Assembly: GCA_022819645.1 (NCBI GenBank)
Contig: JAJEGU010000041.1
Location: 86,846 to 150,845, forward strand
Reading direction: 5' to 3'
DNA length: 64,000 nt
Source: Pseudomonadales bacterium
Lineage (GTDB): Bacteria > Pseudomonadota > Gammaproteobacteria > Pseudomonadales > Pseudohongiellaceae
Made by a program: the position numbers and the translations under genes
Part shown: one piece after another, positions 1-64,000 of the stretch
How the letters are laid out: every line of letters begins with the position of its first letter
Position numbering within the stretch: position 1 is the stretch's first letter
The notes under the pieces: generated by a model
Told to the model about the DNA's origin: nothing
What the model saw: only the letters and a program-made list of their open reading frames with translations
Databases searched by the model: none

Positions 1-245
1 ACGGCAAAGCGCACGCCGGTCTTGCCGTTTTCGGTGTGCAGATGCGGCCCAAGCCAGCGCCAGGCGTTTTCCGCGCTGCCCTCGTTGAACAGGTAGACGT
101 CCTGCTGCGAGTGGATGTCCCGTGAGTTTTGTTCCCCGTCATTCCTGGCGAAGTCGCAGGATCTCGCGGGGAGGGCCCCGCTTGAGATTCTGCGGCTGCG
201 CGCAGAATGACGCTTGTTCCGATGGCTGTCCTTTGGCCGCGGCAT
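1..245 (-). CDS. glgB: 1,4-alpha-glucan branching enzyme, N-terminal fragment (cut by window)
   Basis: Only the amino end is in the window. The minus strand reads DIHSQQDVYLFNEG, then LGPHLH and GVRFAV, which resembles the amino-terminal carbohydrate-binding region of GlgB-type branching enzymes (usually xDLYLFxEG...LGAH...GVRFAVWAPNA). These make alpha-1,6 branches in glycogen, which fits the adjacent pgi. The start is odd. In this frame the only ATG lies 4 nt after the pgi stop codon, and the first 42 codons run through a REP-like inverted repeat (137-212). No ATG, GTG or TTG lies closer to the conserved part. Either the repeat became coding as an extension or the native start was lost. The family call rests on about 40 residues. 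Confidence 0.55.
   Translation of the reverse strand, partial: MPRPKDSHRNKRHSARSRRISSGALPARSCDFARNDGEQNSRDIHSQQDVYLFNEGSAENAWRWLGPHLHTENGKTGVRFA
137..212. repeat. REP-like inverted pair (CGTCATTCC... / ...GAATGACG)
   Basis: CGTCATTCCtGGCGAAGTCG followed by AGGATCTCG faces the inverted unit GAGATTCTGCGGCTGCGC then GCAGAATGACG. Two related REP-type units head to head make a BIME-like pair between pgi and the glgB-like gene. Related units occur at 42586-42688, about 51345-51389 and 10228-10250. Confidence 0.7.
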
Positions 246-249
246 GGAA

Positions 250-1827
250 TTACCAGCCCAGCCTTTTGAGCAGATGGCTCGAGCCGGCGTCCAGCGTTTC
301 GAGTTCGGGTTCGGCGGCGAGCAGGGCATTGGCGAGTTGCTTGCCAAGCTCGACTCCCCACTGGTCGAAGGAATTGATCCGCCACAGGCTGCCCTGTACG
401 AAAACCTTGTGTTCGTAGAGGGCGATGAGGGCGCCGAAGGAATCGGGGGTCAGGCTTTCCAGCAGCAGTACATTGGACGGGCGATTGCCGGCCTGCCTGC
501 GCCAGGGCGGCAGCCCGGCGGATTGCCTGCCCATCATGAGCGCGGCGGACTGGGCAACCAGATTGGCGAGCAGGGCGCGGTGGTGCCTTGGCGCGCTGAG
601 CCGGTCCTCGGCGACGCCGATGAAATCCACCGGAACCCGATGCGTTCCCTGGTGCAGCAACTGGAAGAAGCTGTGCTGGCCATTGGTTCCGGTCTGGCCC
701 CAGACGATGGGCCCTGTGGCGCCTGCCACGGCTTCACCGGTCAAGGTCACGGACTTGCCATTGCTCTCCATGTCGAGCTGCTGCAGATAGGCAGGCAACT
801 GCCCCAGCCGCTCGCAGTAGGGAATGACGGCCTGGCTTTCCGCCTTGAGGAAACTGGCGTACCAGACGCCGAGCAGGGCCATGATGACCGGCATGTTCCG
901 CGCTGCGGGCGCGGTGCGGAAATGCCGGTCCATGTTTCGCGCGCCGGCGAGCATCGAGCTGAAATGCTCGAAACCGATTCGGATGGCGATGCTGAGCCCG
1001 ATGGATGACCACAGCGAATAGCGACCGCCGACCCATTCGCCGAATTCCAGCAACTGGTCCCGGGGAATTCCCGCCTGCATCGCCTTGCCCGGCGCCGCGG
1101 TGACGCCGATGAAATGCGGCGAGGCGAAGGGGTTTTCCAGACCAAGCCGCTCCCGGAACCAGGCGGCCGCGGTGTGCGCGTTGAGCAGGGTCTCCGAGGT
1201 GGTGAACGACTTGCTCGAAACAATGACCAGGGTGGTTTCCGGGTCGAGGCCCGCCAGGGTCGAGCGGATCGGCTCGCCATCCACATTGCTGAGAAAATGG
1301 CTGCGAATCTCCTTGTGGGCGTATTCCTTCAACGCTTCACAGGCCAGTTTCGGCCCGAGGTCCGAACCGCCGATACCCAGATTGACCACATCGCGAATCG
1401 GTTTGCCGGTGGCGCCAGGCCATTGGCCGGCGCGGATTCTCGCGCTGATTGCCTTGATTCGCCCGAGCTGCGATTCGATTTCCCTCGCCAATTCACCCAG
1501 CCCGTCGGCCTCCATCTCCCCGGCGGTGGCGCGCAGGGCGGTGTGGAGCACGGGCCGCCGCTCGCTGGCATTGATCGCTTCGCCGCGGAACATGCTTTCC
1601 CGGTGTCCCGCCAGGGGAGAATTTTCCGCAAGCGCGAGCAGGACATCCATGATCTCGTCGCTCACCAGATTGCGGGAATAGTCGAGATACAGACCCGCGG
1701 CGGAAAGCTGATAGCGGCTGGCGCGGTCCGGCCCGAGCAGCGGGCGAAAGTCCGCCTGCCCCTGACTTTCGGCGAGGTCGATCAGTTGCCGCCACTGGCG
1801 GGTTTCGGCAATGCTGGATGTTTCCAC
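250..1827 (-). CDS. pgi: Glucose-6-phosphate isomerase
   Basis: Cytoplasmic interconversion of glucose-6-phosphate and fructose-6-phosphate in glycolysis/gluconeogenesis. The 525-residue protein is near the usual family length (about 545). It has NLGIGGSDLGP, the SIS-type sugar-phosphate loop KSFTTSETLLNA, the GGRYSLWSSIGL signature, and GQTGTNGQHSFFQLLHQG carrying the conserved Gln/His region. The first codon gives METSSIAETRQW, a typical short start. It lies just upstream of the glgB-like fragment in the same direction, consistent with a carbohydrate-storage gene pair. Confidence 0.97.
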   Translation of the reverse strand: METSSIAETRQWRQLIDLAESQGQADFRPLLGPDRASRYQLSAAGLYLDYSRNLVSDEIMDVLLALAENSPLAGHRESMFRGEAINASERRPVLHTALRATAGEMEADGLGELAREIESQLGRIKAISARIRAGQWPGATGKPIRDVVNLGIGGSDLGPKLACEALKEYAHKEIRSHFLSNVDGEPIRSTLAGLDPETTLVIVSSKSFTTSETLLNAHTAAAWFRERLGLENPFASPHFIGVTAAPGKAMQAGIPRDQLLEFGEWVGGRYSLWSSIGLSIAIRIGFEHFSSMLAGARNMDRHFRTAPAARNMPVIMALLGVWYASFLKAESQAVIPYCERLGQLPAYLQQLDMESNGKSVTLTGEAVAGATGPIVWGQTGTNGQHSFFQLLHQGTHRVPVDFIGVAEDRLSAPRHHRALLANLVAQSAALMMGRQSAGLPPWRRQAGNRPSNVLLLESLTPDSFGALIALYEHKVFVQGSLWRINSFDQWGVELGKQLANALLAAEPELETLDAGSSHLLKRLGW

Positions 1828-1840
1828 GGGGAGATCTTGC

Positions 1841-2593
1841 CTAGGGCAAATTCCAGTTGAAGCGGTGGGTGACGCCTTCCACGGCTACCGCTTCATTATC
1901 CACGACACGGGGCTGGTAGCGCAGGCGGGATGCGGCGCGCAGGGCGGCCTGTTCGAAAATCGCCGGCGGATTGGCTTCGATCACCATGAGATCGCGCACG
2001 CCGCCGTTTTCGGTGATGGTGAATTCCACCACCACATGGCCTTCAAGTCCCTGCTTCCGGGCGAATTCGGGATACTGTGGCGTGACGAAACTCGCCGACA
2101 GGTACTCCCGGAAATTCGGCTCCTCGGGCGGAGCGTCCACGAGCAATTCTTCGCGATTGTCCAACTTGAACTGGAAAACATAGCGCACGTCGCGCACCAT
2201 GCGGTTGAGAATATTGTCGAAATTCATCCGCCGGGCGGCATTGATCGCGGCGCGCTCAAAATACCCGGTGGGCTGCTGATTGATCACGTCGATGGTGTCG
2301 GGGATGACCGTGCCGCTTTCGTCCACGGTGAAGGCGAGCATGACCCAGCCTTCTATGCCCAGGGTGCGGGCCTGGAGCGGGTAAACCGGCTGCGGCGCAT
2401 CGAACACCACCAGGCCCCGGGTGGAATTGGGCGGCGCGTTGGCGGTGGAAGGCGAAGTGGACAATCCGTCGAGGCTTACGCCGCCGCATCCGGCAAGCAC
2501 GGCAAGGCCGAAGGCCAGACACGCGCCTCGCAATCGTCTGCGCCCGGTTCTCGTGATGAATCCGCCGGGCTTTGCCTGGGCCGCCTGGAACAT
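1841..2593 (-). CDS. Lipoprotein with two TonB C-terminal-type domains
   Basis: A 250-residue protein starting with a basic segment, a hydrophobic stretch and the lipobox LAGC, so it is probably lipidated and held in the periplasm. Two repeats of the TonB C-terminal fold follow: PVYPLQARTLGIEGWVMLAF and PQYPEFARKQGLEGHVVVEF. Each has the YPxxAxxxGxEGxVxxxF pattern. Classical TonB has an N-terminal membrane anchor and a Pro-rich spacer, both absent here, so this is a TonB-like domain protein and not canonical TonB. It lies immediately downstream of a TonB-dependent receptor on the same strand and may be its partner (inference). Confidence 0.75.
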   Translation of the reverse strand: MFQAAQAKPGGFITRTGRRRLRGACLAFGLAVLAGCGGVSLDGLSTSPSTANAPPNSTRGLVVFDAPQPVYPLQARTLGIEGWVMLAFTVDESGTVIPDTIDVINQQPTGYFERAAINAARRMNFDNILNRMVRDVRYVFQFKLDNREELLVDAPPEEPNFREYLSASFVTPQYPEFARKQGLEGHVVVEFTITENGGVRDLMVIEANPPAIFEQAALRAASRLRYQPRVVDNEAVAVEGVTHRFNWNLP

Positions 2594-2629
2594 GGCCAGT
2601 CTTTGCGTCCGGAAACTCTGCGCAATGGA

Positions 2630-4786
2630 TCAGAAGGTGGCGCTTACCCGAAACGCCAGCTCCATGCCGCTGCTGTTGCAATAGTGTTCGATCTCCTCGA
2701 CGACGCCGTCCGCGGTGGCGCCGAGGAAGCGGGTCCGCTTGCGGCAGTACTCGCCTTCGGTAATATTGCGCGATTCGAGCCGAAAGGTGAAGTTTTCAAA
2801 GGCCTTCTTTTCCACGAAGGCGGTCAGGAAAGGGTCTTCGATCCGCTCTTCAATGTCGATGATGTCGATCTCGGTGCGTCCGCTGCCGCCATTGGAAGAG
2901 TGCGAATAGAACATGCCATAGGTCAGGCCCTGCTCGACCATGTCATTGCGGAAGCCCACATTGGTTGACCAGCGCTCGCTGCCGGGCTGGCGTCGCCTCT
3001 GGCCGAGAAAGGGATCGATGAACTCCGAATCCCGCAGGCGAATGCCGGTGGTGAGCAGGGCATTGGGCATGCCGAGCATGGGCAGCCGGGTGCTCAGGTC
3101 GAGATTGAGGCCGTAGCGCTTGCCGTCGCCCGCATTGCCCCGGGCGGAGCGCAGCATATCCGGGCCTGGCGACACGTCCACCCTTTCAATCAGGTCCCGC
3201 AGGTCGCGATACCAGAACTGGGAGTTGACCACGCCGAGATTGTTGGGCAGGCGCATTTCCAGGTTCAGTTCATAACGCCAGGACTGTTCCTGGCGAATCT
3301 CGGGATTGCCCGCCTGGGTGTTCTGGTCGTCGTCGCTGTAATCGGTGGAGGCGCTGAAATCGGAAAAGCTCAACTGCTGGATGTCCTTCTCGACCCGGGC
3401 CCGCAATTGCAGGCTCGGCGTAATGTCGAAGCGATAATCCACCTTGGGCCGGAAGAACTGGAAATCCCGGGAGTTGAACACGTCGCCGGTCTGGGAGATG
3501 GCCGAGGATTCCAGCACCACCGAGCTTTCCAGCGACATGCGCTGGTTCAGTTGCCAGTTGTGCACCGCGAAGCTTTCGTAGCGCGTTTCCTCGACCTGGG
3601 AATCGCTGTTGTCGATGGCCACCGGCACCAGATTGGCGTACTCCGGCGAAGGCTGGCCGGGGATGTCGAGCCCCATGCGCAGGCCGTTGTCGCGAATCGT
3701 CTGGGCGCCTTCGATGCCGACTTCGAGGCCCTGTTGCGGCGCCACATTGAAAGTGTAGGAAGTGCGGGCGATGCGTTCCCGGTCGCGACCGAGATCGTCG
3801 AGAAACAGGTTGGGTTCCCGTTCGCCGTCGATCAGGTCCGAGCGGGTGCGGCTGAACCGGAATTCCCGATCGTTGACGATGAACAGGAAGCGATAGGTGC
3901 CGGCGCCGGTGAAATCGCGCTCGTAGTCGCCGCCGATCTCCCAGGAATAGCGCCGGCTGGTATTGTCCTCGCGCTGCAGGCGAATCCGGTCGTTGACCAG
4001 GTCGTGAATGCTGCGGTCGCGCCAGGAGGGGGAATCGCCCCGGGTCTCGTAGAGGCCGTTCAGTTGCAGCACCTGATTGTCGAAGCGGTAGCCGAAATTG
4101 CCGCTGACCTGGTATTCGAGTTCGTCGCGGACACTGTCCTCGTAGCGGATTTCCTGCAATTCGTAGTCCGGGTCGTAGCTGAATTCGCGGCCCCGGGAAC
4201 GGTTGTAGCGGGGATTGGCCTCGAAATGCAGCAGGTAGTTCAGATCGCCGCTCTGGCCGCTGTGGGAAAGCTGGCCGCCGGTGTCGATCTTGCCGTCGTT
4301 GGAGCGGTCGGTCTGGACTTCCACCGTGGTGCTTGAGGTCGACATCACATCGAGCAGGACCACATTGACGATCTGGGCGCCGCCGCGAATCTCGATATCC
4401 CCGGAAGTGCCGCGGATGATTTCGATGTAATCCACCTGGTCCGCCGCGATGCGCTGGAGCTGGTCGCGGCCGCCGGAACTCTTGCCGGTGATGCGCTGGC
4501 CATTGATCAGCACTTCGCCTTCGCCGGAGCCGAGGCCACGCCGGCCGCGATTGCCGCGTCCCGAGTTCCCGCCACGACCCATGGCGAGATTGATGCCGGG
4601 AATCCGGTTGAGCATGTCATTCACCGAAACCGGCAGGAACTCGGCGAAATAGGAGGCCGGATAGACAATGGTGGAATTGTCGGTGGCGTCTTCCGGGCCG
4701 GGGACCTGCTGGGCCTGAAGCGGCAGGCTGAACATCGACAGCAGCACCGCGGCGGCGATGAATGTGCGGTTTGACTTGAACTTCAT
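2630..4786 (-). CDS. TonB-dependent outer-membrane receptor
   Basis: The track ORF starts at 5110, but the real start is very probably 4786: MKFKSNRTFIAAAVLLSMF is a signal peptide ending in LQAQ, and GGAAAGGAC lies directly upstream. That gives 718 residues. A plug domain near residues 50-150 is seen in VNDMLNRIPGINL, VLINGQRITGK, and IEIIRGTSGDIEIRGG; the rest is rich in alternating beta strands as in a 22-strand barrel, and the chain ends in Phe (RVSATF). It imports an unknown large ligand across the outer membrane with TonB energy. The substrate cannot be read from sequence. Confidence 0.88.
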   Translation of the reverse strand: MKFKSNRTFIAAAVLLSMFSLPLQAQQVPGPEDATDNSTIVYPASYFAEFLPVSVNDMLNRIPGINLAMGRGGNSGRGNRGRRGLGSGEGEVLINGQRITGKSSGGRDQLQRIAADQVDYIEIIRGTSGDIEIRGGAQIVNVVLLDVMSTSSTTVEVQTDRSNDGKIDTGGQLSHSGQSGDLNYLLHFEANPRYNRSRGREFSYDPDYELQEIRYEDSVRDELEYQVSGNFGYRFDNQVLQLNGLYETRGDSPSWRDRSIHDLVNDRIRLQREDNTSRRYSWEIGGDYERDFTGAGTYRFLFIVNDREFRFSRTRSDLIDGEREPNLFLDDLGRDRERIARTSYTFNVAPQQGLEVGIEGAQTIRDNGLRMGLDIPGQPSPEYANLVPVAIDNSDSQVEETRYESFAVHNWQLNQRMSLESSVVLESSAISQTGDVFNSRDFQFFRPKVDYRFDITPSLQLRARVEKDIQQLSFSDFSASTDYSDDDQNTQAGNPEIRQEQSWRYELNLEMRLPNNLGVVNSQFWYRDLRDLIERVDVSPGPDMLRSARGNAGDGKRYGLNLDLSTRLPMLGMPNALLTTGIRLRDSEFIDPFLGQRRRQPGSERWSTNVGFRNDMVEQGLTYGMFYSHSSNGGSGRTEIDIIDIEERIEDPFLTAFVEKKAFENFTFRLESRNITEGEYCRKRTRFLGATADGVVEEIEHYCNSSGMELAFRVSATF

Positions 4787-5015
4787 GTCCTTTCCATTAC
4801 GCCGGGGGCACACGTTCCCCAGGCGACCACGGGTACTCTCTGAATAACAAAAACGCGGGGCAGTATACCCAGCACAACCGCCTGTTTCTGTGACATTTTG
4901 TGGAACGGCGATGATATTCCCGGGAAAGCCGCATACTTCCAGAGTATCGGCAGACCCACGCCATGATTTTGTCCTTTTTTGTCCTCTAGCCTGCAAGGAC
5001 GCGAACTCGGCGCTT

Positions 5016-5336
5016 TCAGAACTGAAATTCCGGCGTGGTGACCACCAGTCCGTCGAGTTCCTCGCTGAGGTTGATCTGGCACGAAAGGCGGGAATTGTCC
5101 CGGCGGGCATCGGTCATGTCGAGCATGTCGTCCTCATCCTCTTCCATGGGCGGCAGGCGGTCGAGCCATTCGGCATTGACGAAAACATGGCAGGTGGCGC
5201 AGGAGCAGCAGCCGCCGCAGTCGGCGTCGATGCCGGGCACCTTGCCGGAAACCGCCGTGAGCATCAGCGAATTGCCCGCGACACCCTCCACGGTGCGTTC
5301 GGTTCCGTCGTGTTCGATGAATTTGACCCTGATCAT
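5016..5336 (-). CDS. Adrenodoxin-type [2Fe-2S] ferredoxin
   Basis: A 106-residue protein with the plant/adrenodoxin-type cluster signature DADCGGCCSCATCHVFV (C-x5-C-x2-C) and the fourth ligand in RLSCQ about 36 residues later. The acidic stretch MEEDEDDML matches the partner-binding helix of adrenodoxin and putidaredoxin. It would carry electrons to a monooxygenase such as a P450, but neither a P450 nor a ferredoxin reductase is in the window. The first codon gives MIRVKFIEHDG, the normal family start. Confidence 0.9.
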   Translation of the reverse strand: MIRVKFIEHDGTERTVEGVAGNSLMLTAVSGKVPGIDADCGGCCSCATCHVFVNAEWLDRLPPMEEDEDDMLDMTDARRDNSRLSCQINLSEELDGLVVTTPEFQF

Positions 5337-5478
5337 TTACTGTGGCCCCTGAAAGAACGGCGCAAACATACCAGCAAGTCACCCGGAGGGAAAGTGCGTA
5401 GCGTGTTGGTGGTGGAGGGATTCGCGACAACGGCCTACGGCACTCCCTCTGCGTACTTGAACCCCAAATACGAGGCCT

Positions 5479-6801
5479 TCACAGGCTCCGGGGCACCGGG
5501 ATGTTGAATTGGCGCAGAGTGCCTTCGACGGAAGGTTTGGCGAGACGGATTCGCTCGGCGTCCAGCAGGAAGGAGAAAATGAGACCAAGCCCGAGGATGA
5601 GCATGCCGATCAGGAAGCAGTAGATTACCGCCCGGTCCGGGAAAACATCCTTGTAGTAGCCCACATAGAGCGGGCCCACAATGCCCGCCGCCGCCCAGGC
5701 GGTGAGCATGGCGCCGTAGATGGCGGACATGTTCTTGCTGCCGAACACGTCGATGATGAAGGAAGGCATGGTGGCGAAACCGCCGCCGAAACACAGCAGG
5801 ATATAGCAGACCAGCGCCGAGAAGATCCAGGGGTCGCGTTCGGTCATGAGAATCGCGAACACCACCATCTGGGTTGCCAGCAGCAGGCGGAACACGGTAA
5901 CGCGGCCGATGAGGTCGGACAACAGCCCCCAGAGCAGCCTGCCCAGACCATTGAAAAGCGAACTCACGGCGATGAGCATGGCGCCGTATTCGGCGAGCAT
6001 CTGGGGGTCGAGCCCCGGTTCGGCAAGCCCCCAGACATCCTGCAGCAAGGGCGACTGGAAGCTGATGACGGAAATGCCCGCCGAGATATTGAAGAAAAAA
6101 ATCAGCCAGATAATGATGAATTCCCGGGACCGGAGGCAGCGGCGCACGAAACGGGGGTGATCGGCGCCCACCGGCTCGGGAGCGGCTGCGGAGCCGGCGC
6201 CCGCGGTCACCGGCGCATAGTTCTCCGGCGGGTTGCGGATGAACAGGCTGATCGGAATCAGGATGGCGGCGAAGATGATCCCCAGCCACATGAAAATCTG
6301 CGGCAGGTCTTCCGCGGTCTGCACCACCAGAAAAGGCGCCAGCAGGCGGCTGAAGAGAAAGGCGCCGATGCCGAAACCCATCACTACGATGCCCGTGGCG
6401 AGGCCTTTCCGGTCGGGATACCACTTGGCCACGGTCGCCACGGGGGTCACATAGCCCAGGCCGATGCCGGCGCCGCCGATCACGCCGTAGCCGAAATAGA
6501 ACAGCGGCAGATTGTTGTGTTCCAGCGCCGGCGCGGCGATGAGATAGCCCAGGGAAAACAGGATGCTGCCGCCCAGGGCGAGCTTGCGCGGGCCCAGCCG
6601 CGGCAATGCCATTCCCGCCCAGGCCGCGGCGATGCCCAGCGAGAAAATCGTGACGCCGAAGGCGATTGCCGTGTCGGTATTGCTCCAGCCGAGCTGGTTT
6701 ACCAGCATGGTCTGGAAAAAACTCCAGGCGTAGACCGTTCCCAGGCAGAGTTGCAGCCCCGCGCAAAGCAGGACGACAACGAATCGCGGAACGCCGATCA
6801 T
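5479..6801 (-). CDS. MFS transporter, oxalate/formate antiporter (OFA) type
   Basis: The track ORF begins at 6969, but MIGVPRFVVVLLCAGLQ at 6801 is the likely start because it opens directly into the first membrane helix; this gives 440 residues and 12 predicted helices. OFA-type features are GTVYAWSFF in helix 1 and GLGYVTPVATVAKWYPDRKG in the loop before helix 5. Known members exchange oxalate/formate or carry other monocarboxylates. It is the last gene of a three-gene set with a binding protein and a Cache-HAMP protein, 16 nt after the latter's stop, so a small-organic-acid substrate sensed by these partners is plausible but unproven. Confidence 0.85.
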   Translation of the reverse strand: MIGVPRFVVVLLCAGLQLCLGTVYAWSFFQTMLVNQLGWSNTDTAIAFGVTIFSLGIAAAWAGMALPRLGPRKLALGGSILFSLGYLIAAPALEHNNLPLFYFGYGVIGGAGIGLGYVTPVATVAKWYPDRKGLATGIVVMGFGIGAFLFSRLLAPFLVVQTAEDLPQIFMWLGIIFAAILIPISLFIRNPPENYAPVTAGAGSAAAPEPVGADHPRFVRRCLRSREFIIIWLIFFFNISAGISVISFQSPLLQDVWGLAEPGLDPQMLAEYGAMLIAVSSLFNGLGRLLWGLLSDLIGRVTVFRLLLATQMVVFAILMTERDPWIFSALVCYILLCFGGGFATMPSFIIDVFGSKNMSAIYGAMLTAWAAAGIVGPLYVGYYKDVFPDRAVIYCFLIGMLILGLGLIFSFLLDAERIRLAKPSVEGTLRQFNIPVPRSL

Positions 6802-6817
6802 CTTGCGGCGGCGCGGG

Positions 6818-7573
6818 TCAGGATGCTTCCGGCTGGGCGAGCGCGCCGGCTTTTTCCGGATCGGCCACCCTGGAGAAGTACAGCAACAGGCGGGCAAGCT
6901 GGCCGGCTTCATCGTCGCGCTCAAGCAATGCGCCGGGGGCCGGCTCCCCTTCCCGTTCGGCCCTGGCAAGCTGCACGGCGTAGGCGAGCAGATGCTCCAC
7001 GGGGCGGGCCGCGAGATTCATGAGCATGATGGCTGCGATGATGCCGACCAGAAAGATCGACGAAATCAGATACATCTGGCGGCCCACGGCCTGCTGGATC
7101 TTGAGGGTGATGACCGATTTGTCCATGCCGATATGCACCGACCCGGCGACGCCCGCAAGAATCGGGCTACCGACCTCCACGAAGCTGTCGGCGCCGGCAA
7201 GCACACGCTCCACGGTGTCGGTATTGGCCGGATCCGAGGCGAGAATCTCCCCGGGAATGCCGGGAACGAAAGTATGGGCGAGAAACTCGCCGTCTTCGTT
7301 GACGATGTAGATATAGCTGATGCCCTGAATCTCCAGAAACTGATCGATCAGGGACTGCAGGGCGGACAGGTCGCGGTTGAGAATGATGTCCACGCTGGCG
7401 TCGGCGATGGTCTGGGCGATGCCCCGGCTGTTGGATTCGTATTCTTCGGAAAGCTGGGAGTCCACCGTGGCGATGCACACCCAGGAAGTGGAGACCGCGA
7501 TGATTCCAAACAGCAGGAATATCCCGAACAGCGGCCTGCGAAACAGTTTCTGCACGTTCATGTTCAATTTCAT
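6818..7573 (-). CDS. Cache-HAMP membrane sensor stub without an output domain
   Basis: The start at 7573 (MKLNMNVQKLF) comes one nucleotide after the TAA of the upstream binding-protein gene, giving 251 residues. A first helix (PLFGIFLLFGIIAV), a periplasmic region of about 120 residues resembling a single Cache sensor (YIVNEDGEFLAHTF), a second helix (YLISSIFLVGIIAAIML) and a HAMP-like segment (ERDDEAGQLARLL) can be read. No kinase, GGDEF or methyl-accepting module follows. It may act with a separate partner, or report binding-protein state to an unlinked kinase. Sandwiched between a periplasmic binding protein and a carrier. Confidence 0.65.
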   Translation of the reverse strand: MKLNMNVQKLFRRPLFGIFLLFGIIAVSTSWVCIATVDSQLSEEYESNSRGIAQTIADASVDIILNRDLSALQSLIDQFLEIQGISYIYIVNEDGEFLAHTFVPGIPGEILASDPANTDTVERVLAGADSFVEVGSPILAGVAGSVHIGMDKSVITLKIQQAVGRQMYLISSIFLVGIIAAIMLMNLAARPVEHLLAYAVQLARAEREGEPAPGALLERDDEAGQLARLLLYFSRVADPEKAGALAQPEAS

Positions 7574-7574
7574 C

Positions 7575-8873
7575 TTATCCAAACCTCGCCTGCCAGTCGT
7601 CGAGTGGCACAAACCGGCCCTTGTCCACCACGGTGTAGTACAGCCGCTGCATACCCTGCCGCCGCTGCTCGGAAAATGAAACCATCTCGCCAATGCCCAG
7701 ATCGTAGTCCCGCACGGTGAAAACCGCCTGTTCCAGCCGGGCGCGACCAGGGGAGTCGCCCATGCGGTTGAGAATTTCCACGAGCATTTTCGCGTTCACA
7801 AAGCCTTCAAGGCTGACGAAGCTGCGGTCAAAGGGCACATAATCCGGCTGGCGCAGGGGTTCCGGGACTTCCGGCTGGTACCGGTCCATCAGTTCGGCGT
7901 ATTCCCTGACCACGGGAATGCTCTCGTCTTCGTAGCTCGGCACCACCTGGGAATTCACCAGATAGCGGGTATAGCGTTCGCTGTCGTCGACGCTGTCGGT
8001 GATGAGTTGCAGCAGGTTCTCGCTGCCGACAAAGGACAGGTTGGCGATGGGGACTTCGAGGCCGAAGTCGATGGCATCTCGCAAAAACGCCGCGCAGGCG
8101 CCGTAGGCGCCGATACAAATCACCGCGTCGGGGCTGACATTGCGCAGAATCTCCACCTGTTCACCCATGCTACGGCCATAAGCGGCGCCCCGGGTGTAGG
8201 TCGCTTCGCCCACAATCTGCTCCCCCCGGGCGCCAAGGGCTTCGCGGACTCCCGCCCAGCCGCTGCGCCCGTAGGCGTCCGCCTGATAGAAGACGGCAAT
8301 CCGGCGGCGGCCGATACGGAGGAAATTCTCCACCAGGCCCGCGGTTTCCTCGCGGTAGGAGGCGCGCAGGTTGAATGCGAACTCTCCGTATGGCGGCTCC
8401 CGCTGGGGTTGGGCGCCGGTGAATGGAAAGAACATGTATACATTCTCTTCCTGGAACTTCTTGAGAATCGGTAGCACCCGGGTGACCGTGGGCGTGCCCA
8501 CATAGCCGAACAGGGCAAATACCTGGTCCTGAAGCAGCAGTTCCATGGTGTTCTGCACCGAGGGAACGGGCTGGTAGCCATCGTCATAAAGCCGCAGCGC
8601 AATGCGCCGGCCGCCGACTCCGCCCTGCTCATTGACCCGGTTGAAGAAGGCCTGGGCGCCGCGATACAGCTCGATGCCGAGACCGCGGGAGGGGCCGGAA
8701 AAGGCGGCGGAAGTACCGAGCAGGATTTCGTCGTCGGATATGCCTTCGTGGAAACCCGCCGCGGAACCGACGGTTTCATTCTGGGCAAAAGCCGCACCTC
8801 GGCCAAGCCAGGGTGCGGCCAGACCGCCCAGGATGCCGGTCCGCAGAAACTTGCGCCTGGTCAGTACTCTCAT
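7575..8873 (-). CDS. Tat-exported ABC-type substrate-binding protein (LivK/Peripla_BP_6 family)
   Basis: 432 residues. The N-terminus RRKFLRTG, followed by a hydrophobic stretch and GAAFAQ, is a twin-arginine signal. The mature part starts with DEILLGTSAAFSGPSRGLG and continues with the two-lobe binding fold of the branched-chain amino acid/amide family (GVGGRRIALRLYDDGYQP, VFALFGYVGTPT, RIAVFYQADAYGRSG). No ABC permease or ATPase is adjacent. Instead it is followed by a Cache-HAMP protein and an MFS carrier, so it may serve in sensing more than in ABC uptake (inference). Confidence 0.85.
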   Translation of the reverse strand: MRVLTRRKFLRTGILGGLAAPWLGRGAAFAQNETVGSAAGFHEGISDDEILLGTSAAFSGPSRGLGIELYRGAQAFFNRVNEQGGVGGRRIALRLYDDGYQPVPSVQNTMELLLQDQVFALFGYVGTPTVTRVLPILKKFQEENVYMFFPFTGAQPQREPPYGEFAFNLRASYREETAGLVENFLRIGRRRIAVFYQADAYGRSGWAGVREALGARGEQIVGEATYTRGAAYGRSMGEQVEILRNVSPDAVICIGAYGACAAFLRDAIDFGLEVPIANLSFVGSENLLQLITDSVDDSERYTRYLVNSQVVPSYEDESIPVVREYAELMDRYQPEVPEPLRQPDYVPFDRSFVSLEGFVNAKMLVEILNRMGDSPGRARLEQAVFTVRDYDLGIGEMVSFSEQRRQGMQRLYYTVVDKGRFVPLDDWQARFG

Positions 8874-8953
8874 GGGGCTGAATTGTGCATGGATTTCGAG
8901 CAGCGGAAAAGATGCCAGAGTACCGAAAGTTCACAGCTTTGTCGATTGGGCGA

Positions 8954-9016
8954 GGCCGGGCGTGTACCAAGCGCAGCCTCATGCGCAGGCCGAGCGACAC
9001 CGAGCCATGCCCGGCC
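8954..9016. repeat. Imperfect hairpin repeat, weak member of the AAGCG-type family
   Basis: GGCCGGGCGTG at the left pairs with CATGCCCGGCC at the right, enclosing AAGCGCAGCCTCATGCGCAG. It resembles the repeats at 18432-18575, 32228-32304 and 47264-47470. It lies between the binding-protein gene and the GntR gene. Confidence 0.5.
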
Positions 9017-9039
9017 GACCGTGCCAACCGCGCCCCACA

Positions 9040-9816
9040 TCAATCGACCTCAAGGTCCATTTCGTAGCGGAAGTGCTCGGGGTTGTAGAGCGCCCGCAGG
9101 TAGTCGTGCATGCGCTCGCCTTCGGCGCTCTTGTTGTAGGAGCGGCGGGTCAGGCTCAGCAAGGGGCTGCCCTCGGCCACGGCCAGCACCCTGGCGGCCT
9201 CGGCGCCGGCGGCTTCTGCGCTCAGGGTCTGCTTGACATGAGTTACTTCGAGGCCCTTCTGACGGAAATAAGAAAGCCTGGGCGTCGTCTCGAATATCGC
9301 CGGTTTCGAAGGCATCTCCACTCCAGCGGTCCAGCTCGTGTAATAGCCGAAGTCGAGCCGGTCCCGCTGCCGCACCCGAACCAGGTGCAGGGCCTTCTCT
9401 CCCGGGTCAAGGTCCAGTTCGTCCCGCACCGCCTGGGGCGGTTCTTGCCAGCTGCAGCGGATTACCCGGGCGCGGCTGTTGCGCGCCATGGTCTCGATCT
9501 CCTGCAGCATGCCCACCAGGGGCGCCTTCACCGGTCGTGGCGAATACTTGTAGATGACATGGGTGCCCTTGCCCCGGCTGCGCGCAAGCAGACCCTCGCC
9601 GGCAAGATCGTCCATGGCGCGCTTGGCGGTGATCCGGGAGACCTTGAACAGATTTGCCAGCACTTCCTCGGTGGGCATACGGCTGCCGAATGGCAGGGTA
9701 CCGTCGAGTATCATCGTCTTCAGCAGGCTGTAGAGCTGGAAATACAGCGGCGTTGGCGAAGACTTGTCGAGTTCCTTGAAGCGGGACTCGTCGCTCAGGG
9801 TGTCGAAAACGTTCAC
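9040..9816 (-). CDS. GntR-family transcriptional regulator, HutC/UTRA type
   Basis: 258 residues starting with GTG (MNVFDTLSDESRF). The N-terminal winged helix spans about residues 20-85 (PLYFQLYSLLKTMI, MPTEEVLANLFKVSRITAKR). The C-terminal UTRA ligand-binding domain follows from about residue 95 to the end. UTRA regulators respond to small metabolites and usually repress the adjacent operon and themselves. The divergent side holds a palindrome (9827-9858), so autoregulation is likely. The binding protein-sensor-MFS operon lies downstream on the same strand and is the obvious candidate regulon. Confidence 0.9.
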   Translation of the reverse strand: MNVFDTLSDESRFKELDKSSPTPLYFQLYSLLKTMILDGTLPFGSRMPTEEVLANLFKVSRITAKRAMDDLAGEGLLARSRGKGTHVIYKYSPRPVKAPLVGMLQEIETMARNSRARVIRCSWQEPPQAVRDELDLDPGEKALHLVRVRQRDRLDFGYYTSWTAGVEMPSKPAIFETTPRLSYFRQKGLEVTHVKQTLSAEAAGAEAARVLAVAEGSPLLSLTRRSYNKSAEGERMHDYLRALYNPEHFRYEMDLEVD

Positions 9817-9826
9817 GGCGGGCCCG

Positions 9827-9858
9827 TTTGATATAGAAAGTTATAATGATATATCAAA
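9827..9858 (-). promoter_or_regulatory. Candidate GntR operator/promoter (TTTGATATA-N14-TATATCAAA)
   Basis: A perfect 9-bp inverted repeat, TTTGATATA and TATATCAAA, is separated by 14 bp containing TTATAA. It sits just upstream of the GntR start codon in the only AT-rich patch nearby, which is where a HutC-type autoregulator would bind. Confidence 0.6.
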
Positions 9859-9867
9859 GGTCCCTAG

Positions 9868-10027
9868 GAGTCTGCGCCACAGGAATTCGCGAAAGCGAAA
9901 ATTCGCTATCGCCGCGCCCCTGGCCGATCGATTGAGGCGAATATTGGTGAATATGCAACGAAATCGAACGGCCAGGGGCGTGGATGAGAGCGGATTTGCA
10001 GCCGTGAATTCCTACGGCGCAGGCTCC
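9868..10027. repeat. Long imperfect inverted repeat (about 160-nt hairpin)
   Basis: The outer arms are GGAGTCTGCGCCACAGGAAT (plus TCGCG) at 9868-9892 and the matching CGTGAATTCCTACGGCGCAG (plus GCTCC) at 10003-10027. The inner arms CGCCCCTGGCCGATCGATT (9915-9933) and AATCGAACGGCCAGGGGCG (9962-9980) match with one difference. The part between is partly complementary. The whole stretch can fold into one long rod with a loop of about 28 nt. It lies in the gene-free 9817-10275 region. The outer-arm motif recurs as short palindromes at 21784-21808 and 41810-41836. Confidence 0.75.
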
Positions 10028-10139
10028 CGGGGACAAATCCCGCTGCATTTGCATCCGGCAATTCTCATTATGGCAATGGGCGCGCTCACATCGGTGATCC
10101 TGCGCGCAGGCGCGGGCTCTCATCGCGTGGCCACTGCAA

Positions 10140-10224
10140 GGGAAGCTCTGATCAAGTCAGAGCTTCCCTGCGGCACATGGAAGATAATGAAAAACTCCAC
10201 GGATGGAGTTTTTCAGAGAATACC
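10140..10224. repeat. Four-hairpin repeat, copy A (modules 1 and 4)
   Basis: Module 1 (GGGAAGCTCTGA/TCAGAGCTTCCC) is joined by TGCGGCACATGGAAG directly to ATAATG and module 4 (GAAAAACTCC/GGAGTTTTTC), ending GAGAATACC. Modules 2 and 3 are missing cleanly. It lies just past the ppk1 stop codon, followed by a partial CATTCCGCG-type unit (10228-10250). Confidence 0.85.
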
Positions 10225-10275
10225 AGGAGATTCTGCGACTGCGCTTCGCTTCTTATCGGCTGCGCCGCCCGGGCC

Positions 10276-12441
10276 TCACCCCAGTTTCTCCAGCAGCTTT
10301 TGCTGAACCCCGGCTTCGCCGGGCTGGTTGGCGGTGAGCGGCAGGTATTCGCCGTCGGACTGGAGTTCCCAGCTTTGCACCCGCTCTTCGAGGTAGAGGT
10401 CTAGTTCGTCGACCACCCGCTTGGCGAGTTTGGGGTTGAGGATGGGAAAGCAGACTTCGATGCGGTTGGAGAGGTTGCGCTCCATCCAGTCGGCGCTGGA
10501 ACAGTAGACGCCGGGCTCGGAATTGCGGAAGCAATAGACCCGGGAATGTTCGAGGAAGCGACCGACGATGGAGACCACGCGGATATTCTCGCTGATGCGG
10601 GGCAGGCCGGGGCGCAGGCAGCAGATGCCGCGCACCACCAGGTCGATCTTCACCCCCGCCCGGGAAGCCGAATACAGCGCCCGGATCATTTGCGGGTCGG
10701 TAAGCGAATTCATCTTGGCCCTGATATAGGCGGGCTTGCCGGCCCTGGCGGCGCGCTTTTCCGCGTCGATCATCCTGATCATGGCCTTGCGCAGCCGGAA
10801 GGGCGCGTGAATCAGCAGCCGCGGCTGGATTTTCTTGCCCATGCCGGTGATCTGCTGGAACACCTTGTGCACGTCGGCGCAGATCGTTTCCTCCGCGGTG
10901 AGCAGGCTGTAGTCGGTGTACAGCAGCGAGTTCTTGCGGTGGTAGTTGCCCGTGCCGAGATGGGCGTAGCGCTTGAGCCCGCCGTTCTCCCGGCGCACGA
11001 AGAGCAACATCTTGGCGTGGGTCTTGTAGCCGAGCACGCCATACACCACCACCGCGCCGGATTCCTGCAGGATGCTGGCGAACTCGATATTCTCCTCTTC
11101 GTCAAAACGCGCCCGCAATTCGATCACCACGGTCACTTCCTTGCCCTTGTGGGCCGCTTCGGCGAGGGCTTCCACGAGTTCCGAGGATTCGTTGGTGCGG
11201 TACAGGGTCTGCTTGATCGACAGCACCGAAGGATCCTTGGCCGCCTCCCGCACCCACTGGATGATGGGCAGGAAGGACTGGAAGGGATGCAACAGCAACT
11301 GGTCCTCCTTGCCCACCGCGCTGAAGATATCCTGGCGCTTGCCGGCAAGCGCCGGCGGCAGCCCCGGCGAGAATTTGGGAAAGTGCAGCTCGGGCCGGTC
11401 GATCATGCCGAACAGGGCCACGAGCCGCTGCAGATTCACCGGGCCGTCGAGTTCAAACAGTTCGCTCTTGGCGAGGTCGAAACGGTCGAGCAGGAAATGG
11501 GTGAGCCGTTCCGGGCAGCCGCTGTCCACCTCAAGTTTGGTGGCCGCGCCAAAGCGGCGGCTGTGCAGCTTGTTGCGCAGCGCCGTCGCCACATCCTCCA
11601 CTTCCACATTGGACATTTCCAGATCGGCATTGCGGGTCACGCGGAACTGATGGCAGGCGGTGACTTCCATTCCGGGAAAGAACTCGCCCACGAATTCATG
11701 AATGATGGACGAAAGGAAAACGAAATTGTCGCCTTCCGGCGCGAATTCCGGGGGAATCTTGATCAGCCGCGGCAGGGAGCGGGGCGCCGGCACAATGGCC
11801 AGCCCGCTTTCCCGGCCGAATGCGTCCTTGCCTTCCAGCGACAGGATGAAGTTCAGGCTCTTGTTCACCAGGCGCGGAAAGGGGTGGGCCGGGTCGAGCC
11901 CGAGCGGGCTGATGACGGGAACCACTTCGTTGTCAAAATAGCCCTTGGCCCATTTCGCCAGTTTGGCGTTCCAGTCCTGGCGGCGGATGAAACGGATATT
12001 CTCCTGGGCCAGCGAGGGGAACAGATCCTCATTGAGAATGCGGTACTGCTCGTTCAGCGCCGCCCGCACCTGCTCGTGAATCTGGTTGAGAATCTGTTCG
12101 GGATACTTGCCGTCCGGGTCGGGCTTCTGCATGTCGTACTGGAGGCGCTTCTTCAGCCCGGACACGCGGATTTCAAAGAATTCGTCCAGATTGGAACTGA
12201 AAATCAGCAGGAACATCAGCCGCTCAAGCAGCGGATGCTCCCGGTTGCTCGCCTGGGAGAGCACCCGCAGATTGAACTTGAAATAGCTCAGCTCGCGGTT
12301 CTCGAAATAGCCGCCATGGCTCAGGTCGATGTCCTCGCCCTTGCCGAGATCATCGGTATGCAGATTGTCCAGCCCTTCGCCGGGATGTTCCGCCTCATTG
12401 GAAACAAGCTGCAAAGCTGGCATGGCGTCCGCCACGGTCAT
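10276..12441 (-). CDS. ppk1: Polyphosphate kinase 1
   Basis: Makes polyphosphate from ATP at the membrane/cytoplasm. The track ORF starts at 12549 (757 residues); 12477, 12465 and 12441 are other in-frame starts, and 12441 (MTVADAMPAL) is used here with low certainty. The N-terminal domain has YFENRELSYFKFNLRVL and FSSNLDEFFEIRVSGL. The middle has FQSFLPIIQWVREAA and IKQTLYRTNESS. The catalytic histidine is in GYKTHAKMLLF, and the second phospholipase-D-like half has RGICCLRPGLP and VGRFLEHSRVY. It is divergent from pstSCAB, linking phosphate uptake to storage. Confidence 0.95.
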   Translation of the reverse strand: MTVADAMPALQLVSNEAEHPGEGLDNLHTDDLGKGEDIDLSHGGYFENRELSYFKFNLRVLSQASNREHPLLERLMFLLIFSSNLDEFFEIRVSGLKKRLQYDMQKPDPDGKYPEQILNQIHEQVRAALNEQYRILNEDLFPSLAQENIRFIRRQDWNAKLAKWAKGYFDNEVVPVISPLGLDPAHPFPRLVNKSLNFILSLEGKDAFGRESGLAIVPAPRSLPRLIKIPPEFAPEGDNFVFLSSIIHEFVGEFFPGMEVTACHQFRVTRNADLEMSNVEVEDVATALRNKLHSRRFGAATKLEVDSGCPERLTHFLLDRFDLAKSELFELDGPVNLQRLVALFGMIDRPELHFPKFSPGLPPALAGKRQDIFSAVGKEDQLLLHPFQSFLPIIQWVREAAKDPSVLSIKQTLYRTNESSELVEALAEAAHKGKEVTVVIELRARFDEEENIEFASILQESGAVVVYGVLGYKTHAKMLLFVRRENGGLKRYAHLGTGNYHRKNSLLYTDYSLLTAEETICADVHKVFQQITGMGKKIQPRLLIHAPFRLRKAMIRMIDAEKRAARAGKPAYIRAKMNSLTDPQMIRALYSASRAGVKIDLVVRGICCLRPGLPRISENIRVVSIVGRFLEHSRVYCFRNSEPGVYCSSADWMERNLSNRIEVCFPILNPKLAKRVVDELDLYLEERVQSWELQSDGEYLPLTANQPGEAGVQQKLLEKLG

Positions 12442-12645
12442 GTCTGGTCTCGCATTTCCTCCCATCCGGCGGGACATACTAGCACCATCGGGGCAGTCTC
12501 CTGAAATTTCCAAGGACTTCACGACTTCACAGGACATCCATCCGGGCAAGATCGCGCCGTGCCGGAGTTATCGGGATCCTGGTCGGCGTTTTCCGCGCTT
12601 TGCCTGGATGTCTTACACTATGGCGCTGAGTTTTCGCCTTGGGTA

Positions 12646-13638
12646 TTGCCATTGAATCTGCCTGGTACGCTTTGCCTGTGCTGGCTTTTGCTGCTGGCGG
12701 CGGCGCCCTATGCGGCTTTGGGGGCTGAGGATCTGGAGGAGTATCAGGCGGTGAGCGGGGTCTCCGGGACCTTGTCTGCGACTGGCTCGGATACGGTTGC
12801 CAATCTGATGACCTTGTGGGCCGGGGAATTCCGGCGGATTTATCCCAATGTCAATATCCAGATTCGGGCCACGGGCTCTTCCGCCGCGCCCACGGCGCTC
12901 ACCGAGACCACCGCGAGCATCGGCCTGATGAGCCGCAACATGCGACGCAATGAAGTCGAGTCATTCACCGCTCGCTATGGTTATCCGCCCACGCCGTTGC
13001 CGGTGGCGCTGGATGCGCTGGCGATTCTGGTGCATCGCGACAATCCCCTGCCGAGCATCAGCCTGGCCGAGATCGATGCGGTTTTTTCCGCGACCCTGCG
13101 TTGCGGCGCGAACCGCCGCCTGGAACGCTGGGACGAACTTGGGCTGTCCGACTCCTTTGGGTTGGCCGGGGGGGAAATACTCGCATTCGGCCGCAATTCG
13201 GTTTCAGGCACTTACGGCTTCTTCAAGGAGACCGCCCTGTGCCGTGGTGATTTTTACTCTGGCGTCAACGAGTTGTCGGGCTCGGGCGCCCTGGTGCAGG
13301 CGATTGGCTCGACGCGAAACGGGATTGGCTATGCCAGCATCGCCTTCACAACGCCAGGCGTTCGCATGACGCCCGTGCGCTGGCTCCGGAACGGCTTGGA
13401 GAGTACTGCCATGCCGAGTGAGGCGACGGCGGGTGGCTATCCCTTTTCCCGCTACCTGTTCTTCTACGTCAACCAGCCTCCCGGGGGGGTGCTGCCGCCG
13501 TTGGAGCGCGAGTTCATCCGTATGGTGCTGTCCCGGGATGGCCAGCAGATCGTTTCCCGCAGCGGTTATATTTCCCTGCCTGCGGCGCTGGCGGCGGAAT
13601 CCCTGGCCGGTATCGCCAATTCCCGGGCGACCGAATGA
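12646..13638 (+). CDS. pstS: Phosphate ABC transporter, periplasmic binding protein
   Basis: The track ORF opens at GTG 12559. The signal peptide (LPGTLCLCWLLLLAAAPYAALGA) lies further in, so a TTG at 12646 or 12652 is more likely. The mature protein has SGTLSATGSDTVANLM, IQIRATGSSAAPTAL and GLMSRNM, the PstS-type phosphate-contacting loops, then GRNSVSGTYGFFKE. It captures phosphate for PstCAB. It overlaps pstC by 4 nt (ATGA). No clear Shine-Dalgarno sequence decides the start. Confidence 0.88.
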   Translation: MPLNLPGTLCLCWLLLLAAAPYAALGAEDLEEYQAVSGVSGTLSATGSDTVANLMTLWAGEFRRIYPNVNIQIRATGSSAAPTALTETTASIGLMSRNMRRNEVESFTARYGYPPTPLPVALDALAILVHRDNPLPSISLAEIDAVFSATLRCGANRRLERWDELGLSDSFGLAGGEILAFGRNSVSGTYGFFKETALCRGDFYSGVNELSGSGALVQAIGSTRNGIGYASIAFTTPGVRMTPVRWLRNGLESTAMPSEATAGGYPFSRYLFFYVNQPPGGVLPPLEREFIRMVLSRDGQQIVSRSGYISLPAALAAESLAGIANSRATE

Positions 13639-15947
13639 ACGCTGGAGTGAAGCGCAAGCGGCAGAATGAATCGGCAGCGAATGGCGGCGCCGCCGGCAAG
13701 CGCAAGCCGAAAGCCAAACGGGCGCGGCAGCGGCTGCTGCGTTACGCCGCCCGCCGCCGGCTCTGGGACCGGGCGGCGAGAGCCGTGGTTTCCATTGGCG
13801 GCTTGGGCATTATCAGTTCTATTTTGCTGATTTTCTTTTATCTCGTGTACGAGGTGCTGCCGCTGTTTGGCGGCGCCGATGCGGGAGACGCGGAAATCCT
13901 GCCGCAAGTCGTGGCGGGCGAGGCGGTATGGCTGGAAGCCGACTCCGGCGCCGGAGTGGCCTTGCGGGTCGACGAGCAGGGACTGGCGTCCTTCTTTGAC
14001 CTGAATACGGGGAATCTGCTGGATACCGAGGCGCTTGCCGCTCCTTCCGGCGCCGCGCTGACCGCCATGGCCCGGGATTCCGCGGGAAGCGGCCTGTTCG
14101 CTGCGGGTTTCGATGACGGCAGCGTGGTGGTGGCCGGCTGGGATGCGGCGCCGGAAGCGGGTTCGATTGCCCCGCGGCTGGAATATCCCCTGGGTCCGCG
14201 ATCCCTGGCGGTGCTGGACGGTCGGGCGGTGAGCGCCGTGGGATTACGCAGCGTCCAGGGTGGCATCAGCATCGCTGCGGTAGGCGATGACGGGCCGGTC
14301 GCGCTGCTGGAACAAACCTTCGATAGCGGCCCACCGGGTTTGCCGGCGTTGCCGCGGACCGGCGCCGAAAACCGGCGTCGGGAGTTTTTCGTCGGCAATA
14401 TTCAGCCAGAAAATATCCTGTTGCCCCAGGACCCGCGCTGGATGTTGCTGCTGACCGCAACGGGCGAACTCAATCTGCTTGCCATCGGCGCCGGAAACCA
14501 GGCGGAAATTGTCGATGCCGCGTCGCTGGTCCCCACTTCCGGCAGCCTGGGCGAAGTGCGCCTGCTCGCCGGTGGCATGTCCCTGATTGCAGCGGACCAC
14601 AGCGGTCGCGTGACCCAGTGGTTCATTGTGGTGGAAGACGGCCGGGCAAGTATGGAGCCGGTACGGGAATTCGCCCTGTTCGACAGCGCCATAGCCGCCC
14701 TCGATGGGGAGCGGGGCCGTCGGGTCTTTGCGGCGGTCAGCGCCAGCGGCGAGATTGCCCTGGTCAACGTTACCGCCGAAACCGTGAGTTTTCCCGGCCA
14801 GTGGGACAGCCCGGGGGTGCGCGCCGCGGCGCTTGCTCCGGCGGGTGATTTGCTGTTGCTGGAGGACGTTGCGGGAAGTCTCGCAAGCTGGCGCATCGAC
14901 AATCCCCATCCAGAATTCTCCCTGTCGGCGCTGTGGAGCGAAACCTGGTACGAGAATTATCCCGAACCGGCCCTGGTTTGGCAGACTACGGCGGCGGACG
15001 ACGCCCTGGAGCCAAAATACAGCTTGGCGCCATTGACTTTCGGCACCCTCAAGGCCGCCCTGTACGCCATGTTGTTCGCGGCGCCCCTGGCGATTTGCGC
15101 CGCGGTGTTCACCGGCTATTTCATGCCGCCCGGCGCGCGGCGCCAGATCAAGCCGTTGATCGAACTCATGGAAGCCCTGCCCACGGTGGTGATCGGCTTT
15201 CTCGCCGGGCTTTGGCTGGCGCCGCTGGTGGACGCCAATCTCATGGCCCTGGCGCTGGGGGCCCTGCTGTTGCCGCTGGGGGTTCTGCTGGCGAGTCTGG
15301 CCATGGCGCGATTGCCGGAACGCCTTGACCTGGAGTGGCGGGAAGGCTGGCAGGCGCTGGCCCTGGCGCCGGTATTGCTGCTGGCCGGCGCACTCGCCTG
15401 GCTGCTCGCGCCAAGTGTGGAAGAGCTGCTCTTCGCCGGCGGCCTCAAGGACTGGCTATTGCAGCGCTGGGGGCTGGATTATGTCTCGCGCAATGCCCTG
15501 ATCGTCGGCGCCGCCATGGGGTTTGCGGTGATTCCGGCGATTTACTCCATCGCCGATGATGCCATATTCACCGTGCCCCGCCACCTCAGCAACGGCGCCC
15601 TGGCGATTGGCGCCAATCGCTGGCAAACCCTGAGCTGGCTGATCCTGCCGGCGGCGGCGCCCGGCATTCTCAGTGCGTTGATGATCGGTTTCGGCCGCGC
15701 CATCGGAGAAACCATGATCGTGCTCATGGCCACGGGCAATACGCCGATCATGGACGCCAACCTGTTCGAGGGCATGCGCAGCCTGGCGGCCAATCTGGCC
15801 ATCGAGATTCCCGAATCCGAAGTCGGCAGCAGCCACTACCGGATCCTGTTTTTCGCCTCCCTGGTGCTGCTGCTGTTCACCTTTGTCATCAACTCGGCGG
15901 CTGAACTCGTGCGCCAGCGCCAGCGCCGGAAGTACCGGATGATATGA
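13635..15947 (+). CDS. pstC: Phosphate ABC transporter permease with large periplasmic insertion
   Basis: 770 residues, far longer than E. coli PstC (about 320). A basic cytoplasmic N-terminus precedes one helix (IGGLGIISSILLIFFYLVYEV). About 400 periplasmic residues with propeller-like repeats follow (FDLNTGNLL, AVSASGEIALVNV). The MetI-type permease core then begins near residue 470 (FGTLKAALYAMLFAAPLAI), with the coupling loop GANRWQTLSWLILPAAAPGI. This long form is usual in Pseudomonas-like gammaproteobacteria. It is translationally coupled to pstS and pstA. Confidence 0.93.
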   Translation: MNAGVKRKRQNESAANGGAAGKRKPKAKRARQRLLRYAARRRLWDRAARAVVSIGGLGIISSILLIFFYLVYEVLPLFGGADAGDAEILPQVVAGEAVWLEADSGAGVALRVDEQGLASFFDLNTGNLLDTEALAAPSGAALTAMARDSAGSGLFAAGFDDGSVVVAGWDAAPEAGSIAPRLEYPLGPRSLAVLDGRAVSAVGLRSVQGGISIAAVGDDGPVALLEQTFDSGPPGLPALPRTGAENRRREFFVGNIQPENILLPQDPRWMLLLTATGELNLLAIGAGNQAEIVDAASLVPTSGSLGEVRLLAGGMSLIAADHSGRVTQWFIVVEDGRASMEPVREFALFDSAIAALDGERGRRVFAAVSASGEIALVNVTAETVSFPGQWDSPGVRAAALAPAGDLLLLEDVAGSLASWRIDNPHPEFSLSALWSETWYENYPEPALVWQTTAADDALEPKYSLAPLTFGTLKAALYAMLFAAPLAICAAVFTGYFMPPGARRQIKPLIELMEALPTVVIGFLAGLWLAPLVDANLMALALGALLLPLGVLLASLAMARLPERLDLEWREGWQALALAPVLLLAGALAWLLAPSVEELLFAGGLKDWLLQRWGLDYVSRNALIVGAAMGFAVIPAIYSIADDAIFTVPRHLSNGALAIGANRWQTLSWLILPAAAPGILSALMIGFGRAIGETMIVLMATGNTPIMDANLFEGMRSLAANLAIEIPESEVGSSHYRILFFASLVLLLFTFVINSAAELVRQRQRRKYRMI

Positions 15948-17632
15948 AGCGATCCCTTGCCAACTGGCTGGACAGCGGCGCCCCCTGGGTCTGGATCAAT
16001 GCCGGCGCGGTGACCCTGTGCCTGGCCATGGTGTTCGCCCTGCTGCTCCTGCTGGGGGTGAAGGGGCTGGGACATTTCTGGCCGCGCCCCGTATTGCAGG
16101 CCACGTATCTTGCGGCGGAGCCTCCGGCAACCATTATCGGTGAGCTTGCCGCAAGCGAAACCATTGCCGCCGGCGAGTTGAATCCCGTTGCGCCGGAGGA
16201 AGATCAAGACGAAATCGAGCGGCAACTGCTCAAGCTCGGCAACCGTGACATCACCGGCAGCAATTTCGCCTGGGTGTTTACCGGGCTCCTGGAGGATGTC
16301 AGCTTTCCCGCCGAACTGGCCGTGCTGGAACGCAGGGAATGGGGCAATCTGTACGGCTATCTGGACGGATTGCGGCAGGCGGGCGCAGCGGTACTGCCTG
16401 CGGGAGCGTCGGACGGGACCGGCGAGGCCCGCTGGAGTGAGTTGCATGTGCGCCTCGACCGGGCGCGGGATTTGCGCCGGGAAATCGAGCGCATTGAACG
16501 ATCCATCATCGCGGACATCAATTTCGGCATGGAACGCCTGCGGCTGGAGGAACGACGGCTTGCCCTCGCCGGCGGCGACAGCGCCGGCGCCCTGCGGGAA
16601 AACGCCAGGCAGCGCGAAGCCTTTGACGCGCAGTACGCCGAAATTCGCCTGCGGCTGCTGGAACTCAACCGGCAGATTCAGCGCGATACGGCGCTGTTCC
16701 GCATCGCCGACGGCAGCGTGGTGGAAATTCCCGTAGCCGATATTGTCCGGGCGTATCGCCCCAATGCCATGGGCTGGGCGGAATCGTTGGGGATGTATTT
16801 TGAGCGGCTGATGGAATTCCTCAGCGGCAATCCCCGGGAGGCCAACACCGAGGGGGGATTGCTGCCGGCGCTATATGGCACCGCCATGATGGTGATGTTG
16901 ATGTCGGTGATTGTAACGCCGCTTGGCGTGGTGGCGGGAGTGTATCTCAGCGAGTACGCCCCCCGGGGCTGGCTGACGCGGATCATCCGGGTATCGGTGA
17001 ACAATCTGGCCGGGGTGCCTTCCATTGTCTACGGCATGTTCGGCCTGGGTTTTTTCATCTATCTGGCTGGAGGCGAGATCGACCGGCTGTTTTATGCCGA
17101 ATCCCTGCCGGCGCCGACATTCGGCACCCCGGGTCTGCTCTGGGCTTCCCTCACCCTGGCGCTGCTTACCCTGCCCGTGGTCATCGTCGCCACCGAGGAG
17201 GGCCTGGGCAATGTTCCCGCTTCCTTGCGGGAAGCGAGCCTGGCGCTTGGCGCGACCCAGTTCGAGACCCTGTGGCGGGTGGTGCTGCCCCTGGCGCGGC
17301 CTTCCATGCTCACCGGGCTGATTCTCGCCGTGGCCCGGGCCGCGGGGGAAGTTGCCCCGCTCATGCTCGTGGGGGTGGTCAAGCTGGCGCCTTCGCTGCC
17401 CCTGGACACCCAGTTTCCCTACCTGCACCTGGAACAGCAGTTCATGCACCTGGGCTACCATGTGTTCGACCTCGCCACCCAGAGCCCCAATGTGGAGGCC
17501 GCCATGCCACAGGCATTTGCCACCGCCTTTCTGCTAGTCGCCGTGGTGACCGCGCTGAACCTGAGCGCGGTGGTGTTGCGCGGGCGGCTGCGGGAACGCT
17601 ACCGGGCCATGGACACCGGAGCCTGGGTATGA
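15944..17632 (+). CDS. pstA: Phosphate ABC transporter permease, long form
   Basis: 562 residues, also longer than the E. coli protein. After one helix comes a periplasmic, partly coiled-coil segment (about residues 170-260: [25 protein letters not shown]). The permease core starts near residue 300 ([20 protein letters not shown]) and includes the coupling loop [20 protein letters not shown]. It pairs with PstC to form the phosphate channel. It overlaps pstC and pstB by 4 nt on each side (ATGA). Confidence 0.93.
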
Positions 17633-18438
17633 ACGGCGGGGAATTCAGTGAACTCAATCCGGATGCGGACGGCGTAAGGCCCGAGCCCTGCCTGGAAACG
17701 CGCAATCTCAGCCTGCGCTATGCCGGCAACCGGCGCGCCCTGAACAAGGTCAGGCTGACGATTCCCCGGCAAAGGGTGACCGCGCTGATCGGGCCGAGCG
17801 GCTGCGGCAAGACCAGCCTGCTGCGCTGCTTCAACCGGCTCAATGATCTGGTGGATGATTGCGTGATCACCGGCAGGGTGCGGCTTGATGGCAAGAATAT
17901 CTATGCCGCCAAGGTCGATGTGACCGAGTTGCGGCGACGGGTGGGGATGGTGTTCCAGAAACCCAATCCCTTTCCCAAGTCGATCTACGAAAATGTTGCC
18001 TTTGGCCTGCGCATCCGCGGCATCAAATCGCGCCGCCGGCTCGATGAAATCGTGCAGGAATCGCTCAGCGCCGCGGCGCTCTGGGACGAAGTCAAGGACC
18101 GCCTGCACAAGAGCGCCCTGGAGCTTTCCGGCGGCCAGCAGCAGCGCCTGGTCATTGCCCGCACCCTGGCGGTTGCGCCCGAAGTCTTGCTGCTCGATGA
18201 ATCCGCCTCGGCGCTGGACCCGATTTCAACCCTGAAAATCGAGGAACTGATCAGCGAACTGAAAAAGAACTACACTATCGTCATCGTCACCCATAATCTG
18301 CAACAGGCGGCCCGGGTCGCGGACTACACAGCCTTCATGGACATGGGCGAACTGGTGGAGTTCGATACCACAGCCAGAATCTTCACCAACCCGGTAAAAC
18401 GCCGCACAGAAGAGTATGTAACTGGTAGGTATGGGTGA
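17629..18438 (+). CDS. pstB: Phosphate ABC transporter ATPase
   Basis: The start at 17629 overlaps the pstA stop (ATGA) and gives 269 residues; the track ORF start is inside pstA. Walker A is GPSGCGKTS, the signature is LSGGQQQR and Walker B is [13 protein letters not shown]; the residue after the DE pair is Ser where most ABC ATPases have Pro. The C-terminus EEYVTGRYG is typical of PstB. No phoU follows; instead the operon runs straight into a repeat block, so phoU is presumably elsewhere. Confidence 0.95.
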
Positions 18439-18575
18439 GGCCCGGTCGGCGCAGCCGATGAGAAGCGCAGCTTCTCAAGGGCCGAACGGCTCGCCATGGG
18501 CGAGGGCAAGCGTTTACGAAGCGCAGCTTCGTGCGCAGTCCCGAGCGGCGCCGGGCTATGCTCGGCGGCTGGACT
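18432..18575 (+). repeat. AAGCG-type hairpin repeat, double unit
   Basis: Two small perfect hairpins, GAGAAGCGCAGCTTCTC and CGAAGCGCAGCTTCG, are followed by GCCGGGCTATGCTCGGC. The segment GGCAAGCGTTTACGAAGCGC with its downstream part recurs at 32228-32304 and, inverted, at 47264-47470. It fills the pstB-gshB interval. Confidence 0.75.
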
Positions 18576-18670
18576 GGCGAGATGTCAATTTCAATACGAC
18601 GCCCCTTGAGACCAAATCCGTTCAGATGCACAATGCCGCCCAACCCAATCCCGCAACCAAGCCAAGCAAA

Positions 18671-19621
18671 ATGTCAGTCAACCTGGGCGTCGTGATGGAC
18701 CCCATTCCGTCCATCAACCCAAGAAAGGACACCACCCTCGCCATGTTGCTAGCCGCCCAATCCCGGGGCTGGCGCATGGAATACATGCTTCCCGCAGACC
18801 TCCACCTTGGCCCGGGAGTATGCCGCGCCATCACCAGCGAACTCACCGTGCGCGACGACCTCGGGGACTGGTTCAGCCTCGGCGAAACCAGGGACATCGA
18901 CCTTGCCGAATTCGATGTCATCCTCATGCGCAAGGACCCTCCCTTCGACATGGACTACGTCAATGCCACCTACCTGCTCGAACACGCCCAGGCGGCTGGG
19001 GTTCTCGTGGTCAATGAGGCGCGCGGCCTGCGCGACTACAACGAGAAAATGGCCGCCACCCTGTTCCCGCAATGCTGTGCTCCTTTCCTGGTGTCGGCCA
19101 ATGGGGAACTGCTGCGGGAGTTTCACCGGGAACACCGGGACGTGGTGTACAAGCCCCTGGACGGCATGGGCGGCGCCGATATTTTCCGGGTGCGCCCCGA
19201 CGACCCCAATCTTTCGGTCATCATCGAATCCCTGACCCGCAACGGCCACCGCCAGATCATGGCCCAGCGCTTCATCCCCGAGATTGCCGAAGGCGACAAG
19301 CGCATTCTGCTGATCGAAGGCAAACCCGTTCCCTGGTCGCTTGCGCGGATACCCGCCGCCGGCGAAACCAGGGGCAATCTGGCTGCCGGTGGCACCGGCG
19401 TCTGCCGGGAACTGAGTGATCGCGACCGTTGGATCTGCGGCCAGATCGGACCTTCGCTGGCCGCGGCGGGAATGCTGTTCATCGGCATCGACGTCATCGG
19501 CGACTATCTCACCGAAATCAATGTGACCAGCCCCACCTGCATGCGGGAAATCCAGCAGGAGACCGGACTCGATATTGCAGGCGACCTGATGGACTGTATA
19601 CTGGACAGGTTATCCGGCTGA
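18671..19621 (+). CDS. gshB: Glutathione synthetase
   Basis: Joins gamma-glutamylcysteine and glycine with ATP in the cytoplasm. The start at 18671 (MSVNLGVVMDPIPSIN) gives 316 residues, the E. coli length; the longer track ORF only adds translated repeat. The ATP-grasp features are VVYKPLDGMGGADIFR, AQRFIPEIAEGDKRILLIEG and the metal-binding end FIGIDVIGDYLTEINVTSPT. It is followed closely by yqgE and ruvX, a common gammaproteobacterial order. Confidence 0.96.
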   Translation: MSVNLGVVMDPIPSINPRKDTTLAMLLAAQSRGWRMEYMLPADLHLGPGVCRAITSELTVRDDLGDWFSLGETRDIDLAEFDVILMRKDPPFDMDYVNATYLLEHAQAAGVLVVNEARGLRDYNEKMAATLFPQCCAPFLVSANGELLREFHREHRDVVYKPLDGMGGADIFRVRPDDPNLSVIIESLTRNGHRQIMAQRFIPEIAEGDKRILLIEGKPVPWSLARIPAAGETRGNLAAGGTGVCRELSDRDRWICGQIGPSLAAAGMLFIGIDVIGDYLTEINVTSPTCMREIQQETGLDIAGDLMDCILDRLSG

Positions 19622-19630
19622 CTTCATCCC

Positions 19631-20200
19631 ATGACTGCCACCAGCACACTGGAAAACCAGTTCCTCGTCGCAATGCCGCGCCTGACCGGCACCTATTTTG
19701 GCCGCACGGTCACCTACCTGTGGAAACACGACAAGTCCGGCGCCATCGGCATTGTGGTCAACAGGCCCATGAAGACCAGCCTTGCCGATATCTTCGACGA
19801 ACTCGCAATCAGCAGCAGCGCGGGCGAGGGGGATTTCCGCGCCCGTCAGGTACTCGCCGGAGGCCCGGTGGAACGGGACAAGGGATTCATCCTGCACGAT
19901 GCCGGGGGAAAGTGGGATTCCTCGATTCGGGTCACGCCCGACATCACCGTAACCACCTCCAAGTCGATTCTCGAAGCCATCGCCTCGGGCGACGGCCCGG
20001 ACAATTACCTGATTGCCCTGGGTTGCGCCGGCTGGGGGCCGGGGCAACTGGAGCAGGAAATACTCAACAACTCCTGGCTGACCACGCCGGCGAGCAGCGA
20101 GCTGATCTTTTCCGAAGACTATACCGGCAAGCCTGGCGCGGCGGCAGCGCAGCTCGGTATCGCCCTGGAAAAAATGTCGCCGGAGGCGGGCCATTCCTGA
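19631..20200 (+). CDS. yqgE: YqgE/AlgH family protein
   Basis: 189 residues, matching the DUF179 family. The N-terminus LENQFLVAMPRLTGTYFGRT and GIVVNRPMKTSLADIF are hallmark blocks, as is ALGCAGWGPGQLEQEI. The biochemical role is unsettled. The gene commonly sits between gshB and ruvX, exactly as here, 9 nt after gshB. Confidence 0.93.
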   Translation: MTATSTLENQFLVAMPRLTGTYFGRTVTYLWKHDKSGAIGIVVNRPMKTSLADIFDELAISSSAGEGDFRARQVLAGGPVERDKGFILHDAGGKWDSSIRVTPDITVTTSKSILEAIASGDGPDNYLIALGCAGWGPGQLEQEILNNSWLTTPASSELIFSEDYTGKPGAAAAQLGIALEKMSPEAGHS

Positions 20201-20209
20201 ACGACCGCG

Positions 20210-20683
20210 ATGAGCCTGAGCCTGTTTCCAGACGATCTGAGTTCCCATTTTTCGGCGCTGGCGTTTGATTTTGGAACCCAGCGCATCGGCGTCGCCTTCG
20301 GCCAGACCCTGAGCGGCACCGCCAGCGCGGTAACCGTGCTCAAGGCCCGGGACGGTCAACCGCGCTGGAATGAAATGGCCCAGCTTGTGGAACTTTGGAA
20401 GCCCGACGTTTTTCTCGTCGGCCTGCCCTACAACATCGACGGTTCGGTGAGCGAGTTGCTGGGTCGGGCGGAGAAATTCGCGCGCCGCCTCCAGGAACGC
20501 TTCGAAAAACCCTGCTACGGCATGGATGAGCGGCTCTCCTCCCGGGAAGCCATCGAGCGGCTGGTGGAAGCCAATGCCACCATGATGGTGAAGAAAACCG
20601 CCATCGACCATATTGCCGCCCAGATCATACTGGAGAACTGGTTCAACGAAATCCGCGTCAAGGCGCCGGATTCCGGGCAGTAA
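20210..20683 (+). CDS. ruvX: Holliday-junction resolvase-like protein (RuvX/YqgF)
   Basis: 157 residues. An RNase H-like fold starts at ALAFDFGTQRIGVAFG, with the acidic residue in FDFG. VGLPYNIDGSVSELL and MDERLSSREA carry the other conserved acidic positions. In E. coli the homologue is involved in 16S rRNA 5'-end maturation and is called a putative pre-16S rRNA nuclease. It ends one nucleotide from the end of the convergent pilT-like gene. Confidence 0.94.
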   Translation: MSLSLFPDDLSSHFSALAFDFGTQRIGVAFGQTLSGTASAVTVLKARDGQPRWNEMAQLVELWKPDVFLVGLPYNIDGSVSELLGRAEKFARRLQERFEKPCYGMDERLSSREAIERLVEANATMMVKKTAIDHIAAQIILENWFNEIRVKAPDSGQ

Positions 20684-20684
20684 C

Positions 20685-21761
20685 TCAATACCTGAAACTC
20701 CCGGTTTGTCCCCGCGTTTCCCATATCGCCGGGTCCCTGGCGTGAAGCAGGGCTTCCTCCCGGCCCACCTGTCCCGCTGCGAGCAATTCCGCCAGACTCT
20801 GGTCCAGGGTGGCCATTCCCTGGGACGCGCCGGATTGCATGCAGGAATAGATCTGGGCGATCCGGTCCTCCCTCACCAGATTGCGTACGGCGGTGCTGGC
20901 CAGCAGAATCTCCCGGGCGGCCACGCGTCCGCCGCCGGGTTTGCGCAACAGGGTCTGGGCGATCACCGCCTGCAGGGATTCGGCAAGCTGGGTCCGAACT
21001 ATGGCTTTTTCCGCCGCGGGAAAGACATCGATAATGCGATTGATGGTTTTCACCGCCGAGGCGGTGTGCAGGGTGGCGAGCACCAGATGGCCGGTTTCCG
21101 CGGCGGTCAATGCCAGGCGAATCGTTTCCGGGTCGCGCAGTTCTCCAAGCAGAATAACGTCCGGGTCTTCCCGCAGAGCCGCCCGCAGGGCCGCCGCGAA
21201 GCCGCGGGTGTGCCGTTTCGCCTCGCGCTGGGTCAGCAGGCAATGGCGGCTGGGATGGATGAATTCGATGGGGTCTTCGATCGTGAGGATGTGGCCGTGG
21301 AGTTTGCGGTTGATGTGATCGACCATGGCCGCCAGGGTGGTGGACTTGCCCGAGCCGGTGGGTCCGGTGACCACCACGAGACCGCTTGGAAATTCGGCGA
21401 TTTGGGCAATGTTTTCGCCCATGCCGAGCTGCTCCAGACTCGGCGCCGCCGCGGGAATCGCCCGGAACACCGCCGCCGGGCCGTTGCGTTGCAGGAAGGC
21501 GTTAAGCCGGAACCGCGCCGCGTCGGGCGCCTCGATGGCAAGATCGATTTCCTCTCCGGCGAGGAAGTCTTGCCGCTGGTTGTCGTTGAGGCAGGAATCG
21601 ATGCAGGCCTGCACCTGGCCCTGATCCAGCGGCTCCAGCGAAGCCGGGCGCAATTCGCCATCGATCCGCAGCCAGGGCGGCAGCCCGGCGGCGAGATGCA
21701 GGTCGGAAGCGCCCTGTTCCTTGCACAGAGCCAATAATTTTCGAAGTTCCATGGAGAGCAT
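20685..21761 (-). CDS. PilT/PilU-type twitching motility ATPase
   Basis: 358 residues of the type II/IV secretion ATPase family. SDLHLAAGLPPWLRIDGEL is the PilT-like N-terminal domain. Walker A is GPTGSGKST, the Asp box is TIEDPIEFIHP, and Walker B is DPDVILLGELRDPETIR; HLVLATLHTASAVKTINRI is the His box. It powers pilus retraction. PilT and PilU cannot be separated with confidence by eye. It is divergent from yggS, as pilT often is. Confidence 0.9.
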   Translation of the reverse strand: MLSMELRKLLALCKEQGASDLHLAAGLPPWLRIDGELRPASLEPLDQGQVQACIDSCLNDNQRQDFLAGEEIDLAIEAPDAARFRLNAFLQRNGPAAVFRAIPAAAPSLEQLGMGENIAQIAEFPSGLVVVTGPTGSGKSTTLAAMVDHINRKLHGHILTIEDPIEFIHPSRHCLLTQREAKRHTRGFAAALRAALREDPDVILLGELRDPETIRLALTAAETGHLVLATLHTASAVKTINRIIDVFPAAEKAIVRTQLAESLQAVIAQTLLRKPGGGRVAAREILLASTAVRNLVREDRIAQIYSCMQSGASQGMATLDQSLAELLAAGQVGREEALLHARDPAIWETRGQTGSFRY

Positions 21762-21783
21762 TCTTTCCCTCTTTTCGGCTGGC

Positions 21784-21808
21784 TAGGAGCCTGCGCCGCA
21801 GGCTCCCG
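21784..21808. repeat. Short palindrome AGGAGCCTGCG/CGCAGGCTCC
   Basis: A near-perfect palindrome between the pilT-like gene and yggS. The same motif forms the outer arms of the long hairpin at 9868-10027 and recurs at 41810-41836. Confidence 0.7.
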
Positions 21809-21862
21809 GTGGGCAATTATTGATGGTAGACTTTCGCCGCCGCATCTTTTTGCAACCTGATC

Positions 21863-22543
21863 GTGACCGGTATCGCCCCCAGGCTGGAGCAACTCCGCGC
21901 CCGCATCCGCGAATGCGAGGGCCGCCATGGCCGCCCGCCCGGCTCGGTGCGCCTGTTGCCGGTGAGCAAGGGGCAAAAGCCGGCAAGAATCGCCGAAGCC
22001 AGACGACTCGGCATCACCGGGTTTGGCGAAAGTTACTTGCGGGAAGCCCTTGACAAGATGAATCGGGCGCCGGATTGCCAGTGGCATTTCATTGGTCCCC
22101 TGCAATCAAACAAGACCCGCGGCATCGCGGAAAACTTTCACTGGGTGCAGAGCGTTGCGCGGTCGAAGGTCGCCCGGCGGCTGAATGACCAGCGTCCGGC
22201 GGATTTGCCGCCGCTGAATGTCTGCGTGCAGGTCAATCTGTCGGGAGAAGAGAGCAAGTCCGGCGTGGCGCTGGCCGATGCCGAAATGCTGTGCCGGGAA
22301 GTCAACCGGCTGCCCCGGCTGCGCCTGCGCGGCCTCATGACGATTCCGGCCCGGGTCGCGGAGGAGAACGCCCAGCGCCTCGCATTCCGCAAACTGGCGG
22401 CGGAGTTTCAGCGATTGCGGCGCATGATTCCCGAAATAGATACCCTGTCCATGGGAATGAGCCATGACTTTGAAGCCGCCATTGCCGAAGGCGCCACCAT
22501 GATCCGCCTCGGCACTGCCCTGTTCGGCGCCAGGAAAGGATGA
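21863..22543 (+). CDS. yggS: Pyridoxal phosphate homeostasis protein (YggS/PROSC)
   Basis: 226 residues with a GTG start. Family blocks are LLPVSKGQKPARI (the Lys binding PLP), GFGESYLREALDK, WHFIGPLQSNKTR and LSMGMSHDFEAAI followed by GTALFGAR. A TIM-barrel PLP-binding protein that buffers intracellular PLP. It precedes proC and yggT in the standard order. Confidence 0.95.
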   Translation: MTGIAPRLEQLRARIRECEGRHGRPPGSVRLLPVSKGQKPARIAEARRLGITGFGESYLREALDKMNRAPDCQWHFIGPLQSNKTRGIAENFHWVQSVARSKVARRLNDQRPADLPPLNVCVQVNLSGEESKSGVALADAEMLCREVNRLPRLRLRGLMTIPARVAEENAQRLAFRKLAAEFQRLRRMIPEIDTLSMGMSHDFEAAIAEGATMIRLGTALFGARKG

Positions 22544-22615
22544 AATTTCATCGGCGCGGGCCCCGGCTTATGGGATAGAATGGCCGCTTTCCCGGAATCC
22601 GCCTGGAGCGGCGTC

Positions 22616-23443
22616 ATGTCGGCACGACACATCGGCTTCATCGGCAGCGGCAACATGGCCGGCAGCATCGTACCCGGCCTGCTCGACAAGGGCTGGCAGG
22701 CATCGCGGATTTCCGTGGCTGACATAGATCCCGCCAAAGTGTCGCGGCTTGTGCACAAACACAGCGTTAATTCATCGAGCAGCGAACAGATCGGCCAGGA
22801 CTGCGACCTGATCGTGCTTGCGGTCAAACCCCAGTCCATGGCGGATGCCTGCGCGACATTGCGACCCGCCCTCGGCAGCCGCAGGCCGCTGGTCATGTCG
22901 GTGGCCGCCGGGGTGACCCTGGCGCGGCTCGCCGAATGGCTGGGTGACCGCCTGCCCATCGTGCGCTGCATGCCCAATACCCCGGCCCTCATCGGTTGCG
23001 GCGCCTCGGGCCTCTTCGCCAATGCCCTCGCTGACGCGGGCCAGCGGCAAAGCGTGGAGGAATTGATGCGCGCCGTGGGCATCTGCCTGTGGTGCGAAAG
23101 GGAGGCCGATCTCGATATCGTTACCGCGTTGTCCGGCTCGGGCCCGGCGTATTTCTTCCTGTTCATGGAAGCCATGCAAGACGCCGCGCGGAAGCTTGGG
23201 CTCGATGCGGCCCTTGCCAGTCAACTCACCTGTCAGACCGCCCTGGGCGCCGCCCGGCTCGTGGATAGCAGCGAGCTGGAACTGAAAACCCTTCGCGCCC
23301 AGGTGACCTCGCCCGGCGGAACCACCGAGGCGGCGGTCAGGCAATTCGAAGACAATGGCCTGCGCCGGCTCGTGGAAACCGCCATCGCCGCCGCCGCCGA
23401 GCGCGCCGGCGAGTTCGCCCGGGCCGGGGGACCAGCGCCATGA
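22616..23443 (+). CDS. proC: Pyrroline-5-carboxylate reductase
   Basis: Last step of proline synthesis, NAD(P)H dependent. The start at 22616 (MSARHIGFIGSG) has GGAGCGGCGTC before it and is preferred over the track start 22580, giving 275 residues. The Rossmann motif GFIGSGNMAGSIV, RCMPNTPALIGCG, and the C-terminal ALSGSGPAYFFLFMEAM and VTSPGGTTEAA are all present. It overlaps yggT by 4 nt. Confidence 0.96.
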   Translation: MSARHIGFIGSGNMAGSIVPGLLDKGWQASRISVADIDPAKVSRLVHKHSVNSSSSEQIGQDCDLIVLAVKPQSMADACATLRPALGSRRPLVMSVAAGVTLARLAEWLGDRLPIVRCMPNTPALIGCGASGLFANALADAGQRQSVEELMRAVGICLWCEREADLDIVTALSGSGPAYFFLFMEAMQDAARKLGLDAALASQLTCQTALGAARLVDSSELELKTLRAQVTSPGGTTEAAVRQFEDNGLRRLVETAIAAAAERAGEFARAGGPAP

Positions 23444-24027
23444 ATGAAGCAATGGCCGCGATTTTCAATGCCCTGGGCGGGCTCTATCTGCTGGCGGTCC
23501 TGCTGCGCTTCCTGCTGCAAGTCGCCCGGGCCGATTTCTACAACCCCGTATCCCAGGCCGTGGTGCGGGTGACCGACCCCATGGTGCGGATTTTCCGCAA
23601 CTTCATTCCCGGTTACCGCAATTTCGATTTCGCCACCCTGGTGCTTGCCTTCGTGGTGGAAGGCGTCGCCATCTGCGTGCTGCTGATGATTTACAACGTC
23701 AGCATACCCGGCGCCGCTTTCGTGATTACCTGGTCGGTGCTCGGCGTGGTCTACTTCATCATCAACATCTACTGGTACGCCATTATCGCGTCCATCATCA
23801 TGTCCTTCGTGATGATGTTTTCCGGCAACGTGAATCCGCACCCCCTGCTGATGCTCGTCTGGCAGTTGACCGACCCGGTCATGGCGCCTTTCCGCAAGGT
23901 GCTGCCGCCCATGGGCGGGCTGGATTTTTCGCCCATTTTCGTTTTTATCCTGATTCGCTTTATTCTGGATTTTCTCAACACCACATTCGGATCGCAGCAG
24001 GTTTCGCTGATCGTGATCGGCATCTAG
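23440..24027 (+). CDS. yggT: YggT family membrane protein
   Basis: 195 residues made of two YGGT repeats. Each has a helix pair and the [21 protein letters not shown] / [20 protein letters not shown] signature with the conserved NP and TDP motifs. It is an inner-membrane protein of uncertain role, coupled to proC by an ATGA overlap. Confidence 0.93.
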
Positions 24028-24067
24028 TGTACTGTCCCGCAACACCAGCCGACGAAACATTCGAGCC

Positions 24068-25267
24068 ATGAGCAAGAACGACAGGTCAGACAGCCTTGGA
24101 CTGGTGCGCCCGCAACGCCTCGCATTCGATGAGCCGCTGGCGCTGCGCAGCGGCAAGTCGCTACCGGCCTATGAACTGATGGTGGAAACCTATGGCGAAC
24201 TCAACCCGGATCGCTCCAATGCCATACTGATCTGTCATGCTCTCAGCGGCGATCACCACGCCGCTGGTTATCACAGCGAGGATGACCGCAAGCCCGGCTG
24301 GTGGGACAATTGCATCGGCCCGGGCAAGGCCATCGACACCAACCGGTTTTACGTGGTTTGCCTGAACAACCTCGGCGGCTGCGGCGGCAGCACCGGGCCG
24401 GTATCCATCAATCCGGAAACCGGCAAGCATTATGGCCCCGATTTCCCCATCATCACCGTGCGCGACTGGGTCAACAGCCAACTGCGGCTGATGGACCGGC
24501 TCGGCATCGGCAAATGGGTCGCGGTGATCGGCGGCAGCCTTGGCGGCATGCAGGTGCTGCGCTGGGCGATCAGCTATCCCGAGCGCCTGCACCACGCCAT
24601 CGCCATTGCCGCCGCGCCCAAACTTTCGGCCCAGAACATCGCCTTCAATGAAGTCGCCCGGCAGTCCATCACCAAGGACCCGGATTTCCACGACGGGCGC
24701 TACCTCGAACACGGCGTGTATCCCAAGCAGGGCCTGATGCTTGCGCGCATGGTGGGGCATATCACCTATTTGTCCGATTCATCCATGCGCGCCAAGTTCG
24801 GCAAGGCCCTGGCGGGACTGGAAGCGGAGCAGGGCAATTTCGGCCGGGATTTGCGCAGCGGCTCCCTGAGCTTCGGGTTCAATGTGGACTTTGAAGTGGA
24901 GAGCTATCTGCGTTACCAGGGCGAGCAGTTTTCCGAAAAGTTCGACGCCAACACCTATTTGCTGATGACCAAGGCGCTCGATTACTTCGACCCCTCGGTG
25001 GACTACGACGGCGACCTGTCCCTGGCCTTCGCCAACTCGGATTGCCGGTTCCTGCTGATGTCTTTCAGCACCGACTGGCGTTTTCCGCCTGACCGTTCCC
25101 GGGAAGTCGTCAATCAGTTGCTGCGGGCGGGCAAACGGGTGAGCTATCTGGAAATCGACGCGGACCAGGGCCACGACGCCTTTCTGCTGCCGATTCCGCG
25201 CTATATCCATGCGCTGTCGGCCTATCTCGGCAATGCCCACCGGGAGATCTGCGGTCATGCGTCCTGA
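24068..25267 (+). CDS. metX: Homoserine O-acyltransferase (MetX family)
   Basis: 399 residues with the alpha/beta-hydrolase fold. The oxyanion-region block [11 protein letters not shown], the nucleophile elbow GGSLGGMQ, the catalytic Asp in the late block before [12 protein letters not shown], and the catalytic His in GHDAF are visible. It activates homoserine for methionine synthesis. Acetyl versus succinyl specificity cannot be read reliably; gammaproteobacterial MetX paired with MetW is often the succinyl type. Its end overlaps metW by 11 nt. Confidence 0.95.
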
Positions 25268-25850
25268 CCAGGAAATCATCCGCCGCTGGATCGAACCCGG
25301 CAGCCGGGTGCTCGACCTTGGCTGCGGAGACGGCGCCCTGCTCGCCTGGCTGCAGCGCGAGCAGGACGCGCATGCGGTGGGCCTTGAGATCGATCCGGCC
25401 AATATCGAGCAATGCCTGGCTTCGGGAGTGGCGGTAATCGAGCAGAATCTGAATCAGGGCCTGTCCAATTTCGAATCCGACAGCTTCGATACCGTGCTGC
25501 TCGCCCAGACCCTGCAAGCGTTGGACAATCCCGCGGAACTGGTGCGGGAGATGCTGCGCATCGGCAGGAAGGGCATCGTTACCTTCCCCAATTTCGGCAA
25601 CTGGAAAAGCCGGCTCGACCTGCTGCTGCGGGGGCGCATGCCGGTGTCGGACTTCATGCCCCACCAGTGGTACGACACCCCCAATATCCACTTCTGCACG
25701 GTGAGGGATTTTGACGCCCTCTGCCGCGAAGGCGATATCCGCGTGCTCGCCCGCACCGTGGTCAATTCCCGCCATGAAGGCAGTTGGGCCATGCGCGCCT
25801 GGCCCAATTTTCTCGGCGAAATCGCCATCTACCATCTGAGCCGAAACTGA
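25257..25850 (+). CDS. metW: Methionine biosynthesis protein MetW
   Basis: 197 residues from ATG 25257 ([16 protein letters not shown]); the track's earlier start lies inside metX. The SAM-binding motif is [35 protein letters not shown] and [13 protein letters not shown] are MetW signatures. It works with MetX in methionine synthesis. Confidence 0.95.
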
Positions 25851-26452
25851 TGTCTCGCATCGTGCTCGCCAGCGGCAATGCCGGCAAGCTTGCGGAGCTG
25901 CGCGCCCTGCTCGCGCCAAGGCGGGTGGAATTGCTCTCCCAGGACGCATTCGAAATCGCGCCGGCCGAAGAGAACGGGCTGAGTTTTGTCGAGAACGCCC
26001 TGCTCAAGGCGAGGCACGCCTGCCGCGAGAGCGGCCTGCCCGCCATTGCCGATGACTCCGGGCTTGCGGTGGACGCCCTCCAGGGCAGGCCGGGCATCTT
26101 CTCCGCGCGCTATGCCGGGGTCGATGGCGCCGGGGCCGATGAAGCCAACAATCAGAAGCTTCTCGCGGAACTTCGCCAAATCCCCGCCGCCGGGCGCGGG
26201 GCCCGCTTTCACTGCGTCATCGTGTTCCTGCGCCATGCGGAAGACCCCATGCCCCTGGTATGCCAGGCAAGCTGGGAAGGGCGGGTCCTGTTCGAGCCCC
26301 GGGGGGGAAACGGCTTTGGCTATGACCCCCTGTTCTTCCTGCCCGGGGAAAATCGGAGTTCGGCGGAATTGCCGTCGGAGCGCAAGAATGTCCTCAGCCA
26401 CCGGGCCCAGGCTATCGGCAAGCTGCTGTCATGCTGGAACTACCCCCCCTAG
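25850..26452 (+). CDS. rdgB: dITP/XTP pyrophosphatase
   Basis: The start at 25850 overlaps the metW stop by one base (TGATG), giving 200 residues. [34 protein letters not shown], and [14 protein letters not shown] are the Ham1/RdgB blocks. It removes non-canonical purine nucleotides. It overlaps hemW by 22 nt. Confidence 0.95.
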
Positions 26453-27564
26453 GGCTGTATGCCCACATCCCCTGGTGCGTTCGCAAATGTCCCTATTGCG
26501 ACTTCAATTCCCATGAAAGGCCGGGCGCCGGGATTCCCGAGACTGCCTATGTGGACACCCTCTGCGCCGACTTGACCGCAAGCCGGCAAGAAGACGCCAG
26601 GCAAGCGGAAACGGTCTTTTTCGGCGGCGGCACGCCAAGCCTGTTCCAGGCCGGGTCCTTCGCCCGCCTGCTCGATGTGCTGCGGGACAGCGACGGCCTT
26701 GCGCCGAATGCCGAGATCAGCCTGGAAGCCAATCCGGGAACCGCCGAGGCGAGGCGGTTCGCGGGATACCGCGGCGCCGGAATCAACCGGCTTTCCATCG
26801 GCGCGCAAAGTTTTGACGACGACGCCCTGGGCCGGCTCGGCAGAATCCACAACGGCGCCGAGGCCCGGGGAGCAATGGCCATGGCGAGAAAAGCGGGCTT
26901 TGACAATATCAATCTCGATCTGATGTTCGGCCTTCCCGGACAGCGTCATGACGAGGCCTTGCGGGATCTTGCCAGCGCCATCGAATTGCAGCCCGAGCAT
27001 ATCTCCTGGTATCAACTCACCCTGGAGCCCAACACGGTTTTCTGGCGGCGGCCGCCTCCCCTGCCGGAAGACAGCGCGGTGGAAGCCATGCAGGAAGCCG
27101 GTCTTGCCATGCTGGAAAAAGCCGGCTATGCGCGTTACGAGATTTCCGCTTTCGCCAGGCCGGGGAAACAGTGCCGGCACAATCTGAATTACTGGCGCTT
27201 TGGCGACTATCTGGGTATTGGCGCGGGCGCCCATGGCAAACGGAGTTTTCCGGGCCGGAACCGCATCCTGCGCAGCCGCAAGACGCGCCGGCCGGAACAT
27301 TACCTCGAAGCGGGCAGTCAAACGATTGCGGTGGAAGTAAGCCCGGCCGAGCGGCCGCTGGAATTCCTGATGAACGCCCTGCGCCTCGTGGAAGGTTTTG
27401 CTCCCGCCGATTTCGCCAGCCGCACCGGGCTTGCTTTGCGCGCCATCGAGGACAGGCTAGAATGCCTCGCTCGCCAGGGTTTGCTGGAACAGGACGATGT
27501 TTCGGTGCGCGCGAGCAGCAGGGGCTACCGCCTGCTGGACAGCATCCTCGGAGAATTCACGTGA
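26431..27564 (+). CDS. hemW: Radical SAM heme chaperone HemW
   Basis: 377 residues. The radical-SAM cysteines are in [10 protein letters not shown] (C-x3-C-x2-C followed by F, as in HemW), with the SAM-binding block [12 protein letters not shown]. The HemW C-terminal domain includes [20 protein letters not shown]. It inserts heme into respiratory enzymes. It lacks the extra Cys that would point to coproporphyrinogen dehydrogenase HemN. Confidence 0.93.
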
Positions 27565-27923
27565 AGCAATCACTCGATACCCTGTCCTGCGAGCCCTGCC
27601 GCATTGGCGGCGAGACCGTGACGGAAACCCAGGCCGGAGAATGGCTCGCGGACTTGCCCCACTGGCGGCAGCTAACGGACGAGGGCGTCAACAAACTTGC
27701 GGGCGAGTTCCGCTTTCCCGACTGGGAGGCGGCGATGCGCTATGCGAACCGGATTTCCGAGTTGGCCGGGGAGCAGGACCATCATCCGGCCATGACGGTT
27801 GAATGGGGCAAGGTCACCCTGCGCTGGTGGACCCACAAGATCGGCGGCCTGCACCGGAACGACTTCATCATGGCGGCCAAAAGCAGCGAAATCGCCCGGG
27901 AACTGAACCCGGCCGGGAGTTGA
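27561..27923 (+). CDS. phhB: 4a-hydroxytetrahydrobiopterin dehydratase (PCD/DCoH)
   Basis: Starts at GTG 27561, overlapping the hemW stop (GTGA), giving 120 residues. The active-site block is QDHHPAMTVEWGKVTL followed by RWWTHKIGGL. It recycles the pterin cofactor of aromatic hydroxylases. No phenylalanine hydroxylase is in the window, so it may serve one elsewhere or work in molybdopterin metabolism. Confidence 0.92.
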   Translation: MKQSLDTLSCEPCRIGGETVTETQAGEWLADLPHWRQLTDEGVNKLAGEFRFPDWEAAMRYANRISELAGEQDHHPAMTVEWGKVTLRWWTHKIGGLHRNDFIMAAKSSEIARELNPAGS

Positions 27924-27925
27924 GC

Positions 27926-29083
27926 ATGGCCGGGGAATCCCGCGAACTGCTGGCCGGGCTCGGCAGGATGATTGGTCTTGCCAGCGTCAGCTCCACCGAC
28001 CCCGGCATCGACATGAGCAACCGGCCGGTGGTCGAGTTTCTGGCGGAGAAGCTCGATTCGCTCGGTTTCGCCTGCGAGGTGGTGCAATCGCCTTCCACCA
28101 CCGGCAATGAGAAATGCAATCTGATTGCGACATATGGCAGTGGCCCCGGCGGCATGGTGCTCGCGGGCCATACCGACACCGTTCCCTTCGATGAGCACCT
28201 GTGGAGCGGGGACCCCTTGCGAATGACCGAGCGCGACGGACGCCTGTACGGCCTCGGCGTCACCGACATGAAAGGCTTTTTCCCCATCGCCATCGAGGCC
28301 GTGCGGTCCCTGCTTGATGAGGAATTTCGCCAGCCGCTGATCATTCTCGCCACCGCCGATGAAGAAACCTCGATGCAGGGCGCCCGCAGTCTTGCGGAAA
28401 TGGGTTGGCCCCGGGCGCGCTCGGCAATCGTCGGCGAGCCCACCGGAATGCGGCCCATCCGCAGCCACAAGGGCATCATGATGGAATCGGTGCGCCTGCA
28501 AGGCAGCAGCGGTCATTCCTCCGACCCATCCCTGGGCCGCAACGCACTCGACGCCATGCACGCCGTCATCGCCGACCTGATCGCCTTCCGCGGGCAGTTG
28601 CGCGAGCGCTACCGCGGCGATTTTTTCGAGATCCCCCATCCCACCCTGAATCTCGGCGTGATTCACGGCGGCGACAATCCAAACCGCATCTGCGGCCATT
28701 GCGAGTTGCAATTCGACATTCGCCTGATGCCGGGAATGGAAGTGGAAAGCATCCGGCACGAAATTCGCCGGCGCCTTGCCGCGGTAACCGGGCCCTTGCG
28801 GGTCGAGGCCGAACTCGTGCCGCTGTTTCCCGGCACGCCGGCGTTTTTCGCCCGGGAACAGAGCGCCCTGTTGCGCGCCGCGGAGAAAATCACCGGCCAC
28901 CAGGGCGAAAGCGTGGCTTTCGGCACCGAAGCGCCATTCCTGCAGCAACTCGGCATGGACACCATCGTGCTCGGCCCGGGGAATATCGATCAGGCGCATC
29001 AGCCCGATGAATACCTGTCCCTGGACATGATCGATCCCTGCATCCGAACCCTGCGGGAACTCGTGGCACAGCATTGCCTGTGA
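27926..29083 (+). CDS. argE: Acetylornithine deacetylase
   Basis: 385 residues from ATG 27926. An M20-family metallopeptidase fold with LAGHTDTVPFDEH (metal His and Asp), GLGVTDMKGFF, and TADEETSMQGAR (catalytic Glu). The ArgE assignment is supported by argA immediately downstream (10 nt). Confidence 0.93.
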   Translation: MAGESRELLAGLGRMIGLASVSSTDPGIDMSNRPVVEFLAEKLDSLGFACEVVQSPSTTGNEKCNLIATYGSGPGGMVLAGHTDTVPFDEHLWSGDPLRMTERDGRLYGLGVTDMKGFFPIAIEAVRSLLDEEFRQPLIILATADEETSMQGARSLAEMGWPRARSAIVGEPTGMRPIRSHKGIMMESVRLQGSSGHSSDPSLGRNALDAMHAVIADLIAFRGQLRERYRGDFFEIPHPTLNLGVIHGGDNPNRICGHCELQFDIRLMPGMEVESIRHEIRRRLAAVTGPLRVEAELVPLFPGTPAFFAREQSALLRAAEKITGHQGESVAFGTEAPFLQQLGMDTIVLGPGNIDQAHQPDEYLSLDMIDPCIRTLRELVAQHCL

Positions 29084-29093
29084 GGTTGAGAAT

Positions 29094-30392
29094 ATGAACA
29101 GGGCAGGGGAAATGATCGAACTGTTCCGTTCCGCGGCGGCCTATATCAATGCCCACCGCGGCGGCACTTTCGTCATCCTGCTCCACGGCGAGGCGCTGGC
29201 CGGGGACAATCTGCCCAATATCGTCTTCGACCTGAGCCTGCTGCACAGCCTTGGGGTGCGCATGGCCGTGGTGCATGGTCTGGAGGCCGGCGCTGCGGAA
29301 CCCGCTCCCGGAGAGCAGGCCCGGGCGCTTGACGAGGCGGCGATGGGGCGGATTCGGCAACAGGCAGGCGGGCTTGGCGTGGCGATAGAGGCGATGTTTT
29401 CCCAGGGCACGAGCAAATCCCCCCTGCATGGCGCCGATATCCCGGTGCGCCGGGGTAATTTTGTCGCGGCAAGACCCGCCGGCGTGGTGGGAGGGGTTGA
29501 TCTGCAATACGCGGGGAAGGTCAGAAAAATCGACGCGGCGGCCATCCGCGAAGAACTGGCCCGGGGCAAGATCGTGCTGCTGCCGAGCCTTGGTTATTCG
29601 ATTACCGGAGAGGTCTTCGCCCTGGCGCCTGGCGAGCTGGCCACGGAAACCGCCGCCGCCCTGGAAGCCGACAAGCTCATCCTGTTCGTCCCCGGCGATG
29701 GCGCAAGCAATGCCGATGGCGCCGTGCTGCCCAACCTGAGCCTTGCCGAGGGCGAAGCCTGCAGGGACCGGCTGCTGGCCCGCAGCGATGCTGATTCCCG
29801 CTGCGCCGGCCTTGCCCTGCAGGCGGCCCTGCGGGCCTGCCGGGGGGGAGTCCACCGTTGCCATCTGATCAGTTGCCGCCGGAACGGCGCGTTATTGGAG
29901 GAATTGTTCACCCGGGAGGGCAGCGGCAGCCTGCTCAGCCGCGACGAACCGCATCTGTTGCGCCCGGCGCAGTTATCCGATGTGCCTGGCATCCTGCAAC
30001 TCATCGCCCCGCTCGAAGCCGACGGTTCCCTGGTGCGCCGTTCCCGGGAATTGCTTGAAAATGAAATCGGCAATTTCAGCATCATCGAATGGGAAGACAC
30101 CCTCGTGGCCTGCGCCGCGCTGTATCCGGTGGATGACCGCCACGGCGAGATCGCCTGCATCGCCATCGACCCGGCGCACCGCAACAATGGTCTCGGCGAA
30201 CGCCTGCTCGCCAGCCTCGAAGCCGAGGCCCGCGGCAAAGGCATGGACACCCTGCTCGCCCTGACCACCCGCGCCGAACACTGGTTCCAGCGCCACGGTT
30301 TCGAGGAAAGCCGGGTGCGGGACCTGCCTGCCAACCGCCGCGAGTTCTATAACTTCCAGCGCAATTCCAAGGTGCTACGGAAGGCTTTGTGA
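29094..30392 (+). CDS. argA: N-acetylglutamate synthase
   Basis: 432 residues: an amino-acid-kinase-like domain (about 1-285, with VILLHGEALAGDNLPNIVFD) fused to a GNAT domain (about 290-432, with IACIAIDPAHRNNGLGERLL). This is the classical ArgA layout with arginine feedback through the kinase-like part. It starts arginine synthesis. It converges on hipA with 12 nt between the stops. Confidence 0.94.
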   Translation: MNRAGEMIELFRSAAAYINAHRGGTFVILLHGEALAGDNLPNIVFDLSLLHSLGVRMAVVHGLEAGAAEPAPGEQARALDEAAMGRIRQQAGGLGVAIEAMFSQGTSKSPLHGADIPVRRGNFVAARPAGVVGGVDLQYAGKVRKIDAAAIREELARGKIVLLPSLGYSITGEVFALAPGELATETAAALEADKLILFVPGDGASNADGAVLPNLSLAEGEACRDRLLARSDADSRCAGLALQAALRACRGGVHRCHLISCRRNGALLEELFTREGSGSLLSRDEPHLLRPAQLSDVPGILQLIAPLEADGSLVRRSRELLENEIGNFSIIEWEDTLVACAALYPVDDRHGEIACIAIDPAHRNNGLGERLLASLEAEARGKGMDTLLALTTRAEHWFQRHGFEESRVRDLPANRREFYNFQRNSKVLRKAL

Positions 30393-30404
30393 AGCTGGGC
30401 CCGC

Positions 30405-31712
30405 TCAGCCGTCGAACTGTGGGCGTAGCGAGTTCAACTCTTCCGGGAATTGTTTCTCCAATCCTTCAAAGGCCAGGTCATTCAGAAATTGTCGACGCCA
30501 TAGCAGTCTCCGGTCCGCATCGCCAAGCTGCGCTTCATCGCAGGCCCCATGCCACATTTCGGCGATGACTGTTACTTGGTTTCGCATGATCGACAGGGCT
30601 TTTTCTTCGGAGATCAGGAACTTGCTTGCCGCTGCGAGGCAGAGCAGCAGTTGGCTGCGCCGTTCCCGATTGTGGACCAGCATTGCCTGGGAAGCTTCGC
30701 GTCCGGTTCTTGATTGCGGGCAAATGTCATAAGCCGGCGTCATTGTGAGGCTGTCGCCATTCCAGAATGCCGCGTGATTCCGAGCGTGATCATCTGTATT
30801 GCCCACGAGTATATTGAACGTCATCCGCGAAAACAGTTCCCTCAGCGTTTCGGTTGGCTCGGTGAAGCGCCCCCGGATAATGTCCGCAAGTTCTTCATAG
30901 GAAGCGTAGGCGGCGAACATCGCGTTCAAGCCGAAAAGTGTGAGTGCGGAGACCATTGCGCGGCGGGTCCAGCCAGCGTCCGTCAGTTTGCGGTCAAAGC
31001 GCTGGATGAGTAGTACATCTTTCCCCATTGCCTTGCAAAGCTTGACCGGCGCCACGCTGAGCCCCGCCAGACTCGCTAGACGCATGGCGATATACTCGGC
31101 TTTCAGCACGCTGCAGGTATCGGACGAGGAGGAGAATTTCGCGACGTACTTGTATTCGCCGTCCTGAATCAACGCCTTGGGCCTTGCCCCTCCGATTGCC
31201 GTTCCATGCTGCAGGGCCTCGGCCAGGTCAAGCGACAGCGGGAGCCCCCGGTCGACGCGGTCAGCTGATTCAAGTAATCGGTCGAGTGTTTCGTTTTCGG
31301 CAGCGCGGGGAACGTATTCCTGTGAAGATTTCTGGAAGTCAAGCGCTCCAATTCGATCCGAGCCAGACTTGAGCATAAAGGTAAGCTCATCAAGGTCGTC
31401 GATTATGCCCGCGCCGGTGCGGTCGCCTCCAAGTCGGTGGGCGATCACCCGGCGACCCCAGGCATCCGGTGAGGCGTCTCGCAGAGAATTGGCAATGTCA
31501 AGAGGTGGTTCGGGTGCGAAGGATCCACGACCCAGGGGAAGTTCGGGCGCATAAATAGGGATTGCGTTCTTACGGGCCAGGTAAGAACGGCCATAGGTGA
31601 ACTCGAAGTGATCGCTTTCTGCACGGATACGGCCCGCAACCACCGGTTCGGTTTGTTCAGGTAGCCAAATCCAGACGTAAGCTTCGCCAGGGTGAGTTGA
31701 GTTAGAAGTCAT
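30405..31712 (-). CDS. hipA: HipA-family kinase toxin
   Basis: 435 residues. The N-terminal barrel-like subdomain has FTYGRSYLARKNAIPIYAPELPL. The kinase part carries GGARPKALI (nucleotide loop), FNILVGNTDDHARNHAAF (catalytic Asp/Asn loop) and MTPAYDICP (metal-binding Asp). HipA phosphorylates glutamyl-tRNA synthetase or other aminoacyl-tRNA synthetases to halt growth. It overlaps hipB by 11 nt, and its base composition is somewhat less GC-rich than its neighbours, consistent with an acquired module. Confidence 0.9.
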   Translation of the reverse strand: MTSNSTHPGEAYVWIWLPEQTEPVVAGRIRAESDHFEFTYGRSYLARKNAIPIYAPELPLGRGSFAPEPPLDIANSLRDASPDAWGRRVIAHRLGGDRTGAGIIDDLDELTFMLKSGSDRIGALDFQKSSQEYVPRAAENETLDRLLESADRVDRGLPLSLDLAEALQHGTAIGGARPKALIQDGEYKYVAKFSSSSDTCSVLKAEYIAMRLASLAGLSVAPVKLCKAMGKDVLLIQRFDRKLTDAGWTRRAMVSALTLFGLNAMFAAYASYEELADIIRGRFTEPTETLRELFSRMTFNILVGNTDDHARNHAAFWNGDSLTMTPAYDICPQSRTGREASQAMLVHNRERRSQLLLCLAAASKFLISEEKALSIMRNQVTVIAEMWHGACDEAQLGDADRRLLWRRQFLNDLAFEGLEKQFPEELNSLRPQFDG

Positions 31713-32037
31713 CGTTAACCTCGTGTCGTGGTTTCCGAATTGAACCGGGCATCAGGGTGAGTTTGTCATCGATCAGCAACAACTGCGGGGCCAGGGACGT
31801 CGCTTCCGGAGCGAACAGGCTGACACCCGCAAGCGTGGCGGTTTCCAGCACCAGACCGATCGCCACCGATGGATTTCCCTTTTCGATGAGTTGCAATGTG
31901 CTCCGGGCTATACCGACCCGGGCAGCGAGATCGTGTTCGGACATACGCCGCCGTTTTCGGGCAAGCCTGATCTGCTTTCCCAGCAGAAGCAGCGCTTCCC
32001 GAGTCAGGCGCGAATAGGCGCGCAATGTAGTTTTCAT
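31702..32037 (-). CDS. hipB: HipB-like antitoxin, XRE helix-turn-helix
   Basis: 111 residues. The helix-turn-helix is LGKQIRLARKRRRMSEHDLAARVG followed by ARSTLQLIEKGNPSVAIGLV. It precedes hipA and overlaps it, the usual antitoxin-first order. The 19-bp inverted repeat directly upstream (32048-32095) is its likely operator. Confidence 0.88.
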   Translation of the reverse strand: MKTTLRAYSRLTREALLLLGKQIRLARKRRRMSEHDLAARVGIARSTLQLIEKGNPSVAIGLVLETATLAGVSLFAPEATSLAPQLLLIDDKLTLMPGSIRKPRHEVNDDF

Positions 32038-32047
32038 AATTATTTAA

Positions 32048-32096
32048 TGACCGAAATAAAAGTCATAAAGATACATATGACTGGAATATCGGTCAA
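32048..32096 (-). promoter_or_regulatory. hipBA promoter and operator
   Basis: Arms TGACCGAAATAAAAGTCAT (32048-32066) and ATGACTGGAATATCGGTCA (32077-32095) are inverted repeats agreeing at 15 of 19 positions. On the minus strand TTGACC (-35) and TATCTT (-10) are 17 bp apart inside the same segment, so antitoxin binding would cover the promoter. Confidence 0.75.
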
Positions 32097-32168
32097 TAAC
32101 TGATTGTCAGAATTTTGACCTGTGAATTGCCTCAAGGCGGGAAGCGTAAAAATGCCTCCAAACCATGA

Positions 32169-32230
32169 GGGAAGCTCTGATCCAGTCAGAGCTTCCCTGC
32201 GGCACATGGAAGTGCCACCGAATTCGATGG
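32169..32230. repeat. Four-hairpin repeat, copy B (module 1 and half of module 2)
   Basis: Module 1 (GGGAAGCTCTGA/TCAGAGCTTCCC) is followed by TGCGGCACATGGAAGTGC and GAATTCGATGG. It breaks off in the middle of module 2 and continues directly into an AAGCG-type repeat. Confidence 0.85.
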
Positions 32231-32304
32231 GTGAAGACAAGCGTTTTCGAAGCGCAGCTTCGAGCGCGGCCGGAACGGCGCAGGGTTATGCTCTGCGACT
32301 GGAG
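32228..32304 (+). repeat. AAGCG-type hairpin repeat fused to copy B and to the folA 3' end
   Basis: GACAAGCGTTTTCGAAGCGC, then CAGCTTCGAGCGCGG, and GTTATGCTCTGCGACTGGAG, match the 18432 and 47264 copies. On the minus strand the folA stop codon lies inside it. Confidence 0.75.
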
Positions 32305-32828
32305 GGAAATACCTGGGCATTTTGTTTCCGGCGGGCCAGGCAACAGATACTGTAATCGTAAGGATTCTCGGTGTCGCTGCCGAAGTCCCGCCGGGAAATC
32401 TCTTTCCATTCTGTCTCGATGAATCCTTCGAGCCGGGTGTCGCCGGCGATGTTGGCGTGGATTCTGGTGAGGTGGAACCGGTTCGCCCGGGGCAGGGCCA
32501 GGCGGTACAACTCGGCGCCGCCGATGACGAAAGCCTGTTCGGCGCCGTCAATGGCGGCGATGCTTTCCGCAAGACGCAGGGCGGCTTCCAGGGAGTCCTG
32601 CACCCGCACGCCTTCGGCTTCGTAGTCCGCCCGCCGGCTGACAACGATATTGCTGCGCCCCGGCAAGGGCCTGCCGATGGACTCGAAAGTCTTGCGGCCC
32701 ATGATGATGCTGTGCCCCATGGTGGTGCGGCGGAAGTGGCGCAGATCCTCCGGCAGGCGCCAGGGCAGGGCGTTGTTGTTGCCGATGATGCCATTGCGCG
32801 CCATGGCGCAGATCAGGGCAAGTTGCAT
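32286..32828 (-). CDS. folA: Dihydrofolate reductase
   Basis: Start at ATG 32828 (MQLALICAMARNGIIG), 180 residues; the track start lies inside thyA. NNNALPWRLPEDLRHFR (substrate Asp/Glu region), SIIMGRKTFESIGRPLPGR and FVIGGAELYRLALP are typical. The normal DHFR end is reached near YDYSICCLARRK. The last 9 or so residues (QVFPSSRRA) and the stop codon come from the AAGCG-type repeat, so the 3' end was remodelled by repeat insertion. It forms an operon with thyA and lgt. Confidence 0.94.
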   Translation of the reverse strand: MQLALICAMARNGIIGNNNALPWRLPEDLRHFRRTTMGHSIIMGRKTFESIGRPLPGRSNIVVSRRADYEAEGVRVQDSLEAALRLAESIAAIDGAEQAFVIGGAELYRLALPRANRFHLTRIHANIAGDTRLEGFIETEWKEISRRDFGSDTENPYDYSICCLARRKQNAQVFPSSRRA

Positions 32829-32832
32829 TCGA

Positions 32833-33684
32833 CTACACCGAGAAAGGATAGGCAATCGGCGGGTGGTGCCGGTAGCCTTCCACGCTGAAATCATCCAGGC
32901 TTGCCCGGCTTTCCAGGTCTTCCAGCGTGCGAATGTCGGGATGGATATGCAGGCGCGGCGGGGGATACGGCTCCCGGGAAAGCTGCACATCCCGCAGCAG
33001 TTCGAGCTGGTCTTCGTAGATATGGGCATTGACGATCTTGTGCCAGGCCCGGGCGGGGCGCTTGCCGGTGATTCGCGCCATCAGGGCGAGCAGGGCGAAG
33101 ACCTGCACCTGATTGAAATTGAGCCCGAGAGGCACATCGCAGGAGCGCTGGTAGCTCGTCAGGTACAACTCATCGCCAAGCAGGGAGAAGGTGTGTGAAT
33201 ACATGCATGGGCGCAGGCAGCCGAGATGCAGTTCGCCAGGGTTGTAGAAGGTGAGAATCTCGCCCCGGTCATCAATCCCGGCGGCAAGATGCTCGACGAT
33301 GCGGCGCAACTGGTCCACGCTGCCGCCGTCGGGCCGGCGCCAGCGTCGGCCCTGAACGCCATAGACCCGGCCCATGTCGTCCTCGCCCTTGCGCGCGGGA
33401 TTTTCCAGCCAGTCGCGATTCTCGTTGGCGTTGGCGTCCCAGGTCTTCGTACCCAGCGCCCGGAAATCCGCGGCATTGTCGTAGCCGCGCAGATAGCCGA
33501 GCAATTCGGCGATGGCGGCTTTCCAGTAGCTCTTGCGGGTGGTGATCAGCGGGAATTCATTCGCCGCCACATCGTATTCGAGGTCGGCGTTGATCAGTGT
33601 CAGGCAGCGTTTGCCCGTGCGGGCATTGGTGACCCATTCACCTTCATTGATGATCCGGCGGCAGAGGTCGAGATACTGCCGCAT
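32833..33684 (-). CDS. thyA: Thymidylate synthase
   Basis: The start at 33684 overlaps the lgt stop by one base, giving 283 residues. The block with the catalytic Cys reads [14 protein letters not shown], a known variant of the LPPCHxxxQF motif of E. coli. [20 protein letters not shown] binds the nucleotide, and [14 protein letters not shown] follows. It methylates dUMP and needs FolA, encoded 4 nt downstream, to regenerate tetrahydrofolate. Confidence 0.95.
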
Positions 33685-34478
33685 CAGCCGCTTACCGCTT
33701 CCCGCACCGGCCGGGACCGCGCCAGCCACAGCAGCAACAGGCCGAACGCGAGCATGGGAATGCACAGCACCTGGCCCATGGTGAGCCAGTCGAAGGCGAT
33801 AAAGCCGATATGGGCGTCGGGTTCCCGGGCGAATTCCACCATAAAGCGGAAGCCGCCATAGCCGAGCAGAAACATGCCGGATACCGCGTATTTCGGTCGC
33901 GGTCGCGACGAGAACCACCACAGCAGCGCAAACAGCGCAAGCCCTTCCAGCGCCATCTGGTAAAGCTGGGAAGGATGCCGGGCGAGCCCGTCCACATGCG
34001 GGAACACCATGCCCCAGGGCAAGTCCGTGGGCCGCCCCCAGAGCTCGCCGCCGATGAAATTGCCCAGCCTGCCCGCGGCAAGCCCCAGCGGCACCGCCGG
34101 GGCGACGAAATCGGTCACCGTGAAAAAATCCCGGTCGATCTTGCGGCCATACAGCCAACTCGCCAGCAATACGCCGAGCAGCCCGCCGTGAAAGGACATG
34201 CCGCCTTCCCAGACCCGGAAAAGCCATAGCGGGTCGGCCGCGAAGCGGTCGAAATTGTAGAACAACACCGATCCCACGCGCCCGCCGAGCACCGCCCCAA
34301 GCGCGCACCAGAACACCAGATCGGAAACCTGCTCCGCGCTCCAGCCCACGCGCCTGGCCCGCCGGTTGCCAAGAAACCACGCGGCGCCGAACCCGACGAT
34401 ATACATCAGCCCATACCAGTGAATACTGACCGGCCCGATGGACAGGGCGACAGGATCAATCTGCGGAAAAGTCAGCAT
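33684..34478 (-). CDS. lgt: Prolipoprotein diacylglyceryl transferase
   Basis: Start ATG 34478 ([15 protein letters not shown]); the track's 34484 start is a TTG two codons earlier. About 264 residues with 7 membrane helices. [24 protein letters not shown], and the Lgt signature [20 protein letters not shown] are present, as is [12 protein letters not shown]. First enzyme of lipoprotein modification in the inner membrane. lgt-thyA-folA is a conserved gammaproteobacterial set. Confidence 0.95.
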
Positions 34479-34823
34479 CGGCAAGCTGGCCCCAAGGTCT
34501 CAAAAAAGCTCTCGAAAGCGGTCAAAAATCCCACAGCGATGGTAACACCCGGCCGTCGGCCCCTGCCATTGCAAGTTGGCTTGAACAATCGAATCAAGTA
34601 CCGGAAGTACCTTGGGCGCATGCTATTATTTCCGCCGAGACTCCTCCACGCAAAAGCTCCAGACTCTCATCATCCCCGCTCCGGTTGTTCCGTCCGGGCA
34701 GCGGAGTGGAGCCGCCTTTGCTGGCTGGCCGGGCTACGCCATTACAGGAACTCAAGCTGCTCCTCTCCAACGCGACGGAAATCGGCAATCTGCTTCAGAG
34801 GTTGCGACCAGACGAGCTTGGCG
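34479..34823. other. Gene-free interval, nothing recognised
   Basis: About 345 nt between lgt and the OsmC gene. The small ORFs here (for example 34594-34788 on the minus strand) match no family known to me and overlap other frames. No repeat of the families listed here and no tRNA-like fold was seen. It may hold the lgt promoter. Confidence 0.4.
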
Positions 34824-35447
34824 TCAAGGCGCCGCTGCTGGGCGAGGCGCAACTGCGCTGCGCGAGTCGATTTCCTTCCCATTGTGGATCAGGCGGGTGG
34901 ACCAGGGGATGGGGTTGCGGAGGGCGTGGTGGGCCATGCAGGCGCCTTCGGCTTCTTCGAGGAGGGCGTGGATTTTTTCGCTCGGCTCGGGGCTTTCGAT
35001 GATGACGTGGGTTTCAACCATTTCGCAGGCGCCCCGGGTGCGGTGGCCGAGTTCGCGCATGGTGCCGAGATTGGTCATGAAGCGAATTCGCTGTTCGAGA
35101 CGCATGGAGGTCACTTCGATTCTGCGCGTATTGAGGATGTCGGTCATGTGGGTCATCAGGCAGAAGCCGATTCCGGCGGCGAAGAAGGCGAGCGGTGGCG
35201 GGGCGCGGTCGTCGCCGACGGGTGGTTGTTCGTCGCAGTAGAGCGTGACCGGGCTGAAGCCGGGGATATTGACCTGGACCGTGCCCGTCTTCTGTTGCTT
35301 GCCATGGGCCTCGGCCACGAGGTTTACCTCGAAATGCAGCGGCTCCGGCGGTCGGGATTTGCGGAACGGTCCCGGCTCGAATTGTTCGGGGGACGGCGCC
35401 ATCTTTGCCTGTTCGCCGACCTGGTAGTGTTCGTCATGGAATTTCAT
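34824..35447 (-). CDS. OsmC/Ohr-family protein
   Basis: 207 residues. The OsmC fold is seen in PPLAFFAAGIGFCLMTHM (first conserved Cys, after the Glu/Gly block) and EGACMAHHALRNPIP (second conserved Cys). Members reduce organic or fatty-acid peroxides with a thiol pair. This one carries a longer N-terminus (about 60 residues, EQFEPGPFRKSRP) of unknown use, so the exact subfamily is uncertain. Divergent from the NRDE gene with 27 nt between starts. Confidence 0.75.
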   Translation of the reverse strand: MKFHDEHYQVGEQAKMAPSPEQFEPGPFRKSRPPEPLHFEVNLVAEAHGKQQKTGTVQVNIPGFSPVTLYCDEQPPVGDDRAPPPLAFFAAGIGFCLMTHMTDILNTRRIEVTSMRLEQRIRFMTNLGTMRELGHRTRGACEMVETHVIIESPEPSEKIHALLEEAEGACMAHHALRNPIPWSTRLIHNGKEIDSRSAVAPRPAAAP

Positions 35448-35474
35448 GCTGCGGTTCCTTTAGTATTGCCACCC

Positions 35475-36299
35475 ATGTGCCTGATCATTATTGCCCATCG
35501 CATGTCGCCGGACTACCCGCTCGTGCTGGCGGCCAATCGCGACGAGTTCTTTTCCCGGCCCACGAAGCAGGCCCATGAGTGGCCTGATGCGGCGATTATC
35601 GCCGGCAGGGACCTGCGCGCCGGGGGAACCTGGCTGGGGGTTGGCCGGGGAGGGCGCTTCGCCGCGGTAACCAATATCCGGGAACCCGATGGAAATGGGG
35701 CGGGCAAGCGCTCCCGGGGCGAATTGCCGCTTGGATTTCTGTTCGGCGACGAGACACCCGAAGAGTATCTTGCGGGGCGTTCGGCTGTCTTTGGGGAATA
35801 CGCCGGATTCAATCTGCTGGTGGGCGATGTGGATTCGGTTTGCCATGCCAGCAATCGCTCGCCGGGGATTCACACACTCGAACGGGGAATTTACGGCCTT
35901 TCCAACGGCGCGCCCGACTCGAACTGGCCCAAGGTGCTGCGCGGAAAAGACAAGATGGCGGAAATTTTTTCCGGCGATGCCGCAATAGACGCTGACGCGC
36001 TTATCGCCCGGATGCGCGACGAGCGGCGGGCGGGAGAGTCCGAGCTGCCGGAAACCGGGATTCCGGATACGCAGGAAAAGTGGCTGTCCTCCATGTTCAT
36101 CCCCGCGGGAGAAGGAAACTACGGCACTCGCTGCATCAGCGCATTCATCCGCCGGGGCGATGGCGCCTGTGAGTTTAGCGAGCAGAATTTCTCCGCCAAT
36201 GCCGAATGCGCCGGTCGCCATGACTTTGCATTTTCCTTGCCGCGGTTCGCGGCCTCCTCTGCCCTGAAAGGGACAAGCACTCTTTCCGCAGTCGGCTGA
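35475..36299 (+). CDS. NRDE family protein (TANGO2-like)
   Basis: Start at ATG 35475 (MCLIIIAHRMSPDYPLVLA), 274 residues; the track ORF's 352 upstream codons are read-through of other strands. The name-giving AANRDEFFSRP, GTWLGVGRGGRFAAVTNIRE and the N-terminal Cys are present. Function is uncertain; homologues are tied to heme and lipid handling. The stop TGA lies in the first bases of four-hairpin repeat copy C, so the last few codons may have been altered by the repeat. Confidence 0.88.
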   Translation: MCLIIIAHRMSPDYPLVLAANRDEFFSRPTKQAHEWPDAAIIAGRDLRAGGTWLGVGRGGRFAAVTNIREPDGNGAGKRSRGELPLGFLFGDETPEEYLAGRSAVFGEYAGFNLLVGDVDSVCHASNRSPGIHTLERGIYGLSNGAPDSNWPKVLRGKDKMAEIFSGDAAIDADALIARMRDERRAGESELPETGIPDTQEKWLSSMFIPAGEGNYGTRCISAFIRRGDGACEFSEQNFSANAECAGRHDFAFSLPRFAASSALKGTSTLSAVG

Positions 36300-36435
36300 T
36301 CAGAGCTTCCCTGCGGCACATGGAAGTGCCGCCGAATTCGATGGCGTAAGCCATTGAATTCGTAAGCAAAACAAAACCACGCTTTTGTTTTGCGATAATG
36401 AAAAATTCCAAGGAGGGAATTTTTCAGAGAATACC
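36295..36435. repeat. Four-hairpin repeat, copy C (end of module 1, modules 2-4)
   Basis: Begins in CTGATCAGAGCTTCCC, then module 2 (GAATTCGATGGC/GCCATTGAATTC), module 3 (GCAAAACAAAA/TTTTGTTTTGC) and a variant module 4 (GAAAAATTCC/GGAATTTTTC with a compensated base pair), ending GAGAATACC. It fills the whole gap between the convergent TANGO2 and ptsP stop codons and overlaps the TANGO2 stop. Confidence 0.9.
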
Positions 36436-38708
36436 TAGTTGATCCGCTGGGACCGCAGCAGCCGGTCCACGCCGGCATCATAGAGCGCCATGTCCACGGC
36501 GTTGCGGATCAATTGCTCGTCTTCCATCTGCATGACCTTGCCGAGCAACTCCCGGCCGGCTTCGAGGGTCATGCTGCGAATCACCGATTTCACCCGCAGC
36601 AGGGCGGCGGCGTTCATCGACAGGATATCGAAGCCCATGGCCACGAGCAGCACCGCGGCGCCGGGGTTGCCCGCCATCTCGCCGCAGATGCTCACCGGCT
36701 TGTTCTCGGCGTGGGCCTGGTCGACCACATGCTGCAGCGCATTGAGCACCGCGGGGTGATACGAGGAAAACAGATTGGCGACCCGGGGATTGTTGCGGTC
36801 CACGGCGAGCAGGTACTGGGTCAGGTCGTTGCTGCCGATGGAAACGAAATCCACCATGCGGGCGAGCGCCCGGGTCTGGTACACCGCCGCGGGCAGTTCG
36901 ATCATCACGCCGATGGGCGGAAAGGGCAGGTCCGCGCCTTCCTGCAACAGTTCGTGGTAGGACTTGCGAATCAGGCTGACGGCGGTTTCCACCTCGCGCA
37001 CATTGCTCACCATGGGCAGCATGATCTGGAGATTGTCGAGGCCGATGCTCGCCCGCATCATGGCGCGAACCTGGGCGGTGAAGATTTCCGGATGGTCCAG
37101 GGTGACGCGAATGCCGCGCCAGCCGAGGAAGGGGTTGGCCTCCTCGATGGGGAAGTACGACAGCGCCTTGTCTCCGCCGATGTCCAGCGTGCGCATGGTC
37201 ACCGGCTTGGGCGCGCAGGTGTCGAGTTGTTCGCGGTAGATGTCGGTCTGCTCCTGCTCGCTGGGGAATCGTTCGGCGAGCAGAAAAGGCACTTCGGTGC
37301 GGAACAGGCCGATTCCCTCGGCGCCCTGGTCGAGCGAGCGCAGCACGTCGGACATCAGGCCCGTATTCACCCATAGCGAAACCCGGTGATTGTCGGCGGT
37401 TTCGCAGGGCAGGTCCTTGAGGCCGGCGAGGTCCCGGTTCAACTCTTCCTCTTCACGAATCGTGGCGCGGAACTGCTCCAGCAGATGCTCCGAAGGATTG
37501 GTCACCACCTCGCCCTTGTAGCCGTCGACAATCAACGGCTTGCCGTCGAGTTGATGAAAGGGCAGGTCGACGGCGCCCATGACCGTGGGCGTGCCCATGG
37601 TTCGCGCCAGAATCGCCACATGGGAATTGCCCGAACCTTTCACCGAAATCAGCCCCTTGAGCTTGTTCTTGGGCACTTCCACGAGCATGGATGCAGTAAG
37701 TTCCTCGCCTACCAGGATGGTGTCATCGGGATACTCCGGCTTGTCGGGTTTTTCCTGTTGCAGATGGGACAGCACCCGGGCGCAGAGGTCGCGGATATCC
37801 ACCGCGCGCTCGCGCATGTACTCGTCTTCCATGGATTCGAAGGCGCGCAGGTGTTCGTTGGCCACATGGCCCAGCGCCCCCTGGGCCCAGTGGCCCATGC
37901 GGATTCGCTCCACCACTTCGTTGCCGAGGGCGTCGTCGTCGAGAATCCGCACGTAGGCGTCGAACAGCAGCCTTTCCTCCTCCGCGAGCCGGCCGCCCAC
38001 CTGTTCGTTGAGTTCGCGCATTTCCTCGCGCACGGCATTGAGGCAGGCGTTGAAGTAGTCGACTTCGGCCTCGACATCTTCAATCAGGCGTTCCGGGATA
38101 TGGCTCAGGTCGGCGTGGGGGTAGACCACCACCGAAGTGCCGATGGCGACGCCGGCGCAGCCGGACACGCCGCTGAATGCCGTATCGAAGATGCGATGCC
38201 CGGATGGGCTGATGCCTTCGATGGCGCCGGTGGCCTCGGCGTGGGCGATCACTCCCGCAAGCTGGGCCGACAGGGTCACCAGAAAGGCCTCTTCGCCTTC
38301 GTCGAAACGGCGCCGCTCGCGATGCTGCACGATAAGCACTCCGAGCACTGAGCGGTGGTGAATGATGGGTACGCCGAGGAAAGCGTGGAAATCCTCCTCG
38401 CCGGTATCCGCAAGGTACTGGAAATGGGGATGCAGCGGCGCATCGCGCAGATTGACGGGCTCGGCATGCTTCGCCACCAGACCCACCAGGCCTTCGCCGA
38501 GTTCGAGGCTGACCCTTCCCACCGCATCCTTGTTGAGGCCCTCGGAGGCCATCAAGACATGGCAGTGGAATTCCTGGTCGAGCAGATAGATGGAACAGAC
38601 CTGGGTGTGCAGGGCTTCCCGCACCCGGTTGACGATGATGTCCAGCGCCGATTGCAGGTCCTTCGCCGTGCTGACTTCCTGGACAATGCTGCGGAGTCGG
38701 TCGAGCAT
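36435..38708 (-). CDS. ptsP: Nitrogen-type PTS phosphotransferase EI(Ntr)
   Basis: 757 residues. An N-terminal GAF domain (about 1-155, IYLLDQEFHCHVLMASEG) is followed by PTS enzyme I. The phosphohistidine is in GSGNSHVAILARTMG, and the C-terminal PEP-binding barrel has RTLDIGGDKALSYFP, GIGLFRTEVPFLL and SICGEMAGNPGAA. It takes phosphate from PEP and starts the regulatory PTS(Ntr) chain. It lies 4 nt after rppH, as in many gammaproteobacteria. Confidence 0.96.
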   Translation of the reverse strand: MLDRLRSIVQEVSTAKDLQSALDIIVNRVREALHTQVCSIYLLDQEFHCHVLMASEGLNKDAVGRVSLELGEGLVGLVAKHAEPVNLRDAPLHPHFQYLADTGEEDFHAFLGVPIIHHRSVLGVLIVQHRERRRFDEGEEAFLVTLSAQLAGVIAHAEATGAIEGISPSGHRIFDTAFSGVSGCAGVAIGTSVVVYPHADLSHIPERLIEDVEAEVDYFNACLNAVREEMRELNEQVGGRLAEEERLLFDAYVRILDDDALGNEVVERIRMGHWAQGALGHVANEHLRAFESMEDEYMRERAVDIRDLCARVLSHLQQEKPDKPEYPDDTILVGEELTASMLVEVPKNKLKGLISVKGSGNSHVAILARTMGTPTVMGAVDLPFHQLDGKPLIVDGYKGEVVTNPSEHLLEQFRATIREEEELNRDLAGLKDLPCETADNHRVSLWVNTGLMSDVLRSLDQGAEGIGLFRTEVPFLLAERFPSEQEQTDIYREQLDTCAPKPVTMRTLDIGGDKALSYFPIEEANPFLGWRGIRVTLDHPEIFTAQVRAMMRASIGLDNLQIMLPMVSNVREVETAVSLIRKSYHELLQEGADLPFPPIGVMIELPAAVYQTRALARMVDFVSIGSNDLTQYLLAVDRNNPRVANLFSSYHPAVLNALQHVVDQAHAENKPVSICGEMAGNPGAAVLLVAMGFDILSMNAAALLRVKSVIRSMTLEAGRELLGKVMQMEDEQLIRNAVDMALYDAGVDRLLRSQRIN

Positions 38709-38711
38709 GGC

Positions 38712-39203
38712 TTACCCGTGGCCGTTGACGTACTTGTCCCGCGCGCCGCGGAATTGCCGCAGCGCCTTCCGGTACACATCGCGTTTGAATGCGATCACTT
38801 TTCTTGCCGGCTCCCAGTAGTTGACCCAGCGCCAGTCGTCGAACTCGGGTTGGGCGGAATGGACAAGCTGAATCCGGCTCTCGTCCGAATCGAGGCTGAG
38901 CAGAAACCACTTCTGCTTCTGGCCGATGCAAAGCGGCCCCGGGCCGCGCCGGATCAACCGCTCCGGAAGGCGATACCGCAGCCAGCCCCGGGTGCGCTTG
39001 AGAATGCTGACATCATCCTCCGACAGCCCGACTTCCTCGTGCAATTCCCGGTACAGGGCCTGCTCGAATGACTCGCCGGGCCGCATTCCGCCCTGGGGGA
39101 ACTGCCAGGCGTCCTGGCCGATTCTCCTGGTCCAGAGCAGCTTCCCGGAGGGATTGCAGATGATGATGCCTACGTTGGATCTGAATCCGTCCGCGTCGAG
39201 CAC
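38712..39203 (-). CDS. rppH: RNA pyrophosphohydrolase
   Basis: The usual RppH N-terminus ([16 protein letters not shown]) begins at GTG 39203 ([16 protein letters not shown]), giving about 163 residues. The track start at 39242 (also GTG) adds 13 residues containing CPLCGQ, which may be a small extension or not translated. The Nudix box is [20 protein letters not shown] followed by VGL. It removes pyrophosphate from mRNA 5' ends. Divergent from the HAD gene. Confidence 0.9.
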
Positions 39204-39270
39204 TTTCCCGAGTTCCTGTCCGCAAAGCGGGCATTGTTTCACAGTCCCCGGTGCTCAAGCAAACTTCCGA

Positions 39271-39299
39271 TTGGCCCGCGCCCGGATAAAATTTATAAT
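39271..39299 (+). promoter_or_regulatory. Promoter of the HAD hydrolase gene (TTGGCC-17-TATAAT)
   Basis: A perfect -10 box TATAAT at 39294-39299 lies 17 bp after TTGGCC at 39271-39276. The predicted transcription start falls near 39306, immediately at the first possible ATG (39307). Confidence 0.6.
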
Positions 39300-39306
39300 T
39301 TTCAGT

Positions 39307-40023
39307 ATGTTAAACGAAACTATGGTAAAGGCCATGAATCAGCGGCTGGCGCTTTTCGACCTCGACAACACCTTGCTCGCCGGCGACAGCGACCATGCCT
39401 GGGGAGAATTCCTGATTTCCCGCGGTCTGGTGGACGAAAGCGAACACCGCAGGGCCAATGACGGTTTTTATGCCGATTATCTGGCTGGGCGGCTCGATAT
39501 CCACGCCTGGCTCGCTTTCACCCTGGAGCCGGTGCGTGGCTTCAGCGTCGCCGGGCGCGACTCCCTGCTCGCGGAATTCCTCCACGAGCGGGTGCGGCCC
39601 ATGGTGCTGTCTGCCGGGCGGGAACTCGTGGCGCGGCACCGGAGGGCGGGAGACCGGTGCCTGATCCTTACCGCCACCAATGATCTGATCACCCGCCCGA
39701 TTGCGGCGCTGTTCGGCATTGATGAACTGCTGGCCACCGAAGCCGAACTTGCGGACGGCAGGATTACCGGGCGCATCCGCGGCACGCCCTGTTTCCGCGA
39801 AGGCAAGGTGGCCAGACTGTGCGACTGGCTCGCCCGGAGCGGCGCCGATGCGAGCATCGCCAACAGCGTGTTCTATTCCGATTCGATGAACGACCTGGCC
39901 TTGCTCGAACTTGCCGGCGAAGCCGTGGCGGTGGACCCGGACGAAGGTCTTCGGCAAGTCGCCCGTGAGCGTGGCTGGAAAATCATCAGCCTGCGCCCGC
40001 CGCAGGCGGCGGGGGAGGCCTGA
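39307..40023 (+). CDS. HAD-superfamily subclass IB hydrolase (SerB-like)
   Basis: Three in-frame ATGs lie at 39307, 39322 and 39334; the TATAAT promoter implies a leaderless message for the first, or a short leader for the third. About 238 residues. Motif I is LFDLDNTLLAGDSDHAW, motif II is ILTATND, and motif III/IV is VFYSDSMNDLALLELAG. It hydrolyses a phosphate ester; homologues are annotated as phosphoserine-phosphatase-like, but the substrate is unknown. Confidence 0.85.
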   Translation: MLNETMVKAMNQRLALFDLDNTLLAGDSDHAWGEFLISRGLVDESEHRRANDGFYADYLAGRLDIHAWLAFTLEPVRGFSVAGRDSLLAEFLHERVRPMVLSAGRELVARHRRAGDRCLILTATNDLITRPIAALFGIDELLATEAELADGRITGRIRGTPCFREGKVARLCDWLARSGADASIANSVFYSDSMNDLALLELAGEAVAVDPDEGLRQVARERGWKIISLRPPQAAGEA

Positions 40024-40034
40024 TCCAACCCGTT

Positions 40035-41198
40035 TCAGATCGTCAGCGTGCGCGGGAACTGGGCGTAGTTTTCCCAGCGGCTCACTTTCTCCGGGAATTC
40101 ATCCGCGGTGGGCTGCACATTGCCGTTCACGTCGGTCGCCCGGGATACGATCATATGTTCGCCGGGCGCCGGATTTTCCCAGTTGAAGTTGAACAGCTTC
40201 CAGGAATAGCGGGTGTTTTCCCCGCTCAGTTGCGCGGGCTGCCAGGGGCCGCCGTCAACGCTGACCTCGACGCTTTGCAATGGCGTACCGTCATTGAGTA
40301 CGAAGCCGAGTACATTGTATTCCCCGCCGCGTTCCGTGACCCGGACAATCGCCGACTTCAACTGGATTGCGGTGACCGAATTCTCCACCCAGCGCTCTTC
40401 GCCTCCCACCATGACCCGCTTCAGGGTAACGTAGTCGCGGCCCATGAAACGGCCCATGTAGCGGGTGTCCTGCACATGAATCTGGGTCAGCCACTTGACA
40501 TTGGCCACGCCATACCAACCCGGCACCAGCAACCGCAATGGCTTGCCGTGGTACACCGGCAATGGCTCGCCGTTCATTTCCCAGGCGAGCAGATTGGCCG
40601 GGCGCATGGCGTCGGCGATGGACATGCTGCGGGCGAATGCCTTCTCGACTTCCCGCTCGCGGATTTCTTCCATGCCCACATCGGCGCCGAAGAAAACGAC
40701 TTCTTTGGCGCCGTCCTGGACGCCGGCCTCGTTCAGCAACTGACTCAGCGCGCAGCCGCGCCAGTTGGCGTTGCCGATGAGACCGTTGAACAGGCCGGGG
40801 CTGTTGCCGCCGCACTCGAAACCCGCCTGCAGGTCCACCGCCTCGCGCTGCATCAGCTCCGCCAGGGAGAGATCGAGTTCCCGGTCCACCATGCCGGTGA
40901 CCCGCAGGCGGTAGCTGTCGTTGTCGACTTCCGGCTGGCCATAGTGCTGGACGACGTAGAAATCATCGTTCGAAGTGATATGCGAAGTGATTTGCCGGGT
41001 GTCCTGATAGTGGGTTACCCCGGGGCGTTTCTCCCGGACCTGGAAAGCTTCGGGCACATCGGTGAAAGGAACGAGGGTTTCGCCCTGGGCCAGGGCCGGC
41101 AGCACCCAGCCCGGGAGCGTCGCCGCGCCCGCGGCGAATACGCCGGCGCCCTTGAGCATTTGCCGCCGGCTTTCGTCCTGAATGTCGTGTGGGTTCAT
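40035..41198 (-). CDS. Sulfite-oxidase-family molybdopterin enzyme, Tat-exported
   Basis: 387 residues. SRRQMLKGAGVFAAGAA is a twin-arginine signal. The oxidoreductase molybdopterin domain covers about residues 60-250, with the Mo-ligating Cys in FECGGNSPGLF, then PLRLLVPGWYGVANVKWL. A Mo-co dimerisation domain follows, with VSVDGGPWQPAQL. Likely a periplasmic sulfite dehydrogenase of the SoxC/SorA kind; no heme subunit is adjacent, so its electron acceptor is unknown. Confidence 0.88.
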   Translation of the reverse strand: MNPHDIQDESRRQMLKGAGVFAAGAATLPGWVLPALAQGETLVPFTDVPEAFQVREKRPGVTHYQDTRQITSHITSNDDFYVVQHYGQPEVDNDSYRLRVTGMVDRELDLSLAELMQREAVDLQAGFECGGNSPGLFNGLIGNANWRGCALSQLLNEAGVQDGAKEVVFFGADVGMEEIREREVEKAFARSMSIADAMRPANLLAWEMNGEPLPVYHGKPLRLLVPGWYGVANVKWLTQIHVQDTRYMGRFMGRDYVTLKRVMVGGEERWVENSVTAIQLKSAIVRVTERGGEYNVLGFVLNDGTPLQSVEVSVDGGPWQPAQLSGENTRYSWKLFNFNWENPAPGEHMIVSRATDVNGNVQPTADEFPEKVSRWENYAQFPRTLTI

Positions 41199-41457
41199 AT
41201 CGCATTCTCGATTCGGGGAGTTCGGAGACAGACCATATCACATCGTTTCCGGTTTGTACTGACCGCCTCAGGACGAGAATATCCCTCGCTGAAGCATGAT
41301 TTGCCAACATTTTTGGCAGTTTTCCCCCGACTTGGCAATGTGGGCATTACGCTTTGTCCCGCTTTATGTTAGTTTCCGTTGTCGTGTGGTTCGGGACAGC
41401 TATACAGGCGAACCGCATACGTGGACCATTGCTCGCAGTGGTTCGACAACAAGAACC

Positions 41458-41796
41458 ATGCAAAAAGTCGACAAGAAGATGAGTAGCAGAACAAATGCCA
41501 AGTTTTCTCCGGTAACCGTAGATGTCAAGAAGAACATCCGGAAGTTGCGTCTCGACGCTGGCTATTCCATGAATGAGGGCGCCAGGCTTCTCAATATCTC
41601 TCGCAAGCAGCTTGAGGATATCGAGACCGGGCGCAACTATGGTTGCCACGTCGAGCTCGAGTTGCTGGCCAAGATCAAGGTGATCTACGGCGCTTCGGTA
41701 GATGATCTGATCGGGGATCTGCCGAAGAAGGCCGATTCGGAGTATTTTTCCAGGCCACGCAAGCGCATCGGCTCTCGGGGCAGAAAGAAGAAGTAG
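41458..41796 (+). CDS. XRE-family helix-turn-helix protein with basic tail
   Basis: ATG 41458 (MQKVDKKMSSRTN) or 41479; the track's earlier start is unlikely. The helix-turn-helix spans KNIRKLRLDAGYSMNEGARL and NISRKQLEDIETGRNYG, and the protein ends with a strongly basic tail (RPRKRIGSRGRKKK) suited to nucleic-acid contact. Its target is unknown. It precedes the SutA-like peptide gene. Confidence 0.7.
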   Translation: MQKVDKKMSSRTNAKFSPVTVDVKKNIRKLRLDAGYSMNEGARLLNISRKQLEDIETGRNYGCHVELELLAKIKVIYGASVDDLIGDLPKKADSEYFSRPRKRIGSRGRKKK

Positions 41797-41809
41797 TAGC
41801 CAGGAGCCT

Positions 41810-41836
41810 GTGGCGCAGGCTCCCAGGTCGCCTGCT
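41810..41836. repeat. Short palindrome AGGAGCCTGTG/CGCAGGCTCC
   Basis: Same palindrome as at 21784-21808, located right after the XRE stop codon, where it could act as a terminator-like hairpin. Confidence 0.6.
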
Positions 41837-41966
41837 GCCGCCTGAAACTCTCCCGAACATTTCGCCTGTCCTCGGGTCGGGCGCGATTCGTCATGGCTTC
41901 CCGATTTGGCCGCAACGGGAGGGCGGTGTATACTCCGCCGCTTTGATCTGAACCAGCGAGGAACTG

Positions 41967-42146
41967 ATGGCATCCAAATCGAAGAAAAAGGTGGCTGCGG
42001 AGACCAGCCGCGAAGACTTGGCGAAACATGTAGCGGCTTTCCTGAAAGCGGGCGGAAAAGTACAACAAATCCCCACCGGAGTGAGTGGCCAGACCACCAC
42101 CAGCGGCCCGCGCCAGATCGTTCTGAGTCACAAATCCAGTTCCTGA
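41967..42146 (+). CDS. 59-residue SutA-like peptide (below the ORF-track cutoff)
   Basis: ATG 41967 is preceded by AGCGAGGAACTG, a good ribosome-binding site. The peptide is MASKSKKKVAAETSREDLAK then HVAAFLKAGGKVQQIPTGVS and a Gln/Thr/Ser-rich tail. The block FLxxGGKVQxI matches the C-terminal part of Pseudomonas SutA, a small regulator that binds RNA polymerase in slow growth; the long acidic N-terminus of SutA is absent and replaced by a basic one. The assignment rests on this short block. Confidence 0.6.
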   Translation: MASKSKKKVAAETSREDLAKHVAAFLKAGGKVQQIPTGVSGQTTTSGPRQIVLSHKSSS

Positions 42147-42195
42147 ATCAGCCCGACTCCATTCCCGACAAACCGTTCGGGCGTGGTGAGCCGTG

Positions 42196-42558
42196 ATGTC
42201 AAAACTGCTGTTTCGCCTGCGCCATGTGCCCGAGGATGAAGCCCGGGAAGTGCGCGACCTGCTGGAAACCAACGAGATCGAATATTTTGAGACCTCGGCG
42301 GGTCTGTTCGGTATTTCATTACCCGCCATCTGGGTGAACCGGGACGAGCAGTTCGAGGTCGCGCGGCGGCTGCTCGACGAATACCAGACGGAGCGGCGCG
42401 AGCGCGTTCGCAGCGAGTATCAGCTCGCCCGGGAACGGGGCGAAGCCAGGACCATGTTCGACTTTTTCCGGGAAAATCCGGCCCGTTTCCTCGGCAGCCT
42501 CGTCATGGCAGCCCTGGTGCTGTACTTTTCCCTGCGGTTTTTCTTCAGCTTTTCCTGA
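42196..42558 (+). CDS. Small protein with one C-terminal membrane helix (DUF6164-like)
   Basis: About 120 residues. GTG 42193 precedes ATG 42196, which is used here. The N-terminal part KLLFRLRHVPEDEAREVRDL, GISLPAIWVNRDEQF and a charged middle (YQTERRERVRSEYQLARERG) precede a final helix (LGSLVMAALVLYFSLRFFF). The N-terminal part recalls DUF2007-like signal-transduction proteins and matches what I know as DUF6164. Role unknown. Confidence 0.65.
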   Translation: MSKLLFRLRHVPEDEAREVRDLLETNEIEYFETSAGLFGISLPAIWVNRDEQFEVARRLLDEYQTERRERVRSEYQLARERGEARTMFDFFRENPARFLGSLVMAALVLYFSLRFFFSFS

Positions 42559-42585
42559 AAGTGTCCATTTGTGTGGTCATCCCAT

Positions 42586-42688
42586 GAGATTCTGCGACTG
42601 GGCGCAGAATGACGGGGAGGGCGCCACCCTGCGAGAAGGAAAGCCCGGATGTCATTCCGCGCGTAGCGAAGCGTAGTCGCGAAATCTC
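42586..42688. repeat. REP-like inverted pair with spacer
   Basis: GAGATTCTGCGACTGGGCGC then AGAATGACG, and after about 36 nt the inverse unit GTCATTCCGCGCGTAGCGAA ... GCGAAATCTC. These are the same family as 137-212 with the opposite order. The second unit ends at the lhr stop codon. Confidence 0.8.
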
Positions 42689-45600
42689 AGGCAGAAGGCA
42701 GTTTGCGAGATTGCGGGTACCGGCCCCGACGCGGATTGGCGCTTGATTCAGGAAGACTGGCAGGCGGCGCGGAAACGCTGACGATCATCTGCCGCAAGCG
42801 CCATTGTTCCCCGGCGGCGACCTCCCCAAGAAAGCTGATTTCGCCGGAGATCAGCACCGCCAATGGAACGCCGGCGCGATACAGCGCGCGGTTTCGCGTC
42901 AGCCGTGGCAGCGAGCGTTCCGGCAGCAGCAGGTGCAGCAGGTTGAGCGGGTCCGCGGCCGACAGCACGAAATGCCGTTCAGGGCGCTGTTCGCGGCTGA
43001 ACTTGCGCAACTCATCGACGGTTTCCGCGCGGGCGAACTGCTCGCCCTGCAATCCCGCCACAAACCGGCCGCCGCGCAGCCTGCCGCGCAGCTCTTCCTT
43101 GCGCAGCACCGCAAGCAGTACCCGCCAGGGCGGCACCAGTGATTCTCTTGCCAATAGCGAGCGGCAGATCACGCCCCAACGGTCCAGATAGATTTCCACC
43201 AGCCGCTGGAGCTGGTCTTCGTCCAGCGCGCGCCAGGGCGCGGGTCTGTGCCGGGGTCGGGAAGGCGAAGTCCCCGGTGGGTCTTCCGCGGAGCGGGAGT
43301 TGTCCAGCAGACTCCAGCGACCGGCGTCTTCCACTCCGAATGTGGGCAGCCGCTTGCGCCTGCCGCCGGATTTCCTGTGCTCGGGCAGCAACAGGGCGCG
43401 CAATCCGGTAAAGCTGTCGCTGCAAACCCGGCCAAGGCTGACGAGTTCCGCCAGCCCCTGTTCAAGCTGGGTGCGAAGCATCCCGTTGCGGGACAGGATT
43501 TCATCGAAAAAGCTTGCGCCGTGTGATTCCAGGTCCTGTTCCACCCGGAGCGCCATGGCGCCCGGTTCCGCCGCTTCCCGCTCTTCGGCGGCAACCCGCG
43601 CGAGGGCTTGCCAGATATCGAGACTACTGCGCAGGGCCATGGTGATGGGGGTTGTCCTGATGGGGCTGCCGCCCCGCAGGCGGTTCGCCGGCAAACTGTA
43701 GCGGCCCCAGGCGAGCCGCCCGCTGATGCTGAGCAGATCGAGCCATTGTGGATCGTAATTGCCGATGCGGGCGGGATAGATGCTGCCTTCCCAGGCCGCC
43801 GCCGGGGCGCTGGCGCCGTCAAGCAATCGGACACAGTTCTGCAGCCGGGTCTGGCCGTCCAGCGCCAGGGAAGATGAGTCGGCTTCGCAGGCGCGCAGGC
43901 CATGGCGTTCAAACAGGAATTCGGTATAGGTGGCCAGCGAAACCGGCTTGATGTTCCTGCGGTGCTGGTCGATGGTATAGCGGTGGATGCGTTGCAGCAA
44001 TCGTCGCTCGCACCACTGTACCGGACCTGGACTGGCGCTGTTGCTGGAGCCGGGCAGGAAATGCCCCTGCATGGCAAAGCCTTCGCCCTGCAAGACGAGC
44101 AGGGCGGCTTCCACCGCGCTTTCAGCGACCGGGTCCGGAAAGTCATTCGCCAGATCGGTCGCCGTCACCGGACCAAGTCCGCTCAGGCGTCCCCGGATCA
44201 GGTCCCTCAGGGCGTCCTCCGGGGTCCATTGTTCCTCGCGCAGGAAATCGGGAAGCTCGAAACCGGTTCCGGCGTCCGGGACCAGCGCGGCAAGCCGGGG
44301 CAGCATTTCCGTCGCCAGCCAAAGCGATCCGCACTGGCGGATTCTGCCCTGCTCAAGCAGTTGACCGCCGTGGACTTCCAGTTCGCCGAATTCCCGGGAA
44401 GTCATGAAACCCAGGGTGAGGAGGGCATCGTGCAATTCCTCGGCGTTGCTTGCCGCGGGCCAGGCCTCGGCCTTGACCCGCTCGATGGCTTCCCGATCGA
44501 GCAGGCTGAAGTCTTCCACTTCCCCCGGGTCGAGCCAGGAGCGGTTGCGAATGGCGTTGGTGCGGCGTTCCTCAAACGGCGCGTCGTCGAGGAAGGCGTA
44601 AGGCCGGGCATTGATGATTTCCTGGGCAAAGGGAGAAGGCTCCCGCAGGTCGCGGCTGACGAGTTCGAGCCGGCCCTGTTCCATGTTCTTGAGCAGAGAG
44701 ATGAGTTCCGCCACGTCCATGGCTTCGGTGAGGCAGTCATGGATGGTCTGCTTCACCAATGGGTGATCGGGAATCTCGCGCTGGCCGGTGATGTTCTCCT
44801 GACAGGCGATCTGGTCCGGAAAAACGTGGGCCACCAGGTCCTCGGCGTCCATGCGCTGCCATTGCGGCGGCACCCGCCTGCCGTTGCGGTTGCGCTGGAT
44901 CGCCAGCGAACGGGTGGCGTTCCAGCGCCAGCGCACCTCGAACATGGGCGCGTCGAGCATGGCCTGGATCACCACATCGCGCACGGTCCTGCTGTTGAGG
45001 TAGCGGAAAACTTCTTCCAGGGGAAAGCTGTGCACCGAGCCCAGGGACAGCACGATATTGTCCTCGTTGGCCGCGGCCTGCAGTTCGAAGTTGAATGACT
45101 TGCAGAATCGCTTGCGCAGGGCAAGGCCCCAGGCCCGGTTGAGACGGCTGCCGAAAGGCGCATGGATGACCAGGTGCATGTCGCCCACTTCGTCGAAAAA
45201 GCGCTCCATGACGATGGTCCGCCGCGTCGGCATCACGCCGAGGCTGGTCATGCCGGCGTTGAGATATTCCACAAGCTGGCTGGCGGCGGCTGCGTCGAGC
45301 CCCGCATCGCTTCCCAGCCAGTCCATGGCGGCTTCGGGGCCGCCCTCCCGCAACAGGCCCGCCAGACGTTCCCGCAAGCCGGAAACCGCCTCGGAAAGCT
45401 CCCGGCTACGGCCCGGGCCTTCGCCGAACCAGAACGGAATCGTCGGGCTTGCCCCCTGGGCGTCCCGCACCCGTACCTTGAGGCCGTCGATGCGGATCAT
45501 CTGCCAGCTATGGCTGCCCAGGGTGAACACGTCTCCGGGCAGGGATTCGAGGGCGAAATCCTCGTTCAGTGTCCCCACCACCACATCCTGGGGATCGAGC

Positions 45601-47102
45601 ACGACCTGGTAGTCGAACATGTCGGGAATCGCCCCGCCATTGGTGAGGGCGGTAAGATTGGCGCCGCGTCGGGCCCGCACTTGCCCGTTGATGGCGTCGA
45701 GATGCAGCAGCGCGCCGCGCCGGCCGCGCCGGGTCGTGTAGCCTTCGGCGAGCATGCGGATGATGTCGTCGAACTCGCCGCGCTCGAGACCGCGGTAGGG
45801 ATGCGCCCGGCGAATCAGTCCGTACAACTCATCGAGTGCGAGACCGTCGCCATGCATGGCGGTTTCCGCCACGATCTGCTGGGCGAGGATGTCGAGTGGC
45901 TTTTCCGGCGCGTGGATGCGGTCGAGCTCTCCGGCGCGGATCGCCAGGAGCAGGGCGGCGGCTTCGCACAGGTCATCGCGGCTCAGGGGAAACAGCACCC
46001 CCCTGGGGGTGCCGTCGATGGAATGGCCGCTGCGCCCCACGCGCTGCAGGAATGCCGCGATTCGCTTGGGCGAGGAAAACTGCACCACCAGATCCACATG
46101 GCCGATATCGATACCGAGTTCCATGGAAGCCGTGGCCACCAGCACCTTGAGCTTGCCGGTCTTGAGCTGCTGCTCGGCGGCAAAACGGTGATCGCGGCTC
46201 ATGCTGCCATGATGGGCGCTGACCACGCCTTCGCCGAGCCGTTCTCCCAACGCCAGCGCCAGCCTCTCCGACAGGCGCCGGGTATTGACGAAAACCAGGG
46301 TGGTGGTGTGCGCCAGAATCAGTTCCACCAGCCGCTGGTACAACTCATCCCAGACTTCCGCGCTCATCACCGCGGACAGCGGCGAGCCCGGCACTTCCAC
46401 GGCAAGTTCCATCTGCCGGCGGTGGCCCGAGTCGATGATTTCGCAGTGGGCGTCCCCGGCAAGAAAGCGCGCAACCCCGGCGATGGGCTTCTGGGTGGCC
46501 GACAGGCCGATACGCTGCACGCGCCCGCCACCGGACCCGGCCACAAGATTTTCCAGCCGCTCGATGGAAAGCGCGAGATGCGAGCCCCGCTTGTCGCCGA
46601 GCATGGCGTGAATCTCGTCGACGATCAGCGTCGACACCGAGGCGAGCATGGCGCGTCCGCTGGCGCTGGTCAGCAGCAGATAGAGCGATTCGGGGGTCGT
46701 GACCAGGATGTGCGGCGGATGCGTGGCCATCTTGCGGCGTTCGGCGGCGGGGGTATCGCCGGTGCGAACCGCGATCCGGATTTCGGGCGCGGCATCCCCG
46801 CGCGCCTCGGCGATGCCGGCGAGCGGAATCTGCAGGTTCCGGTGTATGTCGTTGTTCAGCGCTTTCAGCGGAGAAACGTACAGAATCTGCACGCCCGACG
46901 ATAGCGCGTCGCCCTGGCTTACAAGACGATCAAGACCCGCATAGAACGCCGCAAGCGTCTTGCCGCTGCCGGTGGGCGCGGCAATCAGCGTATGACTGCC
47001 CCGCCGAATCGCCGCCCAGGCATCGGCCTGCGCAGGAGTCGGCGCCGTGAACTGCGCCTCGAACCAGCGCCGGCAAGCCGGATGAAATTCCTCAAGCGAC
47101 AT
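42687..47102 (-). CDS. lhr: Large ATP-dependent helicase Lhr
   Basis: 1471 residues, the size of full-length bacterial Lhr. Superfamily 2 helicase core: APTGSGKT (Walker A, near residue 45), [16 protein letters not shown] (DEVH box, near 165), SATQKPI, then [23 protein letters not shown] and [10 protein letters not shown]. After it come the winged-helix and Lhr-specific domains ([20 protein letters not shown]), then a long C-terminal region characteristic of Lhr. It unwinds DNA/RNA hybrids and is tied to DNA repair. The stop codon abuts a REP-like unit. Confidence 0.96.
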   Translation of the reverse strand: [1471 protein letters not shown]

Positions 47103-47263
47103 CGAACCACTCGTGATGAATTCGGAAAATTCAAAGTAGAGAACGCCGGCCGGTTTTGCAACCCAGACCGCCGGCGTCGCCAGGGCCGGAGAGCGCGGGA
47201 TGTGCCTGCGCCGGCTCGCGGGGCGCGCGCGGGATGTGCCTTCCGGCTAAATCTCAGCTCAAC

Positions 47264-47470
47264 AGTCCAGCCGCCAAGCACAGCTTGGCGTCGTTCGGCC
47301 TGCGCTCGAAGCTGGCGCTTCGAATACGCTTGTCCTCACCCATGTTGAGCTTCGAATCGAGCGCTCGTCGCTTTCGATCCAGTCGCCGAGCATAGCTCGG
47401 CGCCGTTCCGGCTGCGCGCGAAGCTTACGCTTCGCAATCGCTTGCCTCCACCCATCCATGGCACGCTCGT
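47264..47470 (-). repeat. AAGCG-type hairpin repeat, two tandem units
   Basis: Read on the minus strand: GGCAAGCGATTGCGAAGCGT ... GAACGGCGCCGAGCTATGCT (CGGCGACTGGA), then GACAAGCGTATTCGAAGCGC ... AAGCTGTGCTTGGCGGCTGG. These are two diverged copies of the 18432 and 32228 repeats. They fill most of the 520-nt interval 47103-47622, which otherwise holds no supported gene; GGGATGTGCCT also recurs inverted at its edges (about 47200 and 47500). Confidence 0.8.
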
Positions 47471-47622
47471 CGCTTACGACGCCTCCAGGCACATCCCGCG
47501 CGCGCCCCGCGAGCAGGAAAGATCGTACAGGCGCTCTCCGCGTAGTAAACTCGCAACCCTAGACGTTTCGGATTCCGGTTGGTGACACAACATCCCATTC
47601 CGGAAAATGACAGGAGGTTAAC

Positions 47623-49134
47623 TTGTCTGCGCAAGAACTCGTTATTCAGTCTGACATTGCCATCGACGACTATAGTCAGGGTTTCATGCCCGCAATTTGC
47701 CAACTCATTGGTGCCATTGCGACGCATGACGGTGTGGTCACCGCAGAGGAATATCAAGCTGTAGTCATCGTTAACAAACGACTTGTATCTATCGTCGACA
47801 GTCCGCTATTGATCAATACGTTGACACTTCGCTCAATTCTCGAACCTTCAAGCTTCAATGACGCAGTCAAACAAATCAGGAAGGCTGCAAAGGACCAGGA
47901 TCCGGAACTCAAGCAATATGTATTTCAGAGTCTTCAACCTCTGCTGTCCATACAAAGGGCGGATCAGGGGAAGACATTGCGATCAATACAAAGAGCACTG
48001 GAAATCGAAAAATCGGATTCACTGAGTGAACTCGCCGAATCGTTCCGTTCAGGATTAAAAGGCGTCTTGGACCGACGAACATCGTATGACAGGATCAGAG
48101 ACTTCGCTCTTGTATTCGACGACAAGCAGTTGCTCGAAGTGCTTGAAGAATGCGGCCGTGACGCTAATGGCGAAAGGTTGCAACAAGCATTGATAGTTTC
48201 CAAGGCTAGTGCAATCGAATCATGTCGAAAGCTGGAAGACAGAAATCACGATTTGGATTTACTAGAAATAGCGAATCAGCAACTGTCATCCATGGCAGAA
48301 ACCATGATCGAACAGACCAGAAAGCGGCTTCACGTGATTCAGAGGAGAGCTGACAAACAAAAGATGCACTTCGAAGAAGACGTAAACGCAATGCTGGAAG
48401 ATACACAAGTGGAACTGGAGAAAACCTGGAAAGATCGAGTTGCTCGCGCGGCTCGTGACAAACAGGCAGCCTTGCACAAATTACGAGATGACGAAGCAGT
48501 GCTGATTCTGAGTCAGAGAATTGACAAGGTTCGAAACCGCTACGATTCCGTAATGTCCGACTGGGGTGTGGAATACGAATCCTTTTGTAACGAACTTGCG
48601 GATTCAAGGAAAATCTTTTCCTTCAGTTTGAGTCGCAGGGAATTCACTGAATTGATTCCTTCCGCGTCAATTCAATCGCGTCTAATGTCATCTCTCGACT
48701 CCGTAACGTCGACTATCCTCAAGACTGGTGGCGTGGCTGGTGTAGCCACTGCAGCGATTGCTGGAGTGATGGGAGTCGGCACAGCCGCAGGGCTTCTCAT
48801 GACTCCCGTCGGATTGGGCGTGGGCGCAGGCGTCGCTTTGTCTGGAATCTACAAATTTTTTTCAAAGCCGCAGGAGCGCATTTTGCGGGAAGCTGAGGTC
48901 AAGGCCGAAGAGACCGTCCGAAATCTGGGAAAGCTTTGTGAAGAAGCAATAGGTGAACATTGTGACGCCGTGGACGAATTGGTCGGACAATTCTACCGTG
49001 CGGCGGAATCCATCTATTCCCCCATAGCGAAGGAAGTGGCGATATCAGCCATGTGCTGCGACTATCAACGGAGGGTGATCGCCGAGATTTCGAAGAACAC
49101 TGAGCAATACGTGGAGAACATGCTTGAGCACTGA
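47623..49134 (+). CDS. Unrecognised protein: TerB-like N-terminus, coiled coil, glycine-rich hydrophobic segment
   Basis: Starts at TTG 47623, supported by AGGAGG 5 nt ahead; 503 residues. Residues about 20-120 (QLIGAIATHDGVVTAEEYQA) recall the TerB fold, which has an acidic DGxVxxxE motif. A long charged helical region with predicted coiled coil follows (about 180-300, ADKQKMHFEEDVNAMLEDT). Then GGVAGVATAAIAGVMGVGTA and GLLMTPVGLGVGAGVALSGI form a glycine-zipper-like hydrophobic stretch near residues 370-410, as in the membrane segments of dynamin-like or pore-forming proteins. No GTPase motif is seen. The gene is clearly less GC-rich than its surroundings, suggesting transfer. Function unknown. 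Confidence 0.6.
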   Translation: MSAQELVIQSDIAIDDYSQGFMPAICQLIGAIATHDGVVTAEEYQAVVIVNKRLVSIVDSPLLINTLTLRSILEPSSFNDAVKQIRKAAKDQDPELKQYVFQSLQPLLSIQRADQGKTLRSIQRALEIEKSDSLSELAESFRSGLKGVLDRRTSYDRIRDFALVFDDKQLLEVLEECGRDANGERLQQALIVSKASAIESCRKLEDRNHDLDLLEIANQQLSSMAETMIEQTRKRLHVIQRRADKQKMHFEEDVNAMLEDTQVELEKTWKDRVARAARDKQAALHKLRDDEAVLILSQRIDKVRNRYDSVMSDWGVEYESFCNELADSRKIFSFSLSRREFTELIPSASIQSRLMSSLDSVTSTILKTGGVAGVATAAIAGVMGVGTAAGLLMTPVGLGVGAGVALSGIYKFFSKPQERILREAEVKAEETVRNLGKLCEEAIGEHCDAVDELVGQFYRAAESIYSPIAKEVAISAMCCDYQRRVIAEISKNTEQYVENMLEH

Positions 49135-49249
49135 ACCTTTGCAACAATTCGGGGACACTCGTGTTGTTTGGTTTTTGATTGGGGCCACTTGCCGTATTAA
49201 CTGCATCTTGGTAGATTGACAGCATTGAATGAATTGAGGGGTGTTGACT

Positions 49250-49501
49250 GTGGCGGTACTGACTGTGCGGAACGTGCCTGATGAGGTGCATCGCGCCCTG
49301 CGGGTGCGGGCGGCCCGGCGAGGCCGCAGCACCGAGGCTGAAGTGCGCGTCATCCTTGAGGAAGCAGTGTTGCCGGAAGGTCGGGTCGGATTGGGCTCGC
49401 TGCTGACAGCTATCGGTCGTCGTATAAAGTTGACAGACGACGAGATGGCGGATTTTGTTCGACGTGATAACTCTCCGGGCCGACCGATTGATCTCGAATG
49501 A
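49250..49501 (+). CDS. FitA-like ribbon-helix-helix antitoxin
   Basis: GTG 49250 (MAVLTVRNVPDEVHRALRVR) is the likely start, with GAGGGG upstream; the track uses 49241. 83 residues. RNVPDEVHRALRVRAARRGR then STEAEVRVILEEA closely follows Neisseria FitA. It binds DNA as a dimer and blocks the toxin. Overlaps the toxin gene by 4 nt (ATGA). Confidence 0.88.
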   Translation: MAVLTVRNVPDEVHRALRVRAARRGRSTEAEVRVILEEAVLPEGRVGLGSLLTAIGRRIKLTDDEMADFVRRDNSPGRPIDLE

Positions 49502-49914
49502 TTCTGGTTGACACTAATGTGGTGTCGGAACCACTGCGCAAAGATCCGGAACCGCACGTTGCCGACTGGCTCGACGCGCAGGCGTTGGAGACACTGCATT
49601 TGTCCGCCATCACCGTCGCCGAACTGCGTTTCGGTGTTCAGGCGTTGCCCAAGGGCCGCCGCAGGGACCGGCTGCGGGAACAACTGGAGCGGCAGATACT
49701 GCCGCTGTTCGCCGGCCGGATATTGGTATTCGATCTGGCGGCTTCGCAAGCCTACGCCGAGCTGATGGCGAAGGCACGGTCTGCCGGGCGGGCGATCTCT
49801 GTCTCGGATGGCTATATCGCGGCGACTGCCGCCGCCAATGCAATGCTTGTGGCAACACGGGATACGTCGCCATTTGAAGCGGCCGGATTGGAGACTGTGA
49901 ATCCCTTCGGTTGA
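49498..49914 (+). CDS. FitB-like PIN-domain toxin (VapC family)
   Basis: 138 residues. The acidic PIN residues are in VDTNVVSEPLR, ITVAELRFGV, VSDGYIAATAAAN and ATRDTSPFEAAG. LERQILPLFAGRILVFD matches FitB strongly. A Mg-dependent RNase held by the upstream antitoxin; the module lies in the accessory block. Confidence 0.9.
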   Translation: MILVDTNVVSEPLRKDPEPHVADWLDAQALETLHLSAITVAELRFGVQALPKGRRRDRLREQLERQILPLFAGRILVFDLAASQAYAELMAKARSAGRAISVSDGYIAATAAANAMLVATRDTSPFEAAGLETVNPFG

Positions 49915-49978
49915 CAAGCGGGCGGCCGGTCGGCAACCTTTGCGCGTTGAGTGGAACTGAACGGTAAGGATTTGAGCG

Positions 49979-50671
49979 ATGAATGAACCGGCGCCGCCGG
50001 TCGGCTTTTCCGAGCGATTTTCCGGCTGGCTGGGCAATGTCTGGCGGGAGAATCGCAACTTTCTGTTGCTGCTTTGCGCCATCGTGTTTTTCAAGAGCGC
50101 GATTGCGGATCTGAGTTCGATTTCCGGCGCGTCCATGTTGCCGACGCTCGTAGACGGCGACAAGGTCTGGGTCAACAAGCTCGCCTACGACGTGAAAGTT
50201 CCGTTTACCGATGTCACCCTGGCCAAACTGTCCGATCCGACGCGCGGCGATATCGTGATCATCGACAGCGCCCAGGCCCGCAAGCGGCTCGTGAAGCGCA
50301 TCGTCGGCGTACCCGGGGACCGGATCGAAATTCAGAACAACGCGCTGATCATCAACGGCGTCTCGGCGGACTATGAGGTGCTGTCGCGGGACGGCGGCGC
50401 CATGATTATCGAAGAGGCTCTGCCCGAGCGCAATCATCAGGTGCGGCTGACGCAATTCCCGGGTTCCAGCCGCAGTTACGGGCCTGTGGTCGTTCCCGAG
50501 GATCGCTATTTCGTACTCGGCGACAATCGCAACAGCAGCGCCGACAGCAGGGTTTACAGTTTCATACCCAGAGAAGAAATCATGGGCCGCTCGCGTTCAG
50601 TGGTTTTTTCGCTGGACAGTGACAATTATTTCCTGCCCCGCGGTAGCCGGTTCATGTCCGGGCTGGAGTAA
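49979..50671 (+). CDS. lepB: Signal peptidase I
   Basis: 230 residues. One membrane helix (FLLLLCAIVFFKSAIADL) precedes the catalytic domain. The catalytic Ser is in ISGASMLPTL, the Lys in KRLVKRIVGVPGD, and the box GDNRNSSADSR is intact. Only one clear transmembrane helix is seen. It cleaves signal peptides in the inner membrane. Whether this is the main or a second LepB cannot be told. Confidence 0.92.
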   Translation: MNEPAPPVGFSERFSGWLGNVWRENRNFLLLLCAIVFFKSAIADLSSISGASMLPTLVDGDKVWVNKLAYDVKVPFTDVTLAKLSDPTRGDIVIIDSAQARKRLVKRIVGVPGDRIEIQNNALIINGVSADYEVLSRDGGAMIIEEALPERNHQVRLTQFPGSSRSYGPVVVPEDRYFVLGDNRNSSADSRVYSFIPREEIMGRSRSVVFSLDSDNYFLPRGSRFMSGLE

Positions 50672-50760
50672 GGACCAAGGGGACCGCGAGCCCTCTACTG
50701 GTGTAAGATTCGCTGACACGAGAGCTACGCATGCGTAGCCCGAGACTATGGAGATACGGC

Positions 50761-51324
50761 ATGCAAATCCGATATTCACTGGCCGGAATGATTCTGGCCC
50801 TGTTCCTTTCCGGAACCGCTTTCGCCCAGGATTTCGACTGGGCGTCGGAATTTCCGGCAGGTGCGGCGTTGCCGCCGATTTCGGCGGAAGACCAGAACGG
50901 CGAAGTTCGCACTTTCGATGACCTCGTGGGCGCCAACGGCATGTTGTTCATGCTCAGCCGCTCATTCGACTGGTGACCCTATTGCATTTCTCAGCTCGTG
51001 CAGCTGACAGAGATTGCGGAACAGTTCGAGGAAATGGGTCTGTCCGTGGTGGCGATGACCTACGATTCGGTCGAAACGCTGAAGGAAGTCGAAGAAGACC
51101 AGGGCATCGAATTCACCTTGCTGCATGACGAGGCCATAACCCACGTCAATGCGCTGGGCATTCTGAATACCGATTACGAACCGGATTCGCGCGCTTACGG
51201 CGTTCCTTATCCGGGCATTTTCCTGATCGATTCGGATGGCGTGATCCAGGCGAAATTCGCCGAGGAAGACTATCGTGACCGGCCCGACTTCGCCTTCGTC
51301 CTGGAAGCCGCCGCCGATTTGTAA
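50761..51324 (+). CDS. Peroxiredoxin-like protein, probable selenoprotein (in-frame TGA read as Sec)
   Basis: ATG 50761 has GGAG 7 nt upstream; MQIRYSLAGMILALFLSGTA with FAQ is a signal peptide. The reading frame is interrupted only at 50974-50976 by TGA and resumes in the same frame to 51324 (TAA), 187 residues counting Sec72. Around it the sequence is MLSRSFDW-TGA-PYCISQLV, whereas peroxiredoxin-like relatives read RSxDWCPYCxxQL. The TGA thus replaces the redox cysteine, leaving U72-P-Y-C75. Downstream the thioredoxin-fold remainder (VVAMTYDSVETLKEV, YPGIFLIDSDGVIQAKF) is intact. A hairpin after the TGA fits a bacterial SECIS. It would reduce peroxides or disulfides in the periplasm. A nonsense mutation is the alternative. 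Confidence 0.75.
50987..51011 (+). promoter_or_regulatory. Candidate bacterial SECIS element
   Basis: Starting 10 nt after the TGA: UUU-C-UCAGCU, loop CGUGC, AGCUGA-C-AGA. Six consecutive upper pairs, one C-C mismatch, then three lower pairs (one G-U). The loop has 5 nt with G in its second position and begins 21 nt after the TGA. These are the features required by SelB-dependent bacterial SECIS elements. Confidence 0.65.
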
Positions 51325-51344
51325 CGCAAACGATTCCCGCGGCA

Positions 51345-51389
51345 GACGCCTGTGATGCGTTTGCTGCGACTGCGTGCGGAATGACGGGG
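51345..51389. repeat. Partial CATTCCGCG-type REP unit
   Basis: TGCTGCGACTGCGTGCGGAATGACG (quoted from its two halves TGCTGCGACTGCG and TGCGGAATGACG) matches one unit of the REP family at 137-212. It precedes four-hairpin copy D. Confidence 0.5.
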
Positions 51390-51401
51390 TGTTTCCAGCG
51401 C

Positions 51402-51472
51402 AGCAAAACAAAACCATGCTTTTGTTTTGCGATAATGAAAAACTCCACGGATGGAGTTTTCCAGGGAATACC
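51402..51472. repeat. Four-hairpin repeat, copy D (modules 3 and 4 only)
   Basis: Module 3 (GCAAAACAAAA/TTTTGTTTTGC) and module 4 (AAAACTCC/GGAGTTTT), ending GAATACC. It lies between the convergent peroxiredoxin-like gene and the ABC permease gene, 6 nt before the latter's stop codon. Confidence 0.85.
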
Positions 51473-51478
51473 TGGGAG

Positions 51479-52645
51479 CTAATCCCCCCGCAGTGCGCGG
51501 GTAATGGGTAATCTCGCGGCCTGCAGCGCGGGGAACAATCCTCCCGCAAGGCCGAGGGTGAGAGCCCAGACAATCCCGGTGATGAGGATGTCGGGGCCCA
51601 CGGCGAAATCAAAAGCCACCTGGGAAAACGATCCCTGGTTCAGGGTGGACACGGTATAGCCATTGAAGCCGAACCAGGCCACGGCGGCGCCGAGCAGGCC
51701 GCCGATGAGGGCGAGCGCCACCGATTCCACGAGCACGGAAATCACCACCGGCGCCGAACCAAAACCGAGCGCCCGCAGGGTGGCGATTTCCACGGTGCGG
51801 GTGGACACCGCGGCGTACATGGTGTTTAGCGCGGCAAACATGGCGCCCACCGCCATGATCAGCGCCACGCCATAGCCGAAGCCGGTGATCAGCGTGGTGA
51901 GGAATTCCGACTGGCTGCGGAAGAACTCTTCCTCGGAAGTAATCGACAGATCCACCGCCGGGTTGTTCTCGAAATCGCCGCGCACCGACTCGATGGCGCC
52001 GGGTTCTTCGAGTAGCACCCGCATGGAGCTGATCAGGCTGAAACGCCGGAAAGCCGATTGCGCCGTGGCCAGGTCGGCCCACAGCTCGGATTCGTAGGCT
52101 GAGCCGCCGGATTCGAAAATGCCCACCACGGTCCAGTCGGACTGCCGCAGTTCCACGGTTGCGCCGAGGTCGATGCCGAGAAACTGGGCGCTGGCGCCGC
52201 GGCCGGCGATCAGTTCATTGCGCCCTGGCGTGAAATTGCGACCCTCGATAATGCGCAGCTCGGGCCGCACTTCGAAGGCGGATTGCTCCACCCCGCGGAT
52301 GACCACATTGGAAGGCAGCAGGGTGGCGCGCTTGGGAATGTCCGCCACGGTGTACAACTCGCCGCTTGCCAGCCGCACACCGTCGAGCGTGGCGACGTAC
52401 TGGCTGCGCTGGAGGTCGATGGTGCTGCTCAACTCGGCGGAGGAACTGCCGCCCCGCAGCACGATGGCGCGGTCCGGCGCGCCGGCGCGATTCAGCGTTT
52501 CGGAAAACCCCGCCGCCATGGCGAGAATCGCCACCAGCACCGTAACAACGCCGCCGATGCCCACCACGATGACCGAGGAACTGCCAAGCCGGGAAGGCAG
52601 ATTGCGCAGGTTGAGCAGGGTGATCTGGAATATTTGCCCCAACAT
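51479..52645 (-). CDS. ABC transporter permease, FtsX/MacB type (second permease)
   Basis: 388 residues. An N-terminal helix (SSVIVVGIGGVVTVLVAILA), a periplasmic domain of about 220 residues, then three helices near the C-terminus (GYGVALIMAVGAMFAALNTM; STRTVEIATLRALGFGSAP is the coupling loop; ends in AARLPITRALRG). It is the last gene of a HlyD-ATPase-permease-permease operon, forming a heterodimer with the preceding permease. Confidence 0.88.
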   Translation of the reverse strand: MLGQIFQITLLNLRNLPSRLGSSSVIVVGIGGVVTVLVAILAMAAGFSETLNRAGAPDRAIVLRGGSSSAELSSTIDLQRSQYVATLDGVRLASGELYTVADIPKRATLLPSNVVIRGVEQSAFEVRPELRIIEGRNFTPGRNELIAGRGASAQFLGIDLGATVELRQSDWTVVGIFESGGSAYESELWADLATAQSAFRRFSLISSMRVLLEEPGAIESVRGDFENNPAVDLSITSEEEFFRSQSEFLTTLITGFGYGVALIMAVGAMFAALNTMYAAVSTRTVEIATLRALGFGSAPVVISVLVESVALALIGGLLGAAVAWFGFNGYTVSTLNQGSFSQVAFDFAVGPDILITGIVWALTLGLAGGLFPALQAARLPITRALRGD

Positions 52646-52671
52646 GATGAGAATTCCTGCGGCACCGGCTC

Positions 52672-53829
52672 CTAGCGCCGCAGCGCCTCGACCACCTGCA
52701 GGCGTCTCGCGCTCAGGGCCGGATTGAGCCCCACCACGATGCCGAGCAATACCGCGATGCCAAGGCCGCCAAAGGTGGTCATCGCGGACATTTCCACCTG
52801 GCCGAGGAAAGCCGCCAGATCCGGCGCGATGGCGCCGAGAACCAGCGTGGCAAGCGCAATGCCCAGGGCGCCGCCGATGCCGCAGAGCAGCACCGATTCG
52901 AGCAGCACGAGCAGGGCCACGCGGCGGTCGGTAAAGCCCAGGGTTTTCAGCACCGCAAGCTCCGGAACGCGCTCCCGCAGGGCCTGGGCCATGGTGTTGC
53001 CCGTGAGCAGCAGAATCGTGAAGAACACGGCGCTGAGGATGCTGTTCATGATCAGGCCGATATCGCCCACCTGGGCGGCGAACTGGCGGTTGGCCTCGGC
53101 TTCGGTGGCGGTGCGGGTGGGATTGATGGAATTCTCGAACTGGGCGTCGATAAGGGCCGACACTTCGGCGGCTTCGTCCGGATCGGATACCCGCACCGAA
53201 AAGTTGCTGATGATGCCCTCGGTTTCCGGGATGCGCGCTTCGTCGAAGTAGTCGTAGTTGAACAGGAAGCCGGCGAACATGTTCTCGTCGTCGCGAATGC
53301 GGTAGGTGCCCACGAGTTCGAATTCCCAGCGGCGGCTGCCGTCCTCGCGCAGCCAGATGTCGCCCTCGATGGGAATCCGGTCGCCGACCTGCCAGCCATA
53401 TTCTTCGGCGAGGTCAGCCGGGGCCACGGCGGCGGTGCGGATGCGCTCGAATTCATCGAGTTGGGCCGGGTCGATGATGTACTCGTCGAACATCTCGAAG
53501 TAGGCCCGTGGCTCCACGGGAAACTTGGGGAAGAAATTGGCCGTGCTCTGGTAGGTGCCGCCGAACCAGGTGCTGTGGGTGACGCCGGCCACTCCCGGCG
53601 TGGCCAGGATTTGCGACATGTGGCTCACGGGCAGGCCGTCGATGATGGAGTACTTTGGCGACACCGTCAGCCGGTCCACGCCGGCGACTTCCACGCCGCT
53701 GTCGAAGGCGTCCGCCACCGAACGCAGCAGACCGAACAGCAGGAAGGCGGCGATAATGGAAAACAGCGTCAGGAAGGTTCGCACCCGGCGGCGGAACAGA
53801 TTGCTCCAGATCAGGGAAAAGCTGTTCAT
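52672..53829 (-). CDS. ABC transporter permease, FtsX/MacB type (first permease)
   Basis: 385 residues. Same layout: N-terminal helix (VRTFLTLFSIIAAFLLFGLL), large periplasmic domain, three C-terminal helices with the coupling loop RERVPELAVLKTLGFTDRRV and end ALSARRLQVVEALRR. The start overlaps the ATPase stop by 4 nt. Confidence 0.88.
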   Translation of the reverse strand: MNSFSLIWSNLFRRRVRTFLTLFSIIAAFLLFGLLRSVADAFDSGVEVAGVDRLTVSPKYSIIDGLPVSHMSQILATPGVAGVTHSTWFGGTYQSTANFFPKFPVEPRAYFEMFDEYIIDPAQLDEFERIRTAAVAPADLAEEYGWQVGDRIPIEGDIWLREDGSRRWEFELVGTYRIRDDENMFAGFLFNYDYFDEARIPETEGIISNFSVRVSDPDEAAEVSALIDAQFENSINPTRTATEAEANRQFAAQVGDIGLIMNSILSAVFFTILLLTGNTMAQALRERVPELAVLKTLGFTDRRVALLVLLESVLLCGIGGALGIALATLVLGAIAPDLAAFLGQVEMSAMTTFGGLGIAVLLGIVVGLNPALSARRLQVVEALRR

Positions 53830-54506
53830 GCCGCCTCCCGCACAAGGCTGCCCTTGTCGAGATAGAGCGTGCGCCGGGCGTGAGTCGCCGCCTTGGGGTC
53901 GTGGGTCACCATGATGATGGTCTTGCCATGTTCGCGGTTGAGTAATTCGAGCAGGTCGAGAATTTCGTCGGCGGTTTCCCGGTCGAGGTCGCCGGTGGGT
54001 TCATCGCAGACGAGGATGCGCGGGTCGGCGACGATGGCCCGGGCGATGGCCACCCGCTGTTGCTGGCCGCCGGACAACTCGCCGGGTTTGTGTCCCGCCC
54101 GGTCCCCAAGGCCGACAATGGCCAGCGCCACATCGGCATTGCGCCTGCGCTGGCGGCCGCCTAGCCTGGTGAGCAGCAGCGGCAGTTCCACATTGCGCCG
54201 GGCGCTGAGAATCGGCAACAGGTTGTAGAACTGGAAGATGAAGCCGATATTGCGCGAGCGCCACTGGGCGAGCTTGCGGCTGGACAACCCCACAAGTTGC
54301 CGCCCCGCCACTTCGACGCTGCCGGCAGTGGGCTGGTCAAGCCCGCCGATGAGATTGAGCAGGGTCGTCTTGCCGCTGCCGGATGGCCCCATCAGGGCGA
54401 GAAAATCGCCTTCTTCGATTTCCAGATCAAGGTCGTTGAGGACTTCGACCTTCTGCCGGCCTTTGGTGAAATGCCGGGAAACCTGATTCAATTGGATGAT
54501 GCTCAC
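53826..54506 (-). CDS. ABC transporter ATPase, LolD/MacB type
   Basis: The start is probably GTG 54506 ([16 protein letters not shown]), 20 nt after the HlyD stop; the track start 54539 would overlap it. 226 residues. Walker [11 protein letters not shown], signature [15 protein letters not shown], Walker [13 protein letters not shown] and the switch His in IMVTHDP. It drives the two FtsX-type permeases and, with the HlyD-like adaptor, probably a tripartite efflux or envelope export pump. Confidence 0.9.
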
Positions 54507-54525
54507 TTGGTGTTCGCCTCTGCTC

Positions 54526-55791
54526 TCAATAAGCCGCAAGCTCCACGGATAGCCCGTCCCGCAATTGTTCGCGCAGAGCCGGCTCCAGTGCGCTCACCAC
54601 CCGTTCGCCTTCGTCGAGGCCCGCGAGCACCAGGGTACTGGCGCCATTTGCGGGACCGAGCTCCACGACTCGGCGGCTGATGCGGCCATCGGTGACGACC
54701 CAGACGTGGGCCCGGCCGTCCTGGCGGACAATGGCCGAACCCGGAACGAGTACGCCCGCGATGGGTTCTTCGCTGGCGGGCGCCATGATGGCGGCGGCGC
54801 CGGAGTCTTCCATGAAGGCGACTTTCACCCCCATTTCGGGCATGACCCGTTCGTCGCGGTTGCTGAAGCCGATTCGCACCCGCACCGTGGCCTGGTTGCG
54901 GTTGGCGGCGGGAATAATCGCGATGACCTCGGCCTGGTAGGGATCATCGGGCCAGGCATTCAGCGTGATGGTCGCTTCCTGTCCGGCACGGACGCGGTTG
55001 ATATAGGCCTCGTTGACGTCGACTTCGACTTCCAGGGACTCCATGTCGACGATGGTGCAAATGCCGGTGGCGGTGAAGCCGCCGCCCGCGGCGACGGGAG
55101 AGATCATCTCGCCGGGCTGTGCCGCCTTGGCGATGACCACACCGGAAAAGGGCGCGCGGATTTGCATGTCCGCAAGCAGTTGCCGCTGGATCTGCAAGGC
55201 CCGCTCGGCGACTTCGATATCGCGTTCGGTTTTTTCCAGCCGCGCCCGCAGGGCCGCAAGGCTCAGCTCGTCCCGGTCGAGATCCGCCTGACTCGCGAGC
55301 CGGTTGGCGGCCAGGTCCCGGGTGCGGCCGACATTCAGCTCCGCCTGGCGAATCTGCACCTCAAGCTCCTCCACCGAGGCCCGGGCCGAAGCCACCTGGG
55401 CTTCCTCCATTTCAAGCTGGGCGCGGTTGACGCTGTCATCGAGCCGGGCAAGCACCTGACCTTCCTCGACCCGCATGCCTTCTTCCACCAGCACTTCCAT
55501 CACCTTGCCGGTCACCTTGGAACTCACCGTCGCCATGCGCCGGGCGATGACATAGCCGGTGGCGTCGAGCACACTTTCGGAATTCTCCGCAAGCCGCTGC
55601 CGGGGCGCCACGGCAATGCTGGTATCCACCGCAAGCGCCTGGGCCTGCTGCACGGGCCGGAAATTCCAGAACACAAAGCCCGCGCCGGCAATGAAGGCGA
55701 TCAGCACGAACCAGCGCAGGGGCCGGAACCCCCCATCCGCCGAGTCATCCCGGTCAATCTTCAACTCATTGAGCAGCGATTGCTTGTCCAC
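54526..55791 (-). CDS. HlyD/AcrA-family periplasmic adaptor
   Basis: The track start is at 55944, but the first residues look unlike a real protein; GTG 55791 (VDKQSLLNELKIDRDDS) is preferred, giving 421 residues. One membrane anchor (FVLIAFIAGAGFVFWNF), a lipoyl half (SKVTGKVMEVLVEEGMRVEE), a long coiled-coil hairpin (about 120-220), a second lipoyl half (IRAPFSGVVIAKAAQPGEMI) and a beta-barrel domain. It links the ABC pump to an outer-membrane channel such as TolC, not found here. Confidence 0.88.
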   Translation of the reverse strand: MDKQSLLNELKIDRDDSADGGFRPLRWFVLIAFIAGAGFVFWNFRPVQQAQALAVDTSIAVAPRQRLAENSESVLDATGYVIARRMATVSSKVTGKVMEVLVEEGMRVEEGQVLARLDDSVNRAQLEMEEAQVASARASVEELEVQIRQAELNVGRTRDLAANRLASQADLDRDELSLAALRARLEKTERDIEVAERALQIQRQLLADMQIRAPFSGVVIAKAAQPGEMISPVAAGGGFTATGICTIVDMESLEVEVDVNEAYINRVRAGQEATITLNAWPDDPYQAEVIAIIPAANRNQATVRVRIGFSNRDERVMPEMGVKVAFMEDSGAAAIMAPASEEPIAGVLVPGSAIVRQDGRAHVWVVTDGRISRRVVELGPANGASTLVLAGLDEGERVVSALEPALREQLRDGLSVELAAY

Positions 55792-55931
55792 TTCAGGGCC
55801 ATCATTCGAAAACCCGTTCAGTGTACTACAGGTCCCCCGAATTATCGCCGGGCAGGTTCGCAAACAAATTTCCCGTTTTCCTGTCACAGGAGTATGATCG
55901 AAGCATTCATTGAATCGAGTGGAGGTGTGAC

Positions 55932-56546
55932 ATGACTCAGGCAAGATGGTTTGTTTCGGCGGTGCTTGCCGCCGGCATCACGGCTGGCCTGTTCTACTTC
56001 ATGCAGTATCTGATCGAGACCGGCGACCGGTTTGCCGATCCGGTACGGGTTGTGCGGGTGGTCGATTCGACCATGCCGGAGTTCGAGCCCGAATTGATAA
56101 AGGATGTCGATAAACCGGTGCCGATCGAGCAAGTCGAGGAAGAGGAGGAAGATCGTCCCGAGCGACGGCCAACGCTCGACCCGACTCCGTCGGTCGGCAT
56201 CGTCGGCACCGGCGTGGAGGCTGATAGCATCGTTGACCTTGTGCCGACCCATGTCGATACGGGCAATACCGATCTCGTCCCGCTCGTGGCTATCCAGCCC
56301 CAGTATCCCACCCGGGCCGCCCAACGCGGCCTGGAAGGCTGGTGCCTCGTCAGCTTCACGGTGGATGGCCAGGGCAACGTGATCGAAGACAGCATCACTG
56401 TGCTCGACTCCGAACCGCCCGACATATTCGACCGTGCATCTACACGCGCAGCGGCGAGATTCAAGTTCCAGCCCAGGGTGGAAGACGGCGAAGGCATCGA
56501 AGTAGCAGGAGTCCAGTACCTGTTCCGCTACGACCTGAATGACTGA
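55932..56546 (+). CDS. TonB-like energy-transducing protein
   Basis: 204 residues. One N-terminal membrane helix (WFVSAVLAAGITAGLFYFMQ), a Pro/Glu-rich spacer (KPVPIEQVEEEEEDRPERRP) and the TonB C-terminal domain (PQYPTRAAQRGLEGWCLVSF, VAGVQYLFRYDLND). This is the canonical TonB layout and, unlike the 1841-2593 protein, could couple to ExbBD. It is divergent from the HlyD-type operon. No exbB/exbD is adjacent. Confidence 0.85.
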   Translation: MTQARWFVSAVLAAGITAGLFYFMQYLIETGDRFADPVRVVRVVDSTMPEFEPELIKDVDKPVPIEQVEEEEEDRPERRPTLDPTPSVGIVGTGVEADSIVDLVPTHVDTGNTDLVPLVAIQPQYPTRAAQRGLEGWCLVSFTVDGQGNVIEDSITVLDSEPPDIFDRASTRAAARFKFQPRVEDGEGIEVAGVQYLFRYDLND

Positions 56547-56875
56547 TGGTCGCTGCAGTTCCCGGCGGCGAGAGGACTGTCTGCCGTATCGCGCGCCAAA
56601 GCCATGGCAGTCATGCAACCCGGCTCTCCCATCATTCTGTTTGCGACAGGGAGAGTCAGGGCAACATTTCTCTCTGTAGCCTTCGCCTGCACGGCCACAT
56701 TTATGCTTGCATTTCAGGCATTAAGCGCCGATGGCGCAATAATCCTGACTCTGGGTTTCCAGGAAGCTGTGCGAACTGTTGAAAAAACATATTGTATTTT
56801 ATAAATTATGGAACATATGTACAGATAAAGGGTTCATGACCAGGAAACAATCCTTGGTCCTGAAAGGGATCCCCC
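56547..56875. other. Gene-free interval with a likely promoter for the large secreted protein
   Basis: About 330 nt. AT-rich patch TTGAAA (56779-56784) and TATAAA (56800-56805), 15-16 bp apart, may be a promoter for the downstream gene. A hairpin GACCAGGA/TCCTTGGTC lies near 56838-56860. The ORF at 56604-56804 (hydrophobic, no start context) is not supported. Confidence 0.4.
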
Positions 56876-58423
56876 ATGCAAAACACCCTTCTTGCGCCCG
56901 TTCCATCTTTCTCTCGGGCATCGATCCGCCGTGCTTCCGCCCTGGCGATTTTGTCGCTACTACTGTTGCTGCCGTCCCTGGCCGCCCAAGCCCAGGACGA
57001 GTCGGGAGGGCAGAACAACCCGGCTGGTCAGCAACAAGACCCGGACGACGGCGGGTCGAACGATCCCGCGGAAGGAGAGGAGGAGTTCGAGCCCGTATTC
57101 CTCGCCACATCGGTCACGCCTGCCCGGGTTCCGATCGCTTCCGGGACGGCAACCCTGACCTGGAGCGCGACCGGCGCGAGATATTGCACGGTAGACGGAG
57201 TTGCCCGGGCCACTTCCGGTAGCATTACCGTTGGTCCGTGGACTACCACTGGCGCGAAAAGCATACTGATCGAGTGCTACAACAACGGCAAGGCCGGCTA
57301 CGCGGCGAGCGCCGAAAGCGTCACGGTTTATGCTGTGTCCAAGCCGGTGATCACCACCACGCTTTCAAAATCTCTTCTGGAAGCGGGCGTGGACAAGTTC
57401 ACCGTCAGCTATTCGGCCACCAACGCAACATCCTGCATGCTGGCGGGCACGAAGTATCCGACCAGCGGCTCGGCGACACTCGGGCCGTATCCCGTGGGCA
57501 AACACTCGCTGACCTTCTCGTGCTCCGGTGACGGTGGCTCTACATCGCACACGATCAACTGGGAGGCGATCAAACGGGTTACGGTCAGCGCCAGCGCTTC
57601 CCCGGCGACAGTGAAAGCCAATGGTTCCAGCCGGGTGCGGGTCTCCTGGACCGGCGCCGACGCCGACTCCTGCGCGCTGGACGGCGCAACCGCCACCAAA
57701 TCGGGTTCCAAGAACTTCGGCCCCTATTCCTACAGCGAAGCGGGCAGCAAATCCGCCACGGTTTCCTGCACCAATCGCCTCGGCTCCAAATCTTCCACCG
57801 CGACATGGGCCGTGGACGCGCTCGCACCGACGGTTTCCGCCACGCTGTCGAAGAACACGGTGATCGCGGATACCGACCGGGTGAATCTTTCGTGGACCAG
57901 CAGCAACACAGATTCCTGCACCTACGGCGGCAGCAGACGGGCCACCAGCGGCACGATCGGAAATCTCGGCCCTTTCACGGCGGGCGCGCACAGTTTCACG
58001 GTAAGCTGCACGGGAACGGGCGGCACAAGGAGCGACACCGCCACGCTCACGGCGACGAAGCCCGACCCCGACACCGACGGCGACGGCATTCCGGATTCCC
58101 GGGATACGGACGACGACAATGACGGCATGCCGGACACCTGGGAAGTGGCGAACAAGCTCGACCCGCTCAAGGACGACTCCGGCGGCGACCCGGACGGGGA
58201 CGGCGACACCAACCTGACCGAATACAATAACGGCACCAATCCCAAAATCCACGAAACGCCGCAATTGCTGACAGCATCGCTGTCGAAACCCGCATCTACG
58301 AAAACGAAAGCGCGACCTTCACCTGGAGTTCGAAATACGCGACGGCCTGCCGCCCGGAGTGGAAAAGCAGCACCGCCCGCGATTTTTCGAACAACAGCGA
58401 CTGGGCGCCGGGCGGCAAGGTGA
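56876..58423 (+). CDS. Large secreted Ig-like/TSP3 protein, N-terminal part (split by frameshift)
   Basis: 515-codon ORF, real coding up to about 58270. Signal peptide ([20 protein letters not shown]), a low-complexity spacer, then four Ig-like repeats of about 75 residues, each with a Cys pair (for example [14 protein letters not shown] ... HSFTVSCTG). Next is a calcium-binding thrombospondin type-3-like block ([39 protein letters not shown]). After HETPQLLTA the frame becomes nonsense-like ([14 protein letters not shown]) while a continuing homologous sequence is found in the next frame. GGGATCCCCC precedes ATG 56876. It is the front of one gene with 58420-61407. Confidence 0.75.
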
Positions 58424-61407
58424 CTTTCAAGGGAGCGGATTTCGATCCCGGAACGCACACCTATGAGTTCTATTGCAGCGGCGGTGGAAAGGATTCGGCC
58501 CGGAAAACAATCATGCTGACGGTGGTGGCATGGGTGGATACCGACGATGACGGCATCCCCAACGACCAGGACACCGACGACGACGGCGACGGCATGCCGG
58601 ACACCTGGGAAGTGGCGAACAAGCTTGACCCGCTGAAGGACGACTCCGGCGGCGACCCGGACGGGGACGATGACAGCAACCTGACCGAATACCGCAACGG
58701 AACCGATCCCCAAAAACACGAGGTCGCGCAGTTGCTGAACTTTCGCCTCGCGCGGGCGAACATCCACTCCGACGAAGCCGCCGAATTCAACTGGAATTCG
58801 CGTTACGCCGAATATTGCCGTTTCTCGGGCGATTCCATGAACCTTGCGACCAGCGGCCCATTGACAAGCAGCAAAGGCGATTTCGCCGCCGGAACCTGGA
58901 ATATCGCCATGTATTGCGCCGGCCCCGGCGGACGATCGCCCGAACAGACGGTAACCCTGACCGTCACCGACCGGCCCGGGGACCCCGACCCTCCCGTTGC
59001 GGCGGATCCCGGAGGATTCACCGCGGACTACCATCTTTACCGGGTAAGATTCGTCAACGAAACCGACGGGGAAGCCACGCTCGCCCCGCAGCATCTTATG
59101 GTGCAGAATACCAACTCGAAGTCGAACGCGGAGATTCGGGATTTCGCCATGAAGGAATCGCTCACATCCACCGACTTTGGATTGTATTCCGCAAAGGCGC
59201 CCTGGCTGACCCCGAACGACCGCGTCACCAAGCTGCCCATCAGTCCGGTTCTCGGCGACTTCAACCATGACGGTTACACCGACCTGGCGATCATAAATCT
59301 TTCGCGGGTGCAGTTCTCCGGCGTGGACCGCATTGTGTACGCCCAGCCGGACGGCGAGAATTACGTGCCTTCCCACGCGACCGGTTTTGACGCGAACACA
59401 ACCGATTTCTTCCGCAAACTCGCGGACTGGACAGGTGGGCTCGCGGACGTCGACGATGATTTCGACTTTGATTTCCGTTTGCACGAGGACGGGGACGAAG
59501 ACGCGCTCAGGGGCGGTGAGGGCGAAATCGAAAAGCCGCGCATCTCCATCGAACTCGACAAGGCCAAACTGCAATCACTGAGCGGGGATCAATCCTTCAC
59601 GGACCCGAGCAAGCCGCCCCCGAATTCGGCCTTGCCCGCGGAGTGCGGGACACATCTGCGTTTCTGCTCGCTGAAGTATGTACCGAAGGGCACGAAAGCA
59701 CTGGAGTTGCGATTCGGCCGGGAGGAATTTCCGGGCACTGTGTATGAGCCTTCGGACGCAATTTCCGGCCTGAACGAGGAAGATGTCGTGATTGCAATCT
59801 GGAAGTTTGCAACCAGCGAGGTCTCCGCTGCCTCGGGAAACTGGGTCGTAATCGTGGTCGACCTGGTCGTGCAATGGTTGCTGGGCAGCGGCTCAAGCGC
59901 CTCCCCTCCCTCGCTGGGGGCGCAGGACGCGGCGCTGCTGTGGGAGACAATACTGCGGCGGGTCGGCAATTCGGGAACGATCGAGTCCGGCTCTCCGGAG
60001 GCGGTGAAGCTGGAAAGGTTGCTGGAGGCGTATCTTGGCGTGGAGGTTCTCGAAGGCGCGCTGTCGGACGCGACCCTGGAGAGTTTGCCGGAATTGATCG
60101 AGAATCCCGCCGAGGCCCGGGAAGGGTCGTTGGGGGACATCCTGACCGTGATCGAACATGTGCGGGGGCGTCTGGCGCCGCCACGAAAACCGACCTCGCC
60201 GGTTCCTCCCGGAACGGTTGTTTGCGAAGGAGACCATTGCATCCCGATCGGTTGCGACGATGAAGGCAACTGTCTCAACAAGGCCTGCGAGGCAACGCCG
60301 GACAATCTGGCCGCCCAGCGCTCGCAAGATACCGAGACGGATGAGGAAGTAAAGACCTGCCTCACCGAAACCGACATCGTCGAAATCTGCCAAAGCGGCA
60401 GGGCCAACCCGGAGATGCGGAAAGACCCCCGCTACAAGAAGTTCTGCGACGGAGACGGGAAGCCAATCGGCATCCCGATTTGTTCGATTGAAATTACCTC
60501 GATCACGTCCGCGGACAATTTTGTGATTCGATCAAGCGGCTCCACCCAGACTCTATTTGGTGGCCCGGTGATGCCAAGAATCCGCGCCGAGGCAACGACT
60601 GTTCCGGCGAATGCGACTGTTTCCTGGAAGGCATCAATTACATACGAGATTGAGGAACCAACGTATTGCTCTGGCGCGACTTATCCGATCGTTTCGCCGG
60701 AAGTGGAAGACGACGGCAAGATTCTGGAACTAGGCGCCACCGCGTTCGGTGGAATCTTCGGCGGCAACTTGACCGTGATGGCCTCCTGCTCGGCGACAGG
60801 CATGTTTGCCAGCCGGGTCGAAGTGGAGCACGAGATCACCGCTCAGGAACCCACGCCGGCACAGAAGAACAGGGCGTTCGCCGATTTCTATCCGGGCGCT
60901 CCGTTCATCAAGGGGCTCGAAACCGGCAGGCCGAGCAGCGGGGAGCAGGCCATTTCTGATTTGAAGCGGCTTTCGTGCGCGGAAAGCGATATCACCCAAT
61001 TCGAGTCTGGGCTTCCATTCCTCGGTCCCTCCTCGGATGTTGGCTTGATGCAGATTTGCTCAGAACAAACCATCGGCAGTTTCTGGAATTACAGGGCTAA
61101 CGTGGATAAGGGAGCGAACATCCTCAAGGGGAAGGTGGTTCCGGCGCGGGATTGGCTGAACACCTTTGTGGCTAATCCCAACTTGTCGGCGGAAATTACC
61201 GAAGACGCGCTACGCAAGGAAGCATTGTTCCGATATAAATGGGGCAACAGGAAGATGAGAGCATTTTCCTATTTGGAATGGAATGACATGGACAAAGAAT
61301 GGGTCGCCATTCCCGGCAAAGATAATGAGTATAGGGGCGTGTACATGGATGGTTCCAACGGGATCTTGAACAAGTATGTCGACGGGGTGTGTGGAAGCAA
61401 TGTTTAG
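58420..61407 (+). CDS. Large secreted Ig-like/TSP3 protein, C-terminal part with lysozyme-like (SLT) domain
   Basis: Track ORF of 995 residues; its coding really begins before 58420, because upstream in this frame (from about 58279) [16 protein letters not shown] continues the Ig-like repeat. It has a fifth and sixth Ig-like unit, a second TSP3-like block ([19 protein letters not shown]), an FG-GAP/VCBS-like stretch ([17 protein letters not shown]), a Cys-rich middle, and an SLT-type transglycosylase domain near the C-terminus. There CAESDITQF carries the catalytic Glu pattern, SSDVGLMQI is the substrate motif, and [13 protein letters not shown] the usual third motif (about residues 850-900). 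It should act on peptidoglycan. It overlaps the next gene by 8 nt. Confidence 0.75.
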
Positions 61408-62524
61408 GCGCGCAATTTGTTTTTTTCTGGCCGGATGCTGTCTACATTCGAGTGTACAGGCAGCCTGCGGCAACATCGTGGTGATGTCGTCGGACGCGCA
61501 GTACATGGTGCTGGAGCCCAATACGCTCCGTACTTTGGAAGTCGGAAGTTTATGGTGGCTGGGCATTTATCAAAGTTACGGCGAGGAACAGGGATCGAGC
61601 CAATCATTCGCTATTATTCTAACCGACGAATTCATGGACCTGGAAAGCGGTCGATACGTGATGACGGGAGGACGATACACATCCGTTGAACCTCCGGCTG
61701 GGTTCATCCCGTTGGAAGAGTTGGGCAAGAATCTTCACACGCAGAAGGACATACCCTATGTTCAGTTCGAGCAAAACGAAGCCGCGACACGGTTTGGGCC
61801 AGGCGAAACCATTGTTTCGGAGCGTTTCTTCCCTGGTGTCGCTATCTGGGAGATTATCGAAGACGGCCATAGCATTCTCCAGTTGGTGGATCGCGGGTTG
61901 CAAGTGATTCAAACATGGGAAGACCCGAATCTGAGAGTGACTTTAAGATCGGGATTCTGTCCGGATGGAAACTTGCTGTATTTCCGGGGTGGGGATCTAG
62001 ACGCGTGGCGTCCAGTCAGGATTCTGTTGCAGGGCAGCCAGATTTCCGCTTTGCCATTGCGCGTCTGGGAACAGGAAAAATATACGATGTACGGGATAGA
62101 CCCGGATTCTTGTACTGCGGTGGCAACCAAGCGCGTTGAAAATGACGAGTTGGCAATGGACGATGTCTATTTCGATTATCGCGACGAAAGCATAATTTCC
62201 ACGGGGAGAAGATACCGATACGGGGACAGCTTTTTCTTCAACTATGGCGCAAATGTTCTGATGAGATACCAAGAGCCCACTGTAAATTACAGAAATATCC
62301 AAACAGACCGGTTCCAGACTTTCGACACGGAAAGCCTGTCCACGGTCAAAGATGTTTTACTGGATGCGGAAGGGGCGTATTTATCCGATGAATTGATATG
62401 CGAACCGGAAACGCCCCGGGCCGTGCTGATGGGGCAAGGCAAAATCGGTTTGGTCGACCCGAACGATCTTGGCTCTATCATGTGGAAAACGCTGCCATGG
62501 GAATTTTTCACGGTGTTCGAATGA
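61400..62524 (+). CDS. Secreted protein of unknown function, paralogue 1
   Basis: ATG 61400 ([20 protein letters not shown], signal peptide ending VQA) has GGAAG 3-7 nt upstream and overlaps the upstream gene; 374 residues. The mature start CGNIVVMSSDAQYMVLEP and the end ELICEPETPRAVLMGQGKIG, LVDPNDLGSI parallel paralogue 2. Repeated short beta-strand patterns suggest a propeller-like fold (inference). Slightly less GC-rich than the core genes. I do not recognise a family. Position suggests a partner or protective protein for the SLT-domain protein. Confidence 0.6.
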   Translation: MFRRAICFFLAGCCLHSSVQAACGNIVVMSSDAQYMVLEPNTLRTLEVGSLWWLGIYQSYGEEQGSSQSFAIILTDEFMDLESGRYVMTGGRYTSVEPPAGFIPLEELGKNLHTQKDIPYVQFEQNEAATRFGPGETIVSERFFPGVAIWEIIEDGHSILQLVDRGLQVIQTWEDPNLRVTLRSGFCPDGNLLYFRGGDLDAWRPVRILLQGSQISALPLRVWEQEKYTMYGIDPDSCTAVATKRVENDELAMDDVYFDYRDESIISTGRRYRYGDSFFFNYGANVLMRYQEPTVNYRNIQTDRFQTFDTESLSTVKDVLLDAEGAYLSDELICEPETPRAVLMGQGKIGLVDPNDLGSIMWKTLPWEFFTVFE

Positions 62525-63480
62525 ACCATATCCATGTTTCGGGTCGGGACATCACAGATTTCCGCAGCGGTACATTAGGGCATTGTGAGCAGCCGGTTCG
62601 CGGAAAGGCCGCATCCACGGTCCACCCCAAGTTCGTGTCCACGCTCGCGCTTGCAGCCGCCGTGCTGTTTGTGGGTTGGGTCGAAGCCGCATGCCAGTCT
62701 TTCGTGGTGGTTGGCTCCGACGCCTCCTACCTGGTCATCCAGCCCGAAGACTGGACGGTGTTCGAGGTCGGCAACTACTGGGGTGTGGGCATCTGGCGGG
62801 TGGACGATATAGTGCCCGGTTCCTCCCACGAAAAACCCGCGTTCAAGACTGGACGATTCGAGGATATCTTCACGCGGGAGCCTGTGGTATCACAGCCCGT
62901 ACCCGCTGACGGTCGGCCAAACGCCGTCGTTGTGCTAAAACAGTCGCCGGCGCCGCGCGATTCGGGCTGGCCACCCCATCATTACCAACTGGAAGAATCC
63001 GAAGGCGAAAATTCTCCGCTGTGGGTTCATTGGCTGGGGGAAAATACGCTGATGCGTGAGTCCGAAATCGACGATGCCACCGCAATTTATCATGTGTCGG
63101 CGGAGCTTGAAGTCCTCAACGTATGGGACATCGCCACCGAAACGATCGAATCCGAATTCGCCTCCCCCAATCCAGCCCGGAACATCCTCTTCGCCGGAGG
63201 CTCCCGCTGGCTGCAGCAACTCGCCCGGGACCCCACCGCGGAGGAGCCCGAACCCTCGACCCGATTCCGCCTGATCGACACCACCACCGGCGAAGTGCTG
63301 CGCGAAGCCGAACTCGATGCGCCCGGCGGCGCGCTGATCGAGGAAATGCAGTGCGACCCCGACACGCCCCGGGCCGTCATCGCCGGCCCGCGCCGCATCT
63401 GGCTGCTCGACCCCCAAACCCTGACCGTCATCGCCGAGAACGAAGTCCCCTTCGAACGAAACTACTTCGTATTCGAGTAA
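62521..63480 (+). CDS. Secreted protein of unknown function, paralogue 2
   Basis: ATG 62521 overlaps the previous stop (ATGA), giving 319 residues. The hydrophobic export segment (VSTLALAAAVLFVGWVEA) begins about 40 residues in, so a later start is possible. Mature part: ACQSFVVVGSDASYLVIQPE at the start and QCDPDTPRAVIAGPRRIWLL at the end, equivalent to blocks of paralogue 1; the middle is less similar. Probably a tandem duplicate that diverged. Confidence 0.6.
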   Translation: MNHIHVSGRDITDFRSGTLGHCEQPVRGKAASTVHPKFVSTLALAAAVLFVGWVEAACQSFVVVGSDASYLVIQPEDWTVFEVGNYWGVGIWRVDDIVPGSSHEKPAFKTGRFEDIFTREPVVSQPVPADGRPNAVVVLKQSPAPRDSGWPPHHYQLEESEGENSPLWVHWLGENTLMRESEIDDATAIYHVSAELEVLNVWDIATETIESEFASPNPARNILFAGGSRWLQQLARDPTAEEPEPSTRFRLIDTTTGEVLREAELDAPGGALIEEMQCDPDTPRAVIAGPRRIWLLDPQTLTVIAENEVPFERNYFVFE

Positions 63481-63662
63481 GTAGGGCGTGTAAACACTTC
63501 TCCCCAGTCGTCAAACAGGACACCCACCCATCCAGCCAAGGTTTGTATCCTGCCCAGCCATTGTTTCGACCCCGATTGTCGGTCCCTCCCGGTTAATTTC
63601 CCCAAAAACCCGGCTTCTCGCCCATACCTTTCCCATCGGAACCCAAGGCCGGCGGAAACTCC
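63481..63662. other. Interval upstream of the transposase remnant, no gene seen
   Basis: About 180 nt after paralogue 2. It contains CAAACAGGACACCCACCCAT, which I have the impression of seeing upstream of Y1-type transposase genes in other gammaproteobacteria; this is memory, not a search result. Confidence 0.3.
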
Positions 63663-63779
63663 ATGACACAGTCCCGTTCACAAATCGTCCAGCCTGAACG
63701 CAGCCGCTACCACTACTGCGTCGCCCGTTGCGCGCGCCGGGCCTGGGGCCGTGACGAGGTCCTCCGGCGCTGGAACTGA
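63663..63779 (+). pseudogene. N-terminal remnant of a REP-associated (Y1-type) transposase
   Basis: ATG 63663 opens MTQSRSQIVQPERSRYHYCV then ARCARRAWGRDEVLRRWN and stops after 38 codons. PxxSxYHxCVxRCxRRA is the start of IS200-like/RAYT Y1 transposases, which are about 200-330 residues. The histidine-bearing HUH motif and catalytic Tyr lie beyond the break and are absent. It sits 76 nt from the only complete four-hairpin repeat in the window, a typical RAYT neighbourhood. Confidence 0.55.
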
Positions 63780-63855
63780 TGCCGTTTCGCGGAGGATTTG
63801 CCGAATTCCGGATCAGGTCCTGTGCTAGCATATCGCGGCGCAGGGGAATGATTTA

Positions 63856-64000
63856 GGGAAGCTCTGATCAAGTTAGAGCTTCCCTGCGGCACATGGAAGT
63901 GCCGCCGAATTCGATGGCGTAAGCCATTGAATTCGGGAGCAAAACAAAACCACGCTTTTGTTTTGCGATAATGAAAAACTCCACGGATGGAGTTTTTCAG
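63856..64000. repeat. Four-hairpin repeat, copy E (all four modules; cut by window end)
   Basis: Modules in order: GGGAAGCTCTGA/TTAGAGCTTCCC (one change from copy A), TGCGGCACATGGAAGTGCC, GAATTCGATGGC/GCCATTGAATTC, GCAAAACAAAA/TTTTGTTTTGC, GATAATG, GAAAAACTCC/GGAGTTTTTC. The best reference copy for the family. Confidence 0.9.

Follow-up and report, generated by a model that had tools for sequence, protein, structure and literature searches.

The gene at positions 50761..51324 (forward strand) of the window, i.e. the whole 64,000-nucleotide stretch of DNA analysed here, is best explained as a genuine selenoprotein gene (estimated probability ~0.96), the 187-residue product of which would carry selenocysteine (Sec) at residue 72. 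This explanation, originally put forward in a sequence-only reading of the same DNA, is supported by the Sec machinery of the source genome, the pairing of Sec and Cys forms at the same codon among relatives, the conservation of a downstream SECIS stem-loop, the co-occurrence of the UGA form with the machinery, and purifying selection on the codons following the TGA.

ORF finder output represents the gene as two pieces in the same frame (50731-50976 and 50998-51324). Read-through translation revealed a single in-frame interruption between 50761 and the closing TAA at 51322-51324, namely a TGA at 50974..50976 (forward strand; codon 72 of 187), which lies in the context SFDW-U-PYC and provides the first position of a UPYC motif. 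The earlier proposals that the two listed ORFs constitute one gene split by a single TGA, and that the remainder of this gene is intact, are thereby borne out. The ATG at 50761 appears to be the better start codon, as a GGAG sequence, read as a likely ribosome-binding site (50750..50753, forward strand), precedes it by 7 nt and the alignment of several orthologues begins at this position. The N-terminus of the product was judged by eye to represent a signal peptide, MQIRYSLAGMILALFLSGTAFA-QD (50761..50826, forward strand), consisting of a hydrophobic helix (residues 2-17 in the predicted structure) and a cleavage-like AFA-QD site, suggesting that the protein is exported. The Pfam AhpC-TSA domain (PF00578) extends across the TGA (residues 34-164; E=1.5e-22; 80.2 bits against a cut-off of 26), and the only Cys of the protein is Cys75 (50983..50985, forward strand), which provides the second of the two redox positions in UxxC. 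The gene product thus combines the two hallmarks of a UxxC peroxiredoxin (Prx)-like selenoprotein, i.e. a PF00578 match above cut-off and the U72-P-Y-C75 motif.

The source genome, a 3.10-Mb draft assembly of 85 contigs with 97.7 % completeness, was shown to encode all components of the machinery expected for a bacterial selenoprotein: tRNA-Sec (66.4 bits, cut-off 47; also reported by ARAGORN as tRNA-SeC with anticodon TCA), SelA (565 bits, cut-off 268), SelB (338 bits, cut-off 242) and SelD (255 bits, cut-off 125). The absence of selB or selC, which had been named beforehand as an argument for a pseudogene, was thus not observed, both being present. The selA, selB, selD and selC genes are located on four separate contigs (C7, C31, C38 and C51 of G000), with no compact sel operon seen in the draft. 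The selD gene (L088, G000:C38:16611-17510) is part of an 835-aa frame with an N-terminal oxidoreductase-like fusion, judged by eye to resemble pyridine-nucleotide-disulfide oxidoreductases; similar Ndh-SelD fusions have been described from ocean data (PMC2398784).

Genomes belonging to the same order and those of GTDB were searched for relatives of the gene. In total, 33 loci (including that of the window) were found to possess a TGA at the position of codon 72, each without any other in-frame stop, while 28 loci carry TGC or TGT at this codon and one distant relative carries AGC. The in-frame UGA therefore occupies the alignment column of the redox Cys of its homologues (33 TGA versus 28 TGC/TGT), as had been anticipated, and its placement is beyond coincidence, since the single in-frame stop is a TGA at the same codon in 33 of 33 UGA loci. 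Close relatives with additional stops, suggested earlier as possible evidence for a pseudogene, were not encountered among these 33 loci. Protein identities between the Sec forms and the window gene ranged from 99 % down to 32 %; because some of the loci are nearly identical copies from a single genome, the number of different Sec sequences in the 57-nt stretch beginning with the TGA is 28. Among genes with a terminal stop within the locus, this stop is UGA in two of the 33 Sec genes and in 15 of the 28 Cys/Ser genes. No relatives were found in the viral contigs searched, and the plasmids searched yielded only distant peroxiredoxin-like matches. Contigs of metagenome-assembled genomes labelled Klebsiella pneumoniae and Rhodoferax (L083 and L087) carry Pseudohongiella-like Cys genes that fall within the corresponding clade of the tree, and probably represent mislabelled bins.

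A putative SECIS upper stem-loop is located 20 nt after the UGA (50991..51007, forward strand) and comprises a 6-bp stem (UCAGCU/AGCUGA) and a 5-nt loop (CGUGC) with a G at loop position 2. With a folding energy of -12.2 kcal/mol, this element falls within the published bSECIS constraints (loop of 3-9 nt, stem of 4-16 bp, G in the first two loop positions, spacing of 16-37 nt and MFE <= -7.5), although its loop lacks the N1-N2 pair found in the commonest bSECIS loop. A probable lower helix (50982..51019, forward strand; 50982-50987 pairing with 51014-51019) is weakly supported, with 64 % of cells paired. Across the 28 distinct Sec sequences, the upper helix is 98.8 % paired and was recovered independently by RNAalifold. 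Changes on both sides were observed in three of its six pairs (alignment pairs 18-34, 21-31 and 22-30), including a C-G to U-A replacement at pair 22-30 in five Sec sequences. Covariation of the whole structure among Sec sequences was 0.245, compared with 0.155 +/- 0.015 for shuffled alignments (none of 500 shuffles scoring as high), and fell to 0.04-0.08 when the partner strand was slid, while the same test on the Cys sequences detected nothing beyond shuffles (0.130 versus 0.131).

Across 23 Sec-clade loci, no synonymous diversity was present at codons +5 to +10 after the TGA, the only such codons among the 160 scored (mean 0.49), whereas synonymous diversity in the Cys clade (22 loci) averaged 0.53 over those four codons of +6 to +10 that could be scored. 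The folding energy of the single 66-nt sequence was no better than that of shuffles (z=0.15), so that the case for the SECIS rests on comparison. Mean folding energies are likewise nearly equal for Sec (-12.0) and Cys (-11.7) sequences, the two groups being told apart only by covariation and codon invariance. An Rfam scan of the window returned nothing at gathering thresholds.

Among the genomes tested, both selA and tRNA-Sec were present in 11 of 11 carrying the UGA form versus three of eight carrying the Cys or Ser form (G045, G184 and G181), although the tested genomes are related and these counts do not represent independent events. One genome of the same family that lacks the gene encodes neither selA nor tRNA-Sec. 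Downstream of the SECIS, dN/dS values were mostly about 0.05-0.15 where dS could be estimated, indicative of purifying selection on the codons after the TGA; the nearest relatives (L048 and L049) have accumulated almost no synonymous change, rendering the ratio uninformative there.

These data bear directly on explanations of the TGA that do not involve selenium. The TGA is formally a stop codon, causes a standard ORF finder to break the gene in two, and could as such be a disabling nonsense mutation in a pseudogene. The recurrence of a lone TGA at the same codon across many separate assemblies (33 loci), at protein identities down to about 32-45 %, is at odds with this explanation, as are the dN/dS values well below 1 downstream and the invariance of the stem-loop codons; being refuted by conservation, it was rejected as exceedingly unlikely. 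A single-base sequencing or assembly error might be suspected in an 85-contig draft, yet many other assemblies share the same TGA (L047-L064 and others), which renders such an error practically negligible. Finally, leaky UGA readthrough exists in bacteria, and a residue other than Sec, such as Trp or Cys, might be inserted at the UGA by a near-cognate tRNA or by natural readthrough, with no involvement of selenium. This was considered very unlikely and rejected in view of the full Sec machinery in the genome, the alignment of the UGA to a redox Cys and the presence of a stem-loop under selection in UGA genes only. According to the selenoprotein explanation, SelB bound to this stem-loop, at a spacing of 20 nt after the UGA, would bring Sec-tRNA-Sec to the ribosome, so that codon 72 would be decoded as Sec.

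The structure predicted using AlphaFold2 (pLDDT 93.3) adopts a peroxiredoxin fold, its best structural matches being Bcp/AhpE-type peroxiredoxins (AhpE 1xxu, TM 0.74/0.89), with ResA further down. Alignment to archaeal peroxiredoxins matched U72 to the Thr and S68 to the Pro of the PxxxTxxC motif, C75 to the peroxidatic Cys and P151 to the conserved Arg, the catalytic roles of such residues in peroxiredoxins being general knowledge. The earlier placement of the TGA at the redox-active Cys thus holds with respect to the homologues, whose redox Cys it matches, but not with respect to the peroxidatic position, which is occupied by Cys75. Of the classical peroxiredoxin signature (PxxxT/SxxC plus Arg), the Cys alone is retained (S68, U72, C75 and P151). 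An alignment of 47 sequences showed residues S68, W71, U/C72, P73, C75 and P151 to be invariant; Pro151 (51211..51213, forward strand) lies three residues before a Phe, the same spacing as that of the cis-Pro of TlpA/ResA-like proteins.

The protein is accordingly best read as an exported UxxC thiol:disulfide oxidoreductase with a peroxiredoxin fold, likely to hold a U-P-Y-C redox centre in the style of thioredoxins and glutaredoxins. Most likely, U72 would act as the attacking selenolate and C75 would resolve the selenenylsulfide, resulting in thiol:disulfide (or thiol-peroxide) oxidoreductase activity, unlike that of a classical peroxiredoxin; both this chemistry and the electron donor are presumed. 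A true selenoprotein acting as a peroxidase, in which C75 would be peroxidatic and U72 resolving, would differ from this proposal in chemistry only, and would be in keeping with the peroxiredoxin fold, the peroxiredoxin Pfam domain and the position of C75. The loss of the PxxxTxxC...R signature (Pro to Ser68, Thr to Sec72 and Arg to Pro151) and the invariance of S68, U/C72 and P151 in the family argue against it, making this the less probable chemistry, albeit one to be taken seriously; peroxidase activity via U72 or C75 is possible.

A UxxC Prx-like selenoprotein family was reported from the Sargasso Sea in 2005 (PMC1088965) and as 'Prx-like 1' in the GOS data in 2008 (PMC2398784), and is listed as 'Prx-like thiol:disulfide oxidoreductase' (PF00578, UxxC/UxxU) in reviews from 2022 and 2026 (PMC9312934 and PMC13188914). 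As judged from these published descriptions, this family and the window gene share the AhpC-TSA domain (PF00578), UxxC in place of TxxU, a downstream SECIS and Cys homologues with CxxC, while the clade described here differs in adjoining lepB and in belonging to a Pseudohongiella-related lineage. The earlier statement that UxxC selenoproteins are known from bacteria and marine metagenomes agrees with this literature (PMC1088965, PMC2398784 and PMC13188914), and its designation of a 'new selenoprotein' holds for the individual gene and clade but not for the family, known since 2005. Among the papers searched, none that mentions Pseudohongiella together with selenoproteins was found, and a text search for the motif string DWUPYC produced no match.

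PrxU (TxxU) resembles the window protein in its peroxiredoxin fold and in having Sec in the active-site loop, but its Sec replaces the peroxidatic Cys, whereas that of the window protein is at the Thr position; the PrxU model NF040737 scored 21.4 bits against a cut-off of 270. SelL and SelL-related proteins share a Prx-like fold and a Sec/Cys redox pair, but the SelL motif is UxxU rather than UxxC, and the SelL-related model NF040769 scored 37.5 bits, its cut-off being 120. TlpA/ResA-type proteins are similar in being exported, in their WCxxC-type motif and in a Pro that precedes the Phe of an xFLID strand by three residues; however, the ResA family scored 27 bits against a cut-off of 170 and the predicted structure is closer to AhpE/Bcp. 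As none of the NCBIfam models reached its cut-off, the window protein receives no specific NCBIfam name.

A paralogue with the same UPYC motif is encoded elsewhere in the source genome (G000:C84:112155-112556; L091, minus strand), with a TGA at L091 2860-2862 in the context HRSADW-U-PYCKAQL. Its SECIS-like stem (CAACU/AGUUG) has been kept through compensating changes, and this second gene counts in favour of the selenoprotein explanation. This paralogue, along with two relatives of similar layout from other families (L034 and L046), possesses a long C-terminal part, which in the paralogue scored 24.5 bits against the DsbD N-terminal domain, just under the cut-off of 25, a hint that reductant may be supplied by the DsbD system. 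More speculatively, and with the odds rather against it, the gene and its paralogue may constitute an exported reducing branch dependent on selenium. In this branch, DsbD-type electrons would reach a Sec Prx-like enzyme, and the branch would have been rewired to Cys in the Pseudohongiella lineage before the Sec machinery was lost.

Phylogenetic analysis indicated that two Sec/Cys label changes are required on the tree. The 21 Pseudohongiella-type Cys sequences form one clade (support 100/98) nested among Sec forms, with Sec form L019 as its sister (support 94/81). Most simply, this topology would reflect a single replacement of Sec by Cys in the Pseudohongiella lineage, with some members retaining the machinery, the direction of change presumably being from Sec to Cys. 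Since the Cys-form genomes G184 and G045 (L020 and L021) still encode selA and tRNA-Sec, loss of the machinery apparently came after this replacement. Sec-clade genes adjoin lepB and usually a large helicase gene; in the window, a signal peptidase I-like gene (lepB; 49979..50671, forward strand; named by eye) is located directly upstream. This synteny is kept across the Sec clade but was not found near the Cys relatives, whose genes are located elsewhere, so that a transferred or paralogous Cys gene is possible. Directly upstream of lepB, the small pair of genes at 49241-49914 resembles an antitoxin with a toxin of the VapC/PIN type; no counterpart of this toxin-like gene was detected in the neighbourhood of the other orthologues.

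As a standard ORF finder halves the gene, this enzyme is easily missed in annotation throughout an entire lineage within the Pseudomonadales. With one protein occurring both as a Sec clade and as a Cys clade nested among Sec forms, and with two tested same-family Cys-form genomes retaining selA and tRNA-Sec, the clade represents a clean natural experiment, which may be used to study the replacement of Sec by Cys and the release of codons from SECIS constraint.
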